Shown: one piece after another, positions 1 to 64,000 of the stretch
Position numbering within the stretch: position 1 is the stretch's first letter
Layout of the letters: each line of letters starts with the position of its first letter
NCBI RefSeq assembly: GCF_000613845.1
Contig: NZ_BAJT01000006.1
Coordinates: forward strand, 1-64,000
Direction: 5' to 3'
Source: Asaia astilbis JCM 15831
GTDB lineage: Bacteria; Pseudomonadota; Alphaproteobacteria; Acetobacterales; Acetobacteraceae
Length of the DNA: 64,000 bases
The notes under the pieces: generated by a model
What the model was told of the DNA's origin: nothing
The model's input: only the letters and a program-made list of their open reading frames with translations
Databases searched by the model: none
Program-made: the position numbers and the translations under genes

Positions 1-529
1 GGCGACGCCAGACGCGCAACGCCTCATAGGGATGGCGATGCTGACTCGGTCTTGCCTCGAGCACGGTCTCGACGAACCCGGCCCAGCTCCAGCCCGCTCT
101 CGAGAGCAGGGGCAGGAGGCTTCTCAGGGCATCTGCCTCCTGGCTCTGAACCATGGCTTCAAGCGCCTGCCGCAATTTTTCGAGCAGAAGGAGCAGAAAA
201 TCTGCCTCGCACGGTTCCGGTGCTGTGAGCCCCAGAGCGATACCCATGCCCCGTGGCGTTGGCACCACGGCTCGCGACGGAAAAAGGAACAGGAATAATT
301 CGAGCAGATCGAACCAGGGAACGACCTGTCCCGGGGGCGTTAGCCCAAGCCGACGTATGGTAGCGGGACCGTGAATCAGGAGTGGGGGCGGTAAAGTGGC
401 AAGGAGATCGGCAGCCTCCTGCGCATCGAGCTGCAGGATTTCTCCATCGGGTGTCAGGACCGAGGCACGGGCACGGGTCGTGATGAGAGCAGGAGCATCG
501 TAGGGCGAGGCGCGAGAGGGCGTGGGCAT
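1..529 (-). CDS. DinG-like ATP-dependent helicase, N-terminal part (cut by window edge)
   Basis: The reading frame is open from an ATG at 529 to the window edge, giving about 176 residues. The N-terminal region reads like the start of DinG-type superfamily 2 DNA helicases of acetic acid bacteria: a short hydrophobic alpha/beta domain with repeated Leu-Pro-Pro-Pro and a Leu-Phe-rich segment, followed by a helical part. The Walker A box would lie beyond the edge, so helicase identity rests on resemblance of the N-terminal domain only. It is divergent from lysK, and the 199 bases between them hold the start regions of both. An earlier start cannot be excluded because no strong ribosome binding site is visible. 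Confidence 0.55.
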   Translation of the reverse strand, partial: MPTPSRASPYDAPALITTRARASVLTPDGEILQLDAQEAADLLATLPPPLLIHGPATIRRLGLTPPGQVVPWFDLLELFLFLFPSRAVVPTPRGMGIALGLTAPEPCEADFLLLLLEKLRQALEAMVQSQEADALRSLLPLLSRAGWSWAGFVETVLEARPSQHRHPYEALRVWRR

Positions 530-728
530 CGGCCCTAGTCTAGACGCTCAGGGCGCTTGCCGCCAGCGAGCAAGCAGGCGATGGAAATGCTAGCCGGTGA
601 ATAAAGTCGGGAACGAAACCTTTCTTTGACGCGGGGCATCAAGGCGCGATCTATAACAGGCATTTATGCCGGGCTTGACGCCATGTTGCTTGACCCGGAA
701 CGGAACTATTTCTAGTTTTCCTCCAATC

Positions 729-2353
729 ATGTCCGATAGTATCCAAAAAAACCTCCCGCTCACTCCCGACGCTCTCGCGCTGCCAAAAGCCTGGCCGTTT
801 GAGGAGGCACGAAAAATCGTGGCTCATGTCGAGGCGCGGGGTGGCGAGGCGCCCGCGCTGCTTGAGACGGGCTACGGGCCGTCGGGCCTGCCCCATATCG
901 GGACGTTCGGCGAAGTCGCCCGGACCACATGGGTGCGTCTCGCCTATGAGCGTCTGACAGGCCGCAAGACGCGCCTCCTCGCGTTTTCCGACGATATGGA
1001 CGGCCTGCGCAAGGTTCCGACCAACGTTCCGAACCAGGAAATGCTGGCCCAGCATCTCGGTCTCCCGCTGAGCCGTATTCCCGATCCTTTCGGCAAGTTC
1101 GAGAGCTTTTCGGCGCATAATAACGCCATGCTCTGCGAATTTCTCGACCGTTTCGGCTTCGACTACGAATTCGCTTCTGCCACGGATTATTACACCTCCG
1201 GCGTTTTTGACGGTGCGTTGCGCCGCATGCTCGAAGTGCATGATGAGGTAGTGGCGACGATTGCACCGACACTCGGCGCAGAGCGTCGCGCGACCTATTC
1301 GCCTGTGCTGCCCATCCATCCGCGCACGGGTCAGGTCATGCAGGTGCCGGTGTTCAAGGTCGATCCCGATGCGGCGACCGTGCAGTGGAAAGACCCGGAA
1401 ACCGGAGAGAGTTTCGAGACCTCGGTGCTTGGTGGCAACGCAAGATGCAGTGGAAGGCCGATTGGGCCATGCGCTGGTACGCCCTTGGCGTCGATTACGA
1501 AATGTCGGGCAAGGATCTGATCGATAGCGTGAAGCTGTCCAGCAAGATCTGCCGTATTCTGGGCAAGGCCCCGCCGGCAGGGCTGACCTACGAGCTGTTT
1601 CTGGATCAGAATGCACAGAAGATCAGCAAGTCCAAGGGCAACGGGCTCTCCATCGAAGAGTGGCTGCATTACGCGCCGCCGGAGAGCCTGGCGCAGTACA
1701 TGTTCAACCAGCCGACCCGTGCCAAGCGTCTTTTTTTCGATGTCATTCCGCGCGCCATGGATGAGTATCTGGCCAATCTCGACAAGGCGGTCGAAACGCA
1801 GGACGACACGATCCTGCGGGCGAACCCGGCCTGGTTCATCCACGGGGGCGTGCTCGACAAGGGGCTTTCCAGCCCGGTGTCGTTCAGCGCGTTGCTCAAC
1901 CTTGCCTCGGTTGCCAATGCGGAATCGAGCGAGACGCTCTGGAAGTTCCTGCGTCGCTACGATCCGACTCTCTCACCGGAAACGCATCCTTACGTCGACC
2001 GTTTGGTTGGCCACGCGCTGGTCTATTTCAAAGAGTTCGTGCGCCCGGCCAAGACGTTCCGCGCGCCCACCGATCTTGAGCGCGTTGCGTTGCAGGATCT
2101 GGCCGATGCCTTGAAACAGGCGGATCCGAGCCTATCTCCGGTAGAGGTTCAGGATATCGTCTTCGAAATCGGCAAAAAACATCAAATCCAGCCTTTGCGG
2201 GCCTGGTTCGGCTGCCTCTATGAAGTCCTGCTTGGACAGACAGAGGGACCCCGGTTCGGGATTTTTGCCTCGCTCTTCGGCCTTCCTGAGACGGTAGGCC
2301 TCATCGAAGAGTCGCTTGCGCGTAAGACCTCCGATGAGGGAACCGAGATCTGA
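729..2353 (+). CDS. lysK: Lysine--tRNA ligase, class I (one-base frameshift near 1440)
   Basis: Class I lysyl-tRNA synthetase, charging tRNA-Lys in the cytoplasm; it is unrelated to the usual class II LysS. The HIGT signature is at about residues 56-59 and the KISKSKGN (KMSKS-type) loop at about residue 298, followed by the helical anticodon-binding C-terminus. The repaired length of 541 aa is normal for the family. ATG 729 is preferred over the in-frame ATG 666 because the extra 21 residues look like non-coding sequence. The frame breaks at 1440-1441: the upstream frame reaches Gly-Gly-Asn-Ala and the expected Lys-Met-Gln-Trp continues one frame over, so one C appears missing. The gene is followed 36 bases later by the MprF-like gene, whose family uses lysyl-tRNA. 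Confidence 0.9.
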
Positions 2354-2389
2354 GTAACTGAAGCGTTCGGCAGCCTAGATAGAGGGTTC

Positions 2390-4483
2390 ATGACCGTTCA
2401 AGAGCAGACTACTCCCTGCTGTGATGAAGGTGAGGCCAGACCAGCCAGTTCCTGGCGTCGTCTGGCTAGTCGCCTTCCTGCTGTTGTCGGGCTCGTTCTT
2501 CTGGTGGCGGCAATCTATGTCATCCAGAAAGAGCTTAAGACGCTCTCATTCGCCCAAATGCGAAATGCGTTGGAAGCCATCCCTGATCAGGCTGTGGCGG
2601 CAGCAGTGGGCTGCACGTTTCTCTCTTATTTTATCCTGTCGTTTTATGACTGCCTCGCCTGCTCCCATATAGGCACGAAACAATCCTTCCGCAGAACAGC
2701 GTTCGCGGCGTTCTGCTCCTATGTGCTCTCCCATAATCTGGGATGCTCGGCTATCTCGGGCGCGGCTGTCCGGTTTCGGCTGTACCGCAACTGGGGCGTT
2801 TCCTCTGGTGGCATCGCGCAGATCATCGCTTTTTGCTCCACCACTTACCTGCTCGGTGCCTTGGCGCTGATCGGGGGGGTGCTGCTTCTGGAGCCTGCCC
2901 ATCTGCCGCTGATCGGCCATTTGCCTCATGTGCTCCTGCGACTGGGCGGGGGGGCCGCCTGGCTTGCTGTTCTGGCCTATCTTGTCGTTTCGGTGCGTTA
3001 TCGACAGCTACGGATCTGGCGCTACACCATCGATGTTCCGGGGTTTCGTGTGGCTCTGGCGCAGGTGGTCGTCAGTGCAGCAGATATGGCAGCGACGGCA
3101 TTGATTGCCTATGTGCTGCTCCCCCCGCAGGCGACAATCGGCTTTCCGGCGTTTCTGGCCATTTACCTCGCTTCCTACACGGCCGGTCTTGTCGCCAGCG
3201 TACCCGGCGGGCTCGGGGTGTTCGATGGTGCCATGCTTCTGGCACTTGGGCCTTACATGGCGACCCCGCAGATTCTCGGGGTCATCCTTACCTTCCGTCT
3301 CTTTTACTACATCATCCCTCTGGTTCTTGCCGGGGCCATGTTTGCAGCCCACGAGCTGTTTCTCAGGGGGGATGCTGCCTGGGCCCGTCGTCAGGGCTGT
3401 GTCGAGGGTGTCGCTCTGGGGCGGCGGCCGAGCCAGGTCGTGCGTGAGTCGGAAGCTGATTTTTCGGTCACCGTAGCGACCGGAGTTGTAGCCGGAACAG
3501 GTATTCTGCTTGTGTTCTACGCGGTCGCCGTGCCCGCTCCCCTGCAAGGGACACCTTTCGCGCATCTCATTCTTCAGGCTGCAGAATTTCTCCTATGCCT
3601 GTCCGGCGTCATGCTGGTTGGCGTGGCGGCGGGTCTGGCCCAGCGTGTGACGGCAGCGTGGCGTGCTGCGTTGACCCTTCTCGGGATCGCCATCCCTCTT
3701 GTGATCCTGCGTCAGGGGCCCTTGGCGATCTCACTCGGTCTTATGTTGGTGATGTTTCTGATCGCGCCTTTTCGATCCTGTTACTATCGCAAGGCTCGTC
3801 TCTTTTCCGAGCCTCTCAACCCGAGCCTGATCACGCCTGTGACGCTTTGGTTTATCAGTCTGGGCAGTGTCGGACTTTTTGCCCTGCGTCATCATCTGGG
3901 TCATTCCTGGTGGCGATCCCTGATCTACGACGCTCATACATCGGTCGTTCGTTGGGCGCTGGCGATCTCCGCCATACTCGGCATCATTGCAGTCATCCAG
4001 ATGCTGCGCCGCTCCCATGTGCTGGTGCGTCCGTGGGACAAGGAAAGTGAGAGCTTTTACAAAAGCCTTGCCCATGCCCTGCAGGAACTCGGGCCAAGGC
4101 GTCCGAGTGGACTTATTCTCAATGATAACGGTCGCGCGGGAATTCCCTTTTTCAGAACAGGCCAATTCATTATCGGTGTTGGAGACCCCGCGGGAGCGGA
4201 AAATGACTGCATCGCGGCGATCTGGCGTTTGCGCGATCTTGCGATGGAGGAAGGCCGCCACCCGGTTTTCATCAAGGTCGGTCAGGCCTTGCTCGGCGTC
4301 TATCATGACATCGGGATGACCGTTTGCCCGAAGGGCCCCGGGGAAACCGGGATGCTCTGCTGTCTCGCTCAGGATCTTCAGGCGGTCAAAGCGGTTCTGG
4401 GTGGCGAGCATAAACGGCTGAAGCGCCTGCTCAACGCAAGACATTTTCTATCGGTCAAGGCCCGGATCGATCGGGCTGGATGA
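2390..4483 (+). CDS. MprF-like membrane flippase with truncated aminoacyl-PG synthase domain
   Basis: A 697-aa polytopic membrane protein. The first 320 residues or so match the lysylphosphatidylglycerol synthetase/UPF0104 flippase region, with many hydrophobic helices and a Pro-Gly-Gly-Leu-Gly-Val motif. More membrane helices follow to about residue 535. The soluble tail (about 160 aa) resembles only the first GNAT lobe of the DUF2156 synthase domain, including a Gly-Asp-Pro motif and an Arg-His-Pro-Val-Phe strand. It stops where the second, catalytic lobe should begin; full MprF proteins are near 840 aa. The next gene overlaps it by four bases, so the end is not an edge artefact. Adjacency to lysK suggests a link to lysyl-tRNA, but synthase activity is doubtful and lipid flipping is more plausible. 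Confidence 0.75.
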   Translation: MTVQEQTTPCCDEGEARPASSWRRLASRLPAVVGLVLLVAAIYVIQKELKTLSFAQMRNALEAIPDQAVAAAVGCTFLSYFILSFYDCLACSHIGTKQSFRRTAFAAFCSYVLSHNLGCSAISGAAVRFRLYRNWGVSSGGIAQIIAFCSTTYLLGALALIGGVLLLEPAHLPLIGHLPHVLLRLGGGAAWLAVLAYLVVSVRYRQLRIWRYTIDVPGFRVALAQVVVSAADMAATALIAYVLLPPQATIGFPAFLAIYLASYTAGLVASVPGGLGVFDGAMLLALGPYMATPQILGVILTFRLFYYIIPLVLAGAMFAAHELFLRGDAAWARRQGCVEGVALGRRPSQVVRESEADFSVTVATGVVAGTGILLVFYAVAVPAPLQGTPFAHLILQAAEFLLCLSGVMLVGVAAGLAQRVTAAWRAALTLLGIAIPLVILRQGPLAISLGLMLVMFLIAPFRSCYYRKARLFSEPLNPSLITPVTLWFISLGSVGLFALRHHLGHSWWRSLIYDAHTSVVRWALAISAILGIIAVIQMLRRSHVLVRPWDKESESFYKSLAHALQELGPRRPSGLILNDNGRAGIPFFRTGQFIIGVGDPAGAENDCIAAIWRLRDLAMEEGRHPVFIKVGQALLGVYHDIGMTVCPKGPGETGMLCCLAQDLQAVKAVLGGEHKRLKRLLNARHFLSVKARIDRAG

Positions 4484-5205
4484 TGTATCTGCCTCAGGTG
4501 CTCACCCAGAAGGTCAATATCAGCGATGTGACTGCCATCTGGCTTATGGCCTATTCGGCGCTTTTTTCCATAGTCAATCCGCTTGGCGCTTCGTTGATCT
4601 TCGCCCAGACGACGCTTGGGCGTCCGAAGCGTGAGATCATCGTTCTCGCCCGCATGGTCGGATTTTATTCCTTTATTATTCTCATGGTTTCGATCTGGCT
4701 TGGCGGATGGATCCTGAGTTTCTTCCGGATCACCATCGACGCGCTACGCGTATCCGGCGGCCTCGTTGTCGCATCCCGCGCCTGGGCCTTGCTTCTAGCG
4801 CCGGAAGAAAGTGAGGCGCGCAAGGAGCGTCAGGTCTTCGACCATAATGCAGCCAGACAGGAGAGCGATCTCGGCGACCGGGCCTTTTTTCCGCTCGCCA
4901 TGCCATTTACGGTCGGCCCCGGGAGCATTGCCGTTGCCATTGCATTGAGCTCCGGCCGGACTCTCGGGGCCTCGGCTGCAAGCTACATTATCGGCCTGTC
5001 TCTCGCGGTTCTTGCAATCGCCCTGACTGTGGTCGTTCTTTATACCTATGCCGAGCGGATCGTAAGTTCGCTCGGTCGGACAGGCGCACGCATCGTCAGC
5101 CGACTGGCTGCCCTCATCTTGCTTTGTATCGGGGTTCAGATCCTGTTTTCAGGGCTGGAGGGTTTTGTGTTCTCGACGCTGAAGCACCTTCATCAGATCA
5201 GCTGA
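4480..5205 (+). CDS. MarC family integral membrane protein (UPF0056)
   Basis: A 241-aa inner-membrane protein of the MarC/UPF0056 family, whose transport substrate is unknown. About six hydrophobic helices are visible. Family marks are the N-terminal segment with Asn-Pro-Leu-Gly and the strongly conserved Phe-Pro-Leu-Ala-Met-Pro ... Gly-Pro-Gly-Ser-Ile block near residues 136-150. The ATG overlaps the stop of the MprF-like gene (ATGA), so the two are very probably translated together. The gene ends 15 bases before the stop of the convergent uracil-DNA-glycosylase-family gene. Confidence 0.88.
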   Translation: MMYLPQVLTQKVNISDVTAIWLMAYSALFSIVNPLGASLIFAQTTLGRPKREIIVLARMVGFYSFIILMVSIWLGGWILSFFRITIDALRVSGGLVVASRAWALLLAPEESEARKERQVFDHNAARQESDLGDRAFFPLAMPFTVGPGSIAVAIALSSGRTLGASAASYIIGLSLAVLAIALTVVVLYTYAERIVSSLGRTGARIVSRLAALILLCIGVQILFSGLEGFVFSTLKHLHQIS

Positions 5206-5220
5206 CTGGCGTTCGGTCCC

Positions 5221-5835
5221 CTAGGCAAGCGCTTTCTGAATTTCCTCCCTCAAGGCCGGAATGACGTCTTCCTGAAACCAGGGCGCGCGCTTCTCCCATA
5301 CGCCTGTGCGCCACGAGGGGTGGGGAAGCGGAAAATAGCCGGGGAGGTAATCCCTGAAATGCTTCACCCGCTCGCTGACAGGACCTCGGCCGAGCGTGGC
5401 GTGCTGGCTATAGCTGCCGACCAGCAGAATGAGCCTGAGCGAGGTCATGCGGGCAAGAACCTTGTCCCGCCAGGCTGGGGCACATTCGGAGCGAGGGGGC
5501 TTGTCGCCTCCGTTCGGCAGACGACCCGGATAGCAGAGACCTCTGGGTAGGATGGCGACTTTCCGGGTATCGTAAAACTCTTCCTCTGATAGATTCATCC
5601 AGCTCCGAAGTCGCCGACCTGACGGGTCGTAAAACGATTTTCCACTTTCATGGGCGATCGTACCGGGTGCCTGACTGGCAATCAGAATGCGCGCTTCGGT
5701 CGAGACATGGATGAGGGGTTTGGGGCCGAGCGGAAGAAAGGGGGCACAAATCGTGCAGCCCCTGATTGTTTCGACGAGAGCCTCAAGGCTTTGAGGCAGC
5801 ACGCTTGTGTCATCGGTAAGTCGTTCTGTTTCCAT
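5221..5835 (-). CDS. Uracil-DNA glycosylase family protein
   Basis: A 204-aa cytoplasmic protein of the uracil-DNA glycosylase superfamily. After an N-terminal Cys-Thr-Ile-Cys stretch it shows the superfamily pattern: a strand ending in Ala-Pro-Gly (motif 1), Ser-Gly/Phe-Tyr-Asp-Pro-Ser-Gly, a central Leu-Pro-Arg-Gly-Leu-Cys-Tyr-Pro-Gly region and a C-terminal Pro-His-Pro-Ser loop (motif 2). The YcdJ-like members of this family are poorly characterised, so base-excision activity is inferred. Its ATG overlaps the stop of the upstream phosphodiesterase gene by one base, so the two form an operon. Confidence 0.75.
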   Translation of the reverse strand: METERLTDDTSVLPQSLEALVETIRGCTICAPFLPLGPKPLIHVSTEARILIASQAPGTIAHESGKSFYDPSGRRLRSWMNLSEEEFYDTRKVAILPRGLCYPGRLPNGGDKPPRSECAPAWRDKVLARMTSLRLILLVGSYSQHATLGRGPVSERVKHFRDYLPGYFPLPHPSWRTGVWEKRAPWFQEDVIPALREEIQKALA

Positions 5836-6395
5836 CAGGCCTCAACGCGGGGAAGCGCGCGCAGATCGAGGGGATAGTCCGCGCAGGGTTCGTAGTGAGG
5901 CTCGTCAGACGTCTTGTGTGAGTGAAAAAGGGTAAAATGCTCGACGTGCGCTTCTGCTCCGCGAAGAAGATTATGAGTCTGAACCCACCTGACGATTTCC
6001 GGGCTCTGATCTCCCTGAAAGACCCCGAGGGAAATGTGAGGCGTGAAGCGACGTTTTTCCGGCGGCAGACCTGCGCGTCTGAGTGCTGATTCGATTTTAG
6101 CCTGAAGGGCGGTCAACGGTTCGGACGGGGGAACGCCCACCCAAAGGCGTGAACGCGTCGGACGGCTGAAGACGCCGACGCCGGCAAGCTCGAGGTCGAA
6201 GGGTGGGACGCTGATCGCCGAAAGCGCATGGTCGATCTCTTCGAGCTGAGGCCTGGCCCTGATCTCGCCCATAAAGCGCAGGGTGAGATGATAGGTTTGA
6301 GGCGGATACCAAATGACCCCGGGTATCGGGCGGCGGAGGGAAGAAAGAAGGCGCTTGTGCTCGCTGGCAAGATCAAGGGCGGTGAAGAGGCGCAT
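5835..6395 (-). CDS. thpR: RNA 2',3'-cyclic phosphodiesterase (2H family)
   Basis: A 186-aa protein of the LigT/ThpR 2H phosphoesterase family, which opens 2',3'-cyclic phosphates on RNA ends. The N-terminus Met-Arg-Leu-Phe-Thr-Ala-Leu is typical. The two catalytic His-x-Thr/Ser motifs are HLTL at about residue 36 and HISL at about residue 120, the right spacing for two lobes. It is the first gene of a two-gene minus-strand operon with the glycosylase-family gene. It is divergent from the Bax-inhibitor gene. Confidence 0.88.
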   Translation of the reverse strand: MRLFTALDLASEHKRLLSSLRRPIPGVIWYPPQTYHLTLRFMGEIRARPQLEEIDHALSAISVPPFDLELAGVGVFSRPTRSRLWVGVPPSEPLTALQAKIESALRRAGLPPEKRRFTPHISLGVFQGDQSPEIVRWVQTHNLLRGAEAHVEHFTLFHSHKTSDEPHYEPCADYPLDLRALPRVEA

Positions 6396-6666
6396 GAGGC
6401 TTTCCTGCGTCGTAAAAGAGACTGTTATCTCGGTCAGGGAAACGAGGAGGGCTGGTATCGGCGTAATGTCCCGTCCAAATCTGTAGCGTGAACGGCACCT
6501 TTCATTCTAACATCTATGACGCAAACGCGGTGAAACGCGCCAGTTTCAGTATGCAGGTCAATGTGTCGTAGGATGTCGCAAGGCGCGTTTGACTTGACCA
6601 TTGTATCCAAAACGCCACATTGAGAGATGAAAAGGCCAATCCGGCCAGATTTCAGGAAAGGGTGTC

Positions 6667-7449
6667 ATGGCTTTCGTTCCCAATTCTCGTTCTAGCGGTA
6701 ACGCCGGTAAAGCGGGTACTGCCAGTTTCGATACGGTCGATGCCGGTCTGCGCGCCTATATGCTTAGCGTCTATAACTGGATGACGGCCGGGCTGGTCGT
6801 AACCGGTGTCGTTGCCTATGCAGTCGCAGAAACGTCGCTGCGCGGTCTCTTCTTTCAGCAGGTGCTGACCCCGGGAGGCATTCTGACGCGCCCCACGGGC
6901 CTCGGTATGCTGACCATTTTCGCGCCTCTGGTCTTTGTCCTTGTCATGTCGTTTGGCGTCAATCGTCTCTCGCGTCAGGCTGCTCAGGGACTGTTCTGGG
7001 GCTTCTGCGCGGTCATGGGCGCCAGCCTGTCGAATATCCTCATTGTGTATACCCATACCTCGGTGGCGAGCACGTTCTTTGTCACGTCGGCGACATTCGC
7101 GGCCATGTCGCTTTGGGGCTACACGACCAAACGTGACCTGAGCTCGCTCGGCTCATTCCTGTTCATGGGCATGATTGGTCTCATCATCGCAATGCTTGTG
7201 AACACGTTCCTGCACAGCCCGGCGATGTCATTCCTGGTGAGCATCATTGGCGTGGGTCTGTTCACGTTGCTGACGGCGTTCGATACGCAGCGCATCCGGT
7301 CGACCTATCAATATTACCTCAGCTATGTCGGGCCTGAGGAAATGGGCAAGCGCAGTGTTTATGACGCGCTTTCTCTTTATCTGAACTTTATCAACCTGTT
7401 CACCTTTCTGCTCCAGTTCATGGGTGTCCGTAATAATAACAACGGTTAA
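6667..7449 (+). CDS. Bax inhibitor-1/YccA family membrane protein
   Basis: A 260-aa inner-membrane protein with seven hydrophobic segments. It has the family features: an N-terminal cytosolic stretch leading to a Tyr-Asn-Trp-Met start of helix 1, and the C-terminal Asp-Thr-Gln-Arg-Ile segment near residue 208 that carries the conserved Asp of the BI-1 calcium-leak channel family. The ATG follows a purine-rich stretch (aggaaagggtgtc). It stands alone, with about 270 bases upstream and a strong hairpin terminator downstream. The usual role assigned is membrane stress or calcium/proton leak; the substrate here is not shown. Confidence 0.9.
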   Translation: MAFVPNSRSSGNAGKAGTASFDTVDAGLRAYMLSVYNWMTAGLVVTGVVAYAVAETSLRGLFFQQVLTPGGILTRPTGLGMLTIFAPLVFVLVMSFGVNRLSRQAAQGLFWGFCAVMGASLSNILIVYTHTSVASTFFVTSATFAAMSLWGYTTKRDLSSLGSFLFMGMIGLIIAMLVNTFLHSPAMSFLVSIIGVGLFTLLTAFDTQRIRSTYQYYLSYVGPEEMGKRSVYDALSLYLNFINLFTFLLQFMGVRNNNNG

Positions 7450-7479
7450 CTTTTGTTATTGGTCTGATCGTTACTTGGC

Positions 7480-7509
7480 GGGACGCATCTCTGATGTGTC
7501 CCGTTTTTG
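7480..7509 (+). terminator. Rho-independent terminator of the Bax-inhibitor gene
   Basis: A 10-bp stem (7480-7489 pairing with 7493-7502, one G-U pair) with a three-base loop, followed by a T-rich run. It starts 30 bases after the stop codon. Confidence 0.9.
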
Positions 7510-7512
7510 TTT

Positions 7513-8042
7513 ATCCAGACTATTTCGGTCTAATTAACTTGGCATTTCTAGCTAAGGTGAATCTAAAAAATCGGCAATGAAATGCGGCGAAAAAGCGTTT
7601 TCGTCGGCTAAGTCCATGAAATCAAACAACTTGAGTTGTGGTCAAAATATGAAGGCTGCCTCAATCATTCGGGATGAGTGCTTGCTTTGCGCGTCAATCG
7701 GGCGGAAACAACACATCAGAGCTGGGCACCCACGCCCAGTGAGCAGGCGGGTCAGGTAGGACCTGAGTTTCCCGCTTGCTGAATGAAGGCGAGGCAACGA
7801 TGGCGCGTGTTGCAGGCAGAGGCAAAAATCCCTCTGGCAAACGTAACGTTACATCTCCATGCGACCTTGATCGCATGCAGGTGTCACGCTGCGCGGCGAG
7901 ACGTGCTCTCAACTGGAATAGGAGAGATGGATGACATCCCCTGAAGGTGTTGTCGCCATGTTCGACCAATCCGAGGTCGGGTTGAGCGGCAGCTTAGCGC
8001 AGCCACAGAGCTTGACGGTCGGTTCAACGAGCGGGGCAGACA
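7513..8042. promoter_or_regulatory. Long non-coding leader upstream of cyoA
   Basis: There are 530 bases without a convincing gene before cyoA; the only open frame (7577-7759) has no coding character. It should hold the cyo promoter and control sites. A perfect 10-base palindrome gtaacgttac lies at 7843-7852, about 190 bases before the cyoA start. The first 150 bases are AT-richer than the rest. I cannot assign -35/-10 boxes with confidence. Confidence 0.45.
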
Positions 8043-8972
8043 ATGATTAATCGATTTTTGCCGAAATTGCGGCGGCTTCTGCCGCTGACACCGGCGCTTT
8101 TCCTCTCAGGATGTACGCTCGATCTTCTTGATCCGCGTGGTCCGGTCGGGATTCAGAACCGCAACATCATTTTGATCGAACTGGCTGTGATGCTCAGCAT
8201 CGTGATCCCGGTGATCATCATGACGCTGTATTTTGCCTGGAAGTACCGCGAGACCAACACGTCGGCAGAGTACCTGCCGAACTGGGATCACTCGACGAAG
8301 ATCGAGTTCTTCGTCTGGGGCATTCCGGCAGTAGTGATCATCATCCTTGGGACCATTGCGCTCTGGACGAGTTACACGCTCGACCCGTATCGCCCGCTTC
8401 ACTCTGCTGAAGCCGCAGGTCGCAAGCCGCTGAATGTCGAAGTTGTGGCGCTCGACTGGAAATGGCTGTTCATCTACCCGGATCAGGGGATCGCAACGGT
8501 CAACCAGCTTGCCGTTCCCGTGAACACGCCGATCAATTTCCGCATCACGTCTGACGCTGTCATGACCTCGTTCTTCATTCCGCGTCTGGGCAGCCAAGTT
8601 TACGCGATGGCAGGCATGCAGACCCAGCTTCATCTTCTGGCCAGCGCGCCGGGCGATTATCTGGGTGAGGCAGCTCATTACACCGGTCGTGGGTTCTCGG
8701 ACATGAAGTTCCGTACGCTTGCGATGTCCGATGACGACTTCAACCAGTGGGTGGACAAGGTCAAGGGCGCGTCTGACTCGCTCGACTCAGCCGATTACCC
8801 GCAGGTTGCAGCACCGCAGGAAGCTGCTCCGGTCAAGTATTTCGCGCATGTTCAGCCTAACCTCTTCGACAGCATCGTCGCCAAGTACAATAATGGCATG
8901 GTGATCGATAAGTCGACCGGTCAGGTTATGCACATGCAGTCCGCCATGTCCGACATGCAGATGAAGGAATAG
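8043..8972 (+). CDS. cyoA: Cytochrome bo3 ubiquinol oxidase subunit II
   Basis: A 309-aa subunit of the terminal ubiquinol oxidase in the cytoplasmic membrane. The signal peptide ends in a lipobox Leu-Ser-Gly-Cys with the lipidated Cys at residue 24. Two membrane helices follow, then a periplasmic cupredoxin-fold domain that lacks the copper-A ligands, as expected for a quinol rather than cytochrome c oxidase. It is the first gene of cyoABCD, with six bases to cyoB. Confidence 0.95.
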   Translation: MINRFLPKLRRLLPLTPALFLSGCTLDLLDPRGPVGIQNRNIILIELAVMLSIVIPVIIMTLYFAWKYRETNTSAEYLPNWDHSTKIEFFVWGIPAVVIIILGTIALWTSYTLDPYRPLHSAEAAGRKPLNVEVVALDWKWLFIYPDQGIATVNQLAVPVNTPINFRITSDAVMTSFFIPRLGSQVYAMAGMQTQLHLLASAPGDYLGEAAHYTGRGFSDMKFRTLAMSDDDFNQWVDKVKGASDSLDSADYPQVAAPQEAAPVKYFAHVQPNLFDSIVAKYNNGMVIDKSTGQVMHMQSAMSDMQMKE

Positions 8973-8978
8973 GGACAC

Positions 8979-10966
8979 ATGTTAGGTAAATTAACCCTCT
9001 CTGCGATCCCGTTGGATGTGCCGATCCTTGTCGGCACCTTCACCGGCGTCGTCATTGTCGCGCTCGCCGTGCTTGGCGCGATCACATATTTCGGCAAATG
9101 GGGCTATCTCTGGCGTGAATGGCTGACCTCGGTCGACCATAAGCGTCTGGGCATCATGTATATCGTGCTTGCCCTCGTCATGCTGTTCCGTGGTTTTGCC
9201 GACGCCGTCATGATGCGCAGCCAGCTCGCACTGGCTTACAACGGTAACCCCGGTTACCTGCCGCCGCATCATTACGACCAGGTCTTCTCGGCCCATGGCA
9301 CGATCATGATTTTCTTCATGGCCATGGCGTTCATGACCGGTCTGCTCAATGTCATCGTGCCGCTGCAGATTGGCGCACGTGACGTCGCATTCCCGTTCCT
9401 GAACTCGCTGAGCTTCTGGATGACGACGATCAGCGCTGTTCTGATCAATGTCTCGCTCTTCATCGGCGAATTCGCTCAGTGTGGCTGGCTGGTTTACCCG
9501 CCTCTCTCCGAGCAGCAGTTCAGCCCCGGCGTCGGTGTCGATTACTACATCTGGGCGGTACAGCTCGCGGGTGTCGGTACGCTGCTTACGGGTGTGAACT
9601 TCTTCGTCACGATCGTGAAGATGCGCGCTCCTGGCATGGACTGGATGAAGCTTCCCGTGTTCACGTGGACGGCTCTTGTGACCGTCGTGCTGATCATGGC
9701 CGTCTTCCCGGTTCTGACCGTGACGCTGGGCGAGCTCGCGCTCGACCGTTATCTCGGCATGCACTTCTTTACCAATGATGGCGGCGGCAGCGTTCAGCTC
9801 TACCTCTCGCTCATCTGGACGTGGGGCCATCCGGAAGTCTACATCCTCATCCTTCCTGCTTTCGGTGTCTTCTCCGAAATCACTCAGACATTCTCACGTA
9901 AGCCGCTCTTCGGTTATCGCGTGATGGTGTATGCGACGCTCGCGATCGGTGTTCTTTCCTTCATCGTGTGGGTCCATCACTTCTTCACCATGGGCGCAGG
10001 CCCGAACGTGAATGCCTTCTTCGGTGTTGCCACGATGATTATTGCCGTCCCCACGGGCGTCAAAATCTTCAACTGGCTGTTCACCATGTATAAGGGCCGC
10101 ATCCAGCTTAACGGCATGATGTACTGGGTCATCGGCTTCATGGTGGTGTTCTCCATCGGTGGCATGACCGGCGTCATGATGGCGATGCCTGCTGCAGACT
10201 TCGTGCTGCATAACTCCCTGTTCCTGATCGCTCATTTCCACAACGTCATCATCGGCGGTGTGTATTTCGGTTACGTCGCGGGTCTGAACTTCTGGTGGCC
10301 GAAGGTTCTCGGCTTCAAGATGAATGAATCCTGGGGCAAGCGCGCCTTCTGGTGCTGGTTTATCGGCTTCTTCGTTGCATTCGTTCCGCTTTACATCGCG
10401 GGTTTCGAGGGCATGACGCGCCGTATGAACCACTATGACAATGCTGACTGGCATGTTCAGATGCTGATCGCGAGCGGTGGCGCAGCATCATTGCTCTGGG
10501 TGTTGTCTGCCAGTTGCTGCAGATCTATGTCTCGATCCGTGATCGCAATCTTGCAGAGAACCGTGACTTCACGGGTGATCCGTGGAATGCACGTACGCTG
10601 GAATGGTCGATGTCATCGCCCCCGCCGGCTTACAACTTCGCCGTTCTACCGGACGTTCATGGAATCGATACGTTCCATACCGAAAAGCAGATCGGTCGTC
10701 GTAGCTATGAAGGCAAGACGCTGACGCCGATCCATATGCCGAAGAACACGGCAGCTGGCATCTTCGTTGCAGCCTTCAGCTTCGTGCTCGGCTTTGCATC
10801 CATCTGGTACATCTGGTGGCTTGCAGCACTCGCCCTTGCTGGCGTGTTTGCAACGGTCATCATTCGTAGCTTCAACACCGATGTGGACTACTACGTCCCC
10901 GTGAGTGAAATTGAGCTGGACCAGGCCAGATATGTCCGCTCACTGACAGCACAGGCGGCAGAATAA
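8979..10966 (+). CDS. cyoB: Cytochrome bo3 ubiquinol oxidase subunit I (one-base frameshift near 10486)
   Basis: Catalytic heme-copper subunit carrying low-spin heme b, heme o3 and copper B; it reduces oxygen and pumps protons. The family landmarks are present: the early Ser-Ala-His-Gly heme-ligand segment, Trp-Gly-His-Pro-Glu-Val-Tyr at about residue 280 (copper-B His and the cross-linked Tyr), the paired His-His near residue 330, and the late His-Phe-His-Asn heme ligands. The frame breaks near 10486: the first frame leaves the family sequence after Gly-Gly-Ala-Ala and the second carries the normal C-terminus through 10966. One missing C restores 662 aa, the expected length. A real break would disable this oxidase while leaving all four genes otherwise well conserved, so a sequence error is likely. 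Confidence 0.93.
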
Positions 10967-10968
10967 AA

Positions 10969-11580
10969 ATGGCAAATCTTTCAGCAACGCCGCATGGCTC
11001 TGCCCATGACGACCACGAGCATCACGGCACGAATAACGTGTTCGGGTTCTGGGTCTATCTGATGACGGACTGCATCCTTTTCGGGACGCTGTTCGCAACC
11101 TTCGCCGTGATGCGCACCCAGTTCGCTGGTGGCCCCACGGGTAAGGAACTGTTCGAACTCAATGGGGTGGGGCTGGAAACAGCTCTCCTCCTGCTCAGCT
11201 CGATCACCTTCGGTTTTGGTATGCTTTCGGCATTCGCGCAAAAGCGCGGTGCCATGCTCGTCTGGCTCGCCATCACCTTCCTGCTCGGTCTCGGCTTTCT
11301 CGTGCTCGAGCTCCGTGAGTTCGCCAACCTGATTCATGAAGGCGCCGGTCCGGATCGCTCTGCGTTCCTGTCCGCCTTCTTCACACTGGTTGCGACACAC
11401 GGTCTTCACGTGACCTGTGGTCTGGTCTGGATTGCGATCGTCATGATCCAGAGCTTCACACCGCAGGTTTTCACGACACGCTACATGGACAAGCTCCAGT
11501 GCCTGAGCCTTTTCTGGCACTTCCTGGACATCGTCTGGATCTGCGTGTTCACCTTCGTTTATCTGTTGAGTGTGATCTGA
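10969..11580 (+). CDS. cyoC: Cytochrome bo3 ubiquinol oxidase subunit III
   Basis: A 203-aa membrane subunit with five predicted helices and a His-rich cytosolic N-terminus. The Phe-Trp-Val-Tyr-Leu-Met-Thr-Asp segment at the start of helix 1 and the C-terminal Trp-His-Phe-Leu-Asp-Ile-Val-Trp motif are typical of CyoC/CtaE. It lies two bases after cyoB and overlaps cyoD by one base. Confidence 0.95.
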   Translation: MANLSATPHGSAHDDHEHHGTNNVFGFWVYLMTDCILFGTLFATFAVMRTQFAGGPTGKELFELNGVGLETALLLLSSITFGFGMLSAFAQKRGAMLVWLAITFLLGLGFLVLELREFANLIHEGAGPDRSAFLSAFFTLVATHGLHVTCGLVWIAIVMIQSFTPQVFTTRYMDKLQCLSLFWHFLDIVWICVFTFVYLLSVI

Positions 11581-11915
11581 TGAGCCAAGCATCGACCCAT
11601 CAACACGAAGGCGAGTCTCACGGTAGCTTCGCCTCGTACATCATCGGCTTCGTTCTGGCGGCCATCCTGACGGTTGCGGCTTTCGCAATCGTCGAGATGC
11701 ACCTCCTGTCACCCGGCATGACCTTCGGGGTCATCTCGGGGCTGGCAGTGGTTCAGATCTTCGTTCATCTGATCTACTTCCTGCACATGAACAGCAGTTC
11801 GAGCCAGTCCTGGAACAACACGGCTTTTGCCTTCGCGGCAGTCTGCGTGCTGATCATCATCGGGGGAACAATCTTCGTTATCCACGATGTCGGCATGAAC
11901 ATGATGTCGCGCTGA
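11580..11915 (+). CDS. cyoD: Cytochrome bo3 ubiquinol oxidase subunit IV
   Basis: A 111-aa subunit with three membrane helices, involved in assembly and stability of the oxidase. It has the family marks: a short hydrophilic His-rich start, Ser-Tyr-Ile-Ile-Gly-Phe entering helix 1, and Gln-Ile-Phe-Val-His-Leu-Ile-Tyr-Phe-Leu-His-Met in helix 2. ATG 11580 overlaps the cyoC stop (TGATG) and is preferred over upstream in-frame ATGs inside cyoC. No cyoE (heme O synthase) follows, so heme O must be supplied by a gene elsewhere. Confidence 0.93.
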   Translation: MSQASTHQHEGESHGSFASYIIGFVLAAILTVAAFAIVEMHLLSPGMTFGVISGLAVVQIFVHLIYFLHMNSSSSQSWNNTAFAFAAVCVLIIIGGTIFVIHDVGMNMMSR

Positions 11916-11979
11916 CATGCTTCCTCCCGGCTCACTCTCTTGCAGGGTGAGCCGGGATTGAAGACAATGCCGGTAACAG

Positions 11980-12013
11980 AAAAGGCCCGGAGGATTTTCC
12001 TCCGGGCCTTTTC
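11980..12013. terminator. Bidirectional terminator between cyoD and fdxA
   Basis: A perfect stem of about 15 bp with a three-base loop, flanked by an A run on the left and a T run on the right, so it works in both directions. It sits between the convergent cyo operon and fdxA. A second GC-rich hairpin without a T run lies just upstream at about 11927-11956. Confidence 0.92.
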
Positions 12014-12073
12014 TTTGGTCCGACGACTTGGAAGAGAAGAACCCCGATTGCGTAACACAATCGGGCGGCTTCC

Positions 12074-12406
12074 TCAGTCCTTGTGAGGTTCGGGGGAGAG
12101 CATGACGTCCTTGCCCGGTTTGTCTTTCCACTCTTCGGCGTCGGGAAGGGAGTCGATCTTGCGCGTGATGTTGGGCCACACGGCAGCATATTTGGTGTTG
12201 ACCTCGAGCCAGGGCGTCGCGCGGTCGTCACTGTCGGGGAAAATGGCCTCGGCCGGGCATTCCGGTTCGCAGACGCCGCAATCGATGCATTCGTCAGGAT
12301 TGATGACGAGGAAGTTTTCGCCTGCATAGAAGCAGTCGACCGGACAGACCTCGACGCAGTCCGTGTATTTGCAGCGTATGCAGTTTTCGGTGACCACATA
12401 GGCCAT
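12074..12406 (-). CDS. fdxA: Ferredoxin FdxA, 7Fe type
   Basis: A 110-aa electron carrier with one [3Fe-4S] and one [4Fe-4S] cluster. The Cys pattern near the N-terminus (residues 9-50) is that of Azotobacter-type FdxA: Cys-Ile-Arg-Cys ... Cys-Val-Glu-Val-Cys-Pro-Val-Asp-Cys and the second Cys-Ile-Asp-Cys-Gly-Val-Cys-x3-Cys-Pro set. The C-terminal extension with conserved Trp-Pro-Asn-Ile is typical of Alphaproteobacteria. It lies downstream of the S4 protein and the helicase on the same strand. Confidence 0.95.
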
Positions 12407-12572
12407 TGGTGTCTCCGATCTTGAGCTGGGGCCAGATGACCCGAGAAGGATCCCAGGAGGCGTGAGTAACCCCGTCAGGATTTTTCATAATAGGGATGCC
12501 GCAGATAGGCGGAACTTCCCTGTGAAGGCAAGCTTATGTTTGCCTCAAGCGCTGTAAACTTGACGATCCGGA

Positions 12573-12851
12573 CTAATTTTCGTGGATGATGTCATAAAGA
12601 AAGCTCGCTTCCGGAGCGCTTCCCCGCTTTTCAGCTAACGCCTTGACCCGCCATATTCTGACCTCAGGCTTTGGATGTCCGGGAAGTCCAAGGACATCTC
12701 CTATGCGGATCTTGCTGTGGGGCTTTGTGGTGACCTGTCGGTTTATCCTCACCGCGCCTCTCTCGACGAGGGCAGCGCAATCATGCCTCTGACGACAGAC
12801 GCGGGCATGCCATAGCCAGATATCCAAGCGTTGATACTCCAGATCTGCCAT
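12573..12851 (-). CDS. S4-domain RNA-binding protein, Hsp15-like
   Basis: A 92-aa basic protein with a single S4 RNA-binding domain. It shows the start motif Gln-Arg-Leu-Asp-Ile-Trp-Leu-Trp-His-Ala-Arg and a Val-Arg-Ile-Asn-Arg turn. Hsp15 proteins bind 50S subunits carrying stalled nascent chains. Its ATG overlaps the helicase stop by one base, so the two are co-translated, and fdxA follows 166 bases later. The helicase/S4/FdxA order is common in Alphaproteobacteria. Confidence 0.85.
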   Translation of the reverse strand: MADLEYQRLDIWLWHARVCRQRHDCAALVERGAVRINRQVTTKPHSKIRIGDVLGLPGHPKPEVRIWRVKALAEKRGSAPEASFLYDIIHEN

Positions 12852-15391
12852 CAGGCGCGCTTCCGGCCGAAGGAAAGTCCCGCCAGCGCAGCGAAAGGGC
12901 TGTCTATCGACGCACGCGGACGATCGGCTCGATCTTCAGAGCGTTTTCTGGTGGCTTCATGATGTCTGACGGGGCCAAGGATCATCAAGGGTGTCTCCGG
13001 TCCATACACATTGCCTGGCAGCGAAACTGGTGCTCGCACGCGTATACCGAGTGCTTTCAGACTTTCAGCAAGATGACTCTTTTTCAGCCCGTAGAACGAA
13101 GCCAGGTCGGAGGGTGCGGGGTGTGGGCCTTTACGTGTAAGGCGGTGGAGATCCGAGGTCAGTTTCTCAACCCGGTCCAGTCGAAGCCATGAAGGCCCCG
13201 TCGGAACCCAGCCGAGTGGGACGAGGAGCGAATTTCCGACGCCGGACAGCGCCACTTGTCTTGCGTCGAAGGGAGGCATTTCTTTCTCATGCCACAAACC
13301 AAGGAGATGCGCGCGGATCCCCATGGTTGCTGGCTTGAGCAGGGCAGGCATGAAGACACCCTGAGTGCAGAAGATGACGCCCAGACGACGGAACTGGGCA
13401 AGAGCCTGCGAGCCATGGCTGCCCGGTTCTTTGCCTAGCAGGGGAGCGACGCCTCCAGCCTCGATCAGTCGGTGAACGAGGCCCCGAAGGGCGGGCGAGG
13501 GATGAGGGAGCGCCTCAAGGGCATAAAGGGGAGCTAGAAGATCGCGCAAGGTCGCGCGGACGAAGATTTGCAAACGGTCCCGCACGAGGTCGCGCTGGCG
13601 GGTGTCGGCAAATTCCCCCCCGAGGATCTGAACGCCCGGGGAAAGAAGCGCCGCTCCCCGGCAGAGGCGAGCAATTACGACATCCTGCCAGGCGAGATCC
13701 CCGGTCTCGACATTGAGGGTGAAGGCGTCGTCATCAGCAGCGACCAGAGACTGCACGCGCCGTGGGATTTCGTGCAGCAAGGCCCGGCGGCCCGCTCTAA
13801 GCATGAGTTTCTTTTCCGGCAGGGCTTCTTCACGGTCAGGTTTGAGCGTGAACCCCTCAATCGTGCCGACAGCATGGCCTTCGACAATCACCTGACCATC
13901 CTGCGTGACTGCCGAAAGAAGCTCCTTGGCCCCGTCGCTGTCGAGACGACGCAAAAGTGACGTTGCGCGTCGATCGACAAACCGGGCGGTCAGGCGCTCG
14001 TGCAAGGCGTCAGAGAGAAGATCCTCGACCTCTCTTGTACGCTCCTGCCAGTGTTGAGCCCGATCGCTCCAGTCGCTTCGCGCGGCGACATAGGCGCAGA
14101 CACGGATGCCGGTCAGGCGGTGCATCAGCGTGTCGATGTCCCCTTCAAGCTTGGAGAACCCGGCGATATGGGAATCGAACCATGCGGCGGGAATGCCGCC
14201 GTCATTGAGAAGGTGCATGAACAGCCGATGGCAGAGTCGGACATGGGAGTCATCTCCGAGCTTACGGAAATCCGGTATCTGACAGATTTCCCAAAGCAGG
14301 GCGGTCGCCTTTCTGCCTCGTGCCGCGTCGCGGATTTCCTTTTCGCCTGTCAGGCTCTCAAGGGTCAGCACGTCCGAAGCGGGCCGTCCGGCGACAAGGC
14401 CTCGGCGCGGTGGTGCGGCGTTGAGGCTCGCCAGAAGGGCACCGGGTGATCCGTAATCGAGTTCTGCGTTGCGCCAGCTTACCCGCTCGATCGGGTCGAA
14501 ACGATGCGCCTCGATAGCATCGATGAGCGATTCCGACATCGGTCGGGCTTCAGCTGTTGTCCCGAAGGTGCCGTCCTTCATGCCACGACCGGCACGCCCG
14601 GCGATCTGCGCGCATTCCTGCGCTGTCAGCGGGCGGATCGTCGAGCCGTCGAACTTGGTCAGGGAAGCGAGGGCAACATGGTTGACGTCCATATTGAGGC
14701 CCATGCCGATGGCGTCGGTCGCGACGAGATAATCGACATCCTTGTTCTGGTAGAGCTCGACCTGCGCGTTACGCGTGCGAGGCGAGAGCTGTCCCATTAT
14801 GAGTGCGCAGCCGCCTCTTCGGCGACGAATGATCTCGGCGATGGCGTAGACCTCGGCCGCCGAGAAGGCGACGATGGCCGAGCGCGCCGGGAGACGGGAC
14901 AGCTTGGTGTGGCCGGTATGGACCAGGCTCGACAGGCGAGGGCGGGTATCGATTTCGATGCCGGGTACCAGACGCTGAAGTAGCGGACGGATCGTTTCTG
15001 CGCCGAGAAACAGTGTCTCCACATTACCGCGTGCGTTCAAAAGCCTGTCTGTAAAGACATGACCACGGTCGGGGTCGCTACTCAGCTGAATTTCATCGAC
15101 CGCTACGAACTCGACCTTGCGGGTCAGAGGCATGGCTTCTGTGGTGCAGGAAAACCATTTGGCCTCTGGGGGAACAATTTTTTCCTCCCCCGTAATCAGG
15201 GCAACATGACGCGCGCCTTTGAGGCGCACCATGCGCTCGTAATTCTCACGGGCGAGGAGTCGAAGAGGGAAGCCGATTATCCCCGATTCATGGGCGAGAA
15301 GCCGTTCCAGCGCATAATGGGTCTTGCCGGTATTGGTTGGGCCGAGCACAGCGCGAACACGGCGAGGCATGGCATGGTGCTGGTTCTTCAT
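12851..15391 (-). CDS. Suv3-like ATP-dependent RNA helicase
   Basis: An 846-aa helicase resembling mitochondrial Suv3. Walker A (Gly-Pro-Thr-Asn-Thr-Gly-Lys-Thr) is at residues 17-24, followed by Asp-Glu-Ile-Gln (DExH-type motif II) near residue 100 and the motif VI-like Gln-Ile-Ala-Gly-Arg-Ala-Gly-Arg near residue 265. The long C-terminal half is less conserved. In mitochondria Suv3 works in RNA surveillance; the bacterial role is inferred. The start could also be the in-frame ATG at 15370, eight codons in. It heads the helicase/S4/fdxA group and is divergent from the aminopeptidase gene. Confidence 0.85.
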   Translation of the reverse strand: MKNQHHAMPRRVRAVLGPTNTGKTHYALERLLAHESGIIGFPLRLLARENYERMVRLKGARHVALITGEEKIVPPEAKWFSCTTEAMPLTRKVEFVAVDEIQLSSDPDRGHVFTDRLLNARGNVETLFLGAETIRPLLQRLVPGIEIDTRPRLSSLVHTGHTKLSRLPARSAIVAFSAAEVYAIAEIIRRRRGGCALIMGQLSPRTRNAQVELYQNKDVDYLVATDAIGMGLNMDVNHVALASLTKFDGSTIRPLTAQECAQIAGRAGRGMKDGTFGTTAEARPMSESLIDAIEAHRFDPIERVSWRNAELDYGSPGALLASLNAAPPRRGLVAGRPASDVLTLESLTGEKEIRDAARGRKATALLWEICQIPDFRKLGDDSHVRLCHRLFMHLLNDGGIPAAWFDSHIAGFSKLEGDIDTLMHRLTGIRVCAYVAARSDWSDRAQHWQERTREVEDLLSDALHERLTARFVDRRATSLLRRLDSDGAKELLSAVTQDGQVIVEGHAVGTIEGFTLKPDREEALPEKKLMLRAGRRALLHEIPRRVQSLVAADDDAFTLNVETGDLAWQDVVIARLCRGAALLSPGVQILGGEFADTRQRDLVRDRLQIFVRATLRDLLAPLYALEALPHPSPALRGLVHRLIEAGGVAPLLGKEPGSHGSQALAQFRRLGVIFCTQGVFMPALLKPATMGIRAHLLGLWHEKEMPPFDARQVALSGVGNSLLVPLGWVPTGPSWLRLDRVEKLTSDLHRLTRKGPHPAPSDLASFYGLKKSHLAESLKALGIRVRAPVSLPGNVYGPETPLMILGPVRHHEATRKRSEDRADRPRASIDSPFAALAGLSFGRKRA

Positions 15392-15497
15392 GAAGGCGAT
15401 GCTTGTTCATGCCGGGTGGAATTGCAAGACGGCCTCTTCGCTGGCACCACTCCGAACATCCCGTTCAGATCGTGACCGGAAGTGAAAGGGCGACGAC

Positions 15498-16913
15498 ATG
15501 CGCAATCCCGAACTCCTTTGCCTTATCGAGCAGGCCGATGATGCGAGAGCCGTCCATCTCGCTCTTGTCGATCAGGATCTTGATGCCCTGCTCGGCTCTC
15601 ACAGAGCGGCTTTGTTTGAAATGAGCGGCTCTCCTGAGCCGGGCCGTCTCTATCTTGTGCCAGGACCCGAAGGCGTTGCGCAGGCCGTTCTCCTCGTCGA
15701 TCCGGCAGCACGTGATGTTGCTAGATTCGGCGATCTCGCGACCAGCCTGCCCGCCGGAAACTGGCGGCTCAAGCCATCGGCGGAACTACGCGCGATTTGT
15801 CCTGATATTGCAGCGGATGCGACGCTTGGTTTCTGCATGGGGGCTTATCGTTTTGCATCCGGTCCTGAAGTCACGTTCAAGACGCGCCTGTTTCTCTCCG
15901 AGGGCGCGCGTTCGGTGGTGCCGATGGCGCAGGCCATTTGGCTGGGGCGCGATCTTATCAATCAGCCCGCCAATCTTCTTGGACCAGAGGAGCTGGCTCA
16001 GGCGGCTGCCGATGTCCTTAGAGTGCATGGAGCGCAGTGTGAGATCGTCTCGAGTGAGGCGCTCACCAACGCTTATCCCTGCCTGGCCGCTGTAGGAGCC
16101 GGATCCGACCGCGCCGCCCGTGTTGTCAAAGCGAGCTGGCGGGGGAGCGCCGCTTCGGCCGAGGCGCCCTTGCTGTCTCTGGTCGGCAAGGGGGTCTGCT
16201 TCGATACTGGCGGATACGACATCAAGCCTGCAAGCGGCATGTTGCGTATGAAGAAAGACATGGGCGGTGCAGCACTCATGCTCTCTTTGGCGCATGTCCT
16301 CATGGCGCAGGATCTGCCGATCCGTCTGGAGCTACGCCTTGGCTGTGTGGAAAACAGCATTTCAGGCCACGCCATGCGGCCGGGTGATATCCTCACAACA
16401 CGTGCAGGGCTGACCGTCGAGGTGGGCAACACCGACGCGGAAGGGCGGCTTGTTCTGAGCGATCTGCTGACCGAGGCATGCGAATCGCATCCTGACTGGC
16501 TGCTCGATGCGGCGACTCTGACCGGGGCCGCACGCGTTGCGTTGGGCCCGGATCTACCCGCGCTCTTCAGTAATGACGAAAATTTGGCGCAAACTATTCT
16601 GAAAGCTGGTTGCGACGTCGGTGATGCTATGTGGCAATTGCCACTCTGGCATGGTTATGACGCATGGCTCCGCCGTAAAAACGCCAATCTTGGCAATGTA
16701 ACCGATAAGCCAATGGCAGGCGCCATTACAGCGGCACTTTTCCTCCAGAACTTTGTCGAACCCACTGTAAAATGGGCACATCTCGATACTTACGCGTGGA
16801 ATGACAGCGTAAGTTCAGGCCGACCGGAAGGGGGAGAGACACTCGCACTTCGCGCCCTGATGGAGGCGGCATTACGAATGATTAATGAAAACGTAGGATC
16901 AAAGTCAGCTTAG
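15498..16913 (+). CDS. Leucyl aminopeptidase family protein (M17)
   Basis: A 471-aa cytosolic metallopeptidase of family M17, which removes N-terminal residues from peptides. The active-site blocks are present: Gly-Lys-Gly-Val-Cys-Phe-Asp-Thr-Gly-Gly with the downstream Lys-Lys-Asp-Met-Gly-Gly-Ala near residues 235-258 (metal Asp and catalytic Lys), and Asn-Thr-Asp-Ala-Glu-Gly-Arg-Leu near residue 312 (metal Asp/Glu and catalytic Arg). It is slightly shorter than E. coli PepA (503 aa), as is common for PepB-like proteins. It stands alone. Confidence 0.92.
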   Translation: MRNPELLCLIEQADDARAVHLALVDQDLDALLGSHRAALFEMSGSPEPGRLYLVPGPEGVAQAVLLVDPAARDVARFGDLATSLPAGNWRLKPSAELRAICPDIAADATLGFCMGAYRFASGPEVTFKTRLFLSEGARSVVPMAQAIWLGRDLINQPANLLGPEELAQAAADVLRVHGAQCEIVSSEALTNAYPCLAAVGAGSDRAARVVKASWRGSAASAEAPLLSLVGKGVCFDTGGYDIKPASGMLRMKKDMGGAALMLSLAHVLMAQDLPIRLELRLGCVENSISGHAMRPGDILTTRAGLTVEVGNTDAEGRLVLSDLLTEACESHPDWLLDAATLTGAARVALGPDLPALFSNDENLAQTILKAGCDVGDAMWQLPLWHGYDAWLRRKNANLGNVTDKPMAGAITAALFLQNFVEPTVKWAHLDTYAWNDSVSSGRPEGGETLALRALMEAALRMINENVGSKSA

Positions 16914-16993
16914 TCCCTGACAATCAACAAAAAGATACTGAACCAATTTCAAAAACGAACCTATATGACTGCGTATCGTTTGGCGCATGTTGT

Positions 16994-17034
16994 AGGAATG
17001 CAACGCTAATCGGGCCTGAACCCGACTCATTCCT
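16994..17034 (+). ncRNA. Hairpin element in the leader of the MarR gene (structure only)
   Basis: Nested inverted repeats: an outer 7-bp stem (16994-17000 with 17028-17034) enclosing a 5-bp stem (17010-17014 with 17021-17025). It lies about 140 bases before the marR start and has no T run, so it is not a simple terminator. No known riboswitch class is recognised. Confidence 0.35.
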
Positions 17035-17173
17035 GAAGCATGCACCGGTAGAACACGCACCCATGGCGTGGCATCCCGAGCGACCGAAGGGCGGCGAGGG
17101 AAAGGCTCACCTGGGCGACGGTTGAGACTATTCAGGCCGCGCCCGTAGCGCGACGCATTTAGGAGTTTTTTCG

Positions 17174-17581
17174 ATGGCCCAGGCACAGAATGACCAGATG
17201 CTGAACCTTCTCCGCGACACCATTGTATCGCTTGTCCGCAAGGACGGCCCCGACCTTTCTGCGCGCCAGCTCGGCGTCTTTCTGACCTGCTATCTGCAGG
17301 ACGGTGCGCATACGGTGCGCGGGCTTGCTCAGGACCTCAACGTTTCCAAGCCAGCCATTACCCGTGCGCTCGACCGCCTTGGCGAACTCGATCTTGCTCG
17401 TCGCAAGGTTGATCCGCTGGATCGCCGTTCGGTGCTGGTGCAGCGCACGCTCAAGGGCTCTGCTTTCCTGCGCGAGATGCGCTCGCTCATGAGCGAGGCA
17501 ACGACCGGCGCTGTCAAGCCGACAGCGAAGACCGGACGCGGTACTGTCGAGCGCATGAATGTGCGCCGCATTGCCGGTTAA
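17174..17581 (+). CDS. MarR family transcriptional regulator
   Basis: A 135-aa winged-helix regulator. The DNA-binding region (residues about 30-105) shows a MarR-type recognition helix with Asn-Val-Ser-Lys-Pro-Ala-Ile-Thr-Arg-Ala and a wing with Asp-Pro-Leu-Asp-Arg-Arg-Ser-Val. The N-terminal dimerisation region is short and the C-terminus is basic, so it is near the lower size limit for the family. A good ribosome binding site (aggag) sits ahead of ATG 17174. Its target is unknown; the gene stands alone between two terminator-like structures. Confidence 0.85.
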   Translation: MAQAQNDQMLNLLRDTIVSLVRKDGPDLSARQLGVFLTCYLQDGAHTVRGLAQDLNVSKPAITRALDRLGELDLARRKVDPLDRRSVLVQRTLKGSAFLREMRSLMSEATTGAVKPTAKTGRGTVERMNVRRIAG

Positions 17582-17645
17582 TATCTGACGCGATACCGGG
17601 AACAAGGACTCTCTTTCTCAAGAAGTTGCCCTTCTGGAATTGTAC

Positions 17646-17678
17646 AAAAAGCCGCTTCCTGAAAGGGAGGCGGCTTTT
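17646..17678 (+). terminator. Terminator downstream of the MarR gene
   Basis: A stem of about 13 bp (aaaagccgc... pairing with ...gcggctttt, one G-U pair) ending in a T run, 65 bases after the marR stop. Confidence 0.85.
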
Positions 17679-17765
17679 CGTTTTTGAGGCAGAGGGGATT
17701 TGACTTAGGCCCGCTTCCAGGCGCGCTCTGTCAGAGCAAGACGTTTTGGCGAAGGGGCAACGAAG

Positions 17766-18296
17766 ATGGCTGGGGATCGTGAGTTCGAGAGCGAAAGACT
17801 GAGTTTTCGTCTGCCGACGAGACCAGATTTCGCAGAGTTCGCAGCGATGCGGAGGGAAGATGGGGTTGTCCGATACACCTCCAGAGTGCCGTCACCAGAA
17901 GCCGAAAGCTGGGATCGATTGATGCGGTATCGTGGTTTTTGGGAGGTCCTGGGATTTGGTTTCTGGATCCTCAGAAAGCGTAAAACCGGCGATTTCGTGG
18001 GGGTCGTCGGTTTCGGCGAGGCCCGTCGTGGCGTGTCGCCTTCGCTAGACGGCATCCCTGAAGCGGGTTGGTTGCTGACAACTCGTTGCCAAGGCAAGGG
18101 TTATGGCAATGAGGCGATCGCTTCTGCCTGTGCGTGGCTCGACCGCGAGACATGTTTCGAGCGTACGCGGTGCATGATCGACCCGGAGAATCTGGCCTCT
18201 CTCAAAGTCGCAGCCCGCAACGGCTTTGTTGTGCTGGCAAGCTCAACCTTTCGGGGTGAGCCTGTTCGGATTCTGGAGCGCCGCAAACCAGTCTAG
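17766..18296 (+). CDS. GNAT family N-acetyltransferase (RimJ/RimL-like)
   Basis: A 176-aa acetyltransferase. The N-terminus has the RimJ/RimL start pattern (Thr/Ser-Glu-Arg-Leu-x-Phe-Arg) and the acetyl-CoA loop is the Arg-Cys-Gln-Gly-Lys-Gly-Tyr-Gly-Asn-Glu-Ala segment near residue 108. Asn-Leu-Ala-Ser near residue 145 matches the Asn-x-x-Ser motif before the last strands. The substrate cannot be told. It is convergent with the phosphoglycosyltransferase gene and may or may not belong to the sugar locus. Confidence 0.85.
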   Translation: MAGDREFESERLSFRLPTRPDFAEFAAMRREDGVVRYTSRVPSPEAESWDRLMRYRGFWEVLGFGFWILRKRKTGDFVGVVGFGEARRGVSPSLDGIPEAGWLLTTRCQGKGYGNEAIASACAWLDRETCFERTRCMIDPENLASLKVAARNGFVVLASSTFRGEPVRILERRKPV

Positions 18297-18334
18297 CGAG
18301 GGGGTCTCGTTCTTCGGATCGTGCTTGAGGATAA

Positions 18335-19340
18335 TCACCATTTGCCGAGAAAGGCTGTACGGGCGCGTCTGACGACAAACAGCGTCCAGAGCAACTGAGG
18401 GGCTAAGAGAAGACCCAGCCTCAGGCCAAGAGGCCAGTCTTGCACGCAAATCAGCCCCCCCCCAGAGGACGAAGCTCCAATACAGCAAACTCACAAACAC
18501 CGGCGAAATCCCGGTGCGCGTAGCGAGCTGATAGAGATGGCTTCGATGCGCCTGCGCCAGAGGATCGCCCGCCAGCGCGCGCCGAACCAGGGTGAAGGAC
18601 ACGTCGTACAGAATTCCCGAGAGCAGGAACGCCACAATCAGGGGATGAGGCGTTCTCAGTGCGGCTTCGATTCCAAGCCATGACAACGCAAGCCCGGCTC
18701 CCTGACTGCCCACATCGCCCATGAAAATCCGTGCGCGGGGGAAATTGAACGGCAGGAAAGCGATCAGACAGGCGGAGAGGACGAGGGCCGCATGGCCAAG
18801 TCCCTCAAGACCGGCCTTGTGGAAGATGGCGGCGACAATGAGAGCGCTCAGAGCCATACTGCCTGCGGCAAGGCCGTTGATGCCGTCGATAAAATTGATC
18901 GCGTTTGTAACATAGACGAGCCAGCAGAACCCGACCACGCCAAAAAACAAGGCAGGCAGAACCGATGAGGTGTGGACGTCGAAATATCCGGAAGCCAGGC
19001 CAAGCAGAATCATCAATGCGGCCAGCCCCTGGACGCCAAGCTTGAGCGCGGCGCGATAGGAGTGAATGTCGTCCAGCCACGAAAACAGGGCGAGCAACGC
19101 GACGGCCATGAGGGGAAGCAGGAGCGCTGCGCCGGGAAGGTCGCCGCGTGAGAGGAGTTGGCTGATCGGGAAGATGAGGAGAAAGGCAATGACGATACCG
19201 ATTCCTCCACCTTTCGGCGTCGGGCGCGTATGGGAGCTGCGATGACCCGGTATATCCATCACCCCGACACGAATCATGTGGCGAATGAGAGCTGCGCTGA
19301 TACCGGCGGCGCTGAGACAGCAAAGAAACAGTGATATCAT
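18335..19340 (-). CDS. WecA-like glycosyl-1-phosphate transferase (frameshift at a G9 tract)
   Basis: A polytopic enzyme of the WecA/MraY family that moves sugar-1-phosphate from a UDP-sugar to undecaprenyl phosphate, the first step of surface polysaccharide assembly. It shows Ser-Trp-Leu-Asp-Asp (near residue 100), Asn-Phe-Ile-Asp-Gly-Ile-Asn-Gly-Leu and Gly-Asp-Val-Gly-Ser. ATG 19340 starts directly at the first membrane helix; upstream in-frame starts add unlikely residues. At 18455-18463 a run of nine C (G9 on the coding strand) pushes translation into a hydrophilic tail ending at 18243. With eight G the frame stays in a hydrophobic helix and ends at 18335, giving a normal 334-aa protein. 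See the findings for slipped-strand versus error. Confidence 0.85.
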
Positions 19341-19430
19341 CGTCAGATCCGCATTTTTTTTTCGAAACCGAGATAAAAGCCCGGTGAGAGGCCATCGCGA
19401 AAAGAAGTCTTTCGGGGCTATAAGTGTCGG

Positions 19431-21437
19431 GTGAACGCGAAGCAACATTCCCTTGGTCCGGCCCCGACACCTCAGTCTCCGCCAGGACGCCGTCGATCCT
19501 CAGGTCGCATTGCGATCAATGTCCTTGCCGATGGCTTGATCTCCGCTCTTTCTGCGCCTGCCGCCCGGTTTCTGGCAGCGCCCCATGACGGGTTGTTGCA
19601 CCCGCTCTGGTTCGTCATGGGGGGCGCGATCACGCTTCTCGTCAGCGGCCTGCCGTTTCGAATTCCCCAGCAATACTGGCGGTTTTCTGGCGTGGCTGAT
19701 CTCAGGGGGATTGCCGCTGCGTCTGTTGCCGGAGCGGCCCTGTTTTCGCTCATGCTGTATCTGACCGGCTTTCCCCTGCCGTCACCCACGTTTCCTCTGA
19801 TTCACGCGCTTGTTCTTTTGATCGGCCTTGGCGGTGGGCGTCTTTTGACGCGTGTTTACGGTACGATGCGTCAGCAGGCTCAGGGCCAGAAAGTCAGCGT
19901 TCTTCTCGCTGGATCAGACCTGAGTGCCGATCTGTTCATGCGTGCCTTGCAGCGTGTCTCAGATCGCCATTATCACGTCGTGGGACTGGTCACCCGATCG
20001 CCTGGACAACAGGGACGACGCCTGCACGGGGTGCCGATTCTTGGTGTGGCTGACAGTCTGCCCGCGGTGCTGGAACGCATGGCTCTTAGCGATTCCCTGC
20101 CGGATAGCGTGATCGTCACCGATCCGGAATGGCGTGGGTCGCAGCTTTCAGTGGTGCTGGATGCGGGCCAAGCACACGGTATTGCCGTGCAGCGCGCACC
20201 CTCCCTGACAAGTTTGATGCCGGCGCAGGAAATCCAGATGCGACCTATCGCACTGGAAGACCTTCTGAACCGGCCTGAGGTGCCCCTCGACCGGGAAGGC
20301 ATGGCCCGACTGATTCAGGGGCAGGTCGTACTTGTCACAGGGGCTGGTGGGACGATCGGGTCGGAGGCGGCGCGTCAGGTTGCGCAATTCGGGCCGAGCC
20401 ATCTTTTGCTGCTGGATCACGGAGAATTCGCCTTATGGCAGATCGACCTTGAACTGTCCGAGTTGTACCCCTCGGTCGCCCGTCAGGTCATCGTTGCCAA
20501 TATTCGGGACTCTCAGCGCATCGATGAGATTTTTGCGCTGTACAAGCCCGCTCTGGTGTTTCATGCGGCGGCGTTGAAACATGTGCCCATCGTTGAAGCC
20601 AATCCCTGCGAGGGCGTGCTGACGAATGTGATCGGAACGCGCGTTGTTGCCGATGCCGCCATTCGGCACGCGGCGTCAGCTATGGTTCTGATTTCAAGCG
20701 ACAAGGCTGTGAACCCGTCTAGCGTCATGGGCGCGACGAAGCGCTGTGCCGAGATCTACTGTCAGGCGCTGGCGGTTGCAGCGGAAGCGCGGGGCTCTGA
20801 TTTCCGCTGTGTCACGGTTCGGTTTGGCAACGTGCTTGGCTCGACCGGCTCCGTTGTGCCTCTGTTCCGTCGTCAGTTGGAGCAGGGCGGCCCCCTGACT
20901 GTGACCCATCCCGACATGACCCGTTACTTCATGACGGTGCCAGAGGCAGTTGGACTTGTGTTGCAAGCCAGCGTGAGAGGAACGGCGCTGCGCAAGCAGA
21001 CGGACGAAACCGATCAACGTCTGCAGCAAGGGGGCATCTTTGTCCTCGATATGGGGGAACCGGTTCGTATTCTCGATCTGGCTCGGCAGATGATTCGTCT
21101 CGCCGGGCTCAAGCCGGACGAAGATGTTGCGATCCGGTTTACAGGGCTTCGTCCTGGCGAAAAACTCTATGAAGAACTGTTCCACGGGCGAGAGGCTCCG
21201 GTACCGACCGATGCGCCGGGGCTCAGAATGGCAACGCCGCGCCTGATAGACCTCGAGGCAGCTGCAGCGTTGCTACAGACGCTTGAAGCGGTAAGTCTGC
21301 GTGATGACGTGCCGAGCGCCCTGAGCGTGATCAAGGAAATTGTGCCTGAATTTGCTCATAATCCGCTTGGCGAGGTGCGGCTTCCGAAAGCAGCACCAAC
21401 CGCTGATCGCGAAGCGATGACCGACAGGGCCTCTTGA
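19431..21437 (+). CDS. Membrane nucleotide-sugar 4,6-dehydratase (WbpM/PglF/CapD type)
   Basis: A 668-aa inner-membrane enzyme. Several hydrophobic helices occupy residues 20-130, then a CoA-binding-like Rossmann domain, then the catalytic short-chain dehydrogenase domain from about residue 295 with Val-Thr-Gly-Ala-Gly-Gly-Thr-Ile-Gly (NAD-binding) and Ser-Ser-Asp-Lys-Ala-Val-Asn-Pro. The Met-Gly-Ala-Thr-Lys segment replaces Tyr by Met in the Tyr-x3-Lys motif, as in the WbpM/PglF group. These enzymes make UDP-4-keto-6-deoxy-GlcNAc. The start is GTG 19431, 90 bases from the divergent phosphoglycosyltransferase start. DegT follows, so it probably supplies that enzyme's keto substrate. Confidence 0.88.
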   Translation: MNAKQHSLGPAPTPQSPPGRRRSSGRIAINVLADGLISALSAPAARFLAAPHDGLLHPLWFVMGGAITLLVSGLPFRIPQQYWRFSGVADLRGIAAASVAGAALFSLMLYLTGFPLPSPTFPLIHALVLLIGLGGGRLLTRVYGTMRQQAQGQKVSVLLAGSDLSADLFMRALQRVSDRHYHVVGLVTRSPGQQGRRLHGVPILGVADSLPAVLERMALSDSLPDSVIVTDPEWRGSQLSVVLDAGQAHGIAVQRAPSLTSLMPAQEIQMRPIALEDLLNRPEVPLDREGMARLIQGQVVLVTGAGGTIGSEAARQVAQFGPSHLLLLDHGEFALWQIDLELSELYPSVARQVIVANIRDSQRIDEIFALYKPALVFHAAALKHVPIVEANPCEGVLTNVIGTRVVADAAIRHAASAMVLISSDKAVNPSSVMGATKRCAEIYCQALAVAAEARGSDFRCVTVRFGNVLGSTGSVVPLFRRQLEQGGPLTVTHPDMTRYFMTVPEAVGLVLQASVRGTALRKQTDETDQRLQQGGIFVLDMGEPVRILDLARQMIRLAGLKPDEDVAIRFTGLRPGEKLYEELFHGREAPVPTDAPGLRMATPRLIDLEAAAALLQTLEAVSLRDDVPSALSVIKEIVPEFAHNPLGEVRLPKAAPTADREAMTDRAS

Positions 21438-21543
21438 GGCAATGCGAGCCGAGGCGCAGACTTCGGAAAACAGTGCGGCTATGCGATAACGCGTCGCATG
21501 ACGAGGGTCGCCACCGGTGGCTGAAGATGGAAAACAAGGTGCA

Positions 21544-22701
21544 ATGAACGAAAAAGCCCCCATCCCCTTTCTTGATCTGACCAGACAGCAAGCCCGTCTC
21601 GGAGCGCCTCTGCGTGAGCGTATCGATGCTGTCCTTGCGCATTGCAAGTTTGTCATGGGCCCCGAGGTCGAGGAGCTCGAGGATCGTCTTTGCGCCTATA
21701 GCGGTGCGGCTCATGCCGTCAGCGTGTCTTCTGGTACCGATGCCCTGCTCATGGTGTTGATGGCCGAGGAAGTCGGTCCGGGCGACGCGGTCTTTCTGCC
21801 TGCCTTTACGTATACGGCGACGGCAGAAGTGGTCCTGCTCCTCGGCGCGACGCCGGTTTTTGTCGATGTGGAACCCGCAACTTTCCAGATCGATCCTGCG
21901 AATTTGACGGAACGGATCGCGTCTATCCGCGCGCAGGGCGAGCTCGAACCGCGGGTGATCATCGGCGTCGATCTTTTCGGGCAGCCTGCTCCCTGGGAAA
22001 GCCTTCGACGCATCGCTGCGGCTGACGATCTGGTCCTCATGGCCGATTGTGCCCAGGCTTTCGGAGCCTCGCTCGAGGGACGCAAGCTCGGTTGCGAAGC
22101 TTTGGCCACGACGCTCTCCTTCTTTCCGTCCAAGCCTCTTGGCGGTTACGGCGATGGCGGCGCTATTCTGACCGATGACCCGGAGCGTGCCGCTCTCTAT
22201 CGGTCGCTCCGTAGCCATGGTGAGGGACGTACCCGTTATGAGGTGCTGCGTATCGGTCTGAATGGACGGCTCGACACGCTCCAGGCCGCGGTGCTTCTTG
22301 CCAAGCTGGATCGCTTCGATGAGGAGCTGATGCGTCGTGATGCGATCGCGCGTGTATATGACGAAGCCCTGTCAGGGCTCGTCACGACGCCCCATCGTGT
22401 CCCGCAGTCTGAGAGTGCCTGGGCGATCTACTCGATCCTCCTTCCCGATGCGGAGAAGCGTGATGCGCTTCAGGCTTATCTCGGCACGCAGGGGGTTCCG
22501 AGCGTGGTCTATTATCCGAAGCCCCTTCATGAGCAGCCCGCCTATTCGGAACATCATGATGAGAGTGTCTCACTTGCGGTGTCCGAGCGCCTCGGCTCTC
22601 AAATTCTCGCTCTTCCGCTTCATCCCGAACTGACCGACGAAGAAGTGGCGCGCGTCGTCTCTGCTGTCAAAGCCTTCTTCGCGCAGGGGCAGGCAGCATG
22701 A
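21544..22701 (+). CDS. DegT/DnrJ/EryC1 family sugar aminotransferase
   Basis: A 385-aa PLP enzyme that aminates keto sugars on nucleotide carriers. The PLP lysine is in Phe-Phe-Pro-Ser-Lys-Pro-Leu-Gly-Gly-Tyr-Gly-Asp-Gly-Gly-Ala near residue 200, with the substrate/PLP-phosphate region Ser-Val-Ser-Ser-Gly-Thr-Asp-Ala-Leu near residue 60. ATG 21544 has an upstream aaggtg ribosome binding site and is preferred over 21517. Together with the 4,6-dehydratase it would give a UDP-4-amino-4,6-dideoxy-HexNAc (bacillosamine-type) precursor; that product is inferred. It overlaps the next small gene by four bases. Confidence 0.88.
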   Translation: MNEKAPIPFLDLTRQQARLGAPLRERIDAVLAHCKFVMGPEVEELEDRLCAYSGAAHAVSVSSGTDALLMVLMAEEVGPGDAVFLPAFTYTATAEVVLLLGATPVFVDVEPATFQIDPANLTERIASIRAQGELEPRVIIGVDLFGQPAPWESLRRIAAADDLVLMADCAQAFGASLEGRKLGCEALATTLSFFPSKPLGGYGDGGAILTDDPERAALYRSLRSHGEGRTRYEVLRIGLNGRLDTLQAAVLLAKLDRFDEELMRRDAIARVYDEALSGLVTTPHRVPQSESAWAIYSILLPDAEKRDALQAYLGTQGVPSVVYYPKPLHEQPAYSEHHDESVSLAVSERLGSQILALPLHPELTDEEVARVVSAVKAFFAQGQAA

Positions 22702-23158
22702 GGAAGGAAACCCTTCTCGTTATCGGCTTTCTGGCGCTCGTCCTCTCTACCGTTGCCGTGATCTGGTCGTTCGCGTTGCCTGCGTTGCGCCCGCTCAAAT
22801 TCGAGACTCTGAGCGATGTTACGTTGACGATTGAACAGACAGGCCAAACCCGGGCGCTGAATGCGCAGGAGACCGGATTACTCAACCACTGGTTGCAAAA
22901 CCATAAGATCCATTGGGCTCCTTTGACGTCGCCAGCGCCGTCAACCGGCGATGTAGTGATCAGAGGGCGTAACCTGACGGGGGCGCTTTCGAAATGGCCT
23001 TGTGGACGGGCGTGAGTGGCGCCGACTGGAATAATACTGCCATCACGCGTGTGGATCAGGCCGCTCGTTTGAAGAAGAAGAGCTTTAGCGAAGAAGATTG
23101 GGCGGATCTCCGCCACCTGATTGATGGGCAAGGGTACGATAAGAGCACGGTTCCGTAA
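22698..23158 (+). CDS. Small membrane-anchored protein of unknown function (one-base frameshift near 22980)
   Basis: An unrecognised protein. The first 30 residues form one hydrophobic anchor, followed by a Thr-rich soluble region. The initial frame stops at 23015, but the next frame continues with a Trp-Thr-Gly-Val-Ser-Gly-Ala-Asp-Trp segment and a Lys-rich tail to TAA at 23156-23158. Adding one G to the G5 run at 22979-22983 joins them into 153 aa. It overlaps the DegT stop (ATGA) and so belongs to the sugar operon; a role there is inferred only from position. Confidence 0.6.
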
Positions 23159-23220
23159 GCCGAAAAGAGCAGGAGGACAGGTTGGGTCCTCGATCCTGAC
23201 GCGTGACGAGTTCCATCATG

Positions 23221-23257
23221 AAAAGGAGGGGAGGCATGCTTCCTCCCCTCCTTTTTT
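23221..23257. terminator. Bidirectional terminator between the sugar locus and the MerR gene
   Basis: A near-perfect GGAGGGGAGG/CCTCCCCTCC stem flanked by A4 on the left and T6 on the right. It lies between convergent genes, four bases from the stop of the minus-strand MerR gene. Confidence 0.9.
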
Positions 23258-23260
23258 GCG

Positions 23261-24032
23261 TCAGGCCATCTTCGCGAGCCTGCCCGTCTCATTGATGAAT
23301 CGATAAACCTCGGCGCTGAAGGGGGCTTTGGCGGTCTCGCTCTGCCATTGATCCATTTCCGAATACATTTTGGCGGCCTTGGTCCAGTGCTCTTTGCCCA
23401 ACGCTTCGATCATGGGGTTCTGAAGCGCCATCCACTCGTTTAAAAGCTGGATAGATTCTGGCGAGCCCGGTGCAACATCGGACGCGATGGCAAGCTCCAC
23501 GCGTGAGATCAGTGCGCTCCAATCCTGCTCGTACTGCGTGCGTGCTTCGCCCGGGAAAAGGCGTGAGCCGACGTCGCGCCAGCGCTCCCACTCTTCTTCG
23601 CTGAAGTATTGTCTGGCCACATTCTTGAGATCGTTCTGGGTCATGATGTCCTGTGCCTCTTTGATGAGAGAACAGAGACTGTCGACGTCCAGCGCATCGC
23701 GCGTTTCCAACAGGGTCATGGTGTGCCGCAAGCGACTCAGCATGGCTGAGATCTGCTTGTGCTTGGCATTGAGCTGCAGGATCTGGGTTTCGACGAGGCT
23801 CCGGGCATCGAGAGAGGGGGTCAGCATCGCTGTTGAGATCGTTGAAAGGGGGTATCCTGCCTGACGCAAAACAAGGATGCGGGTGATCCGGGTGACTTCC
23901 TCACCCCCATAGACGCGTCTTCCGGCCTCGGTACGCTTGGCTGATAAGTCCCTTCGCCTCAAGATAACGCAGGCTGCGTATTGAGAGTCCTGATTGGATC
24001 GACATTTCACCGATCGATCGGTTTCGCGTCAT
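23261..24032 (-). CDS. MerR family regulator with TipAS-like effector domain (frameshift near 23936)
   Basis: The N-terminus from ATG 24032 has the MerR helix-turn-helix (Ser-Ile-Gly-Glu-Met-Ser, Ser-Ile-Arg-Ser-Leu-Arg-Tyr-Leu-Glu-Ala-Lys-Gly-Leu-Ile). The frame then shifts at about 23935-23942 (one extra or two missing bases), and the second frame continues with Thr-Glu-Ala-Gly-Arg-Arg-Val-Tyr, a coiled-coil linker and a helical C-terminal domain of about 110 aa like the TipAS antibiotic-binding domain (Phe-Ser-Glu-Glu-Glu-Trp and Ala-Lys-Met-Tyr motifs). Such regulators sense multidrug ligands. No efflux gene is adjacent; the AI-2E transporter lies upstream on the same strand. Confidence 0.8.
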
Positions 24033-24224
24033 GCTGTGCCCCTTTTCTCTTTGCCGCCGCGAGGATGCCTTGCTGACATAGGGGGAGGAGCAAGCAGAAA
24101 AATCAGATTTTTTGAAGCTGCGTTATCGCGACGTTCCGGCAAAGGAAGATACGCCTTAACCTCTGAGACAAGTCGGAAAAGAAAAGCGTCGTTTTGCGTT
24201 TTCTGTCGCCTGCAGGAGGCGAGA

Positions 24225-24249
24225 TCTGGCTGATCGACAATCAGCCAGA
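24225..24249 (-). terminator. Perfect hairpin downstream of the AI-2E transporter gene
   Basis: A 10-bp perfect stem (24225-24234 with 24240-24249) and a five-base loop, 23 bases after the stop of the minus-strand transporter gene. There is no T run, so it may act as an RNA 3' end stabiliser rather than a classic terminator. Confidence 0.5.
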
Positions 24250-24271
24250 CCTGAACATTTAGAGTGTGTCG

Positions 24272-25390
24272 TTAGTCTTCGTCGTCATGCGCCAGGGGCG
24301 CGTCGCCCATGGTTTTGCCTGTGCGCATGTCATCGGCAAGTGGTGCCGTAGCCTGATCACCGATTGCAAGCAGAGCGGCGGTGAGAGGCGAGGCGAGGAT
24401 CAGACCCGGAACACCGAGAATGGTGCCGAATACGGTCTGCGCCAGAATAGCGAGCGCCGGAGGCATATGGACCGCGTGGCGCTGGATGATAGGGGCCAGC
24501 ACGTTGCCTTCAAGGAATTGAATGACGGCATAGAGCGCGGCGACCATCAGCCCGGTGCGCGTTCCCTGAGAAAGCGCAATCAGCAGGGCGGGGATCGCTC
24601 CCATGATAGCGCCGATATAGGGAATGAAATTACACAACCCGGCGACAACACCCAGAGCCATGGCAAGGGGAACGCCCAGAAAGGCGAGGCCGATACCGGA
24701 GGCGATGCCGACGACGAGCATGTCGAGGGCCTGGCCGATGGTCCAGGACCAGAGCGTCGTCCCTGCGGTCAGGATCAGTTCGCGTGCCTTCGGGCGATGT
24801 CCTTTCGGAACGAGACGCAGCATCCCATCGACATAAATCGCGGGAGAAAGGGCGAAATAAAGTCCAGCGATGACGATCACAGCAAGAGTGCCAAGAAGAC
24901 CGAAGGCGCTGCTCAGAATGCCTGTGACGGAATTGGCCAGACCAGCTCCGAGCGACGCCCCACCTCCTTGTTCGTTACCGCCAAGTGATTTCGGAAGGTG
25001 GTCGAGCGCGAATTGTCCCCAGGTGCTCGATCCCATTTTCCCGCGCAACTCGCCATACTGCGTGATCAGGGCCTGTTTGAGCTTGACGAACTGGTCGCTG
25101 ATCTGCGGTCCGCTGAAGTAGAACAATGCAGCAATAGCAATCAGGATGACGACCGCTACAAGGCCGACTGCGAGTTGATAGGGAACGCGCGCCTTGTCCC
25201 GTAGGATACGCGCCAGTCCGTGCAGAATGACCGCAAATAATGTTGCCGCGAAAACGACCATGAGCACATCGCCCAGCAGCCAAAGTCCCAGGATGACAAC
25301 AGTAACGATGAGAGTAAAACGCAGAATTCGAAAGATCTGCAGCAATTCGCGACTGGCGCTCGGCGCGTCGTCAGAGTGAGTTTCAGACAT
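24272..25390 (-). CDS. AI-2E family transporter
   Basis: A 372-aa inner-membrane protein of the AI-2E (PerM/YdiK) family with about eight hydrophobic segments. Family marks include the C-terminal region with Gly-Val-Pro-Gly-Leu-Ile-Leu-Ala-Ser-Pro-Leu and the Asn-Phe-Ile-Pro-Tyr-Ile-Gly-Ala-Ile block near residue 245. Members have been linked to autoinducer-2 export or sodium-proton exchange; the substrate here is unknown. The acidic tail ends in Asp-Glu-Asp. Confidence 0.9.
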   Translation of the reverse strand: MSETHSDDAPSASRELLQIFRILRFTLIVTVVILGLWLLGDVLMVVFAATLFAVILHGLARILRDKARVPYQLAVGLVAVVILIAIAALFYFSGPQISDQFVKLKQALITQYGELRGKMGSSTWGQFALDHLPKSLGGNEQGGGASLGAGLANSVTGILSSAFGLLGTLAVIVIAGLYFALSPAIYVDGMLRLVPKGHRPKARELILTAGTTLWSWTIGQALDMLVVGIASGIGLAFLGVPLAMALGVVAGLCNFIPYIGAIMGAIPALLIALSQGTRTGLMVAALYAVIQFLEGNVLAPIIQRHAVHMPPALAILAQTVFGTILGVPGLILASPLTAALLAIGDQATAPLADDMRTGKTMGDAPLAHDDED

Positions 25391-25434
25391 CTTTTTCCGT
25401 TCTCGTAAATCGGTTCACAGTGTAACGAAGGTCA

Positions 25435-27326
25435 TCAGCTCTGGTTCGCCTGTTCGATCTCGGCTTCTGCATTCATCCAGCGTTCCTCTGCGGCCTGTTC
25501 TTCAAGAGTGAGGGCGGCAAGCCTGGTATTGAGTTTTGTGATTTCATGGGCATCGCTCTTTTCATAAAGAGACGGATCCGCAAGCCGCGCCTCAATCTTC
25601 GCCCGTTCCTTGCCAAGTTGTTCCAATAGATGCTCCGCGGCCTTGGCTTCCTTGCGAAGGGGGGCCAGTGCCCGTCTTTGCTCCGCACGATCGCGGCGAA
25701 TGTCTTTGCGTGCTGAATTGTCGGGAGCGTTGTCCATTCTGGTTTCGCTCGCCGCCTTTCTGGCGCGCTCGATCAACCAGTTCCGGTAGCCATCCATGTC
25801 ATCGTCGAACGGTGTGATCGTACCGTCGTCCACAAGCCACAGACGATCGGCGACTGACTCAACGAGATGGGAATCATGGCTGATCAACACCACAGCGCCT
25901 TCGAAGTCGCACAAGGCGCGGATCAATGCATCGCGTGCGTCGAGATCCAGATGGTTTGTCGGCTCGTCGAGCAGGAGAAGATGAGGTGCGTTGCGGGTTG
26001 CCAGGGCAAGAAGCAGTCTCGCTTTTTCGCCGCCCGAAAGATCTCCGACCCGGGACTCTGCTTTGCCGGCATCAAGGCCAAAGCGATCGAGCTGCGCACG
26101 CACGGCGACCGGCGTTGCGTCGGGTAGAGCACGGCTCATATGGTCGATCGGCGTATCGGTCAGAACGAGCTCGTCACTTTGATGCTGAGCGAAATAACCG
26201 ATGCGCAGACGCGAGGAATGGTGCGCTTCGCCTGAGAGAGGAGCGAGGCGGCCCGCAAGCAGCTTGGCGAAAGTCGACTTGCCTTTGCCATTCTGCCCAA
26301 GCAGCGCGATGCGATCGTCCAGATCGAGGCGGCAGGAGAGATTGGAGAGTACGGCCTGACCGTTATAGCCCACCGAGACCTTGTCCAGTGTCAGCATGGG
26401 GGGAGGCAGGGCGACCGGTTCCGGAAAGGAAAAACGTGTCGGGCTGTCCTCGACGACTGAGTCGATCTGGGGCAGCCGGGCCAGCGCTTTCAAGCGCGCC
26501 TGAGCCTGTCGGGCTTTTGTGGCCTTGGCACGAAAGCGGTCGACGAAAGATTGCATATGGGCCCGTTGCGCCGAAAGTCGCTCGGCAGCACGGTTTTGCT
26601 GTAGAGCCTGCTCGGTCCGGATACGGATGAATTCGTCATACCCCCCCGGGGTCAGGCTGATTTTCCCCTTGTCGAGGTGAGCAATTGAATCGACCACGCT
26701 ATCGAGCAGGGATCGGTCATGGCTGACCACGATGGCGGCCCCGGAGAATGATTTGAGCCAGTTTTCGAGCCAGATCGTCGCTTCGATGTCCAAATGGTTT
26801 GTTGGCTCATCGAGCAGGAGAAGATCGGGGCTGAGAAAGAGCGCTGTCGCCAGCCCGACGCGCATGCGCCAGCCGCCAGAGAAGGATGAGACGGGTCGTT
26901 GCTGCGCCGCGTGATCGAAGCCCAGACCCGAGAGGATACTGGCCGCGCGCGCCGGTGCCGTATGGGCATCGAGCACAAGGAGCCGCTCGTGAATATCTGC
27001 CAGAAGGGTGGGGTCCGACGTTGTCTCAGCTTCGTGCAGCAGGCGAGCGCGTTCGAGATGACCGGCAAGAACAGTCTCGATCAGCGAGGCGTCTCCTTGC
27101 GGGGTTTCCTGCTTCACGCGTCCCATGCTCGCCCGGTTCGAGAGCTGGATCGACCCTCCATCGAGGGATAGATCGCCCGCTATCGCTGCCAGAAGGTCGA
27201 TTTTCCGACGCCGTTGCGTCCGACCAATCCGATCTTGCGACCAGGGTTGACGGCCAGAGAGGCGCTGTCGAGCAGGACTCTTCCGGCGATGCGCAAGGTC
27301 AGATCGGTGATGGTCAGCAGGCTCAC
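25435..27326 (-). CDS. ABC-F family ATP-binding protein (one-base frameshift near 27200)
   Basis: A soluble duplicated ATPase of the ABC-F group (Uup/YheS-like) that acts on ribosomes. From GTG 27326 the first Walker A is Gly-Arg-Asn-Gly-Val-Gly-Lys-Ser. The frame then breaks at about 27200: adding one base after Ser-Thr-Phe restores Leu-Ala-Ala-Ile-Ala-Gly-Asp-Leu. Further on are both Ser-Gly-Gly signatures, the duplicated Asp-Glu-Pro-Thr-Asn-His-Leu-Asp Walker B segments, an Arg/Ala-rich linker and a C-terminal coiled coil (last 90 aa). The repaired length is 630 aa. No ATG precedes the first Walker A in frame, hence GTG. Confidence 0.88.
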
Positions 27327-27443
27327 AGTTTAGTCCCCGGTGGAATGGACGCGTTTTGATGCCATGCGGACTATCAGGAACGCGTGTTTTGCTCTAGGGG
27401 AGGGGCGTTCATCGCTTTTCTTTTTTATGCAGGAGATGCCCCC

Positions 27444-27866
27444 ATGGCCCTGGAACGTACCCTTTCGATTCTTAAGCCTGACGCGACCCGTCGTAACCTG
27501 ACCGGCAAGATCAACGCCGTGTTCGAAGAAGCCGGTCTGCGCATCGTTGCGCAAAAGCGCATCAAGCTGACCGAAGATCAGGCAAAGGCCTTCTACGCGG
27601 TTCACGCAGAGCGTCCGTTCTACGGCAGCCTCGTTTCTTCCATGCTCGCCGAGCCGGTTGTGGTGCAGGTTCTGCAGGGTGAGAACGCTGTTGCGCGTCA
27701 CCGTGAAGTCATGGGCGCAACCAATCCGGCTCAGGCTGCAGAGGGAACGGTTCGCAAGCTTTACGCCGAGAGCATCGAGGCAAACTCGGTTCATGGCTCT
27801 GACAGCCTCGAAAACGCCAAGAACGAAATCTCCTTCTTCTTTGCTGAGACCGAAATCGTCGCGTGA
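27444..27866 (+). CDS. ndk: Nucleoside diphosphate kinase
   Basis: A 140-aa enzyme moving the gamma-phosphate between nucleoside triphosphates and diphosphates. The N-terminal [10 protein letters not shown] and the catalytic His in Asn-Ser-Val-His-Gly-Ser-Asp at about residue 117 are invariant features. ATG 27444 has an aggag ribosome binding site and gives the exact family length; the upstream in-frame ATG 27384 adds 20 unlikely residues. Confidence 0.97.
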
Positions 27867-28193
27867 GAAGTGGATATGCTCAATTGGCTAATCCGACCTG
27901 CAAGGTCTGACGTGCCAAATTTTTGAGCAAACGCTGCGAATGTTGAAGAAGGGCGGCCTTAGGCCGCCCTTCTTTTATATGTGTCCAGTGATTTTAATGA
28001 ATAATGCCAAACATGACGCGACGTTTAGATCGGCATCAAGTCTCTGAGCGCCTTATGTTGAGAGCAATCTCGGCGACGAACAGCTTAATTGCCAAATTCC
28101 CATCACTTTGCCTTAAATGGTGCGGTGAGAATCTTCAGGTAAAAAATTGCAACTCTGCAAATCGAAAAAAATTTTATGAAGATATTACATTAA
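27867..28193. other. Non-coding stretch after ndk, AT-rich in its second half
   Basis: 327 bases with the ndk terminator and then AT-rich DNA (roughly 28060-28195). The open frame at 28004-28228 has no coding character. Nothing else is recognised. Confidence 0.4.
27946..27976 (+). terminator. Rho-independent terminator of ndk
   Basis: A 13-bp perfect stem (27946-27958 with 27962-27974) and a three-base loop, followed by T residues, about 80 bases after the stop. Confidence 0.92.
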
Positions 28194-28664
28194 ATGTCTC
28201 GGTCATCTGGTGGTGCAAGAGAAAATAGAGAGCAAATCGACCTCGTGAAACGCGATACTGTCATCCCTTTCCCAAAGAGGCCGCGACGTCCCAGCGTGTC
28301 ATCTGCGAAGATGAGCGATCCCGGGATTGTAGTCAGGGCAATCGACGGTCGAATACTCGACAAGATGGGCATGTCCGGAACGGAGTGCTGCTATATCCTA
28401 TTACCTGAGGTGGAGACGATTACGTTGGAATATCCAGCGGCCGCTCAGGACGGCGGAGGCCCCGGAGAGGCCTTCATCAAGATTGGAAAAGTGATTTTGT
28501 CGGAGGCTGATGCTGTGACCGAGATCGCTGTATCTGAGGAGGAACGCGCAGCCAGTGAGGGAGGGATGCGCTGGATCGACCCGGGGAAGACATTATTTCT
28601 GGCGCGCCAGTCACCTGCGCATGTCGCGCTTATCTCTCTGAAACTTGTGTTCTCTCATGACTGA
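28194..28664 (+). CDS. Hypothetical protein
   Basis: A 156-aa protein that I do not recognise. It has no signal peptide or membrane segment. The N-terminal 40 residues are basic and probably disordered; from about residue 42 there is an ordered-looking Asp-Pro-Gly-Ile-Val-Val-Arg-Ala stretch and an acidic middle. The first codons lie in AT-rich DNA and the body in GC-rich DNA with normal codon use, so the true start could be a later ATG such as the Met at residue 40 (28311). It stands alone, convergent with the EamA gene. Confidence 0.5.
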   Translation: MSRSSGGARENREQIDLVKRDTVIPFPKRPRRPSVSSAKMSDPGIVVRAIDGRILDKMGMSGTECCYILLPEVETITLEYPAAAQDGGGPGEAFIKIGKVILSEADAVTEIAVSEEERAASEGGMRWIDPGKTLFLARQSPAHVALISLKLVFSHD

Positions 28665-28703
28665 GCTCTTCGTCGCCTCGACCGTATAGGACAGTGAATG
28701 TCA

Positions 28704-29639
28704 TCATCTCGGATCGTCACTCAGAAAGTCTCTGGCCGTTTTCAGTAGCCGTCCATCGATCGCCGCAAGCCCCGCCCCGATGATGATGAGCCCGGTGATG
28801 GCATACCACCTGATTGTTTCTCCCAGCAGGCATACGCCCAGTAGGAGTGCTGTGACGGGAAGCAGGAAGGTGACGAGAGACAGATTCGTCGCTCCTGCTG
28901 TTGCCAGAACCCGGAAATAAAGGATGAATGCGAGCGCAGTGCTCAAAAAAGCAAGTCCGGCAAAGGCGCCTATGACTGACGAGGAGGGGGCTGGAAGCCC
29001 CCAGGGGCGGTCGAAGAGCAGTGAAAGCGGAAGCACGATCATCGTGCTCGCGGTCAGCTGCCCGGTTGCAATCTTCAGCGGTGCCATTCCGCGAAATTTG
29101 CGCCCGTAGACGCCTCCAAAGCCATAGCTGAGCGCAGCAAGAAGGCAGGCACCCTCGCCCAACAAGGAGTGATGGATCTCACCGTCGATCAAAGCAGGAG
29201 CCACAAGAAGGGCGACCCCAAGGAACCCGAGGACAATACCGATCACCTTGCCCCATTGGAGTTTCTCGTCATGGGTCTGAAAATGGGCACCAAGAATGGT
29301 GAACACCGGTGTGGTCGCGTTCAGGATGGCGGCAACTCCGCTTGGGATCAGCGTCTCTCCGAACGCGATCGCCGAAAAGGGAATAACGTTGTTCAAGGCC
29401 CCCAGCAAAAGCAACTTGCCCCATAAGCCAGGCTCGCAAGTCAGGCGATCTCGCTTCGACAAGAGAAAAAGGTTCAGGGCCATCGCCGCGAGGCCGACCC
29501 GGCCCAGAACCACCGTGAAGGGGGGAATGGTGGCGACCAGCACTTTGTAGAATAAGAAGGAGCCGCCCCATAGCAGGGCAAGCAGAAAGATAAGCGACCA
29601 TTCCTCGACGCTCATCCGTCTCTCTGCGTGTTCGCGCAC
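28704..29639 (-). CDS. DMT family transporter (two EamA domains)
   Basis: A 311-aa inner-membrane protein with ten hydrophobic helices arranged as two EamA repeats. The start Leu-Leu-Ala-Leu-Leu-Trp-Gly-Gly-Ser-Phe and the Gly-Glu-Thr-Ile motif near the end of repeat 2 are typical of metabolite exporters of the drug/metabolite superfamily. The start may be the second Met, eight codons in. The substrate is unknown. Confidence 0.9.
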   Translation of the reverse strand: MREHAERRMSVEEWSLIFLLALLWGGSFLFYKVLVATIPPFTVVLGRVGLAAMALNLFLLSKRDRLTCEPGLWGKLLLLGALNNVIPFSAIAFGETLIPSGVAAILNATTPVFTILGAHFQTHDEKLQWGKVIGIVLGFLGVALLVAPALIDGEIHHSLLGEGACLLAALSYGFGGVYGRKFRGMAPLKIATGQLTASTMIVLPLSLLFDRPWGLPAPSSSVIGAFAGLAFLSTALAFILYFRVLATAGATNLSLVTFLLPVTALLLGVCLLGETIRWYAITGLIIIGAGLAAIDGRLLKTARDFLSDDPR

Positions 29640-30237
29640 CTGCCTCTCCCAATCTGAACTCTCGATAAAGCTGCGCCACCCTCAGGCAAAGTCAACAGAG
29701 TTTGTGCGAAGGCTGTCGCCGGGAGTTTGCTTGGCGGTCACCATCAGGGTGCTTGCGTCAGTGTCAGGCGTGGTTTCACGTCAGTCACCAGAATGAGGCT
29801 ATTGTCGGTTCAAAACGGCCCTTACCGCACAAGGCAGCTTCACCTGTTATCCGACCGGCGTTCGCGTGATCGACGAAAGCGGGCATCTCACATAGCTCGG
29901 CATGATGGGTTTCTGTCTCGCACAGTAAGGATTGGTGCCAGAGAGGCGCTTGCTGACGGGGAGGAAAGTGGTTGGGTGTAATAATTATTAAGAACTTATA
30001 AAAATGATGAGATATTTCCGAGAAGCATGTATTTAAATATTTTTACCGGAAATACTTAGAAATAATATCCATATTAAGATTATATGATAGCGTAACGGCA
30101 TCTGTTGATGTTGTCCCGTATTTATGGATAACGGGATCATACTCATGGATATTGGACGATCACTCCATATCTATTTCATAAAAACAAAGCATTTCTCCTG
30201 TTGTGGGAGACTTGCGCCAAAAGTGAGGGTGCAGACA
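29640..30237. promoter_or_regulatory. Intergenic region upstream of the first TonB receptor gene
   Basis: About 600 bases with no convincing gene; the open frame at 29727-29981 has no coding character. From about 29980 to 30120 the sequence is distinctly AT-rich and probably holds the receptor promoter. No Fur box or FecI-type promoter could be assigned by eye. Confidence 0.4.
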
Positions 30238-33204
30238 ATGAGCGTCAGGGTTGTATTTGCGCGTCGTCAGGTCGTGTTGTCGTTCGGTGCGGTTCTGCTG
30301 AGCATGACCGCCTTGACGCAGCAAGCATTGGGGCAGGGCGTGCAGGCGCATCCCACTCCCTCTTCCAAGGCCGCGAAGACGTCGCTTGTGACCCTTCCCC
30401 AGAATGCGAAATCCGTTTCCCAATCCCGTATGCAGACTGTGCGCTCTGTTCAGGCTGGTAAGGGAGAGAAAATCTCTGTCCGGGGTATACGGTCGGCCTC
30501 CGAGACGCAGCTTGCGTCGCATAACGACGTCTCGGTCGTCGATGCCAATTTCATCGCGCATCATCCAGATACGAATATCGCAGAAACCCTGGCGCGCTTG
30601 CCCGGCGTCAACGTCCTCTCCACGACGGTCGGTGGGAGCATTGGTGGTACGGCGTCGATGATCGATAACGCCTCGCGGGGTGAGGGGCAGTTTATTTCTG
30701 TTCGGGGTATTGGACCGGATTACACGCTTAACCTGATCGACGGCGTTAATGTTGCGACGGCGAAACCCGCCAGCCGTCAGGTTCAGCTCTCCTTGATGCC
30801 GCCGCTTGGGTTCTCGCAGGTCGTCGTGAGCAAAACCGGTCAGGCATCTGATATGGGGGAATGGATCGCGGGGTTTGTCGATTTTCGCACGCCAAGCGCT
30901 TTCGAACTCGGCCATGATGTCATTTCCCTGAAGGGCCGTGGCGATTTCGGTGTTCAGGGCTATGATTACGGGCTCTATCGCGGACCTTTTAATGGCGGGG
31001 GTATCGCTCAGGGAGAAGTGAGTAAGGTACTCGGACCCGAAAACCGCTTTGGGGTGCATGCACTGGCCTATTACCAGTCTCGTAATTTCGCCAGTCAGGC
31101 GAGTAATCAGAACGAGGGGAACTGGGACTTTCTGCGGACTGAAACGGGGTCGAACCATGCCCCGCTCAGTACGATTGCTCCCGCAGAGAATATGATCCCC
31201 GAGCAGGTTAATCCGCAGGTCTCCTACGGAAATTCGCAGCGTTTTGGGGGTAATCTGGCGCTCGATTGGCGGGGAGATGGTATTTCCCTCTTTGCCAGAG
31301 GCACTTACGCGTCCTCAGATACACAGCAAACGACTATCCAGCGCGGCCTTCAATCGACAAACCAGATTGCGGTTGAGCAGCCTGACGGAACCTTCCTGAC
31401 CGATGAGGCAGGAGTTGTTGGCTCCTATTACGTCAACACAAATCCTGAAAAACAGGATCTTGCGACGATGCAGCTGGGCGGCAAGGTGGATTATCGCTGG
31501 TTCCACGCGACGCTGACAGGGTTTGGAAGTTTTGCGTCTGACGATCAGGATGCCATCCAAATTGCCTATAAAAACTACAATCTCGACCCGTCGGGCGAGA
31601 CGCTTTTATTGAACCCGGTCTATCGGGGGAATCCAGGATTTCCGATTGTGCCGTTGGCTCAGGCGCAGCTCGCCGAAATGAACAATCTCGGTGGCTATGT
31701 CCCTCAGACAAACGATAACTGGGGCTTTCCGGGAGTTGAGCGCACAGAATACAAAAACAATCAGGCTCTCGGTGGGATCAAGGCGGATTTTCGGGCAACG
31801 ACAGGGCAGAGTTTTCTGCCGTCCATTCTGTTCGGTGCAAAATATTATATGAGCGATCGTCATGCGACCAATCGGGATTACTCCTACGACAACCCCGATG
31901 GATTGCTGCCTGGTCTCCCGTCATCGCTCGTTGGAAACCGCTTGCAGAACGGCTCACTCTCGTCACCCGTTCTAGGCAAGCTAAAATCCTTGGCAAACTA
32001 TCAGACCCCTTTACTCGATACAGCCATGCTCGGGCGGTATCTTGAGGGGCTGCCCATGAGTTACGCGAGCGCCTCATACGGTGGTAACTGGACCGGGTCG
32101 GCCATACAAACCGCCTATAATGCCAATGTGAATACGCAAAGCGCGCGCGAGCACGTGACGGCCGGATATGTGGCCTTGCCATTTCACTTCGGCATGGTCT
32201 CCCTCACGCCGGGAGTGAGGTTCGAGCACTCTGAAATTTCCAATCGCTTCTGGACAGCCAGCTACGACGAGGATGACGCAGTTACCGGCGGCAATTTTGC
32301 GTCCAATTCCACGAAATTCAATGAATTCCTGCCAAGTGTGTACGCGACCCTGCGGCCCGACGCGCGCTCGGTGTACCGGGCCTCGTTCGATACGTCCTAT
32401 GTTCGCCCGAACACGTTCCTTCTGGGCGGTGCCCGAACGGTGACGTCCAACGGCGATAATGTCTTTACGATACAAGAGGGTAATCCGTCGCTCCGTCCGG
32501 TAGTCTCGCGCAATTTCGATGTCGGGGGGCAATGGCTGATGCCGGACGGCTCCAGCTTCGCCATTTCGGGTTTCTTCAAGCTGATGTCACACTACCTGTT
32601 CGACGCCGGTAATTCGACGCGGAGCGACGGCACTCGCTATCTGAGTGCGAACGGGACCGAGCAGATTTCTCCGACCCTGATCGTGATTACGCCGCGTAAT
32701 GGAGGAAGCGCCCGCGCGTATGGGCTGGAGATGGCAGCGAATAAACGCCTGTCCTTCCTGCCATCATTCTGGAAAAACGTGTCGCTGTCAGGCAACGCCA
32801 CGCTCCAGAGGACGCATGCCAATCTGAATCTGGCAGGGATCGGGAACGGGACACCGATCCAGTATGCGCCGTCCTGGATGTTCAATGTATCGCTTGGTTA
32901 TGACGACCATCGCCTCTCGACCAACCTGTCCTTTCGTAAATCCGGACGGTTTCTCGAAACCTATTACACCTATAGCGCGCAGAACGGTCGTACAGTCGAT
33001 ATCTCGTGGTGGAGTCAGCCGATTCAGCGACTGGATTACTTTCTGGGCTACAATGTGACCAAGCGTCTCAACGTCGCGTTCTCGGCTCAGAATTTGCTCG
33101 GGGATGCGAGCTACAGTGCGACCCGTGGGAAGCGTTCGGGTCAAATTCCCCAGATTGTCCTGCCGGGCAGAAGCTTTTTCCTGACCGCAGGGTATAGTTT
33201 CTGA
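30238..33204 (+). CDS. TonB-dependent outer-membrane receptor
   Basis: A receptor of about 988 aa for energised uptake across the outer membrane. The chosen ATG 30238 begins a clear signal peptide (Arg-Arg, hydrophobic core, Ala-Leu-Gly-Gln-Gly); ATG 30124 upstream adds a stretch that is not signal-like. A plug domain follows, with Ala-Glu-Thr-Leu-Ala-Arg-Leu-Pro-Gly-Val and Val-Arg-Gly-Ile-Gly-Pro near residues 120-160, then a large beta-barrel ending in a terminal Phe (Ala-Gly-Tyr-Ser-Phe). The plug resembles Xanthomonas/Caulobacter-type receptors for sugars or peptides rather than a known siderophore receptor. No uptake partner gene is adjacent. Confidence 0.9.
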   Translation: MSVRVVFARRQVVLSFGAVLLSMTALTQQALGQGVQAHPTPSSKAAKTSLVTLPQNAKSVSQSRMQTVRSVQAGKGEKISVRGIRSASETQLASHNDVSVVDANFIAHHPDTNIAETLARLPGVNVLSTTVGGSIGGTASMIDNASRGEGQFISVRGIGPDYTLNLIDGVNVATAKPASRQVQLSLMPPLGFSQVVVSKTGQASDMGEWIAGFVDFRTPSAFELGHDVISLKGRGDFGVQGYDYGLYRGPFNGGGIAQGEVSKVLGPENRFGVHALAYYQSRNFASQASNQNEGNWDFLRTETGSNHAPLSTIAPAENMIPEQVNPQVSYGNSQRFGGNLALDWRGDGISLFARGTYASSDTQQTTIQRGLQSTNQIAVEQPDGTFLTDEAGVVGSYYVNTNPEKQDLATMQLGGKVDYRWFHATLTGFGSFASDDQDAIQIAYKNYNLDPSGETLLLNPVYRGNPGFPIVPLAQAQLAEMNNLGGYVPQTNDNWGFPGVERTEYKNNQALGGIKADFRATTGQSFLPSILFGAKYYMSDRHATNRDYSYDNPDGLLPGLPSSLVGNRLQNGSLSSPVLGKLKSLANYQTPLLDTAMLGRYLEGLPMSYASASYGGNWTGSAIQTAYNANVNTQSAREHVTAGYVALPFHFGMVSLTPGVRFEHSEISNRFWTASYDEDDAVTGGNFASNSTKFNEFLPSVYATLRPDARSVYRASFDTSYVRPNTFLLGGARTVTSNGDNVFTIQEGNPSLRPVVSRNFDVGGQWLMPDGSSFAISGFFKLMSHYLFDAGNSTRSDGTRYLSANGTEQISPTLIVITPRNGGSARAYGLEMAANKRLSFLPSFWKNVSLSGNATLQRTHANLNLAGIGNGTPIQYAPSWMFNVSLGYDDHRLSTNLSFRKSGRFLETYYTYSAQNGRTVDISWWSQPIQRLDYFLGYNVTKRLNVAFSAQNLLGDASYSATRGKRSGQIPQIVLPGRSFFLTAGYSF

Positions 33205-33225
33205 CGCAGATTTTTGAATCTGGAT

Positions 33226-33274
33226 GGAGCGCGGACAACGCATGATTATTTTGTCCGTGTTCCGTCCATTTTTT
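33226..33274 (+). terminator. Terminator of the first TonB receptor gene
   Basis: A 13-bp stem with two G-U pairs (33226-33238 with 33251-33263), followed within six bases by T6. It starts 22 bases after the receptor stop. Confidence 0.8.
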
Positions 33275-33411
33275 AGCTCATGAGACGGAAGGAAAGAGGG
33301 CGTCGTATTTCTGAGTGACGAAACACTCTCGTCGTGAGCGGGATAGTTGAGAACAGCAGAACGTCGTTCCTCCATATGCCCTGAAGAACGGCTTTTTTCG
33401 GAGGATGCAGG

Positions 33412-33948
33412 ATGCGACGTATCAGATCCTCAGACAGGCTCGATCCTGCCAGCACGCCCTTTGCATTTTTAGGGCCTCGAATCTGTATTTTCGGGCCATC
33501 CAATAGTGGAAAATCGACCTTATCGGTTTTGATCGGCCGACAGCTCAACCTTCCGGTCATTCATCTCGACAGGCTGCGTCACGAGCCCGGAACCTTTGAT
33601 AGGCTCAGGCCGATAGCAGAGTTTCATGCCGATCACGCCCGAGCGATACAGCAGGCAGAATGGGTCATCGATGGCAACTATTCGTCTTGTCTCGATGAAA
33701 GGGTCGAACGCGCAACAGGCGTGATCCTGCTCGATGTTTCGACTGGAGTGAGTCTGTTTCGCTATGTGAAGCGATGCCTGAGACCCGAGCACCGGCTCGG
33801 AGGAGTCAATCCAGCGAGGGATCCAGTCAGGCTGGCAATGATACGGCATATCCTCGGCCCGACCCGAGCGAACAGGCAGCGTTATCGACAGATATTCGAC
33901 ACGATTGAGCGTCCGAAGCTCTTTCTTCTGTCGGGGAAGCTAAGCTGA
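33412..33948 (+). CDS. P-loop kinase-like protein (adenylate kinase / topology modulation type)
   Basis: A 178-aa P-loop NTPase. The Walker A is Gly-Pro-Ser-Asn-Ser-Gly-Lys-Ser at about residues 28-35, followed by His-Leu-Asp-Arg-Leu, Trp-Val-Ile-Asp-Gly-Asn-Tyr and a Leu-Leu-Asp-Val strand, the pattern of the FlaR/topology-modulation group related to small-molecule kinases. The N-terminal 20 residues may not be translated if a later start is used. The substrate is unknown and it stands alone. Confidence 0.75.
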   Translation: MRRIRSSDRLDPASTPFAFLGPRICIFGPSNSGKSTLSVLIGRQLNLPVIHLDRLRHEPGTFDRLRPIAEFHADHARAIQQAEWVIDGNYSSCLDERVERATGVILLDVSTGVSLFRYVKRCLRPEHRLGGVNPARDPVRLAMIRHILGPTRANRQRYRQIFDTIERPKLFLLSGKLS

Positions 33949-34166
33949 AGAGGGCGATCCAATACGCTTTTAACGCTTCGGGAAGCCTCGCATCGCTGGT
34001 TTTTCGGTCAGTGAGGTCTTGGAGGTCCAGCGTCTCCCGGAAAGTTACTTCGGTCCGGCCCATCGGGCGATGCCGCGACGTGCTCGGGCTATTTGGGTGC
34101 CGATCTGGTCTCACCCTGAGCAAAATGCTACGAGCGCTGGGCACAATTTATAATGATGAGTGAGGG

Positions 34167-35225
34167 TTGCAGGTGGAACACAATCAGCAGGAAGCTTTTC
34201 CTGGCACCCCTTTTTCTTCTTCCGAACTAAACATTGCCGTTCTGATCCCCTGTTATAATGAAGAGGTCACGATTGGAGATGTGGTCCGGGATATGCGCGC
34301 GGCCCTGCCTGACGCTTCGATCTATGTTTACGATAATAACTCGTCTGATCGGACGGTGCGCCGAGCAAGAGAGGCAGGCGCAATTACCCGCCATGAACGT
34401 CTCCAGGGTAAAGGGCATGTCATCAGAAGGATGTTTGCCGATATCGAGGCCGATTATTATGTCCTGATCGACGGCGACGGCACCTATGAAGCCGCAGCTT
34501 CACCGAAAATGATCCGCCTTGCCTGGGAGAATTCCTATGACACTGTGATGGGGGTTCGTGTGCATGAGCGAGCCGCGGCTTACCGGGCGGGTCATGTTCT
34601 CGGTAACCGAATTCTGACAGGTCTTGTGGTCAGCCTCTTCGGTCGTGGGCAGTCGGATATGCTCTCCGGTTATCGTGTGTTCAGCAGGCGCTTCGTCAAG
34701 TCCTTTCCTGCCCTGTCATCGGGGTTCGAGACTGAGACAGAGTTAACCGTCCATACGCTTGAACTGAATATGGCAATGGGTGAGGTGACCACACGCTACG
34801 TGGAGCGACCCGAAGGGTCGTTTTCCAAACTGAATACCTATCGCGACGGCTTCAGAATTCTCGGTACAATCGTCCGGCTTCTCAAGCAGGAGCGCCCGTT
34901 TTTGTTTTTTGGGGCAATTGGCTGCGTTCTCGCGGCTGTCGGTGGCGGGGTCGGTCTTCTTCCCGTGCTCGATTATGTGGAGACGCATAAGGTCCCGCAT
35001 CTTCCTTCGGCCGTGTTGGCTACAGGCTTTGAGATGCTGGCAGCACTGTCGCTCGTCTGCGGTTTGATTTTGAACAGTGTGACCCTGGGGCGTCAGGAGG
35101 CAAAGAGATTAGCCTATCTCTCCCTCAAGGCACCACCGGCGCCGGGGGGTGACCGGCGCTTGCCGGAAACTTACCTGCCAAACGCTTTCTTCCTCGGGGA
35201 TTTCTCTTGCTTCGACATTTCGTAA
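34167..35225 (+). CDS. Glycosyltransferase family 2 (polyprenyl-phosphate sugar synthase-like)
   Basis: A 352-aa membrane-associated glycosyltransferase. The GT-A domain (residues 22-230) begins Val-Leu-Ile-Pro-Cys-Tyr-Asn-Glu-Glu, has Tyr-Asp-Asn-Asn-Ser-Ser-Asp and the Asp-Gly-Asp-Gly-Thr metal motif near residue 110. Two hydrophobic helices at about 245-315 match DPM1/GtrB-type enzymes that put a sugar on undecaprenyl phosphate. The start is TTG 34167 after a gagg-type site; GTG 34173 is possible. The end overlaps the start of the DUF2142 gene, so the pair is coupled and likely works on the same lipid-linked sugar. Confidence 0.85.
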   Translation: MQVEHNQQEAFPGTPFSSSELNIAVLIPCYNEEVTIGDVVRDMRAALPDASIYVYDNNSSDRTVRRAREAGAITRHERLQGKGHVIRRMFADIEADYYVLIDGDGTYEAAASPKMIRLAWENSYDTVMGVRVHERAAAYRAGHVLGNRILTGLVVSLFGRGQSDMLSGYRVFSRRFVKSFPALSSGFETETELTVHTLELNMAMGEVTTRYVERPEGSFSKLNTYRDGFRILGTIVRLLKQERPFLFFGAIGCVLAAVGGGVGLLPVLDYVETHKVPHLPSAVLATGFEMLAALSLVCGLILNSVTLGRQEAKRLAYLSLKAPPAPGGDRRLPETYLPNAFFLGDFSCFDIS

Positions 35226-36596
35226 CGATCCTGCCGTCCTCGCCCGCTCGGCTTTATGTTTTTTTCGCAGCCCTGATCGGGCTGGCGTGCCTCTTTCTTA
35301 TTCCCCCAGCAGATGCCCGATGAGCGCAATCATTTTGCCCGTATCGTCCAGATTTCTCAGGGAGGGTTCGTAGGACTCAAGCTCACACCGAGCGAAGCGG
35401 GGGGATATCTGCCTAAAAACCTCCCGAGTGAAGCCGAGTTACTCAACGATCTCCGTTTTCATCCGGAAAAAAAGGTTGATACGACGGAATTGCAGGCTCT
35501 TTCCCAACGACACTGGGATCGGGAAAAGACCTGGACGTCGTTCGGCAATACCGTGATCTATGCACCGATCACGTATCTCCCCGCTGCTGTGACGACCTTA
35601 ATTGCACGTAAGACACACGCGACGATCATTCAGACGAGCTATCTGGTGCGGCTGGTCAATATCATCCTGACCATTTCCTTCTGCGGCCTGGGAGTTGCGA
35701 TCGCGAGGCGAGGGACGCTGTATCTGTCCTTACTGTCGAGCCTGCCTATGGTCCTTGCTCTGGGAGCTTCCTGCTCGCAGGATGGGATTTTAATAGGTCT
35801 TGCAATACTGACGGCAGGGCTTTTGACCCGACTTGACGCGATGCAGCTGGTTTCCACACGCTACTGGATCGGTCTGGGTGCTCTTTTTGCCGTATTGACG
35901 GTGAGTAAGCCCCCTCTGCTTTTGTGCAGTCTCATTCCTCTGGCGCTGGGCCTTGCCGGTAACCGACTGGTCAGAGCAATCCCTGCGGCAATGAGTTTCC
36001 TGGCGTTCCTAATCTGGCAGAAAATCGGTCTCTCCCCGACAAAGGTTCAGTTTCTCGATGGATCGGGTGTCTCTGACGCGGCGCAGGTGCACTGGGTGCT
36101 GACCCATCCCTTCTCTCTGCCTAGCGTCGCCTATCACACATTATCCCTGCGTCTGACCGATTTCATCAGGCAATTCATCGGTGTGCTTGGCTGGCTGGAT
36201 ACGGTTTTTCCGTCCAGCTTCTATCTGATGATCTGCATCCTGATAGTCGCAACGATCTTGTTTTCGCTTTATCCGGCACTGCGACAGCGAGAGCTGAGAC
36301 AGAGTGCTCTCGCTGTCTGGGTTTCGCTCGGTTCGGTGATGCTGGCCGTCGCGGCGGTTTTCTTTTCGCTATATGTTATCTGGACGCCAGTTGGCGCGCC
36401 CGTCATCGATGGGGTTCAGGGAAGATACTTCCTGCCGATTGCCCCTTTTGTGGCTCTGATTTTCCCGCTGGTGCGCAAGCCGGGCATGCTCATCGGTTCA
36501 GAACGCGCCCATCAGGTGGCTATGACTGCCATGACGGTGTTTCTCAGCGTTGATCTGGTAACGCTGATCTGCGTTCTGGCATCGCGCTACTGGTAG
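35208..36596 (+). CDS. DUF2142 family membrane protein, TTG start
   Basis: A polytopic membrane protein of about 462 aa. The family signature Pro-Asp-Glu-Arg-Asn-His-Phe-Ala-Arg is at about residues 37-45 (Pro-Asp-Glu-x-x-His-Phe), followed by a periplasmic loop and some ten hydrophobic segments, which is the GT-C-like layout. ATG 35313 would cut the first helix and the signature; the frame is open upstream to TTG 35208, which has gggga at good spacing and overlaps the GT2 gene by 18 bases. Members are thought to transfer sugars from polyprenyl carriers to surface glycans; that role is inferred from its GT2 partner. Confidence 0.8.
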
Positions 36597-36625
36597 GTTC
36601 AAAGGCAGGCAATCGACAATGTGAT

Positions 36626-36651
36626 AGCCCGGCGTGATGCCGGGCTTTTTT
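36626..36651. terminator. Terminator between the DUF2142 gene and purN
   Basis: An 8-bp perfect stem (36626-36633 with 36639-36646), a five-base loop and a T run, overlapping the purN stop codon. It ends the plus-strand glycosyltransferase operon. Confidence 0.88.
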
Positions 36652-37228
36652 ATGTGTGGCTCAGGAATTCCGACAGGGCGGCAGGGTAGAGTACGTGCTC
36701 CTGCTCAAGCACGCGAGAGGCAAGGCTCTGAGGCGTGTCGTCGCCGTGGATTGGCACTCGTGCCTGTCTCAGAATAGGACCTTCGTCCACACCGTCGGTT
36801 ACGAGATGCACAGTGCAGCCATGCTCGGTATCGCCAGCTTCGAGTGCTCGCGCATGGGTGTCGAGACCGGGATAGGCGGGAAGGAGGCTCGGATGAATGT
36901 TCAGCATCCGCCCCTTCCAGCGCGATACGAGATAGGGCGTGAGCACGCGCATATATCCCGCAAGGCAGATCACTTCGATCCCGGCTTCTGCGAGGGCAGC
37001 GTCGATTGCCTTTTCATGCCCTTCACGATCTCTCGGAAAAAGACGGTGATCGATCGCCAGAGTTGTGAGCCCGGCCAGACGCGCTGTCTCGAGCCCCGGA
37101 GCGTCAGGGTTGTTGCTCATCACAAGGGCAATGCGCGCCGGGTAGTCCGGGCGCGCACAGGCCTCGATCAGCGCATTCATGTTGCTGCCACGCCCGCTGA
37201 TGAGAACGGCAATGGGTGTTTTCGTCAT
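36650..37228 (-). CDS. purN: Phosphoribosylglycinamide formyltransferase
   Basis: A 192-aa enzyme using 10-formyl-THF to formylate GAR, the third step of purine synthesis. The phosphate-binding loop Gly-Arg-Gly-Ser-Asn is at residues 12-16, Leu-Ala-Gly-Tyr-Met-Arg near residue 90 and the catalytic Asn-Ile-His-Pro-Ser-Leu-Leu-Pro block at about residue 110, with Val-Asp-Glu-Gly-Pro-Ile near residue 150. It overlaps the purM stop by four bases (ATGA). Confidence 0.95.
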   Translation of the reverse strand: MTKTPIAVLISGRGSNMNALIEACARPDYPARIALVMSNNPDAPGLETARLAGLTTLAIDHRLFPRDREGHEKAIDAALAEAGIEVICLAGYMRVLTPYLVSRWKGRMLNIHPSLLPAYPGLDTHARALEAGDTEHGCTVHLVTDGVDEGPILRQARVPIHGDDTPQSLASRVLEQEHVLYPAALSEFLSHT

Positions 37229-38281
37229 GAGGCGAAATCGACCGTTCCATCAAGCGCATAGCGCGGGCCATTCGCCGTGATGTCACCAATGCGATAGCCT
37301 TTCTCGCCGCGCTCTTCGAGGAGAGCAAGCACCTTGTCGGGCTCGGAGGTAATCAGCACCATGCCGATGCCGCAATTGAAGACTTTGAGCATCTCGTCAT
37401 GGGCCACGTTGCCAGTCTGGGCCAGCCAACGGAAGACCGGCGGCACGGGCCAGCTATCGGCCTGTATCTGAACGCCAAGCCCTTCAGGCAGGACACGCGG
37501 CAAATTGCCCGGTAGACCACCACCCGTGATATGGGCGCAGCCATGCAGAAGTCCCGCTTTGTGCAGGGCCATCACCGTACGGACATAGAGTGCTGTCGGG
37601 CGCAGCAGGGCTTCGGCCAGGGTGCTGCCAGGTTCGAAGGGGGCTTCGCTGTTCCAGTCGAGGCCACTCATGGCCTTAATGCCACGCACCAGTGAATACC
37701 CGTTGGAATGCACGCCGCTTGAGGGAAGAGCGATTAGCGCATCCCCCTGAGCGATGCCGGCAGGGAGAAGGGCCGAGCGCTCTGCCGCCCCGACGCTGAA
37801 GCCAGCGAGATCGTAATGGCCAGGGCCGTACATGCCGGGCATCTCGGCTGTCTCACCACCCACCAGGCACAATCTGTATCCCGGCAGGCCTGAGCGATGC
37901 CGCGGACGACGCGGGACGCATCGTCGACCGAGAGTTTGCCGGTCGCCAGATAATCGAGGAAGAACAGCGGCTGCGCGCCCTGCACGACCAGATCGTTGAC
38001 ACACATGGCGACGAGGTCGATCCCGACCGTGTCATGCTGGCCGCTCTCGATGGCAACCATGAGCTTGGTGCCAACGCCATCGGTGCAGCTGACAAGGATG
38101 GGGTCGCTGAAGCCCGCAGCTTTCAGGTCGAACAGGCGCCGAAGCCACCGAGGCCGCCCATCGTGCCGGGACGGTCGGTCGATTTGGCAGCAGGCTTGAT
38201 CGCCTCGACCAGTGCATCCCCGGCCTCGATATCGACACCGGACTCGCGATAGCTCGCTGAAGGAGAGATTGGGTCGGTCAT
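37225..38281 (-). CDS. purM: Phosphoribosylformylglycinamidine cyclo-ligase (two one-base frameshifts)
   Basis: AIR synthetase of purine synthesis. From ATG 38281 the first frame gives the family N-terminus with a Met-Gly-Gly-Leu-Gly-Gly-Phe-Gly turn, then breaks near 38136. The second frame carries Asp-Gly-Val-Gly-Thr-Lys and Cys-Val-Asn-Asp-Leu, then breaks near 37866. The third carries Gly-Gly-Glu-Thr-Ala-Glu-Met-Pro-Gly and His-Ile-Thr-Gly-Gly-Gly to the stop at 37225. Adding one base at each site gives a seamless 352-aa protein of normal length. The gene is upstream of and coupled to purN, divergent from hdaA. Confidence 0.9.
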
Positions 38282-38377
38282 GCTGTCGCCTCGCTCGATT
38301 AACCTGGCCGGTTGCGTTATTATCCGCTCCTATTACTGGAGCCGACCCGGCTCGGAAAGGACCGGAACGGTTATTGA

Positions 38378-39109
38378 ATGGACAAAGAGGCGGGAAATGA
38401 CGGTTTGTTGGCCAAGGGGGCCGCTGGGCAACTCGCTCTGGCGTTGCGTCCGCCTGCAAGTGTCGCTGCCCGCCACTTCGTTGCAGCGGCCTCGAATGCC
38501 CTTGCGAGACGATGGCTGAACCAGACAGGGTGGCCCGATCGGCGACTGCTCATTTGCGGCGATGATGCCTGCGGCAAGTCGCATTTGCTTCATATCTGGG
38601 CGTCGGCCCGCGGCGCCCGTGTGCTCGATGCCGCAGAACTTGACATGGCCGATGTCACGGCCCTGGCGGAGGCGCCTCCCGCAGCGCTTGCTCTCGATCA
38701 TCTGGACAACGTGTCGTCCGAGCGCGCTTTGCTCCATTTGCTCAATCTGACGCGTGAGCAGCGCACGACGCTGCTCATGGCAGCACGTCTCGCTCCGGTA
38801 AGGTTGCCGATCATCCTGCCCGATCTGGCGAGCCGGTTGAGAGCGGTCACGACGGTCCGTATCGCGCCGCCTGAGGACTCATTACGTTTCACGTTGCTGC
38901 TGCGCCTGATCGCCGAGCGTCAGCTGGTCGTCTCCAAGCCGATTCTGGACTGGCTGACGCGAAATCTGCCGCGCACGGGTGATGCCATCGTGGCGGCAGT
39001 GGAGCGTCTCGATCACGCTGGCCTTGCTCATGGAAGGCCTTTAACGCGCGCTCTTGCTCGTGAAGTTCTGGCCGGCTTGCTCGATGAATCGGCGGCTGAC
39101 ACGCTCTGA
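38378..39109 (+). CDS. hdaA: DnaA-related replication regulator HdaA
   Basis: A 243-aa AAA+ protein related to DnaA domain III but without the DNA-binding domain. In Alphaproteobacteria HdaA with the beta clamp promotes ATP hydrolysis by DnaA and limits re-initiation. The N-terminus has a Gln-Leu-Ala-Leu-Ala-Leu clamp-binding-like motif at about residues 18-23, and the Walker A is Gly-Asp-Asp-Ala-Cys-Gly-Lys-Ser at 61-68. The sensor region (Leu-Ala-Ser-Arg-Leu) is near residue 150. Position between purMN (divergent) and ppk is the usual alphaproteobacterial arrangement. Confidence 0.88.
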
Positions 39110-39203
39110 AATTTTGTGATGATTGGGTGAAGGGGTTTGACGAACCGCCATTTCTGGGCCGATGCTGTGTTCACAAATCAGTTAGGAACAGGGAACGCAT
39201 CGC

Positions 39204-41484
39204 GTGACGTCGTCTTCGGAAAAAGACCCAAAGGCTGCCCGAACCGGGGCACCCTCAACTGCCGGAAACAGGCGCACAAGATCACCGCGGACGACCCGTG
39301 CTGTGGCACGGATTCCGGATCCGGGGATCGTGACGTCCCCCGCACGTTTCATCAACCGCGAGCTATCCTGGCTCGACTTTAACCAACGCGTGATCGAGGA
39401 GGCGGAAAACAGCCGCCACCCTTTGCTCGAACGACTGCGCTTTCTGTCGATCAGCGCCAGCAACCTCGACGAATTTTACTCAGTCCGCGTGGCTGGTCTC
39501 GTCGGTCAGGTCCGTGAGGGGCTGGTCGTTCCCTCGGCCGACGGTCTGACCCCAGCACGCCAGCTCACCAGCGTGCGGCGGAGCGCCGCCAAGCTCTTTG
39601 CCGCTCAGCAGAGGATCTGGCGTCTGCTTCGCGGCGAGCTTGCGCAGGCCGGCATTCGCTTATGCAACCGGGATGAGCTGACTGATGCCGAGCGTGCGAG
39701 CATCGCCGCAAAGTTCGAGGAAGAAATCTATCCCGTTCTTACGCCGCTTGCGATCGATCCGTCTCATCCGATGCCGTTCATACCCAATCTGGGGATGGCG
39801 CTGGCACTCAGGCTGAACGACCCATCCGTGCCTGGCTTTACGATGGACGCGCTCATTCTGCTTCCGCAGCAGATCGACCGTTTCATCAGGCTGCCCGCGC
39901 CGCATCGGGAAGAGCCCGATATTCGTCCCGATGTACGCTTCGTGCTGCTTGAAGATGTTATCCGTCTGCATATCACCCGCCTGTTCCCCGGGTTGGAGAT
40001 TGCCGAGGGCGGCGTCCTTCGTATCATCCGCGATTCCGATGTAGAGTTCGAGGACGAGGCCGAAGATCTGGTTCTGTCCTACGAGACAGCACTCAAACAG
40101 CGTCGTAGAGGCGTCGGGATCCATCTTTCTCTCGACACGGCCATCCCTGAAGCGCTCGGTTACGAGTTTGCCGAAGAGCTCGATGTCGCCAGAGACGATG
40201 TGGTGATCCAGCCTGACATCATCGGCGTGGTCGATCTCAAGCAGATGATCGTTTCAGACCGGCCCGATCTGCTTTTCAAGCCCTACACACCGCGCTTTCC
40301 CGAGCGCATCCGCGATTATGACGGCGATTGTTTCGCTGCGATCCGCGCCAAGGATATTGTGGTCCATCACCCTTCGAAAGTTTCGATGTGGTGGTGCAGT
40401 TCCTTAAGCAGGCAGCGCTCGATCCCAATGTGGTGGCGATCAAGCAGACGCTTTATCGCACGTCACGGGACAGTCCGATCGTGCGCGCGCTCATCGAGGC
40501 TGCAGAGTTGGGCAAGTCGGTGACGGCCATGGTCGAGCTGCGTGCCCGCTTCGATGAAGAGGCGAATATCCGTCTTGCGCGTTCGCTGGAATCAGCCGGG
40601 GTTCAGGTTGTCTTTGGCTTCACGCATCTCAAGACGCACGCAAAGCTGAGCCTCGTTGTCCGCCGTGAGGCAGGCGGGTTGCGCTCTTACGCTCATTTCG
40701 GGACCGGCAATTATCATCCGATCACGGCGCGTATCTATACCGATCTGTCTTTCTTTACCTGCGATCCGCAGTTGGCGAGCGATTCAGCCAAGCTCTTCAA
40801 CTACATGACGGGTTACGCCGCCCCGGCGGACATGGAAGCGCTCGCTTTTGCTCCGATCACGCTGCGTGACACCTTGATGGATCTGATCGACGCGGAAATT
40901 GTCCATGCCAAGGCGGGGCGCCCGGCCAAGATCTGGCTCAAGATGAATAGTCTGGTCGATCCGTCTCTGATCGATGCCCTTTATCGCGCCTCGCGCGCCG
41001 GTGTTAAAGTGGTGGGGATCATTCGCGGGATCTGTTGCCTGCGTCCCGGCGTGCCGGGATTGTCCGAGAATATCGAGATACGATCGATCGTCGGGCGTTT
41101 TCTGGAGCACGCCCGGATCTACGCCTTTGGCAATGGCCATCGCATGCCGTCACACAAGGCAAAGGTCTTCACCTCGTCTGCGGACTGGATGGGACGCAAT
41201 ATGGATCGGCGTGTCGAAGCCTGGTGCCGCTCTGCAATCCAACCGTCCATGCCCAGATCCTGGGACAGATCATGACGATGGATCTGCGTGACACGCTCCA
41301 GAGCTGGGTTCTCTCTTCCAAGGGGGATTGGCAGCGCGTGGCTCCGGGGGCTAATCCCTTCTCCGCGCATGAGTATTTCATGCACAACCCGTCGCTTTCC
41401 GGACGTGGGTCGGCAGCCAGGGAGAAACCGCAGGACAAGGATGCGGGTCGCCGCGAGCGGCCGGATCGGGTTCGTGAAGATTAA
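39204..41484 (+). CDS. ppk: Polyphosphate kinase 1 (two one-base frameshifts)
   Basis: Reversible polymerisation of the ATP gamma-phosphate into polyphosphate. The N-terminal domain starts after about 45 disordered residues with [12 protein letters not shown]. The frame breaks near 40372 (His-His-Pro then Phe-Glu-Ser-Phe one frame over). The second frame has Ala-Ile-Lys-Gln-Thr-Leu-Tyr-Arg, the autophosphorylated His region Lys-Thr-His-Ala-Lys and Gly-Thr-Gly-Asn-Tyr, plus the second His motif Ser-His-Lys-Ala-Lys. It breaks again at 41220 (Val-Glu-Ala then Leu-Val-Pro one frame over) and ends at 41484. One base at each site restores about 760 aa. Followed by ppx 13 bases later. Confidence 0.9.
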
Positions 41485-41497
41485 GAAAGAGGGTAAA

Positions 41498-42990
41498 GTG
41501 TCCGGTACTGACGTTCCGCAAGGCCACCATCGTGCAGCCATCGTCGACCTCGGTTCGAATTCGGTTCGACTGGTTGTCTTCGAGGGAGTGACGCGCAATC
41601 CGATCCCCATTTTCAACGAAAAAGCGACCCTGAGGCTCGGTCGCGGTCTGGAGCAGACAGGACGTCTCAACGAGGAAGGTCTTCTGGTTTCTCGTGATGT
41701 GATGAGCAGGTTCAATGCCATTGCGCGCGCGATGAACGCCCATCCTTTCGAGGTGCTGGCGACAGCCGCTGTACGTGACGCGAGCAATGGTCAAGAATTT
41801 GTCGAGACATTGCATGAATGCATGCCCGACGTGCCGATCCGCATTCTCACGGGTGAGGAAGAAGCCGATTACGCAGCGACCGGTGTCTTATGCGGTTTGC
41901 CTGACGCCGATGGTGTTGTTGCCGATATCGGAGGAGGCTCGCTCGAACTGATCCGGGTGGCGGAAGGGCGCCATCATGAAGCCTGCACAAGGCCGCTCGG
42001 GGTCATCCGGCTGTCTGATCGTGCTGAGGGAGACCTGAAGCGGGCACGTGAGGTCGTCGAGGCAGACCTTGATGATGTGGCATGGCTGCCTGCGCAGAAG
42101 GGCAAGCCGCTTTATCTCGTCGGCGGAGCCTTCCGTGCCCTGGCAAAGCTGCAGATCGCACGTACCGGATATCCGCTGAATATCGTCCATCTCTATACGC
42201 TTGGAGCGGACGAAGCCCGAGAAATGGCGACGTGGCTGATCGAAACGCCGCGCAAGATACTCGAAAAACTGCCGGGTTTCCCGCGCAAGCGTCTCGATGA
42301 TGTCCCGTTTGCGGCCACTGTGCTGCGACGACTGATGCGTATCGTGCAGCCTTCCCAGATCATCTTCAGCGTGGATGGTCTTCGCGAGGGCTGGTACATG
42401 CACAAAGTGGGGCAGGCCGTTGCTTCGCTCGATCCCTGTCGCGCATTGGCTGACGAGACTGCGGCGCGCCTCAGTCGCAGCATGGAGTTGCCAGGTGAGC
42501 TTGTGCGATGGACGGCACCCCTTTTCCAGCACGAAACCCCTACGGAAACGGCCTTGCGGGACATGGCGTGCCGGATGTCCGATATCGGGTCGTTCGATCA
42601 CCCTGAATATCGGGCACCCCAGACCTATCTGCGCGTCATGCGGATGCATGGTGTGGGGTTCGATCATCAGGCAAGGGCGTTTGTCGCGATGACGCTCGCG
42701 GTGCGCTACGAAGCAGACCCTACAGATCAGCTGATGGACGTGTCCCGACGCTTCTGGACCCGGATGATTGCGATCGCGCCATACAGCTCGGCTTTGCGCT
42801 GCGTCTTGCCTACACCATCTGCGGCGGGACAGCGGATCTCCTCAGAAACACGACCCTGTCGATCGAAGATGGTCAGCTCTGGCTGACTCATAACGAGCAA
42901 AGCAGCTTTGCTGCGGGTGGTGGGGTCAAGCGTCGTCTGGATCGCCTGGGTCAAAGCATGAATCTCGTTGCTAACACGCGCGAATGCTGA
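41498..42990 (+). CDS. ppx: Exopolyphosphatase / Ppx-GppA phosphatase (one-base frameshift near 42775)
   Basis: Degrades polyphosphate (and possibly pppGpp) from chain ends, opposing Ppk. Features are Asp-Leu-Gly-Ser-Asn-Ser-Val-Arg-Leu near residue 17, Leu-Thr-Gly-Glu-Glu-Glu-Ala near 115 and Asp-Ile-Gly-Gly-Gly-Ser-Leu-Glu-Leu near 145. GTG 41498 fits the family N-terminus; upstream in-frame ATGs lie inside ppk. The frame breaks near 42775: the first frame goes into junk ending at 42886, while one added base continues with a Gln-Leu-Gly-Phe-Ala-Leu-Arg helix to TGA at 42988-42990 (497 aa). It overlaps the next gene. Confidence 0.9.
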
Positions 42991-43756
42991 TCCGGCATCC
43001 TGCTGGCAGAGCAGTTGCCTTGTGGGGGCGGCATTAGGGCTGGCTGTCTCTGCCTATGCAGGGACGGTCATTCATAAGGATCATGATCCTGACGCTCTTT
43101 GGAAAATCGTGCATGAGAAATGCGCGAAGGGTGCCAAACCCTGTGCGGTTTATGACGCGCTGCGGGGCATTGCGTTGTTGCACTCCATCGAAGGGCGCGG
43201 CCAGTATCTGCTGATCCCGACCGATAAGGTGACCGGCATAGAAAGCGCGGCAGTGCTACGCGCGGACCAGCCCAATTATTTCGCGCAAGCCTGGTCGTAC
43301 CGTGACCGGGTCAGCGCGTCTTACGGGTTGCCTATCCCGGAGAGAATGCTGTCTCTGGCGATCAATTCGTCAAAAGGGCGTTCGCAAAATCAGCTTCATA
43401 TTCATCTCGATTGCCTTGTGCCCGAGGTGAGGGCAGTGCTTGACCGCAATGACGGCCGTATCGGTCCGAACTGGTCGATTCTGCCCGAGCCCCTGAACGG
43501 ACATCATTATCGCGCTCTTTATCTCGCGACCCTGAACGCGTCGCCCTTTCTCATTCTTGCTGCCACGCTTCAGCACCCAGAGACAGAAATGGGGAATCAC
43601 ACGCTTGTTCTGGCTCCGCTCGATGAGGGTTACGTTCTGCTTGATGATACGGCGCAGGGACTGGACCGGGCGTCTGGCGAGGAGTTGCAGGATCATGCCT
43701 GTCACGGGGTGATCGACGCGACGGCCGGGCAGGCGGCTTCCAAAGTCACTCACTGA
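42984..43756 (+). CDS. cdh: CDP-diacylglycerol diphosphatase (Cdh), probable frameshift near 43022
   Basis: Hydrolyses CDP-diacylglycerol to phosphatidate and CMP at the inner membrane. The family signature Asn-Gln-Leu-His-Ile-His-Leu-Asp-Cys (HIT-like) lies about 55% along the protein, with Trp-Lys-Ile-Val-His-Glu-Lys-Cys near the N-terminus. The frame is open from TTG 42968 without repair, but ATG 42984 plus one G in the G5 run at about 43022-43026 gives a better signal anchor (Arg-His-Pro-Ala-Gly-Arg, then a hydrophobic core ending Ala-Tyr-Ala). It overlaps the ppx stop, so it is part of the hdaA-ppk-ppx group. Confidence 0.82.
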
Positions 43757-43887
43757 GTTCAGCGCGAGGAGGCGGCGTCACCGCCTCGTGCTGCAACCGG
43801 AAAGGTGCAGCCTCAGAGCCAGATGACGCTTTCGCCGCGAGCCTTCTCCCACAGGCTTGTGTGTCTGCGGGAGTGAGGAAAAACCCT

Positions 43888-45206
43888 CTAGTCGATGCTC
43901 TTCAGGAGACGCCCAATCGTCTCGAAGATGCGGTCGATTTCACCTTTTTCGATGATCAGAGGCGGAGACACAGCCAGCGTATCCCCGGTGTAGCGCAGCA
44001 GAAGTCCATCATGGAAAGCGCGCTCGAACACCTCGAAGGCGCGTGTCGTTGACGCGTTTCGTGGTGCCAGTTCGATACCCGCAACCAGACCCTCATTGCG
44101 AATGTCGACCACATGAGGGAAATCTCTCAGGGAGTGAGCGGCCTCTTCGAAATAGGGCGACAGCGTCGCCGCACGCTCGAAGAGATGCTCTTCGGCATAG
44201 GTGTCGAGCGTGGCCAAAGCAGCGGCACAGGCGATTGGATGCGCCGTATAGGTATAGCCATGCGGGAGATCGATGGCGTCACGCGGACCTTGCATGAAGG
44301 CCTCGAAAATCTCGTCAGAAACGATGGCGGCCCCCATTGGAATGGTGCCGTTGGTGATGCCCTTGGCCACTGTCATGATATCGGGCACGACACCGTATTT
44401 TTCGGCGGCGAAGGACGCGCCCAGACGCCCGAACCCGGTGATGACTTCATCGAAGATCAGCACGATGCCGTGTTTTGTGCAGATTTCTCGCAGGCGTTTG
44501 AGATAGCCTTTCGGCGCGGGCAGGACACCGGTCGATCCGGCCATGGGTTCGACAATGACTGCAGCGATATTCGAGGCGTCATGCAGGGCCACGATCCGTT
44601 CCAGCTCGTCGGCCAGTTCTGCGCCGTGCTCGGGCAGACCACGGGAAAAGGCATTGCGACGCAAATCGAGCGTGTGGGGAAGGTGGTCCACGCCGGTCAG
44701 CAATGATCCGTAGAGTTTGCGATTGCCGGAAATGCCACCGACAGAAATCCCGCCGAAACCGACCCGTGATAGCCGCGCTCGCGGCCGATCAGACGGGTGC
44801 GCGTGCCTTCGCCGCGCAGGCGCTGATAGGCGAGGGCGATTTTCAAAGCGGTATCGCCAGCTTCCGAGCCGGAATTGCAGAAGAAAACGTGATTCAGAGG
44901 ATTGGGTGCGAGCTGGGCGATACGGTCAGCTGCCTGAAAGGCAAGCGGGTGACCGATCTGGAAAACCGGTGCGAAATCGAGAGTCGCCACGGCTTTTTGC
45001 ACGGCTTCGATAATACGTGGCTGACCATGACCCGCGTTGACGCACCACAGACCCGCGCAGCCATCGAGCACTTCACGACCCTTATCGTCGCGATAATACA
45101 TGCCCTTTGCGGAAACCAGCATGCGCGGTGCATCGCGAAATTGCCGATTAGCGGTGAAGGGGAGCCAGAGAGCATCGTGATTGGTATCGGCGTACGAAGA
45201 GGTCAT
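43888..45206 (-). CDS. Class III aminotransferase, omega-amino acid:pyruvate type (one-base frameshift near 44763)
   Basis: A PLP-dependent transaminase of the omega-amino acid/beta-alanine:pyruvate group. The N-terminal part has Leu-Trp-Leu-Pro-Phe-Thr-Ala-Asn-Arg and Asn-Ser-Gly-Ser-Glu-Ala (PLP phosphate). The C-terminal part has Ile-Phe-Asp-Glu-Val-Ile-Thr-Gly-Phe-Gly-Arg, Ala-Lys-Gly-Ile-Thr-Asn-Gly (PLP Lys) and Tyr-Thr-Tyr-Thr-Ala-His-Pro. The frame breaks near 44763: after Gly-Tyr-His-Gly the family sequence Val-Gly-Phe-Gly-Gly continues one frame over. One base restores 439 aa. ATG 45206 fits the family N-terminus. It is divergent from the MFS gene. Confidence 0.88.
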
Positions 45207-45318
45207 GGCCTGGGTTCCGGCTCGATTGAAGAGAAGATAGGGTCGAAAATCTTGCATGATGAGCGCGATCTGCAAAGTAAGAAGAACTTGCGTGAACAGA
45301 TTATTTCAAGGAGCCGTG

Positions 45319-46470
45319 ATGGCCTCTCCCCGCATCGCCCTGCTCTCACTGGCAGCTGGCGCCTTTGCCATCGGCACAACGGAATTCACCCCGATGGGGC
45401 TTTTGCCCGTCATTGCGCAGGATCTGCACATCAGCGTGCCCAAGGCTGGAACACTTGTCAGTGCCTATGCCTTCGGCGTCATGATCGGCGCGCCGATCAT
45501 GACATTGCTGCTGGGCGCTATCTCGCGGAAGGCAGCCCTGATTGCGTTGATGGGCCTGTATATCGTCGGCAATCTCGGTGCGGGGATGAGCCATAGCTAT
45601 GAAATGCTGTTCTTCTGGCGTGTCGTGACCAGCCTTTCACATGGTGCCTTTTTCGGTCTCGGCGCTGTTGAGGCGTCGAGTGTCGTCCCCTCCGGTCGCG
45701 GGGCTTCTGCCGTGGCGTCGATGTTTCTGGGGCTGACCATTGCCAATATCTTCGGTGTGCCAGCAGCAACATGGCTCGGGGATACCATGGGCTGGCGGAC
45801 TGCTTTTCTGGTCACCGCCTTGCTCGGGGCGATCGCCGTGCTTGCCCTGAGTTTTGCTCTGCCGCCCCGCGGGCGCAGCGCACGTCCCGATGTCCTCGGG
45901 GAACTGCGTGTCCTGATGGGGGGCGAGGTGCTGCTGGCTCTCACCGTCACGACGCTGGGCGCTGGCATCATGTTTGTGCTCTACACCTATATCGCGCCAT
46001 TCCTGCATAGCATCACCCATGCCAGCACGACGCTTGTCACACTGGCCTTGATGATGATCGGTGTCGGGTTCAGCATCGGGGCGGCGCTCGGTGGCCGTCT
46101 GGCAGATCGCTCGACGCGTTTTGCCCTGCTTTCGATGCTGCCGGTGCTCGGGATCATCATGCTCGTCTACCCGACCCTGGCGGTCACTCCCGCCGGAGCA
46201 ATCGGGGGCATTCTGGTATGGAGCGCGGCTTCCTTCGCGATCATGCCCGCACTTCAGATGCGGACCATGCAGGCTGCGAGCAAAGCTCCGGGACTTGCCT
46301 CTTCCGTCAATATCGGAGCGTTTAATCTCGGCAACGCCCTCGGCGCCTGGCTGGGTGGTATCGTTCTCTCTCATGGTCTCGGCTACGGTGCCGTGTCTAT
46401 GAGTGGCGCCGCGCTGGCTGCGCTGGCGTTTCTGATTGTGTTCTTCTACCGCCGCGTATCAGCGCCTTGA
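45319..46470 (+). CDS. MFS transporter, DHA1 (AraJ/YdhP-like)
   Basis: A 383-aa inner-membrane efflux protein with twelve hydrophobic helices. The first helix carries Thr-Thr-Glu-Phe-Thr-Pro-Met-Gly-Leu-Leu-Pro, typical of the arabinose/purine efflux subgroup, and Leu-Gly-Asp-x-Met-Gly-Trp-Arg (motif between helices 4 and 6) is present. ATG 45319 has a strong aaggag site; upstream in-frame ATG 45256 is less likely. The substrate is unknown. Confidence 0.92.
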   Translation: MASPRIALLSLAAGAFAIGTTEFTPMGLLPVIAQDLHISVPKAGTLVSAYAFGVMIGAPIMTLLLGAISRKAALIALMGLYIVGNLGAGMSHSYEMLFFWRVVTSLSHGAFFGLGAVEASSVVPSGRGASAVASMFLGLTIANIFGVPAATWLGDTMGWRTAFLVTALLGAIAVLALSFALPPRGRSARPDVLGELRVLMGGEVLLALTVTTLGAGIMFVLYTYIAPFLHSITHASTTLVTLALMMIGVGFSIGAALGGRLADRSTRFALLSMLPVLGIIMLVYPTLAVTPAGAIGGILVWSAASFAIMPALQMRTMQAASKAPGLASSVNIGAFNLGNALGAWLGGIVLSHGLGYGAVSMSGAALAALAFLIVFFYRRVSAP

Positions 46471-46938
46471 TCGGGCCGTGCTAAGTGGATCTGGTCGTTG
46501 ATGAGAACCGCAGCCGAGAGGCCCGATTTCGGCGGGGTGATGAAAAGGGAGCCAATTGTCACGTGTTGTGACGGTAGGTTTAGATTACCCACGGTCTCAA
46601 AAACCGAGGTATAGGATCTATCGCGGTTGTCCCTGAGGGGAATGCACTCTCTCACCTGAGCTTTCGCTGGTGACGTAGCGTTAACCGACCCCGTTTAAAG
46701 CGATTGTCGGGCCGCCGGTGCTAGTCACCTTATTCGATCTGGGGAGACCCCTGAGAAGATGGATGTCTCGGTATCGAGCGGTAATGGTAAGGCGGGTGGC
46801 ACGAAGAGTTCACGGATGGTGGTTGCTTTCGATCTTGCAAGCGATACGCCCCCGTCAGCGCGATATCGCGCTGCAACAGTCGTGCCGATATTCATTCCGG
46901 AATAGTGACCGCAAAGGAGGTCTTTGCGACGGCGAAGG
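46471..46938. other. Unassigned stretch between the MFS gene and barstar
   Basis: 468 bases with no convincing gene. Short open frames exist on both strands (46446-46655 minus, 46718-47026 plus) but neither resembles a known protein; the first runs back into the MFS gene. I see no inverted terminal repeats or transposase fragment. Confidence 0.35.
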
Positions 46939-47289
46939 CTATTTGGCGAAGCCACGGGGTATGACAATATTGAGATTTATCTCATTTGTCTTGTTCCATC
47001 GATCTACAGATTCCCTGAGTAAATAATATAGTACCGATATATCATCTTCTCCAATAATCGGTATGTCATTAAAAACGATCCAGACATCCCGATATGTTAT
47101 CCAGTGTAGATCGTTTATACACTCATCAAATGCGTCCCAGTTGAAGCCAAAATAAGACGGAAAATTCAAGAGTGTACGAAAGATATTAAAAAACTGCTCT
47201 AGTCCTTTTATTTTTTCTGGGACGAGAAATACAACGCTTTCTCTGTCGTTTGGGATTTCTTCTGATCCCAATTCTATAATGCGGGACAT
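46939..47289 (-). CDS. Barstar family ribonuclease inhibitor-like protein
   Basis: A 116-aa protein with the barstar fold. The diagnostic segment Phe-Pro-Ser-Tyr-Phe-Gly-Phe-Asn-Trp-Asp-Ala-Phe-Asp-Glu-Cys near residues 43-57 contains the nuclease-blocking helix with the key Asp. Barstars bind and block barnase-type RNases or toxin tips. The gene is much AT-richer than its surroundings and uses many AT-ending codons, which suggests acquisition by transfer. No barnase-like toxin gene is visible next to it, so it looks like an orphan immunity gene. Confidence 0.8.
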   Translation of the reverse strand: MSRIIELGSEEIPNDRESVVFLVPEKIKGLEQFFNIFRTLLNFPSYFGFNWDAFDECINDLHWITYRDVWIVFNDIPIIGEDDISVLYYLLRESVDRWNKTNEINLNIVIPRGFAK

Positions 47290-47883
47290 TTGATTCTTCG
47301 CTTCTATAAAGATATTATCACGATCTATCGTAATACTTCTGTCACATTGTTTGATACAGATAAGACGATTTACAGGAAAGCGTTAGATGGTTCTACTCAG
47401 TTGCCTCTAGCGTGCTGCGCCTAATGTGGCATCAGCCTTCGAATATAAGCCAGTTAAAACTAAATTCGGGTGCCTCGCCATGCAGGAGTCAGCCATAGAT
47501 CGGAAGAGATTTCAGGTTCGATCCACGGGTTATGTTCTACGAGGTCGCTATTTAGCTTGAGTACCATGACCTTAACGAGATGTGAGTGCGGCAGGAAGCA
47601 GTGACAGATCCACACGGCGTGTGTGGTAAGTTATGGTCTCCTTACTTACCGCGATGTTCGGCTCTATTCAGGACATGGAGAGTATGAATTAATTTTTCTT
47701 CTTTCTCCGTAACAAAAAGACGAAGGAGCTCTTGTCGCATTACCGTAGAGCTGTGAAGATGAGGCCTTAAGAGATCGTCAGAGGGGAGTTGGTCTTCACG
47801 TGAATTGTGCGGCATATCCATCGCGCTCGAGCGATCACAAAAGACAGTCATTTCCACTCGGGCGCGTTGACGGCCAGCCGCAG
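47290..47883. other. Unassigned stretch between barstar and the purine operon
   Basis: About 590 bases. The left half is AT-rich like barstar; the right half should hold the promoter of the purine-catabolism operon. A 71-aa minus-strand frame (47642-47857) is the only candidate gene and I do not consider it supported. No barnase-like toxin remnant is recognised. Confidence 0.35.
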
Positions 47884-48597
47884 GTGAAAATCAGGCAGCG
47901 CCGTGTGCGGTGCATGATTTCTCTGACGCTTGTCTCCTCAATCCTGTCGTTTGCGGCGGGGATGCCGCGCGCAGCCGTAGCGGCTCCAGCCAATGTCGGC
48001 GACGTCGCGGCAGCGGCAATGGCCTATCACGACAGCGGCTCCTATGACCGGGATTTCCGGTCGGTCATTCAGGAAGCCTCGGAGTGGGTTCGCCTCCGTG
48101 CCGGTCATGTCAGCAAGCCTGCCATCGTGCTCGACATCGACGAAACCTCGCTCTCCAACTGGCCTGAAATTGCTGCCAATCATTTCGCCTATTTCCGGGA
48201 AGGGCCATGCGACGCTCTTCCTGAAGGTCCTTGCGGCGTCGATACGTGGGAAAAGACAGCTCAGGCCAAAGCCTTTGCCGGAACCTTGTCGCTCTACGCC
48301 CAGGCGCGTCAGCACGGCGTTGCGGTGTTCTTCGTGACCGGGCGGTATGAGAACGAGCGTGAGGCGACTGCCCTCAATCTTGAAACTGCGGGCTATCGCG
48401 ATTGGGCAGGTCTCGTTCTGCGTGAAGATGGCAGCCACACTGCGTCTGCCGCCGACTACAAGACACCGGCGCGAGCCCGGATCGAGCAGGACGGCTATCG
48501 CATCATCGCCAATATCGGAGATCAGCCTTCGGATCTTGCTGGCGGTCATGCCGAACGTGGCTTTCTCCTCCCCAATCCTTTTTACCGGGTGCCCTGA
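47884..48597 (+). CDS. Exported HAD-superfamily acid phosphatase (class III B type)
   Basis: A secreted or membrane-tethered acid phosphatase of the HAD IIIB group (lipoprotein e(P4)/plant acid phosphatase type), a family that removes phosphate from 5'-nucleotides. From GTG 47884 there is an Arg-rich n-region, a hydrophobic core and an Ala-Val-Ala-Ala cleavage region. ATG 47914 (start of the core) is the alternative. Catalytic Asp-Ile-Asp-Glu-Thr is near residues 84-88, motif II Phe-Val-Thr-Gly-Arg near 155, a conserved Tyr-Lys-Thr and motif IV Gly-Asp-Gln-x-Ser-Asp-Leu near 215. The stop is one base before the flavoprotein ATG, so it belongs to the purine operon and may supply nucleosides; that link is inference. 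Confidence 0.85.
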   Translation: MKIRQRRVRCMISLTLVSSILSFAAGMPRAAVAAPANVGDVAAAAMAYHDSGSYDRDFRSVIQEASEWVRLRAGHVSKPAIVLDIDETSLSNWPEIAANHFAYFREGPCDALPEGPCGVDTWEKTAQAKAFAGTLSLYAQARQHGVAVFFVTGRYENEREATALNLETAGYRDWAGLVLREDGSHTASAADYKTPARARIEQDGYRIIANIGDQPSDLAGGHAERGFLLPNPFYRVP

Positions 48598-48598
48598 C

Positions 48599-50041
48599 AT
48601 GCAAAACCAAGCGCTCAGTGATCTCACGAAGCAGGTTCACGCCGATCTTGAGAAAATTGCCTATGCCTCCGGCCCATGGGTGTCGTCTGTGGTTACCCAT
48701 AAGGGAGAGCCGGTTCTGGATGTTGCTGTCATCGGGGGCGGGCAGGGCGGGCTAGCGTCCTGCTTCGCGCTTCGGCGTATCGGTGTTCATAATGTGCGTG
48801 TGTTCGAGCGCGCTCGGGAAGGTAAGGCCGGGCCCTGGGTCACCTTTGCCCGCATGATCACCCTGCGCACCCCCAAGCATGTGACGGGGCCGGATCTCGG
48901 TATCCCCTCACTGACCCCGCGTTCCTGGTTCGAGGCACGCTATGGGAAGGAAGCCTGGATGTCGCTTGGCAAGATCGATCGTCGCGATTGGCAGGCCTAT
49001 CTCGACTGGTATCGCACCACCCTTGCACTCCCTGTTGCGCATGATCGCGAGCTGGTGGAGGTGGTCTGGCAGGACGGGCTGCTCCACCTGACATTCCGCG
49101 CGCAGAATGGTGAGACCGAGCAGGTCTGGGCACGACGTCTCGTTCTGGCGACGGGGATTGAGGGGAGCGGCTCGTGGCACGTTCCCGACTTCATCCGCGA
49201 TGCCGTGCCTGCACATCTTTACGCCCATACGCATCAGGACATCGATTTCGAGGCGTTGCGTGGCAAGCGGGTCGGGGTGCTTGGCGGAGGGGCATCGGCT
49301 TTCGATAATGCAGCTACAGCGCTGGAAGCCGGGGCGGCTTCCGTCTCTGTCTGCATCCGTCGCAAGACGTTGCCCCGCATTAATCCCTATCGCTGGATGG
49401 AAAACGCAGGCTTTCTCGGCCATTTTCCGTCTTTGCCGGATCTGACACGCTGGCGCTTCATGCGTCGTATCTTCGATCTCAATCAGCCGCCCCCGCAGGA
49501 TACGTTCTGGCGGTGCAGCCGTCATGATGGGTTCAGTTTCCACGGTGATACGCCCTGGCTCGATGCGCGGTGCGAAGGGGAAACCATCGTCGTGACGACC
49601 CCGCATGGGGATATGCAGTTCGATTATCTGATTATCGGTACGGGGTTCGTTATCGATTTTACGAAGCGGCCGGAGACAGCCGGTTTTGCGTCCAACATCG
49701 CCTTGTGGGGCGATCGCTTCTCTGCGCCTGAGGGGGAGGAAAGCGCTGTGCTGACTTCTTACCCTTATCTCAGCCCGCAAAGTCAGTTTTTGCCGCGTGA
49801 CCCCAGCCATCCCGATGCGGCGATGCTGGCAGCGATCTATAATTTCACCTTTGCGGCAACGCCGAGCATGGGTCTGTCCGGTGCGTCGATCAGCGGGATG
49901 CGTTACGGCGTTGATCGTCTCGCACGCTCGATCGCGTGCGATCTCTTCGTGCAGGACGGCGAAAAACATCTTGAGAGTCTGCTTTCTTACGATGCAGAAG
50001 AACTCATCAGCCTTGGTCGCGAGGAAGAGACGCAAGCATGA
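48599..50041 (+). CDS. FAD/NAD(P)-binding oxidoreductase (flavin monooxygenase-like) of the purine operon
   Basis: A 480-aa flavoprotein. The FAD Rossmann motif Gly-Gly-Gly-Gln-Gly-Gly is at residues 46-51 and a second nucleotide motif Gly-Gly-Gly-Ala-Ser-Ala-Phe-Asp-Asn near residue 225. This two-domain layout is that of class B flavin monooxygenases, not the single-Rossmann class A urate hydroxylase HpxO. A further Gly-Thr-Gly-Phe segment sits near residue 350. It overlaps the DUF4089 gene by four bases. Because the operon encodes the steps after urate oxidation but no known uricase is visible, this is a candidate for that oxidation or another purine-ring step. This is not shown by sequence. 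Confidence 0.8.
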   Translation: MQNQALSDLTKQVHADLEKIAYASGPWVSSVVTHKGEPVLDVAVIGGGQGGLASCFALRRIGVHNVRVFERAREGKAGPWVTFARMITLRTPKHVTGPDLGIPSLTPRSWFEARYGKEAWMSLGKIDRRDWQAYLDWYRTTLALPVAHDRELVEVVWQDGLLHLTFRAQNGETEQVWARRLVLATGIEGSGSWHVPDFIRDAVPAHLYAHTHQDIDFEALRGKRVGVLGGGASAFDNAATALEAGAASVSVCIRRKTLPRINPYRWMENAGFLGHFPSLPDLTRWRFMRRIFDLNQPPPQDTFWRCSRHDGFSFHGDTPWLDARCEGETIVVTTPHGDMQFDYLIIGTGFVIDFTKRPETAGFASNIALWGDRFSAPEGEESAVLTSYPYLSPQSQFLPRDPSHPDAAMLAAIYNFTFAATPSMGLSGASISGMRYGVDRLARSIACDLFVQDGEKHLESLLSYDAEELISLGREEETQA

Positions 50042-50211
50042 CGGCAGAAGAGTGTCTGGCAGCCCGTGCGGCTGCACTCGATCTGATTGTTCCGGAAGAA
50101 TATCGTTTCGAGATCTTGCGCAATCTCGCCCTGATTGCCGAATATGAAGCGCTCGTCAGCGCGATCGAGCTGCCGGAGCGGCTTGAGCCTGCTTTCGAGT
50201 ATCGTCCATGA
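50038..50211 (+). CDS. DUF4089 small protein (AtzG/HpxX-like)
   Basis: A 57-aa protein. The composition and pattern (Ala-Ala-Leu-Asp-Leu, Val-Pro-Glu-Glu-Tyr-Arg, then a helical stretch and Leu-Glu-Pro-Ala-Phe-Glu-Tyr-Arg-Pro at the end) match the DUF4089/HpxX/AtzG family. AtzG is a small partner that stabilises the amidase AtzE. Overlaps on both sides (ATGA with the flavoprotein and ATGA with the amidase) support translation. Its position directly before an AtzE-family amidase is as expected. Confidence 0.85.
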   Translation: MTAEECLAARAAALDLIVPEEYRFEILRNLALIAEYEALVSAIELPERLEPAFEYRP

Positions 50212-51533
50212 GGGCTGTCGAGATCAGCCGCGCAGTGCGCGCGGGTGAAATTTCGGCAGTCTCGGCTATCGAAGCCAGTCTCGCGCGGGTGAAGACCCGC
50301 GATGGCACGGTCAACGCTGTCACGAGGCTCCTGTCGGAACGCGCCCTAGAGCAGGCGCGCAGGATCGATGGACTGGTCGCCAGAGGGCAAGACCCCGGCC
50401 CTCTGGCGGGGGTGCCTTTCGGGATCAAGGACCTTTTCGACGTCGAGGGGCTGGTGACCACGGCAGGATCCAGAGTCCTGCGCGAGATGCCGCCCGCGAC
50501 GCAGGATGCAGTTCTGGTGCGCCGCCTTGTGGAAGCAGGTGCCATACCGCTTGCGACGACAAATATGGATGAATTTGCCTACGGGTTTGCCACAGATAAC
50601 GCGCATCACGGTCTGACTCGAAACCCCCATGATACAGACCGTCTCGCTGGAGGCTCCTCGGGTGGATCGGCGGCGGGTGTGGCCGCTGGGTATTTTCCGT
50701 TGTCTCTGGGCTCGGATACGAATGGCTCGATCCGGGTGCCTGCGTCGCTCTGTGGTGTCTGGGGGCTACGGGCAACCCAGAATCGCCTCTCGACGGAGGG
50801 CTCTTTTCCCTTTGTGGCCAGCCTCGACACAGTAGGGCCCTTCACTGCCAGTGCTGCCGATCTGCGCGCGGTGGTCGAGGCGGTGACGGGGGAGCGACTG
50901 CCTCCCGTCGAGACAGGATCGTTGCGGCTGGCCCGTCTGATCGGCTGGTTCGCGTCGGATCTCTCCACGGAAATGGCTCAGGCTTTGAGCGAGTTCTGTC
51001 ACGCGTTGAAGATCGTCAGAGAAGTGGACGTGCCTGATGTGGCTGCTGCGCGCGCGGCGGCTTTTGTCATCAGCGCCTCGGAGGGGGGATCGCTCCATCT
51101 GGAGCGTTTGCGAGATCAGGCCGTGCTTTACGATCCAGCTGTGCGGGACCGCCTTTTGGCGGGCGCGCTCGTTCCGGCACCGAGTGTGTTCCGGGCTCAT
51201 CGGGTTCGGCGGCATTTTCGGTCGAAGATGCATGAGGCGTTTCGCGACGCGGATCTTCTGATCGCGCCTGCAGTCACTGGGGAAGCGCCTCTTTGCGACA
51301 ACCCAACTCTCATGATCGGCGGAAAAGCCGTTCCGGCGCGCGCCAATCTGGGAATTTATACCCAGCCTTTGACACTGGCCGGTTTCCCTGTCCTGACCGT
51401 CCCGCTTCACGTGTCCGGATTACCGCTTGGGGTGCAGGTCGTCGCGCCGCCGGGTCGCGAGGATCGGTTGATTGCGTTTGGCGAGGCTCTGGAGCAATCG
51501 GGTCTCGCTCGCTCGCGAATTCTGGAGGATTGA
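50208..51533 (+). CDS. AtzE/HpxY-family amidase
   Basis: A 441-aa amidase-signature hydrolase. The Ser-cis-Ser-Lys triad is visible: Lys in Gly-Ile-Lys-Asp-Leu-Phe-Asp at about residue 74, cis-Ser in Gly-Gly-Ser-Ser-Gly-Gly-Ser at about 148-154 and the nucleophile in Ser-Asp-Thr-Asn-Gly-Ser-Ile-Arg at about 174. The Asn in that motif, together with the adjacent DUF4089 gene, points to the AtzE group. In Klebsiella the hpxXY pair belongs to oxalurate use. The gene ends overlapping the next start (TGATG). Confidence 0.88.
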   Translation: MRAVEISRAVRAGEISAVSAIEASLARVKTRDGTVNAVTRLLSERALEQARRIDGLVARGQDPGPLAGVPFGIKDLFDVEGLVTTAGSRVLREMPPATQDAVLVRRLVEAGAIPLATTNMDEFAYGFATDNAHHGLTRNPHDTDRLAGGSSGGSAAGVAAGYFPLSLGSDTNGSIRVPASLCGVWGLRATQNRLSTEGSFPFVASLDTVGPFTASAADLRAVVEAVTGERLPPVETGSLRLARLIGWFASDLSTEMAQALSEFCHALKIVREVDVPDVAAARAAAFVISASEGGSLHLERLRDQAVLYDPAVRDRLLAGALVPAPSVFRAHRVRRHFRSKMHEAFRDADLLIAPAVTGEAPLCDNPTLMIGGKAVPARANLGIYTQPLTLAGFPVLTVPLHVSGLPLGVQVVAPPGREDRLIAFGEALEQSGLARSRILED

Positions 51534-53110
51534 TGCTTTTCAGTGCGCGATCGCGAAAGGGGATGGTCACAGCCCCCCATCATCTCGCCGCGCAGGCGGG
51601 AAGAGACATCCTCAAAGCGGGTGGCAATGCCGTAGAGGCTGCGGTTTCCGTCGCAGCGACGCTTTCCGTTGTCTATCCGCACATGACCGGCCTTGGCGGC
51701 GACGGCTTTTGGCTGATCCGCCGCCCAGATGGGGCCATGCTGGCGATCGATGCCTGCGGTAGACTGGCGCAGAGCGCTGGGCCTGAGCTGTATCAGGGGC
51801 TTGATGCCGTGCCATGGCGCGGGGGACTTGCTGCGAATACGGTGGCCGGAACGGTCGCAGGCTGGAACCGCGCCCTGGCCTATGCAGGCGGAAACCTGCC
51901 TCTGACCACCTTGCTCGCCGATGCCATCGATCATGCTGAATCCGGCATGGTGGTGACCGAGAGTATGGCAGGTTTGATGGCGGCTCATCTCGGCACACTC
52001 AACTACATGCCGAATTTCGGTTCGTTGTTTCTTCCGGCGGGCGACATGCCGATTGCCGGAAGCGTCCATCGCAATCCGGCTTTGGCGCGGACGCTCAAAA
52101 GACTGGCGACTGCGGGCTTGGGCGATTTCTATCATGGGAAACTGGCCGATCTGATCGCAGCGGAACTGGCTGCCTGCGGCTCGCCTGTCAGTCTCGATGA
52201 TCTGAACCGCCATGACGTTGTGGCGGGCGCGCCTCTCGAAACGATGCTGCACCATGGCCGGTTTTTCAACGTCGCGCCGCCTACTCAGGGGGCGGCTTCC
52301 CTGCTTATTCTTGCCCTTGCCGAGCGGCTTGGCGTGCAGGGCGCGGATACGGTCGAGGATATCCATCGCTGGGTAGAAGCCACGAAGGCTGCCTTCATCT
52401 GGCGCGATCGTGAAATTGCTGATCCTGCAATCATGCGAATTTCTCCCCAGACGCTCCTTTCCGACCCGGCAGAGCTTGATCGTCTCGCGGCTTCGATCGA
52501 TCTGACACGGGCTTCTCCCTGGCCGCATGAAGCACAGCAGGGCGATACGACCTGGTTCGGCGTCATGGACTCCGAAGGCTGGGCCGTCAGTATGATCCAG
52601 AGCCTCTACTTCGAATTCGGTTCGGGCGTGGTGCTGCCTGAAACCGGGCTGGTCTGGCAGAACCGGGGCTCGAGTTTCGAGCTGAAACAGGGCGGATTGC
52701 GAAGCCTCGTTCCCGGTCGCAAACCCTTCCACACGCTCAATCCGGCGATGGCCGCCCTGAATGATGGCAGCTTGCTGGCCTATGGCACGATGGGCGGAGA
52801 AGGGCAGCCGCAGACGCAGGCGGCCATCATTGCCCGGAATGTCATCGCAGGGCTCAGCCTGCAGGAAGCCATCACGGCACCGCGCTGGCTGCTGGGCCGG
52901 ACATGGGGTGAGACGAGCACGACGCTGAAGATGGAAACCCGCTTTGCTCCCGAGATCTTCGACGGGTTGAGCGCTTTGGGTCACGACGTCGAGGGGCTGA
53001 CTCCTTTCGCGACGGCGATGGGTCACGCGGGCGCAATACGGCGGTATGAGGACGGCACGATGGAGGGCGCCACCGATCCGCGCAGCGATGGCGGTGTCGC
53101 AGCACTCTGA
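51533..53110 (+). CDS. Gamma-glutamyltransferase-fold hydrolase, HpxW-like (oxamate amidohydrolase)
   Basis: A 525-aa Ntn-hydrolase that should self-cleave into two subunits. The nucleophile is expected at the Thr pair in Gln-Gly-Asp-Thr-Thr-Trp-Phe at about 339-340. The N-terminal Met-Thr-Gly-Leu-Gly-Gly-Asp-Gly-Phe near residue 51 and Gly-Gly-Glu-Gly-Gln-Pro-Gln in the small subunit are family motifs. No signal peptide is visible, so it is cytoplasmic, unlike classical periplasmic GGT. In Klebsiella HpxW cleaves oxamate to oxalate and ammonia, and position beside hpxXY-like genes supports that role. A ctggagg site precedes ATG 51533. Confidence 0.85.
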   Translation: MLFSARSRKGMVTAPHHLAAQAGRDILKAGGNAVEAAVSVAATLSVVYPHMTGLGGDGFWLIRRPDGAMLAIDACGRLAQSAGPELYQGLDAVPWRGGLAANTVAGTVAGWNRALAYAGGNLPLTTLLADAIDHAESGMVVTESMAGLMAAHLGTLNYMPNFGSLFLPAGDMPIAGSVHRNPALARTLKRLATAGLGDFYHGKLADLIAAELAACGSPVSLDDLNRHDVVAGAPLETMLHHGRFFNVAPPTQGAASLLILALAERLGVQGADTVEDIHRWVEATKAAFIWRDREIADPAIMRISPQTLLSDPAELDRLAASIDLTRASPWPHEAQQGDTTWFGVMDSEGWAVSMIQSLYFEFGSGVVLPETGLVWQNRGSSFELKQGGLRSLVPGRKPFHTLNPAMAALNDGSLLAYGTMGGEGQPQTQAAIIARNVIAGLSLQEAITAPRWLLGRTWGETSTTLKMETRFAPEIFDGLSALGHDVEGLTPFATAMGHAGAIRRYEDGTMEGATDPRSDGGVAAL

Positions 53111-53150
53111 CCCTGAATTTGAAGATGACTGACCGGATGAAAGATCACGC

Positions 53151-54047
53151 ATGACACAAGACTATCCACGCGATCTGGCGGGCTATGGCGCCCATCCTCC
53201 TGAGGCCAATTGGCCGAACAAGGCTCGCATCGCGGTTCAGTTTGTGTTGAATTACGAGGAGGGCGCAGAGAACAGCGTTCTCCATGGCGATGCGGGTTCG
53301 GAGGCTTTTCTCTCTGAAATGGTCGGTACCCGTCCGATCATCGGGGCACGCTGCATGCAGATGGAAAGCCTCTACGAATACGGGTCACGCGCCGGGTTCT
53401 GGCGTTTGCATCGTTTATTCACCGGGGCAGGTCTGCCTCTGACCGTTTTTGGTGTCGCAAAAGCGTTGGCCCGTAACCCCGATGCTGTTGCTGCCATGAA
53501 GTCGGCGGGATGGGAGATCGCGACGCATGGTCTGCGCTGGATCGACTATCAGGACGTACCTGAAGAAATCGAGCGCGAGCATATCCGTGAGGCCATCAGA
53601 CTGCACGAGGAAGTCACCGGTGAAGCTCCTCTGGGGTGGTATCAGGGGCGCACCAGCCCCAATACCGGGCGTCTCGTCGTGGAAGAAGGATGCTTTCTTT
53701 ACGATGCGGATTCCTACGCGGATGACCTGCCTTATTATGATCGACGCTACGGCAAGGCGCAGCTGATTGTGCCCTACACCCTCGATGTGAACGACATGAA
53801 GCTCGTCGCGCTGAACGGGTTTACGGAAGGCGAGCAGTTCTTCCGCTACCTGCGGGATACGTTCGATATGCTGTATCAGGAAGGGGGGCGCATGATGTCG
53901 ATTGGCTTGCATTGCCGTCTCGCCGGACGTCCCGCGCGCGCACTCGCCCTGAAGCGTTTTCTGGACCATGTGAAAGCCCATCAGGATGCGTGGGTTGCCA
54001 CACGTCTCGACATTGCGCGTCACTGGCTTGAGGTACACCCTGCATGA
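53151..54047 (+). CDS. puuE: Allantoinase PuuE (polysaccharide deacetylase fold)
   Basis: A 298-aa enzyme of the NodB/polysaccharide deacetylase superfamily that opens allantoin to allantoate without the zinc centre of classic allantoinases. Family marks are the N-terminal Arg-Asp-Leu-Ala-Gly-Tyr-Gly and Asn-Tyr-Glu-Glu-Gly-Ala-Glu segments, Glu-Ile-Ala-Thr-His-Gly near residue 125 and Trp-Tyr-Gln-Gly-Arg near residue 165. It starts 40 bases after the HpxW-like gene and overlaps uraD by four bases. Confidence 0.93.
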   Translation: MTQDYPRDLAGYGAHPPEANWPNKARIAVQFVLNYEEGAENSVLHGDAGSEAFLSEMVGTRPIIGARCMQMESLYEYGSRAGFWRLHRLFTGAGLPLTVFGVAKALARNPDAVAAMKSAGWEIATHGLRWIDYQDVPEEIEREHIREAIRLHEEVTGEAPLGWYQGRTSPNTGRLVVEEGCFLYDADSYADDLPYYDRRYGKAQLIVPYTLDVNDMKLVALNGFTEGEQFFRYLRDTFDMLYQEGGRMMSIGLHCRLAGRPARALALKRFLDHVKAHQDAWVATRLDIARHWLEVHPA

Positions 54048-54538
54048 TCCACGCAGAAACGCGTGAAGCGTTTGTCGAGCGTTTTGGCGCGATTTACGAG
54101 CACACCCCCTGGATCGTCGAGGCGGTCTGGCCTCAGGCCCCTTTTGTCGATGCACAAACCATGATCGGCGCCACGTCGAAGATCATCCGCGCTGCTGGTG
54201 AGGAACGGCAGAGAGCGCTGGTCAAGGCTCATCCCGAGCTGGCGGGGAAATTCGGGATCGATCCCGACCTAGGGGCACTTTCTGCCGCAGAGCAGGAGGG
54301 GGCAGGGCTGGATCGCCTGAGCGAGGCCGAGTTTGTCGCCTTTCGTGCGTTGAATGACGCGTATCAGGCACGTTTCGATATGCCCTTCGTCATCTGTGTG
54401 CGACAGGCTACAAAAGAACGCATGCGACAGGAAATCGAACGCCGTCTCCTCCAGAGTTCTGAGGCCGAACTGGCCGAGGCGCTCGACCAGATTGACCAGA
54501 TCGCCCTGTTACGTCTGAAGGACAAGATATCGCCATGA
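54044..54538 (+). CDS. uraD: 2-oxo-4-hydroxy-4-carboxy-5-ureidoimidazoline decarboxylase
   Basis: A 164-aa helical enzyme producing (S)-allantoin from OHCU. The catalytic His is in Ala-His-Pro-Glu-Leu-Ala at about residue 63, the Glu-Gln pair near residues 83-84 (Ala-Ala-Glu-Gln-Glu-Gly-Ala-Gly-Leu), and the Phe-Val-Ile-Cys-Val-Arg strand near 115. It overlaps puuE and uraH by four bases each. Confidence 0.93.
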   Translation: MIHAETREAFVERFGAIYEHTPWIVEAVWPQAPFVDAQTMIGATSKIIRAAGEERQRALVKAHPELAGKFGIDPDLGALSAAEQEGAGLDRLSEAEFVAFRALNDAYQARFDMPFVICVRQATKERMRQEIERRLLQSSEAELAEALDQIDQIALLRLKDKISP

Positions 54539-54867
54539 CAACGCTTTCGACCCATGTTCTCGATACATCAGCTGGCCGACCGGCAGCCGGAATGGCCGTT
54601 ACGCTGCTCAAGGGCGATGAAGAGCTTTTTTCGGGCGTGACAGATGAAGACGGGCGTTGCCCAGCGCTCAAAGAAGTCGAGGTTACTGCGGGTGCGCATG
54701 TGCTGCGCTTCGAGGTTGCAGCTTACTTCAGGGCGCGCGAGCTTGATCTTCCTGAACCGCCTTTTCTCGATGTCGTGCAGATCGATTTCGGTATGACGGA
54801 GACCGGGCATTATCACGTGCCGTTGCTCGTCTCCCCCTTCGGCTACTCCACCTATCGCGGGAGCTGA
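54535..54867 (+). CDS. uraH: Hydroxyisourate hydrolase (transthyretin-like)
   Basis: A 110-aa beta-sandwich enzyme hydrolysing 5-hydroxyisourate, the direct product of urate oxidation. It has the N-terminal Leu-Ser-Thr-His-Val-Leu-Asp motif with catalytic His 7, Gly-Arg-Pro-Ala, a central Phe-Arg region and the diagnostic C-terminal Tyr-Arg-Gly-Ser. It is the last gene of the operon and is followed by a long hairpin terminator. Confidence 0.95.
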   Translation: MTTLSTHVLDTSAGRPAAGMAVTLLKGDEELFSGVTDEDGRCPALKEVEVTAGAHVLRFEVAAYFRARELDLPEPPFLDVVQIDFGMTETGHYHVPLLVSPFGYSTYRGS

Positions 54868-54908
54868 TGCGCGATCGCTGAAATCACCGGTAGCAAGTAT
54901 CCGGTCGT

Positions 54909-54949
54909 AAAGAAGGCGGGAAGGGGTTCGACCCTTTCCCGCCTTCTTT
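54909..54949. terminator. Bidirectional terminator of the purine operon and second TonB receptor
   Basis: An 18-bp stem with one G-U pair and a five-base loop, flanked by A3 and T3. It lies between the convergent uraH and receptor genes. Confidence 0.9.
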
Positions 54950-54981
54950 GTTGACGCGGCGATCAGACCGCGTCGGAATGA

Positions 54982-57954
54982 TCAGAAATTGAGACCGGCC
55001 TGAAGAAAGACATAGCGACCAGCGTAGAAGCCACCATAGGTGCTGTCGCCCGAATTCGACGCTGCATTGAGAACGAAAGGCGGGTTTTTGCCGGCGATGT
55101 TCTGTACGCCGCCTTCGAAGTTCCAGCGCTTCCAGCTATAGGCGATCGAGATATCCTGCTGGACCATCGCGGGAGTCTTGATGCGGGCATTGGCGGCAGG
55201 ACTTTCTTCGCTGAGGAAAGCAGAGCCGTCATTCCAGTTTACGCCGCCAATGTACTGGAACATATACGAGATGCGGAAAGCATCATGCTGCCAGGTCAGG
55301 GTGGCATAGTCTCGCACGCGCGGATTGCTGGAGCCGTTCTGGTAGAACAATGCCCCGGTCTGGTTTAGGTAAACTCCGCCCGGCTGTTGCTGCTGCTTAT
55401 ACTTCACGAGTTGCTGAAAATTGTTATCGACGATGAAGGCATCATGATGGGTGAGCTTCCAACGATAGTTCAGGTCGAAATCGATTCCGCTGGTCAGCAG
55501 GTTGCCCAGGTTCTGATCGACAGCCGAGACGGTGTTGATTTGCCCATTCGACAAGCGGTTGACCGAGTTGCAGTAAGACTGCACGCTTTCCTGGTAGCAC
55601 TGGTTCAGGATGAACTGGGTCGGAAGAGACCCAACAAGGCCGCCGATCGTGTAATGCCAATAGGTGACAGACGCTGCTAGACCAGGGACCCAACGCGGCG
55701 TGATGACCGTGCCAAATGTATAGGTACGGCCCGTTTCAGGGTTAAGTGCCTTGTTGCCCCCTTGCAAGGTCGGCACCTGGCCAGAATTGGCCGATGCAAA
55801 GTTCTGTGGATTGGCGACACCCGCCTTAATGCAATTTGCGACGAGTGTGGGGCTGGTGGCGCCGGCGCATGGATCGGATGCAGAAACATAGTTGAGGCCG
55901 ACGCCGCCAAACAGCTCATAAACGTTAGGCTGACGGAATGAGGTGCCGAGCGTGCCGCGGAAGCGGATGTCACGTGTCGGTGCCCAGTCGAGGCCGACCT
56001 TCCAGTTCTTGGCACCGCCAAAAGTATTGTAAGACGAGTAGCGGCCCTGCGCGTCGAGGGAGAGATCCTTGGCGAAGGCAACGTCCTTCAGAAGCTGAGC
56101 ATGGCCCTGCAAGTAGCCTTCCGTGACGTTGAAACCACCTGAAGTCGACGCAACCGTGTTTGTCAATGAATAGCCGCTTTGAACCAGCGGATCAGGGTTA
56201 TTCGAAAGCTGCTCGCCGCGATGCTCCATGCCGAGCGCGATGCCGAGATCACCGCCTCCCGTCCAGGGCATGTGAACGACGTGATTGTTGTGAATGCGAA
56301 GATTGAGATCACGCAGCTGATACATTGTGTGCTGATAGGTGGTGTAGTTTGCGTATTGTACCGCACCCGGTGAGAGGCGCTTGAATGCGTTGGACTGCAC
56401 GCAACCGGCCGAACCCACACAAGAATTCGGGTTATAGATCAGCGCACCATCGGGGTCGTTGGGATCAACGGTATTTTCGAGACCCCACTGCTGCAGAAGC
56501 TTGGCGTAATTTCCGACGCCCTGAAGCTGATCTGTATCCTGGCTTACACCATAGGTGTAGGAAAGGTCATATTTCCAGTCATGCACGATATCACCGCGCA
56601 ACCCGAACATGCCCGTCACCGTGTCGCTGGTATTGTTGTTGATACGGGGACCGAATTCGCCCAGACGACGATAGAGCTGAAGGTCTTCACCCGTCGGATT
56701 GCCGGGATAATCAGAAGGCAGAATGATGGAGTTCGGAAGCGGCGAGGGGGGAACGCTACCGGTTGCCGGCTGGGGGGCAAGCTGGGTTTTCGATGAGCGA
56801 TGTGCATAAAGCACATTCGAATAGGCATCGAAATGTTTGTTAAACTCGTAATGGAGATCGCCAGACAGGGTTGAGTCCTGAAGGGCGTTCGCTAGCCACT
56901 GGTTTTGAGCGTAGTTATAACGTTTACTTCTGCTGTACGGACTCAGCGCGCCGGTATCCAGATTGCCAACATATCGATTGCCGCTATCCTGACCGAAATA
57001 AGTGCCGCCTAGCGTGGTGATCGAACCCACCTGAAGCGTGGACTGATTCGGATAATTGCCAGCAGCACCCAGAGCGGTAGAAGACCAGGAGCGGTTACGC
57101 TGCTGGATTCCACCTTGGGTCATGTAGCTACCGCCAAGGGTGAGATTGCCTTTCTCGTGGTCGAAGTTCCAACCCTTCATGGCTGAAATCATTCCGGTGC
57201 GGTTGTCACCATGGCCAGTGATCCCACCACGGATTGTGACGTTTCCGGTATTCAAATCATGGCGGAGCTTGATGTTGATGACACCCGAGACTGCGTCGGC
57301 GCCGTAAAGCTCCGAACCACCGTCTTTCAGTATTTCAACCGACTGAATCATCTGCACCGGGATGGTGTTGAGATCGATACAGTCATTATTGCCGTTTGGC
57401 GTGGTGCGCTTGCCGTCGATAAGCACCAGAACGCGGTTTGATCCAAGATTACGCAGATCAACGCACGCGGCGCCACCTGAGCCATTTGTGTTGTTGTTTG
57501 TCGTGCCACTGGAGCCGATTGAAGGCAGGCGTGACAGGTAATCGTTAAGGTTGGTCGCTCCCGTCTGCTGGATCTGTTTGGACGTGACGATCTGTACCGG
57601 ATTGGCGCTGGTGTTGTTGGCGGTGTTGAGCGCCGAGCCGACAACGATGAGCTCTTCGGACTTGCCCTTGCCATTGAAGGAAAGGCTCTCGGTGCTGGTG
57701 ACGTTCTGCAGTGCATTCTGGGAATGACTGGGCACCAGAGTTGCAGCCGGAGCCGTCTGGGCACTCAGGAGAGGGCCGTTGGCGGCGCTCTTTGTTGCAC
57801 TGCTCTTATGGGTGGCGGATTTGACAGGTTTGCGATGATGCGTTGTGGCGGAGGCCGTCTGCGCATGGCTGGTCGTCATGGCTGCGACCGGGGAGAGGAA
57901 AATGACCGCCCCCAGAAGCAGGCGGGCGCGCCCTCGCATTTTAACGATTTTCAT
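54982..57954 (-). CDS. TonB-dependent outer-membrane receptor
   Basis: A 990-aa receptor. The signal peptide (residues 1-31) ends Ser-His-Ala-Gln. It is followed by a low-complexity Thr/Ser/Ala/Lys linker to about residue 90, then a TonB-box-like Glu-Glu-Leu-Ile-Val-Val. The plug has Asn-Arg-Val-Leu-Val-Leu-Ile-Asp-Gly-Lys-Arg and Val-Glu-Ile-Leu-Lys-Asp-Gly-Gly-Ser-Glu-Leu-Tyr-Gly. The barrel ends in a terminal Phe (Ala-Gly-Leu-Asn-Phe). It faces the purine operon tail-to-tail, so purine uptake is only a weak guess. Confidence 0.92.
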   Translation of the reverse strand: MKIVKMRGRARLLLGAVIFLSPVAAMTTSHAQTASATTHHRKPVKSATHKSSATKSAANGPLLSAQTAPAATLVPSHSQNALQNVTSTESLSFNGKGKSEELIVVGSALNTANNTSANPVQIVTSKQIQQTGATNLNDYLSRLPSIGSSGTTNNNTNGSGGAACVDLRNLGSNRVLVLIDGKRTTPNGNNDCIDLNTIPVQMIQSVEILKDGGSELYGADAVSGVINIKLRHDLNTGNVTIRGGITGHGDNRTGMISAMKGWNFDHEKGNLTLGGSYMTQGGIQQRNRSWSSTALGAAGNYPNQSTLQVGSITTLGGTYFGQDSGNRYVGNLDTGALSPYSRSKRYNYAQNQWLANALQDSTLSGDLHYEFNKHFDAYSNVLYAHRSSKTQLAPQPATGSVPPSPLPNSIILPSDYPGNPTGEDLQLYRRLGEFGPRINNNTSDTVTGMFGLRGDIVHDWKYDLSYTYGVSQDTDQLQGVGNYAKLLQQWGLENTVDPNDPDGALIYNPNSCVGSAGCVQSNAFKRLSPGAVQYANYTTYQHTMYQLRDLNLRIHNNHVVHMPWTGGGDLGIALGMEHRGEQLSNNPDPLVQSGYSLTNTVASTSGGFNVTEGYLQGHAQLLKDVAFAKDLSLDAQGRYSSYNTFGGAKNWKVGLDWAPTRDIRFRGTLGTSFRQPNVYELFGGVGLNYVSASDPCAGATSPTLVANCIKAGVANPQNFASANSGQVPTLQGGNKALNPETGRTYTFGTVITPRWVPGLAASVTYWHYTIGGLVGSLPTQFILNQCYQESVQSYCNSVNRLSNGQINTVSAVDQNLGNLLTSGIDFDLNYRWKLTHHDAFIVDNNFQQLVKYKQQQQPGGVYLNQTGALFYQNGSSNPRVRDYATLTWQHDAFRISYMFQYIGGVNWNDGSAFLSEESPAANARIKTPAMVQQDISIAYSWKRWNFEGGVQNIAGKNPPFVLNAASNSGDSTYGGFYAGRYVFLQAGLNF

Positions 57955-58298
57955 AAAAATGACCCTCGAAATAACATTATGTCACGAGGCTGCGGTTTTC
58001 GTCATTTCATTGCAAGAGTGTTATCGTTCTGTGACGCCCTGTTGCGTTATTCATGCGACGCTCTGTTGCGAATTTGCATCAATATGTGTCAGCTGCAGAG
58101 AGGGTGGGTCCTCCCAAGATGGTTAGTTCGTTATAGACCGTCAAATTTTGGGGCGGGTCTGTTCAGCCACAGCGACACGAGGTGAGGCCTCGGCTGGTCT
58201 AGAAGTCTCTGATGGGTTTCATTGCGAGAGAGTTGAGCGCCTGGAGGGCGTAACCAAGCGTTTCAGGAATGAGGCCAACATTCCTGAAACAGGTGCGC
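57955..58298. promoter_or_regulatory. Upstream region of the second TonB receptor with a direct repeat
   Basis: 344 bases holding the receptor promoter (minus strand) on the left and the 3' hairpin of the DUF4175 gene on the right. A 14-base direct repeat with one mismatch (gacgcyctgttgcg) occurs at 58033-58046 and 58057-58070, a 24-base period, about 80-115 bases upstream of the receptor start. No gene is seen. Confidence 0.4.
58260..58290 (-). terminator. Perfect hairpin downstream of the DUF4175 gene
   Basis: A 12-bp perfect stem (58260-58271 with 58279-58290) and a seven-base loop, nine bases after the stop of the minus-strand gene. There is no T run. Confidence 0.6.
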
Positions 58299-61008
58299 TC
58301 AATAGGATTTGAGCAGCCGGTCCAGATAGTCGAGTTCGCTTTGCGATCTGGTGCGATCCGCGTCTCTCCGCCTTAGCTCACGCTCGATCGCGCGGGCTTT
58401 TTCACGGCTATCCGCATCGGGAACTGTCCCGTCTGTGTCAGCACCGGAATTACCCTTGCCGAGCTTGCGGCCCAGCGGATCCCGATCGCTCTTGTCAGAC
58501 CCTTGACCTTCGTCGTCCTCGTCATCGCTCTGGGCCTGATCCTGCTGGCCTTTACCCTTGCCGCCCTGGCTTCCGGCGCCGCTCCCCATTGTCGGGAGCA
58601 GAGCCAGCGGGCCGCCTCCATGGCTCTTGCCCTTCTGGGCTTCGCTCATCTGCTGCCCTGTCTCGGCCAGATCTTTCAACACCTGACGAATAGCGGTTTC
58701 AGCAGGACCGTCCTTGGCCGTAGCAAGCGCCTGACGCACGGCGTGCATGTCTTTATCCGCCTTGGTCAGACCGTCCATTGTCTTGCCTGTCAGCGATTTG
58801 ATGTCTTCATTGAGGAGACGCGCGACCATTTGCAGGGCGCGTTGGACGGCATGATCATCGCGACGTTGTTCGTGCTGCGCGGTTTCCTCGGCGGGAGAGA
58901 GTGCGGCAGGCGGGCTGGACACTGAAGGCGTCGGAGCCTCCATATCGGGCGGAGGCGTCAGGCCGAGACGCCTCAGCAATTCGGCTGTCGGCATGGTGCT
59001 GACATCCGAGCCGGGGGCATTGGGCCCATTCTGGTTTTGCTGTGCTTCCTTGGCTTCGCGCACGCCAATGCCTAATCGGGCCTGAGCATGATCGAGCAAT
59101 GTCGTTTCTCGCCGTACCAGATCGTGCAGTGTGGCTTTCTGAGCCTGGGCTTTCGCCTGCGCCTGAAGTTGCTGTGCGATCTGGGCAAGATCCTGAGGGG
59201 TTGCACTGCGCATGCGCTCGACCATCTTGGATAGGTCTTCGAGACGCTTCAGCGCGTCGTCGGAATGGCCACCGGCAGCGTCCGATTGCAGTCTTCTCAT
59301 AAGGCGGGATACCGGGTCGGAACCGTCCTGAGACGACCCACCGATATCGGGTATGACGGTGCCGAGCTGCATGCTGCGCTGCATCAGGGCCTGCATACGC
59401 TGGTTCAACGCCTCGCGCAGACGCTTCATGCGTGTTGCGAGTTCCTGCTGTTCCTCTTCCGTATGCCCGGCCTCTCCGAGAGCGCGCATATGCGCAATCT
59501 GGTTCTGCACAGCCTTTTGCGCCGCACGGATTTCGAGATTGGCCTGGGCCGTTTCCCGGCCCGTTTCCCGAAGTTCTTCGAGATAAAGAGCAACCGCCCA
59601 GCAGAGGCCAAGCGCATGTTCTTTTGATTCCGCAGCATCGGGATCATCGAGCTGTGCTGCCGCGAAGAGCAGGGCGAGGATGCTGCCTTTTTCTCCCAAG
59701 GGAAGTGTCTGCGCCAGAGCTTTAAGTTCGTCGGATGCCTGCTCGGTCGTCTCGCGATCGAGGCCGAAGCGATGCCTGAGCGCGACGAGCGCGCGGGCAG
59801 TAGGATCGTGAAAAACGCGACTGGGGAGGATCAGTTTTTCAGCGGAACTGGTTGCGTCGCGTCCACTTTTGGCGCGCGCACGGAGCCGGATCGTCACCTG
59901 TTCGCCCGCCCAGAGGGAGTCCGTCAGATCGGTCGAAAATTCGCCTTCTGCTTTGGTGGGTTGACCTTTGAGCGGGATCGGTACCGTGATCCTGGGCAGG
60001 TCGGGCTTGGCGTTCAGCGTGATTTCCGCATCAAGCCCTGCGACGCCATGCGCCTGTGCCACATGCCAGGGCAGGACGACATCCGGTCGGTCCTTGGCCT
60101 GCGTTGGCGGGGCTTTCCAGCTGATATCGGGAGGAAGATCGGGCTCGATGTCAAAGAGCCATTCGCCGATTGTCCGGCCGCGTGAGCGGATCGAGATTCT
60201 GCCGCTATGGCTCAGGGTTGTAACAAAGGTCCAGCTGCTCGGGTCGAGCTGTCTGGCGGAAACATCGCCGGAATCGACGCCCAGCAGATGGGGACCGGAG
60301 CGTGCCCCTGTGACGTGCAGTGTCAGCTTTGCATCTTGTGGAATACGGGGCGGTACTGACTGGTCGTTGAGGTAAACCGGAGCGCCGCTCGCATAATCAG
60401 GCAGGTCAACCCAGGCTTCGATCTGCGGCAGAGGCACATCGCTGTCGTCAACGCCCGGCAGAAAGGCGGCCTCAAGTCTCGATGGTGCCGCAGGGCCAGC
60501 GAGGATGAAGGCGCCGAGCAGCGCCACGGAAAACCCCGCCCAGCCGAACTTCCGTCCGGTTGTCCAGCCGATACCGGGCCAGCCTGAGCGTAACGAGCCG
60601 AGGCTTTCGCGCAGGCGCACCATGTGGATATCCCACAGGGCGGTATCTTCTTCATAGGCCGGAAAATCGTCCAGAGCGGCAAGAGGCTGATGCCGCAGGC
60701 CCGAGCGCGTCTCAATGCGCCGATCGATGGCGGTGCGGTGCGGGGGCGGCAGACGCGACAGATTGCGGGCGCCAGAGCAATGGCGCCTCCGCCGACACCG
60801 GCAAGCAAAAAGGCGTGCAGGGTATCGGGCAAGGATTGGGGCAGGCGGAAAAGCCCGCTCAGCGTGTACCCTCCTACAAGACCCAAAGCCATTGAATGGC
60901 CGACCAGGCTGATTCGATCCAGAGAACGCGCCGTGTCCGCTGTCGCGCACGGTCGACGCGCTTCTCAAGCAGAGAGGAGGGTGAAGCCACGTGGGGAGCC
61001 AGGCTCAT
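58299..61008 (-). CDS. DUF4175 family membrane protein (two one-base frameshifts in the N-terminus)
   Basis: A long alphaproteobacterial protein (DUF4175/TIGR02302), repaired to about 903 aa, of unknown function. From ATG 61008 the first frame gives a basic helix leading into a membrane segment, then breaks near 60885. The second frame carries the membrane helices, then breaks near 60773. The third runs Arg-Thr-Ala-Ile-Asp-Arg-Arg-Ile-Glu, a third hydrophobic helix (about residues 150-170), a beta-rich periplasmic domain, long Gln/Ala-rich coiled coils and an acidic Asp/Glu/Gly-rich tail. The start overlaps the lysA stop by four bases. Confidence 0.78.
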
Positions 61009-62330
61009 TCAGCGTCCAGCCACTCCGGCATGCTCTCGTCAGTCCAGAGCGTTTCTACGCGCTGTCTCGGACGGATACTTGCCCACTGACCGTTTTCGAT
61101 CATCACCTGAGCGGCAAGCGGGCGGCTGTTATATGTTGAGCTCATAACGGCACCGTAAGCGCCTGTGTCGAGAATGGCGAGATGATCACCCGGGCGAACA
61201 GCAGGGAGCTGCCGTTCTTTTGCAAAGATATCGCTGGACTCGCAAACTGGGCCAACAACGGTTTGCGACACCGTCTCTGCATAGGCGAGATCGGGGGCGA
61301 CGGGGACGATGCCGTGCCAGGCGCCGTAAAGGCTGGGGCGGGCGAGATCGTTCATGGCAGCGTCGACAATCACGAAATCAGAGACGCCCTCTCGTTGTGC
61401 CTTGAGATCGATGACCGATGTCAACAAAACCCCGGCAGGCGCGGCAATCCAGCGTCCCGGCTCGATAGCAAGTTTGAGATCGAGGTCACCCAGAGTTTCG
61501 GCAATGGCTCCGGCCAGAGCAGCGGGGGGAGGCGCCAGTTCGTCACGATAGCGGACGCCTAGTCCTCCGCCGCAATCGACGCTTCTGACCGTCAAACCCT
61601 CGCTACGAAGCCCAATCACCAGCTCGGCAATGCGGGCATAGGCGGCCTTGAAAGGAGCGGGTGAGAGAATCTGGCTGCCGATATGGGTCGCGAGACCAAG
61701 GATTTCGATGCCAGGAAGGCGGGAGGCTTCGCGGTAAAGTGCCGCAGAATCCGCCCAGTCGATGCCGAATTTGTCACCGAGCCGGCCTGTGCTGATCTTG
61801 TCGTGGGTCGCGGCGTCGATATGCGGATTGACGCGCAGGGCGACGCGGCCTGTCAGTCCGAGAGCCGAAGCGATTCTGGAGAGTCGATGCAGTTCTTCAG
61901 CGCTCTCAACGTTGATCTGGCCGATATTTTCGCGCAACGCGAGTGTCAGCTCTGCATCCGTCTTGCCCACACCAGAAAACACGATGGAAGCGGGATCGAT
62001 CCCTGCTTCTCGCGCCCGTCTGAGCTCACCGCCACTGACGACGTCGGCACCACATCCCTCCTGACGCAGAACAGTCAGGGTCGCGAGGTGATCATTGGCC
62101 TTGAGCGCATAATGCAGGGCGACATCGAGACCGCGCTCGACAAAGGCTTTTCTCAGATTGCGGGTGCGGCGACGTAACGTGCCTGCTCCCGTGACCCAGC
62201 AGGGTGTGCCGACCTGGCTCGCAATGGTCTGGAGAGGCACCCCCTCAAAAAGCAGACCGTCTTGCCCGTCCATATGCAGTGAAGGACGAGAGGCGAGAAG
62301 GTTCATGATATCAGGGTCATGGCGTGTCAT
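61005..62330 (-). CDS. lysA: Diaminopimelate decarboxylase
   Basis: A 441-aa PLP enzyme making L-lysine from meso-diaminopimelate. The PLP Lys is in His-Tyr-Ala-Leu-Lys-Ala-Asn-Asp, followed by Ser-Gly-Gly-Glu-Leu, Asn-Pro-His-Ile-Asp, Cys-Gly-Gly-Gly-Leu-Gly (PLP phosphate), Glu-Pro-Gly-Arg and the inter-subunit Cys-Glu-Ser-Ser-Asp. ATG 62330 is preferred over 62366 because the family starts a few residues before the first strand. It is translationally coupled to the DUF4175 gene and divergent from cdd. Confidence 0.93.
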   Translation of the reverse strand: MTRHDPDIMNLLASRPSLHMDGQDGLLFEGVPLQTIASQVGTPCWVTGAGTLRRRTRNLRKAFVERGLDVALHYALKANDHLATLTVLRQEGCGADVVSGGELRRAREAGIDPASIVFSGVGKTDAELTLALRENIGQINVESAEELHRLSRIASALGLTGRVALRVNPHIDAATHDKISTGRLGDKFGIDWADSAALYREASRLPGIEILGLATHIGSQILSPAPFKAAYARIAELVIGLRSEGLTVRSVDCGGGLGVRYRDELAPPPAALAGAIAETLGDLDLKLAIEPGRWIAAPAGVLLTSVIDLKAQREGVSDFVIVDAAMNDLARPSLYGAWHGIVPVAPDLAYAETVSQTVVGPVCESSDIFAKERQLPAVRPGDHLAILDTGAYGAVMSSTYNSRPLAAQVMIENGQWASIRPRQRVETLWTDESMPEWLDAE

Positions 62331-62395
62331 GTCGAATAGATTACAGTTGACCTCGACAGCTTCCAAGCTGGGATTGTGCCAAGGAAGGATTATTC

Positions 62396-62788
62396 ATGAC
62401 TGACGAGCTGATTGGGGCGGCACTTGCTGCACGCGAGCAGGCTTACGCCCCCTATTCGCGCTTCCAGGTCGGCGCGGCGCTGCGCTGCGAGGGGGTGGTC
62501 TATCAGGGCTGCAATGTCGAGAACGCCGCCTATCCTCAGGGAAATTGTGCTGAAGCGGGGGCGATTGCGGCAATGGTGCTTGGTGGCGGTCGTCACATTG
62601 ACGAGATCGTCATCGTCGGTGGCGGTGAAGCTCCTTGCACGCCTTGCGGCGGGTGTCGCCAGAGATTGCGGGAGTTTGCGGCAATCGATCTGCCGATCAG
62701 GATCGTCAATCCGCAGGGTGCTCTCCTTCTGGAGACGACGCTGGGCGCGTTGCTTCCCTGGTCGTTCGGTCCAGATCATCTCGCGTGA
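62396..62788 (+). CDS. cdd: Cytidine deaminase
   Basis: A 130-aa homotetrameric-type deaminase converting cytidine to uridine for pyrimidine salvage. The zinc and catalytic residues are in Asn-Val-Glu-Asn-Ala-Ala-Tyr and Asn-Cys-Ala-Glu-Ala near residues 43-58 and Pro-Cys-Thr-Pro-Cys-Gly-Gly-Cys-Arg-Gln near residues 80-90. A secreted protease gene follows 19 bases later. Confidence 0.95.
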   Translation: MTDELIGAALAAREQAYAPYSRFQVGAALRCEGVVYQGCNVENAAYPQGNCAEAGAIAAMVLGGGRHIDEIVIVGGGEAPCTPCGGCRQRLREFAAIDLPIRIVNPQGALLLETTLGALLPWSFGPDHLA

Positions 62789-62807
62789 AGCGATGGCGGA
62801 GGAGGGA

Positions 62808-63535
62808 ATGAAGATTCGTTTTCTGTGCAAGATCAGCATGCTGTCAGCATTATGGGCAGCATCATGCGTGCAGGCTCATGCCGCAAAGGTAGATCTGCCC
62901 GGAGTCGGAAATGGGGCTCGCCATGTCATTGACGTGAGCCGAGCGCTTGGCGGATCCTTGGGCGCGTGCAGACCGAACTCGGGGGACGGTGCACCGGCTT
63001 TCTGGTTGCGCCTTCGGTCATTATGACTGCGGCTCATTGTCTGTGGCGCGACGAGGCTGCTGCTTTCATCCAGCCGTCGAGTGTCCATTTCATGCTGGGC
63101 TACGACACAGGCTCATGGCGTGCGACCGCCCGCGCGGTGCGCTTTGTGATCCCACCTGCTTATGACCCCGTCCATCCTCTGCGAACGAGTCAGGCCGATC
63201 ATGCGACAATCATTCTCGATCATGCCCTGGCAACGTCTGGCGAGTTGCCTCCGGTCGTGACGGCACACGCAGGCGATCAAGCGATGCTCGCAGGATATCA
63301 GCAGGACCGCAAGGAACTCGCTATGGGCGATCTCGCTTGTCAGGTGGTCCGTGTTCGCGGTCAGCTTATCGACCATGATTGTGCGGCAACCCACGGTGCG
63401 AGCGGTGCGCCGCTTCTTGTCAAGACAAAGGCCGGCTGGGGAGTGGCTGGGATCGATGTCACAGCGCAGCAGGGACAGGGAGGGACAGCCGTCAAGTTTT
63501 TAGGGACGTCAACATCTAACGAAACCGTCAGATAA
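62808..63535 (+). CDS. Secreted trypsin-like serine protease (one-base frameshift near 62946)
   Basis: A repaired protein of about 242 aa. ATG 62808 has a ggaggg site and begins a signal peptide ending Val-Gln-Ala-His-Ala-Ala. The first frame breaks near 62946; one added C continues as Ala-Pro-Trp-Arg-Ile-Leu-Gly-Arg-Val-Gln, a typical S1 start. The triad is visible: His in Met-Thr-Ala-Ala-His-Cys, Asp in Ala-Asp-His-Ala-Thr-Ile-Ile and Ser in Gly-Ala-Ser-Gly-Ala-Pro. It resembles the V8/trypsin-like periplasmic or secreted peptidases of Alphaproteobacteria. The substrate is unknown. Confidence 0.82.
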
Positions 63536-63616
63536 AAATAATCCGCTTCTTCAAACCCCTTGCGCTAAACATCGTTAACAGACTGCTAACAACAATCAGC
63601 GAGAGGTGCAGGGATT

Positions 63617-64000
63617 ATGTTCGGAGAGGCTCATCAAGGCGTAAAAAGTCGTCGACTGACGATCAAGCCGCCGACGGTGCTTGTGGTTGAGGACCATATC
63701 GTTCTTCGACTGCACGTCTCGGACATGATTGAGGCAGCAGGTTATACTGTTCTCTCTGCAGGCGACGCCGATGAGGCTCTGCTGATGATCGGAAAAAATC
63801 CCGATATTCGCCTCGTCTTTTCCGATCTCGAGATGCCGAGTAAAATGAGTGGGCTCGATCTGGGGCATCATTTGCTCAGAACCCACCCTGAGATGGCGTT
63901 CGTGTTGACTTCGGGTCGCCAGGTCGATGACCGCTCCGCCTTACCGCCTAAAAGCCTCTTTGTGCCGAAGCCTTTCTTCGAGATCGACGTGCGTGCTGTT
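63617..64000 (+). CDS. Response regulator receiver protein (cut by window edge)
   Basis: The reading frame from ATG 63617 is open to the edge (128 residues). A CheY-like receiver domain is complete in outline: acidic pair Glu-Asp at residues 25-26, phospho-acceptor Asp 70 in Phe-Ser-Asp-Leu-Glu-Met-Pro, Thr/Ser at 98-99 and Lys 118 in Val-Pro-Lys-Pro-Phe. Whether an output domain follows is not visible. The Lys-Pro-Phe end and short linker fit single-domain regulators common next to hybrid histidine kinases. Confidence 0.85.
   Translation, partial: MFGEAHQGVKSRRLTIKPPTVLVVEDHIVLRLHVSDMIEAAGYTVLSAGDADEALLMIGKNPDIRLVFSDLEMPSKMSGLDLGHHLLRTHPEMAFVLTSGRQVDDRSALPPKSLFVPKPFFEIDVRAV

Follow-up and report, generated by a model that had tools for sequence, protein, structure and literature searches.

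The window analysed here, 64,000 nucleotides of the Asaia astilbis JCM 15831 genome, is highly likely to carry one transcription unit for the oxidative use of urate, in which a flavoprotein of the HpyO family would perform the first step and HpxK and HpxJ would be supplied from a second locus. The flavoprotein very probably is the urate-oxidising enzyme, of the HpyO kind and acting in place of HpxO, and the unit, to which a phosphatase has been added, appears to encode a rearranged urate-to-oxalate pathway of the HpyO type. The pathway itself is known; what looks new is the order of the genes and the presence of an exported phosphatase at their head.

Eight open reading frames, all on the + strand at positions 47884-54867, encode in this order a phosphatase, the flavoprotein, HpxX, HpxY, HpxW, PuuE, UraD and UraH. 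A single base separates the phosphatase and flavoprotein genes, the flavoprotein/hpxX, hpxX/hpxY, puuE/uraD and uraD/uraH pairs overlap by 4 bases each and hpxY/hpxW by 1 base, and 40 bases (53111-53150) lie between hpxW and puuE; all reading frames and junctions are as the preliminary description had given them, with overlaps or short gaps save before puuE. The single strong terminator proposed for the end of the unit was located 3' of uraH as a bidirectional hairpin (54909-54949) with 19 pairs on the + strand, an MFE of -42.6 kcal/mol on the + and -32.5 kcal/mol on the - strand, and z-scores of -6.4 and -6.6; none of 200 shuffles equalled it on either strand, and the next gene, encoding a TonB receptor, converges on it. 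The eight genes are probably co-transcribed as a single unit. A consensus scan also gives weaker terminator-like sites inside genes (18 sites on both strands, versus a shuffle mean of 8.9), so some transcripts may end within the unit.

The hpxX gene (50038-50211, +) encodes an AtzG-like small subunit of 57 residues (PF13318, 30.2 bits; cut-off 24), and hpxY (50208-51533, +), its name following PMC12625717, an AtzE-family amidohydrolase and putative oxalurate amidohydrolase (TIGR02715, 539.2 bits; cut-off 425.75) whose best PDB chain is the biuret hydrolase 6c62. Allantoinase is encoded by puuE (53151-54047, +; TIGR03212, 525.8 bits, cut-off 424.6), OHCU decarboxylase by uraD (54044-54538, +; TIGR03164, 173.6 bits, cut-off 96.25), and 5-hydroxyisourate hydrolase, with a C-terminal YRGS, by uraH (54535-54867, +; TIGR02962, 115.0 bits, cut-off 87.45). 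The product of hpxW (51533-53110, +) is a GGT-family Ntn hydrolase (PF01019, 396.2 bits; cut-off 27) and putative oxamate amidohydrolase; it scores 322.5 bits against TIGR00066, below the cut-off of 357.85, and its best PDB chains are 5hft A and B (276 and 258 bits), which we take to be HpxW. Homologues of HpxX, HpxY and HpxW therefore stand together in the unit, by PF13318, TIGR02715 and the best PDB match 5hft, and all six family assignments agree with the uraH, uraD, puuE and HpxX/HpxY/HpxW-like set recognised earlier. A profile search found no HpxZ among the eight genes; elsewhere, NF033625 was matched in one locus of another class (L283), and HpxZ homologues were found in Xanthomonas-like and sphingomonad loci and in L140, one of two genomes (L140 and L141) with genes similar to Klebsiella-type hpx.

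The unit had been described as linking a urate-to-allantoate and an oxamate module. Both gene sets are present, but the steps from allantoate to oxalurate lie outside it: hpxK and hpxJ are located at a second locus in the same genome, with hpxJ split in this assembly, so the eight-gene unit alone is an incomplete pathway. The two genes are also at a separate place in G003, G016, G343, G346 and G357, and they lie between hpxW and puuE, at the site of the 40-base gap, in four related genera (G361, G367, G377 and G389); the hpxJ product of G377 is closest to the ureidoglycine-glyoxylate aminotransferase 3nnk (513 bits).

In the proposed pathway, the flavoprotein would use FAD, NAD(P)H and O2 to convert urate to 5-hydroxyisourate, which UraH would hydrolyse to OHCU and UraD would decarboxylate to allantoin. 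PuuE would open the ring to give allantoate, and HpxK (allantoate amidohydrolase) and HpxJ (ureidoglycine aminotransferase) from the second locus would yield oxalurate, which could be converted to oxamate by HpxX-HpxY and then to oxalate and ammonia by HpxW. The exported phosphatase perhaps releases nucleosides or phosphate from outside nucleotides, a weak link in the scheme. We infer each of these reaction steps, as well as the part of the phosphatase.

A search of relatives, as the preliminary description had suggested, showed the same eight genes in the same order, each gene being read individually, in three further genera (G343, G346 and G357; loci L257, L258 and L260), so the arrangement is not a chance one. 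The first four genes match in nine more genomes, eight of the same genus and G016; the flavoprotein reads as two pieces in G001 and G007. The span from the flavoprotein to uraH is 6246 bases in G003, 6262 in G016 and 6265 in the window. Rhizobial relatives were rejected as the same system, since neither uraH nor uraD was found at the four loci inspected (L013, L014, L016 and L020).

The gene at the head of the unit (47884-48597, +), starting at GTG 47884 or ATG 47914, encodes an exported HAD subfamily IIIB acid phosphatase (PF03767, 147.6 bits; cut-off 27) with the motifs DIDET, FFVTGR and NIGDQPSDL and a signal-peptide-like N-terminus; its nearest solved structure is the plant vegetative storage protein 4fyp. 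Of the earlier reading as an exported nucleotidase-like HAD phosphatase, the HAD-IIIB family and the signal-like N-terminus hold, while the nucleotidase part gains no support from the lipoprotein e(P4) 5'-nucleotidase model TIGR01533, the score (53.7 bits) being far under the cut-off of 216.05. It is quite possible, at somewhat less than an even chance, that the phosphatase is a chance neighbour with no part in purine use: the 14 genomes in which it heads the run are G016, G343, G346, G357, G367 and nine members of the genus to which the window belongs, and it does not adjoin the flavoprotein in G351, G361, G372, G377 and G389. Against this, it is kept a few dozen bases or less before the flavoprotein in six genera, and the alignment of the 14 proteins shows DxDET and GDQxSDL in every one, the third motif being TAR instead of TGR in G346.

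The assignment of the flavoprotein (48599-50041, +) as a putative urate 5-hydroxylase draws on its context, co-occurrence, tree and predicted fold. Among 110 genomes of the family to which the window belongs, a homologue with at least 50% identity, a line drawn after the table had been seen, is found in 26, of which 25 have uraH (absent from G416) and none has the membrane urate oxidase PuuD (PMC4562309) or uricase. The 56 genomes with uraH (55 over the cut-off) comprise 25 with the flavoprotein, 19 with full-length PuuD, 6 with uricase and 6 others, with no overlap (Fisher p 1.6e-10). Of the 26 genomes, 20 have the flavoprotein gene and uraH at most 10 kb apart on the same contig, the six other homologues being those of G009, G017, G018, G371, G416 and G420. 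Four genomes (G014, G019, G355 and G356) possess uraH, lack PuuD, uricase and an over-cut-off HpxO, and have flavoprotein homologues of only 44-48% identity. No HpxO was found in the unit, as had been stated: its model NF033623 is not matched by the flavoprotein, and 0 of 110 family genomes exceed the 500-bit cut-off, which none of 14 control genomes passes and which thus has no positive control. Weak matches to the model occur in 108 of the 110 genomes (best 220 bits), so a diverged HpxO may be present.

Candidates for this step elsewhere in the same genome (G000, 88.8% complete) were rejected. No match was obtained for PuuD (PF06181 Urate_ox_N; control positive in Caulobacter) or uricase (PF01014; controls positive in B. 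subtilis and Haloferax), and HpxO-model matches are weak (best E 1.2e-7); with one uraH match, no separate complete urate pathway was found that would speak against the role of the unit. A class-A flavoprotein adjoining hpxK in G003 was discarded as a urate oxidase at 76 bits to HpxO (cut-off 500); the window's genome has electron-transfer-flavoprotein genes in that place.

The flavoprotein matches PF13738 (50.7 bits; curated cut-off 30), with residues 44-258 corresponding to Pyr_redox_3, and contains two Rossmann-like stretches with invariant glycines; FAD and NAD(P)H sites are expected. It has no curated equivalog among NCBIfam models, urate_HpxO (NF033623) is not among its NCBIfam matches at E 0.001, and the PDB search gave no close solved relative. 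The predicted fold (pLDDT 82, pTM 0.83) appears class-B-like, in agreement with the first assignment: FAD/NADPH N-hydroxylases match it at TM 0.62-0.66, the ornithine hydroxylases PvdA and SidA being the best PDB fold matches.

In Xanthomonas-like genomes, sphingomonads, Niveispirillum and some Bacilli, relatives of the flavoprotein are flanked by uraD on one side and uraH on the other. This order is found on three plasmids (L017-L019), in L283 and for all 11 strong homologues in two Xanthomonas-like genera. A wholly new urate oxidase, first suggested by a Priestia plasmid, was dropped once members of this family had turned up between the two ura genes of the Xanthomonas-like loci. The Xanthomonas-like genomes are 86-96% identical to X. 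sacchari DNA over the longest segments, and three genomes of other genera of the same family 78-82%, although in the tgt part those genera also reach 86-88%. Families f52 and f49 were rejected as Xanthomonas: among the loci fetched, PuuD is nearby at 7 of the 8 with uraH from f52 and at both from f49. By its position, the Xanthomonas-like gene would be the published HpyO.

In a tree with rows hand-chosen from 166 distinct flavoproteins (121 at first, then 74), the flavoprotein and the Xanthomonas-like proteins share one side of a branch (support 94/94), and two unlinked paralogue clades (100/100 each) stand apart from the urate-linked branches A and B. The flavoprotein was assigned to an uncharacterised sub-branch of the HpyO family on the basis of this grouping and of its 42-46% identity to the Xanthomonas-like proteins L301 and L304. 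This modest identity would also suit an alternative, which we consider unlikely, that the sub-branch turned to urate separately from Xanthomonas HpyO and represents one more urate hydroxylase of independent origin. In its favour, the branch that unites A with B (94/94) was not starred, branch B is long, four rows without nearby uraH fall among A and B, and the deep order of a larger quick tree is not settled. However, A and B lie on one side, away from both unlinked clades, and their grouping is not rejected (p-AU 0.28).

It is very unlikely that the flavoprotein is another monooxygenase, such as an N-hydroxylase, travelling with the cluster, and that urate oxidation falls to an enzyme not yet recognised, possibly a diverged HpxO. 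In favour of this reading, ornithine N-hydroxylases are the best fold matches of the flavoprotein, the HpxO cut-off has no positive control, some members of the unlinked paralogue clades occur in genomes with PuuD near uraH, and of the 80 Bacillota loci that are nearest, 65 are unlinked. Against it, the flavoprotein takes the place of PuuD and uricase and never overlaps with them in the 110 genomes, its gene is located between uraD and uraH in members of two phyla, and it groups with the Xanthomonas-like protein placed where HpyO is expected (PMC4562309). The 65 unlinked Bacillota loci have neither uraH nor uraD within the DNA fetched, and no neighbour cluster is shared by more than 13 of them; the 15 linked ones include eight with the order uraD-flavoprotein-uraH and three with permease-uraD-uraH-flavoprotein. 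Among full-length relatives in the phylum sample, uraH was present at 1 of 20 fetched loci (L079), and 14 of 15 small loci found with PF13454 were without any searched cluster gene, L283 being the exception.

With the flavoprotein as an HpyO-family enzyme, a candidate urate-oxidising step is available for the family, which would explain the 25 uraH genomes without PuuD, uricase or an over-cut-off HpxO. No open-licence paper was found that ties HpyO to this family in its title or the start of its abstract. According to PMC4562309, the HpyO kind is restricted to a limited set of bacteria reported so far, and the present data suggest that it reaches further among Alphaproteobacteria and Bacilli. 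The preliminary description had seen a distinct version of purine nitrogen scavenging; the arrangement looks new, but it is a rearranged form of the cluster in Xanthomonas-like genomes, sphingomonads and some Bacilli. A broader view, offered tentatively and more doubtful than not, is that a distinct class-B-fold sub-branch of urate hydroxylases replaces PuuD and uricase in this family, and that some genera united it with the genes for oxalurate and oxamate use and for an exported phosphatase, giving a single unit that leads from outside nucleotides to ammonia, with the allantoate-to-oxalurate steps at a second locus. A class-B-like fold for urate hydroxylation would, if true, differ from HpxO and uricase; urate-degrading enzymes have medical use.

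Among known systems, the AtzG-AtzE carboxybiuret hydrolase shares the small-subunit and amidase families with hpxX-hpxY, but the pair in the window belongs to a urate cluster, and no AtzD, AtzF or AtzH homologue is found among the eight genes. Other members of the bacterial family use PuuD for urate oxidation; it is, however, a membrane protein of a different protein family, never found together with a close flavoprotein homologue in the 110 genomes. The Klebsiella hpx system comprises HpxO, HpxW, HpxX, HpxY, HpxZ, HpxJ and HpxK. The window shares with it homologues of UraH, UraD, PuuE, HpxX, HpxY and HpxW and the logic of the pathway, and differs in having an HpyO-family protein for HpxO, no hpxZ among the eight genes, hpxK and hpxJ at another locus and an added phosphatase. 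Xanthomonas HpyO was reportedly described as an FAD-dependent urate hydroxylase by Michiel in 2012, a study cited in PMC4562309. The flavoprotein of the window would belong to the same protein family, and it has no HpxO-model match at E 0.001. Unlike the Xanthomonas gene, it precedes hpxXYW instead of lying between uraD and uraH, and at 42-46% identity it forms a separate sub-branch.

The eight genes at 47884-54867 lie on one strand, with successive gaps of 1, -4, -4, -1, 40, -4 and -4 bases, and the last gene is followed at 54909-54949 by a 19-pair hairpin that is strong on both the + and - strands. The coordinates, gaps and hairpin agree with the preliminary description of a same-strand run with short gaps or overlaps, except for one of 40 bases, and with one strong terminator; the run is a real, conserved gene unit. 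According to domain searches, the genes encode, in order, a HAD-IIIB acid phosphatase, a flavoprotein (48599..50041, + strand), an AtzG-like protein (HpxX), an AtzE-family amidase (HpxY), a GGT-family protein (HpxW), the allantoinase PuuE, the OHCU decarboxylase UraD and the hydroxyisourate hydrolase UraH. The flavoprotein exceeded no NCBIfam cut-off in these searches. The closest solved structure to the amidase is biuret hydrolase 6c62, and that to the GGT-family protein is 5hft, listed as a gamma-glutamyltranspeptidase and presumably Klebsiella HpxW. The operon is preceded by a gene for a barstar-family ribonuclease inhibitor (46939-47289, - strand).

Judging from the protein families and from background on purine breakdown, on which all of the reactions rest, urate would be converted via 5-hydroxyisourate and OHCU to allantoin and allantoate, from which HpxK and HpxJ would form oxalurate. 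HpxXY may then yield oxamate, to be split by HpxW into oxalate and ammonia. PMC12625717 names HpxY in two ways, as oxalurate amidohydrolase in its text and as oxamate carbamoyltransferase in a figure legend; HpxW is named oxamate amidohydrolase in PMC5270733.

The position of the 40-base gap, between hpxW and puuE, is occupied by hpxK and hpxJ in four relatives from the Acetobacteraceae (G361, G367, G377 and G389). HpxK of G377 scored 588.5 bits on the allantoate amidohydrolase model NF006775 (cut-off 479) and that of the window's genome 527.3 bits; HpxJ of G377 is closest to ureidoglycine-glyoxylate aminotransferase 3nnk. The pair is found at a separate locus in the window's genome (G000), G003, G016, G343, G346 and G357. 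Beside an hpxK that looks intact, the window's genome has an hpxJ that spreads over two frames (L312 11435-12606, corresponding to G000:C46:79434-80605, - strand), and the hpxJ copies of the other genomes of this group (L314-L318) are single matches. A second gene of the assembly, encoding a class III aminotransferase (43888-45275, - strand), is likewise split over two frames (profile positions 8-137 and 174-401), which makes an assembly error a reasonable guess for the split hpxJ; the aminotransferase represents either a broken gene or an assembly indel. Another frameshift possibly affects the polyphosphate kinase gene at 39204-41275 (+ strand), whose first frame encodes only the N-terminal and middle domains and is followed by an overlapping second ORF; an exopolyphosphatase gene (41288-42886) adjoins it. 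In G003 hpxK adjoins a gene for a class-A FAD-binding monooxygenase (L314 11906-13084, - strand, contig G003:C6), which scored 174.5 bits to NF005761 (cut-off 454) and 76 bits to the HpxO model, and electron-transfer-flavoprotein genes occupy the matching place in the window's genome.

The phosphatase heads the cluster in 14 genomes, namely, nine of the window's genus and G016, G343, G346, G357 and G367; no phosphatase gene was seen next to the flavoprotein gene in G351, G361, G372, G377 and G389. The motifs DxDET and GDQxSDL are present in 14 of 14, and G346 has TAR in place of TGR. The cluster of G367 holds both the phosphatase and hpxK-hpxJ, and hpxK-hpxJ may therefore have left only after the phosphatase had joined. 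The head gene had been described as encoding an exported nucleotidase-like enzyme; the domain assignment upholds an acid phosphatase, but in a profile search the protein fell far below the e(P4) nucleotidase cut-off. For this reason, and because the closest solved structure is that of a plant vegetative storage protein, nucleotidase activity is only a guess. Near these clusters, a gene for a ferritin-like, Dps-type protein follows uraH in G343 (L257 11481-12044; the G343 protein was searched), a similar ORF lies at L258 11691-12254 in G346, and a gene for a Rieske-type, vanillate O-demethylase-like oxygenase lies directly before that of the flavoprotein in G372 (L261 4222-5301).

Among 110 genomes of the Acetobacteraceae, uraH was found in 56 (55 above the cut-off), full-length PuuD in 20, with five further partial matches, and uricase in seven. 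No genome exceeded the cut-off of the HpxO model, which had no positive control, and 108 gave weak matches. Flavoprotein homologues of at least 50% identity, a line set after the table was seen, occur in 26 genomes, 25 of which possess uraH and none PuuD or uricase (Fisher p for the flavoprotein-uraH link over the 110 genomes: 3.4e-8). The 56 uraH genomes comprise 25 with such a flavoprotein, 19 with full-length PuuD, six with uricase and six others (Fisher p for exclusion: 1.6e-10). Of the last, G344 encodes a 45% homologue between uraD and a uraH below the cut-off, and G423 carries a sub-cut-off PuuD fragment near uraH at a contig edge. G014, G019, G355 and G356 (L252-L255) contain uraH and flavoprotein homologues of only 44-48%, away from uraH; no PuuD, uricase or above-cut-off HpxO was detected in them, and no recognised urate oxidase was seen near uraH. 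In L253-L255 uraH adjoins an allantoate-amidohydrolase-like gene. Two loci of the window's genus, L009 (G007) and L010 (G001), match the flavoprotein in two separate pieces, the second of which contains an in-frame TGA in G001. For the Acetobacteraceae, the flavoprotein provides a clear candidate, open to testing, for the enzyme that begins urate use.

A scan of genome contigs for flavoprotein relatives retained the best 80 loci, all from Bacillota. Both uraD and uraH lay within the fetched DNA in 15, of which eight have the order uraD-flavoprotein-uraH, mostly with hpxJ, hpxK and AtzE- or GGT-family genes nearby, three permease-uraD-uraH-flavoprotein, and four a looser arrangement. Neither gene was found within the fetched DNA of the other 65, whose neighbourhoods have little in common, and in a phylum sample of 299 genomes uraH was visible at one (L079) of 20 fetched loci of full-length relatives. 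The flavoprotein family is thus broader than urate use. The order permease-uraD-uraH-flavoprotein is found on a Priestia filamentosa plasmid, and uraD-flavoprotein-uraH on Niveispirillum, Sphingobium and Novosphingobium plasmids. Members of one unlinked paralogue clade, N2, adjoin LysR-type regulators at L016 (Rhizobium etli p42e) and L309, and in R. etli also an amino-acid ABC transporter, which suggests another substrate. A plasmid of Rhizobium sp. ACO-34A (L020) encodes a relative whose neighbours include a PuuE-like deacetylase and a protein annotated as 8-oxoguanine deaminase, with no uraH or uraD at this locus.

The predicted fold of the window flavoprotein resembles the ornithine hydroxylases PvdA and SidA (TM 0.62-0.66), which fits a class-B layout; structure searches found no close solved relative. 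In Xanthomonas, HpyO is described in PMC4562309 as a flavin-dependent urate oxidase of a different family from HpxO. Of 249 genomes sampled across the order, 13 matched the flavoprotein at E 1e-30, and all 11 strong matches, four in one genus and seven in another, sit between uraD and uraH. The longest aligned parts of these two genera are 86-96% identical in DNA to an X. sacchari segment, and they are taken as broadly Xanthomonas; in three genomes from other genera within the same family, identity reaches 78-82% in the longest parts and 86-88% over the tgt part. The six wide Xanthomonas-like loci have the order hpxK-hpxJ-puuE-hpxZ-uraD-flavoprotein-uraH, followed in three by xanthine dehydrogenase. 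The window flavoprotein is 42-46% identical to the Xanthomonas-like ones. In a carefully built tree of 74 selected rows, its branch, the branch of Xanthomonas-like, sphingomonad and Bacilli proteins and four rows without nearby uraH group together (94/94), and two unlinked paralogue clades fall outside this group (100/100); constraining the two branches as one clade was not rejected (p-AU 0.28), and the deeper branching order was left open by a quick larger tree (121 rows). Because the tree groups it with the Xanthomonas-like proteins of uraD-flavoprotein-uraH clusters, the window flavoprotein is assigned, as a putative member, to an uncharacterised sub-branch of the HpyO family, the comparison being with these cluster proteins and with HpyO by description. 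The eight-gene unit very probably represents an HpyO-type urate-to-oxalate pathway in rearranged form, to which a phosphatase has been added.
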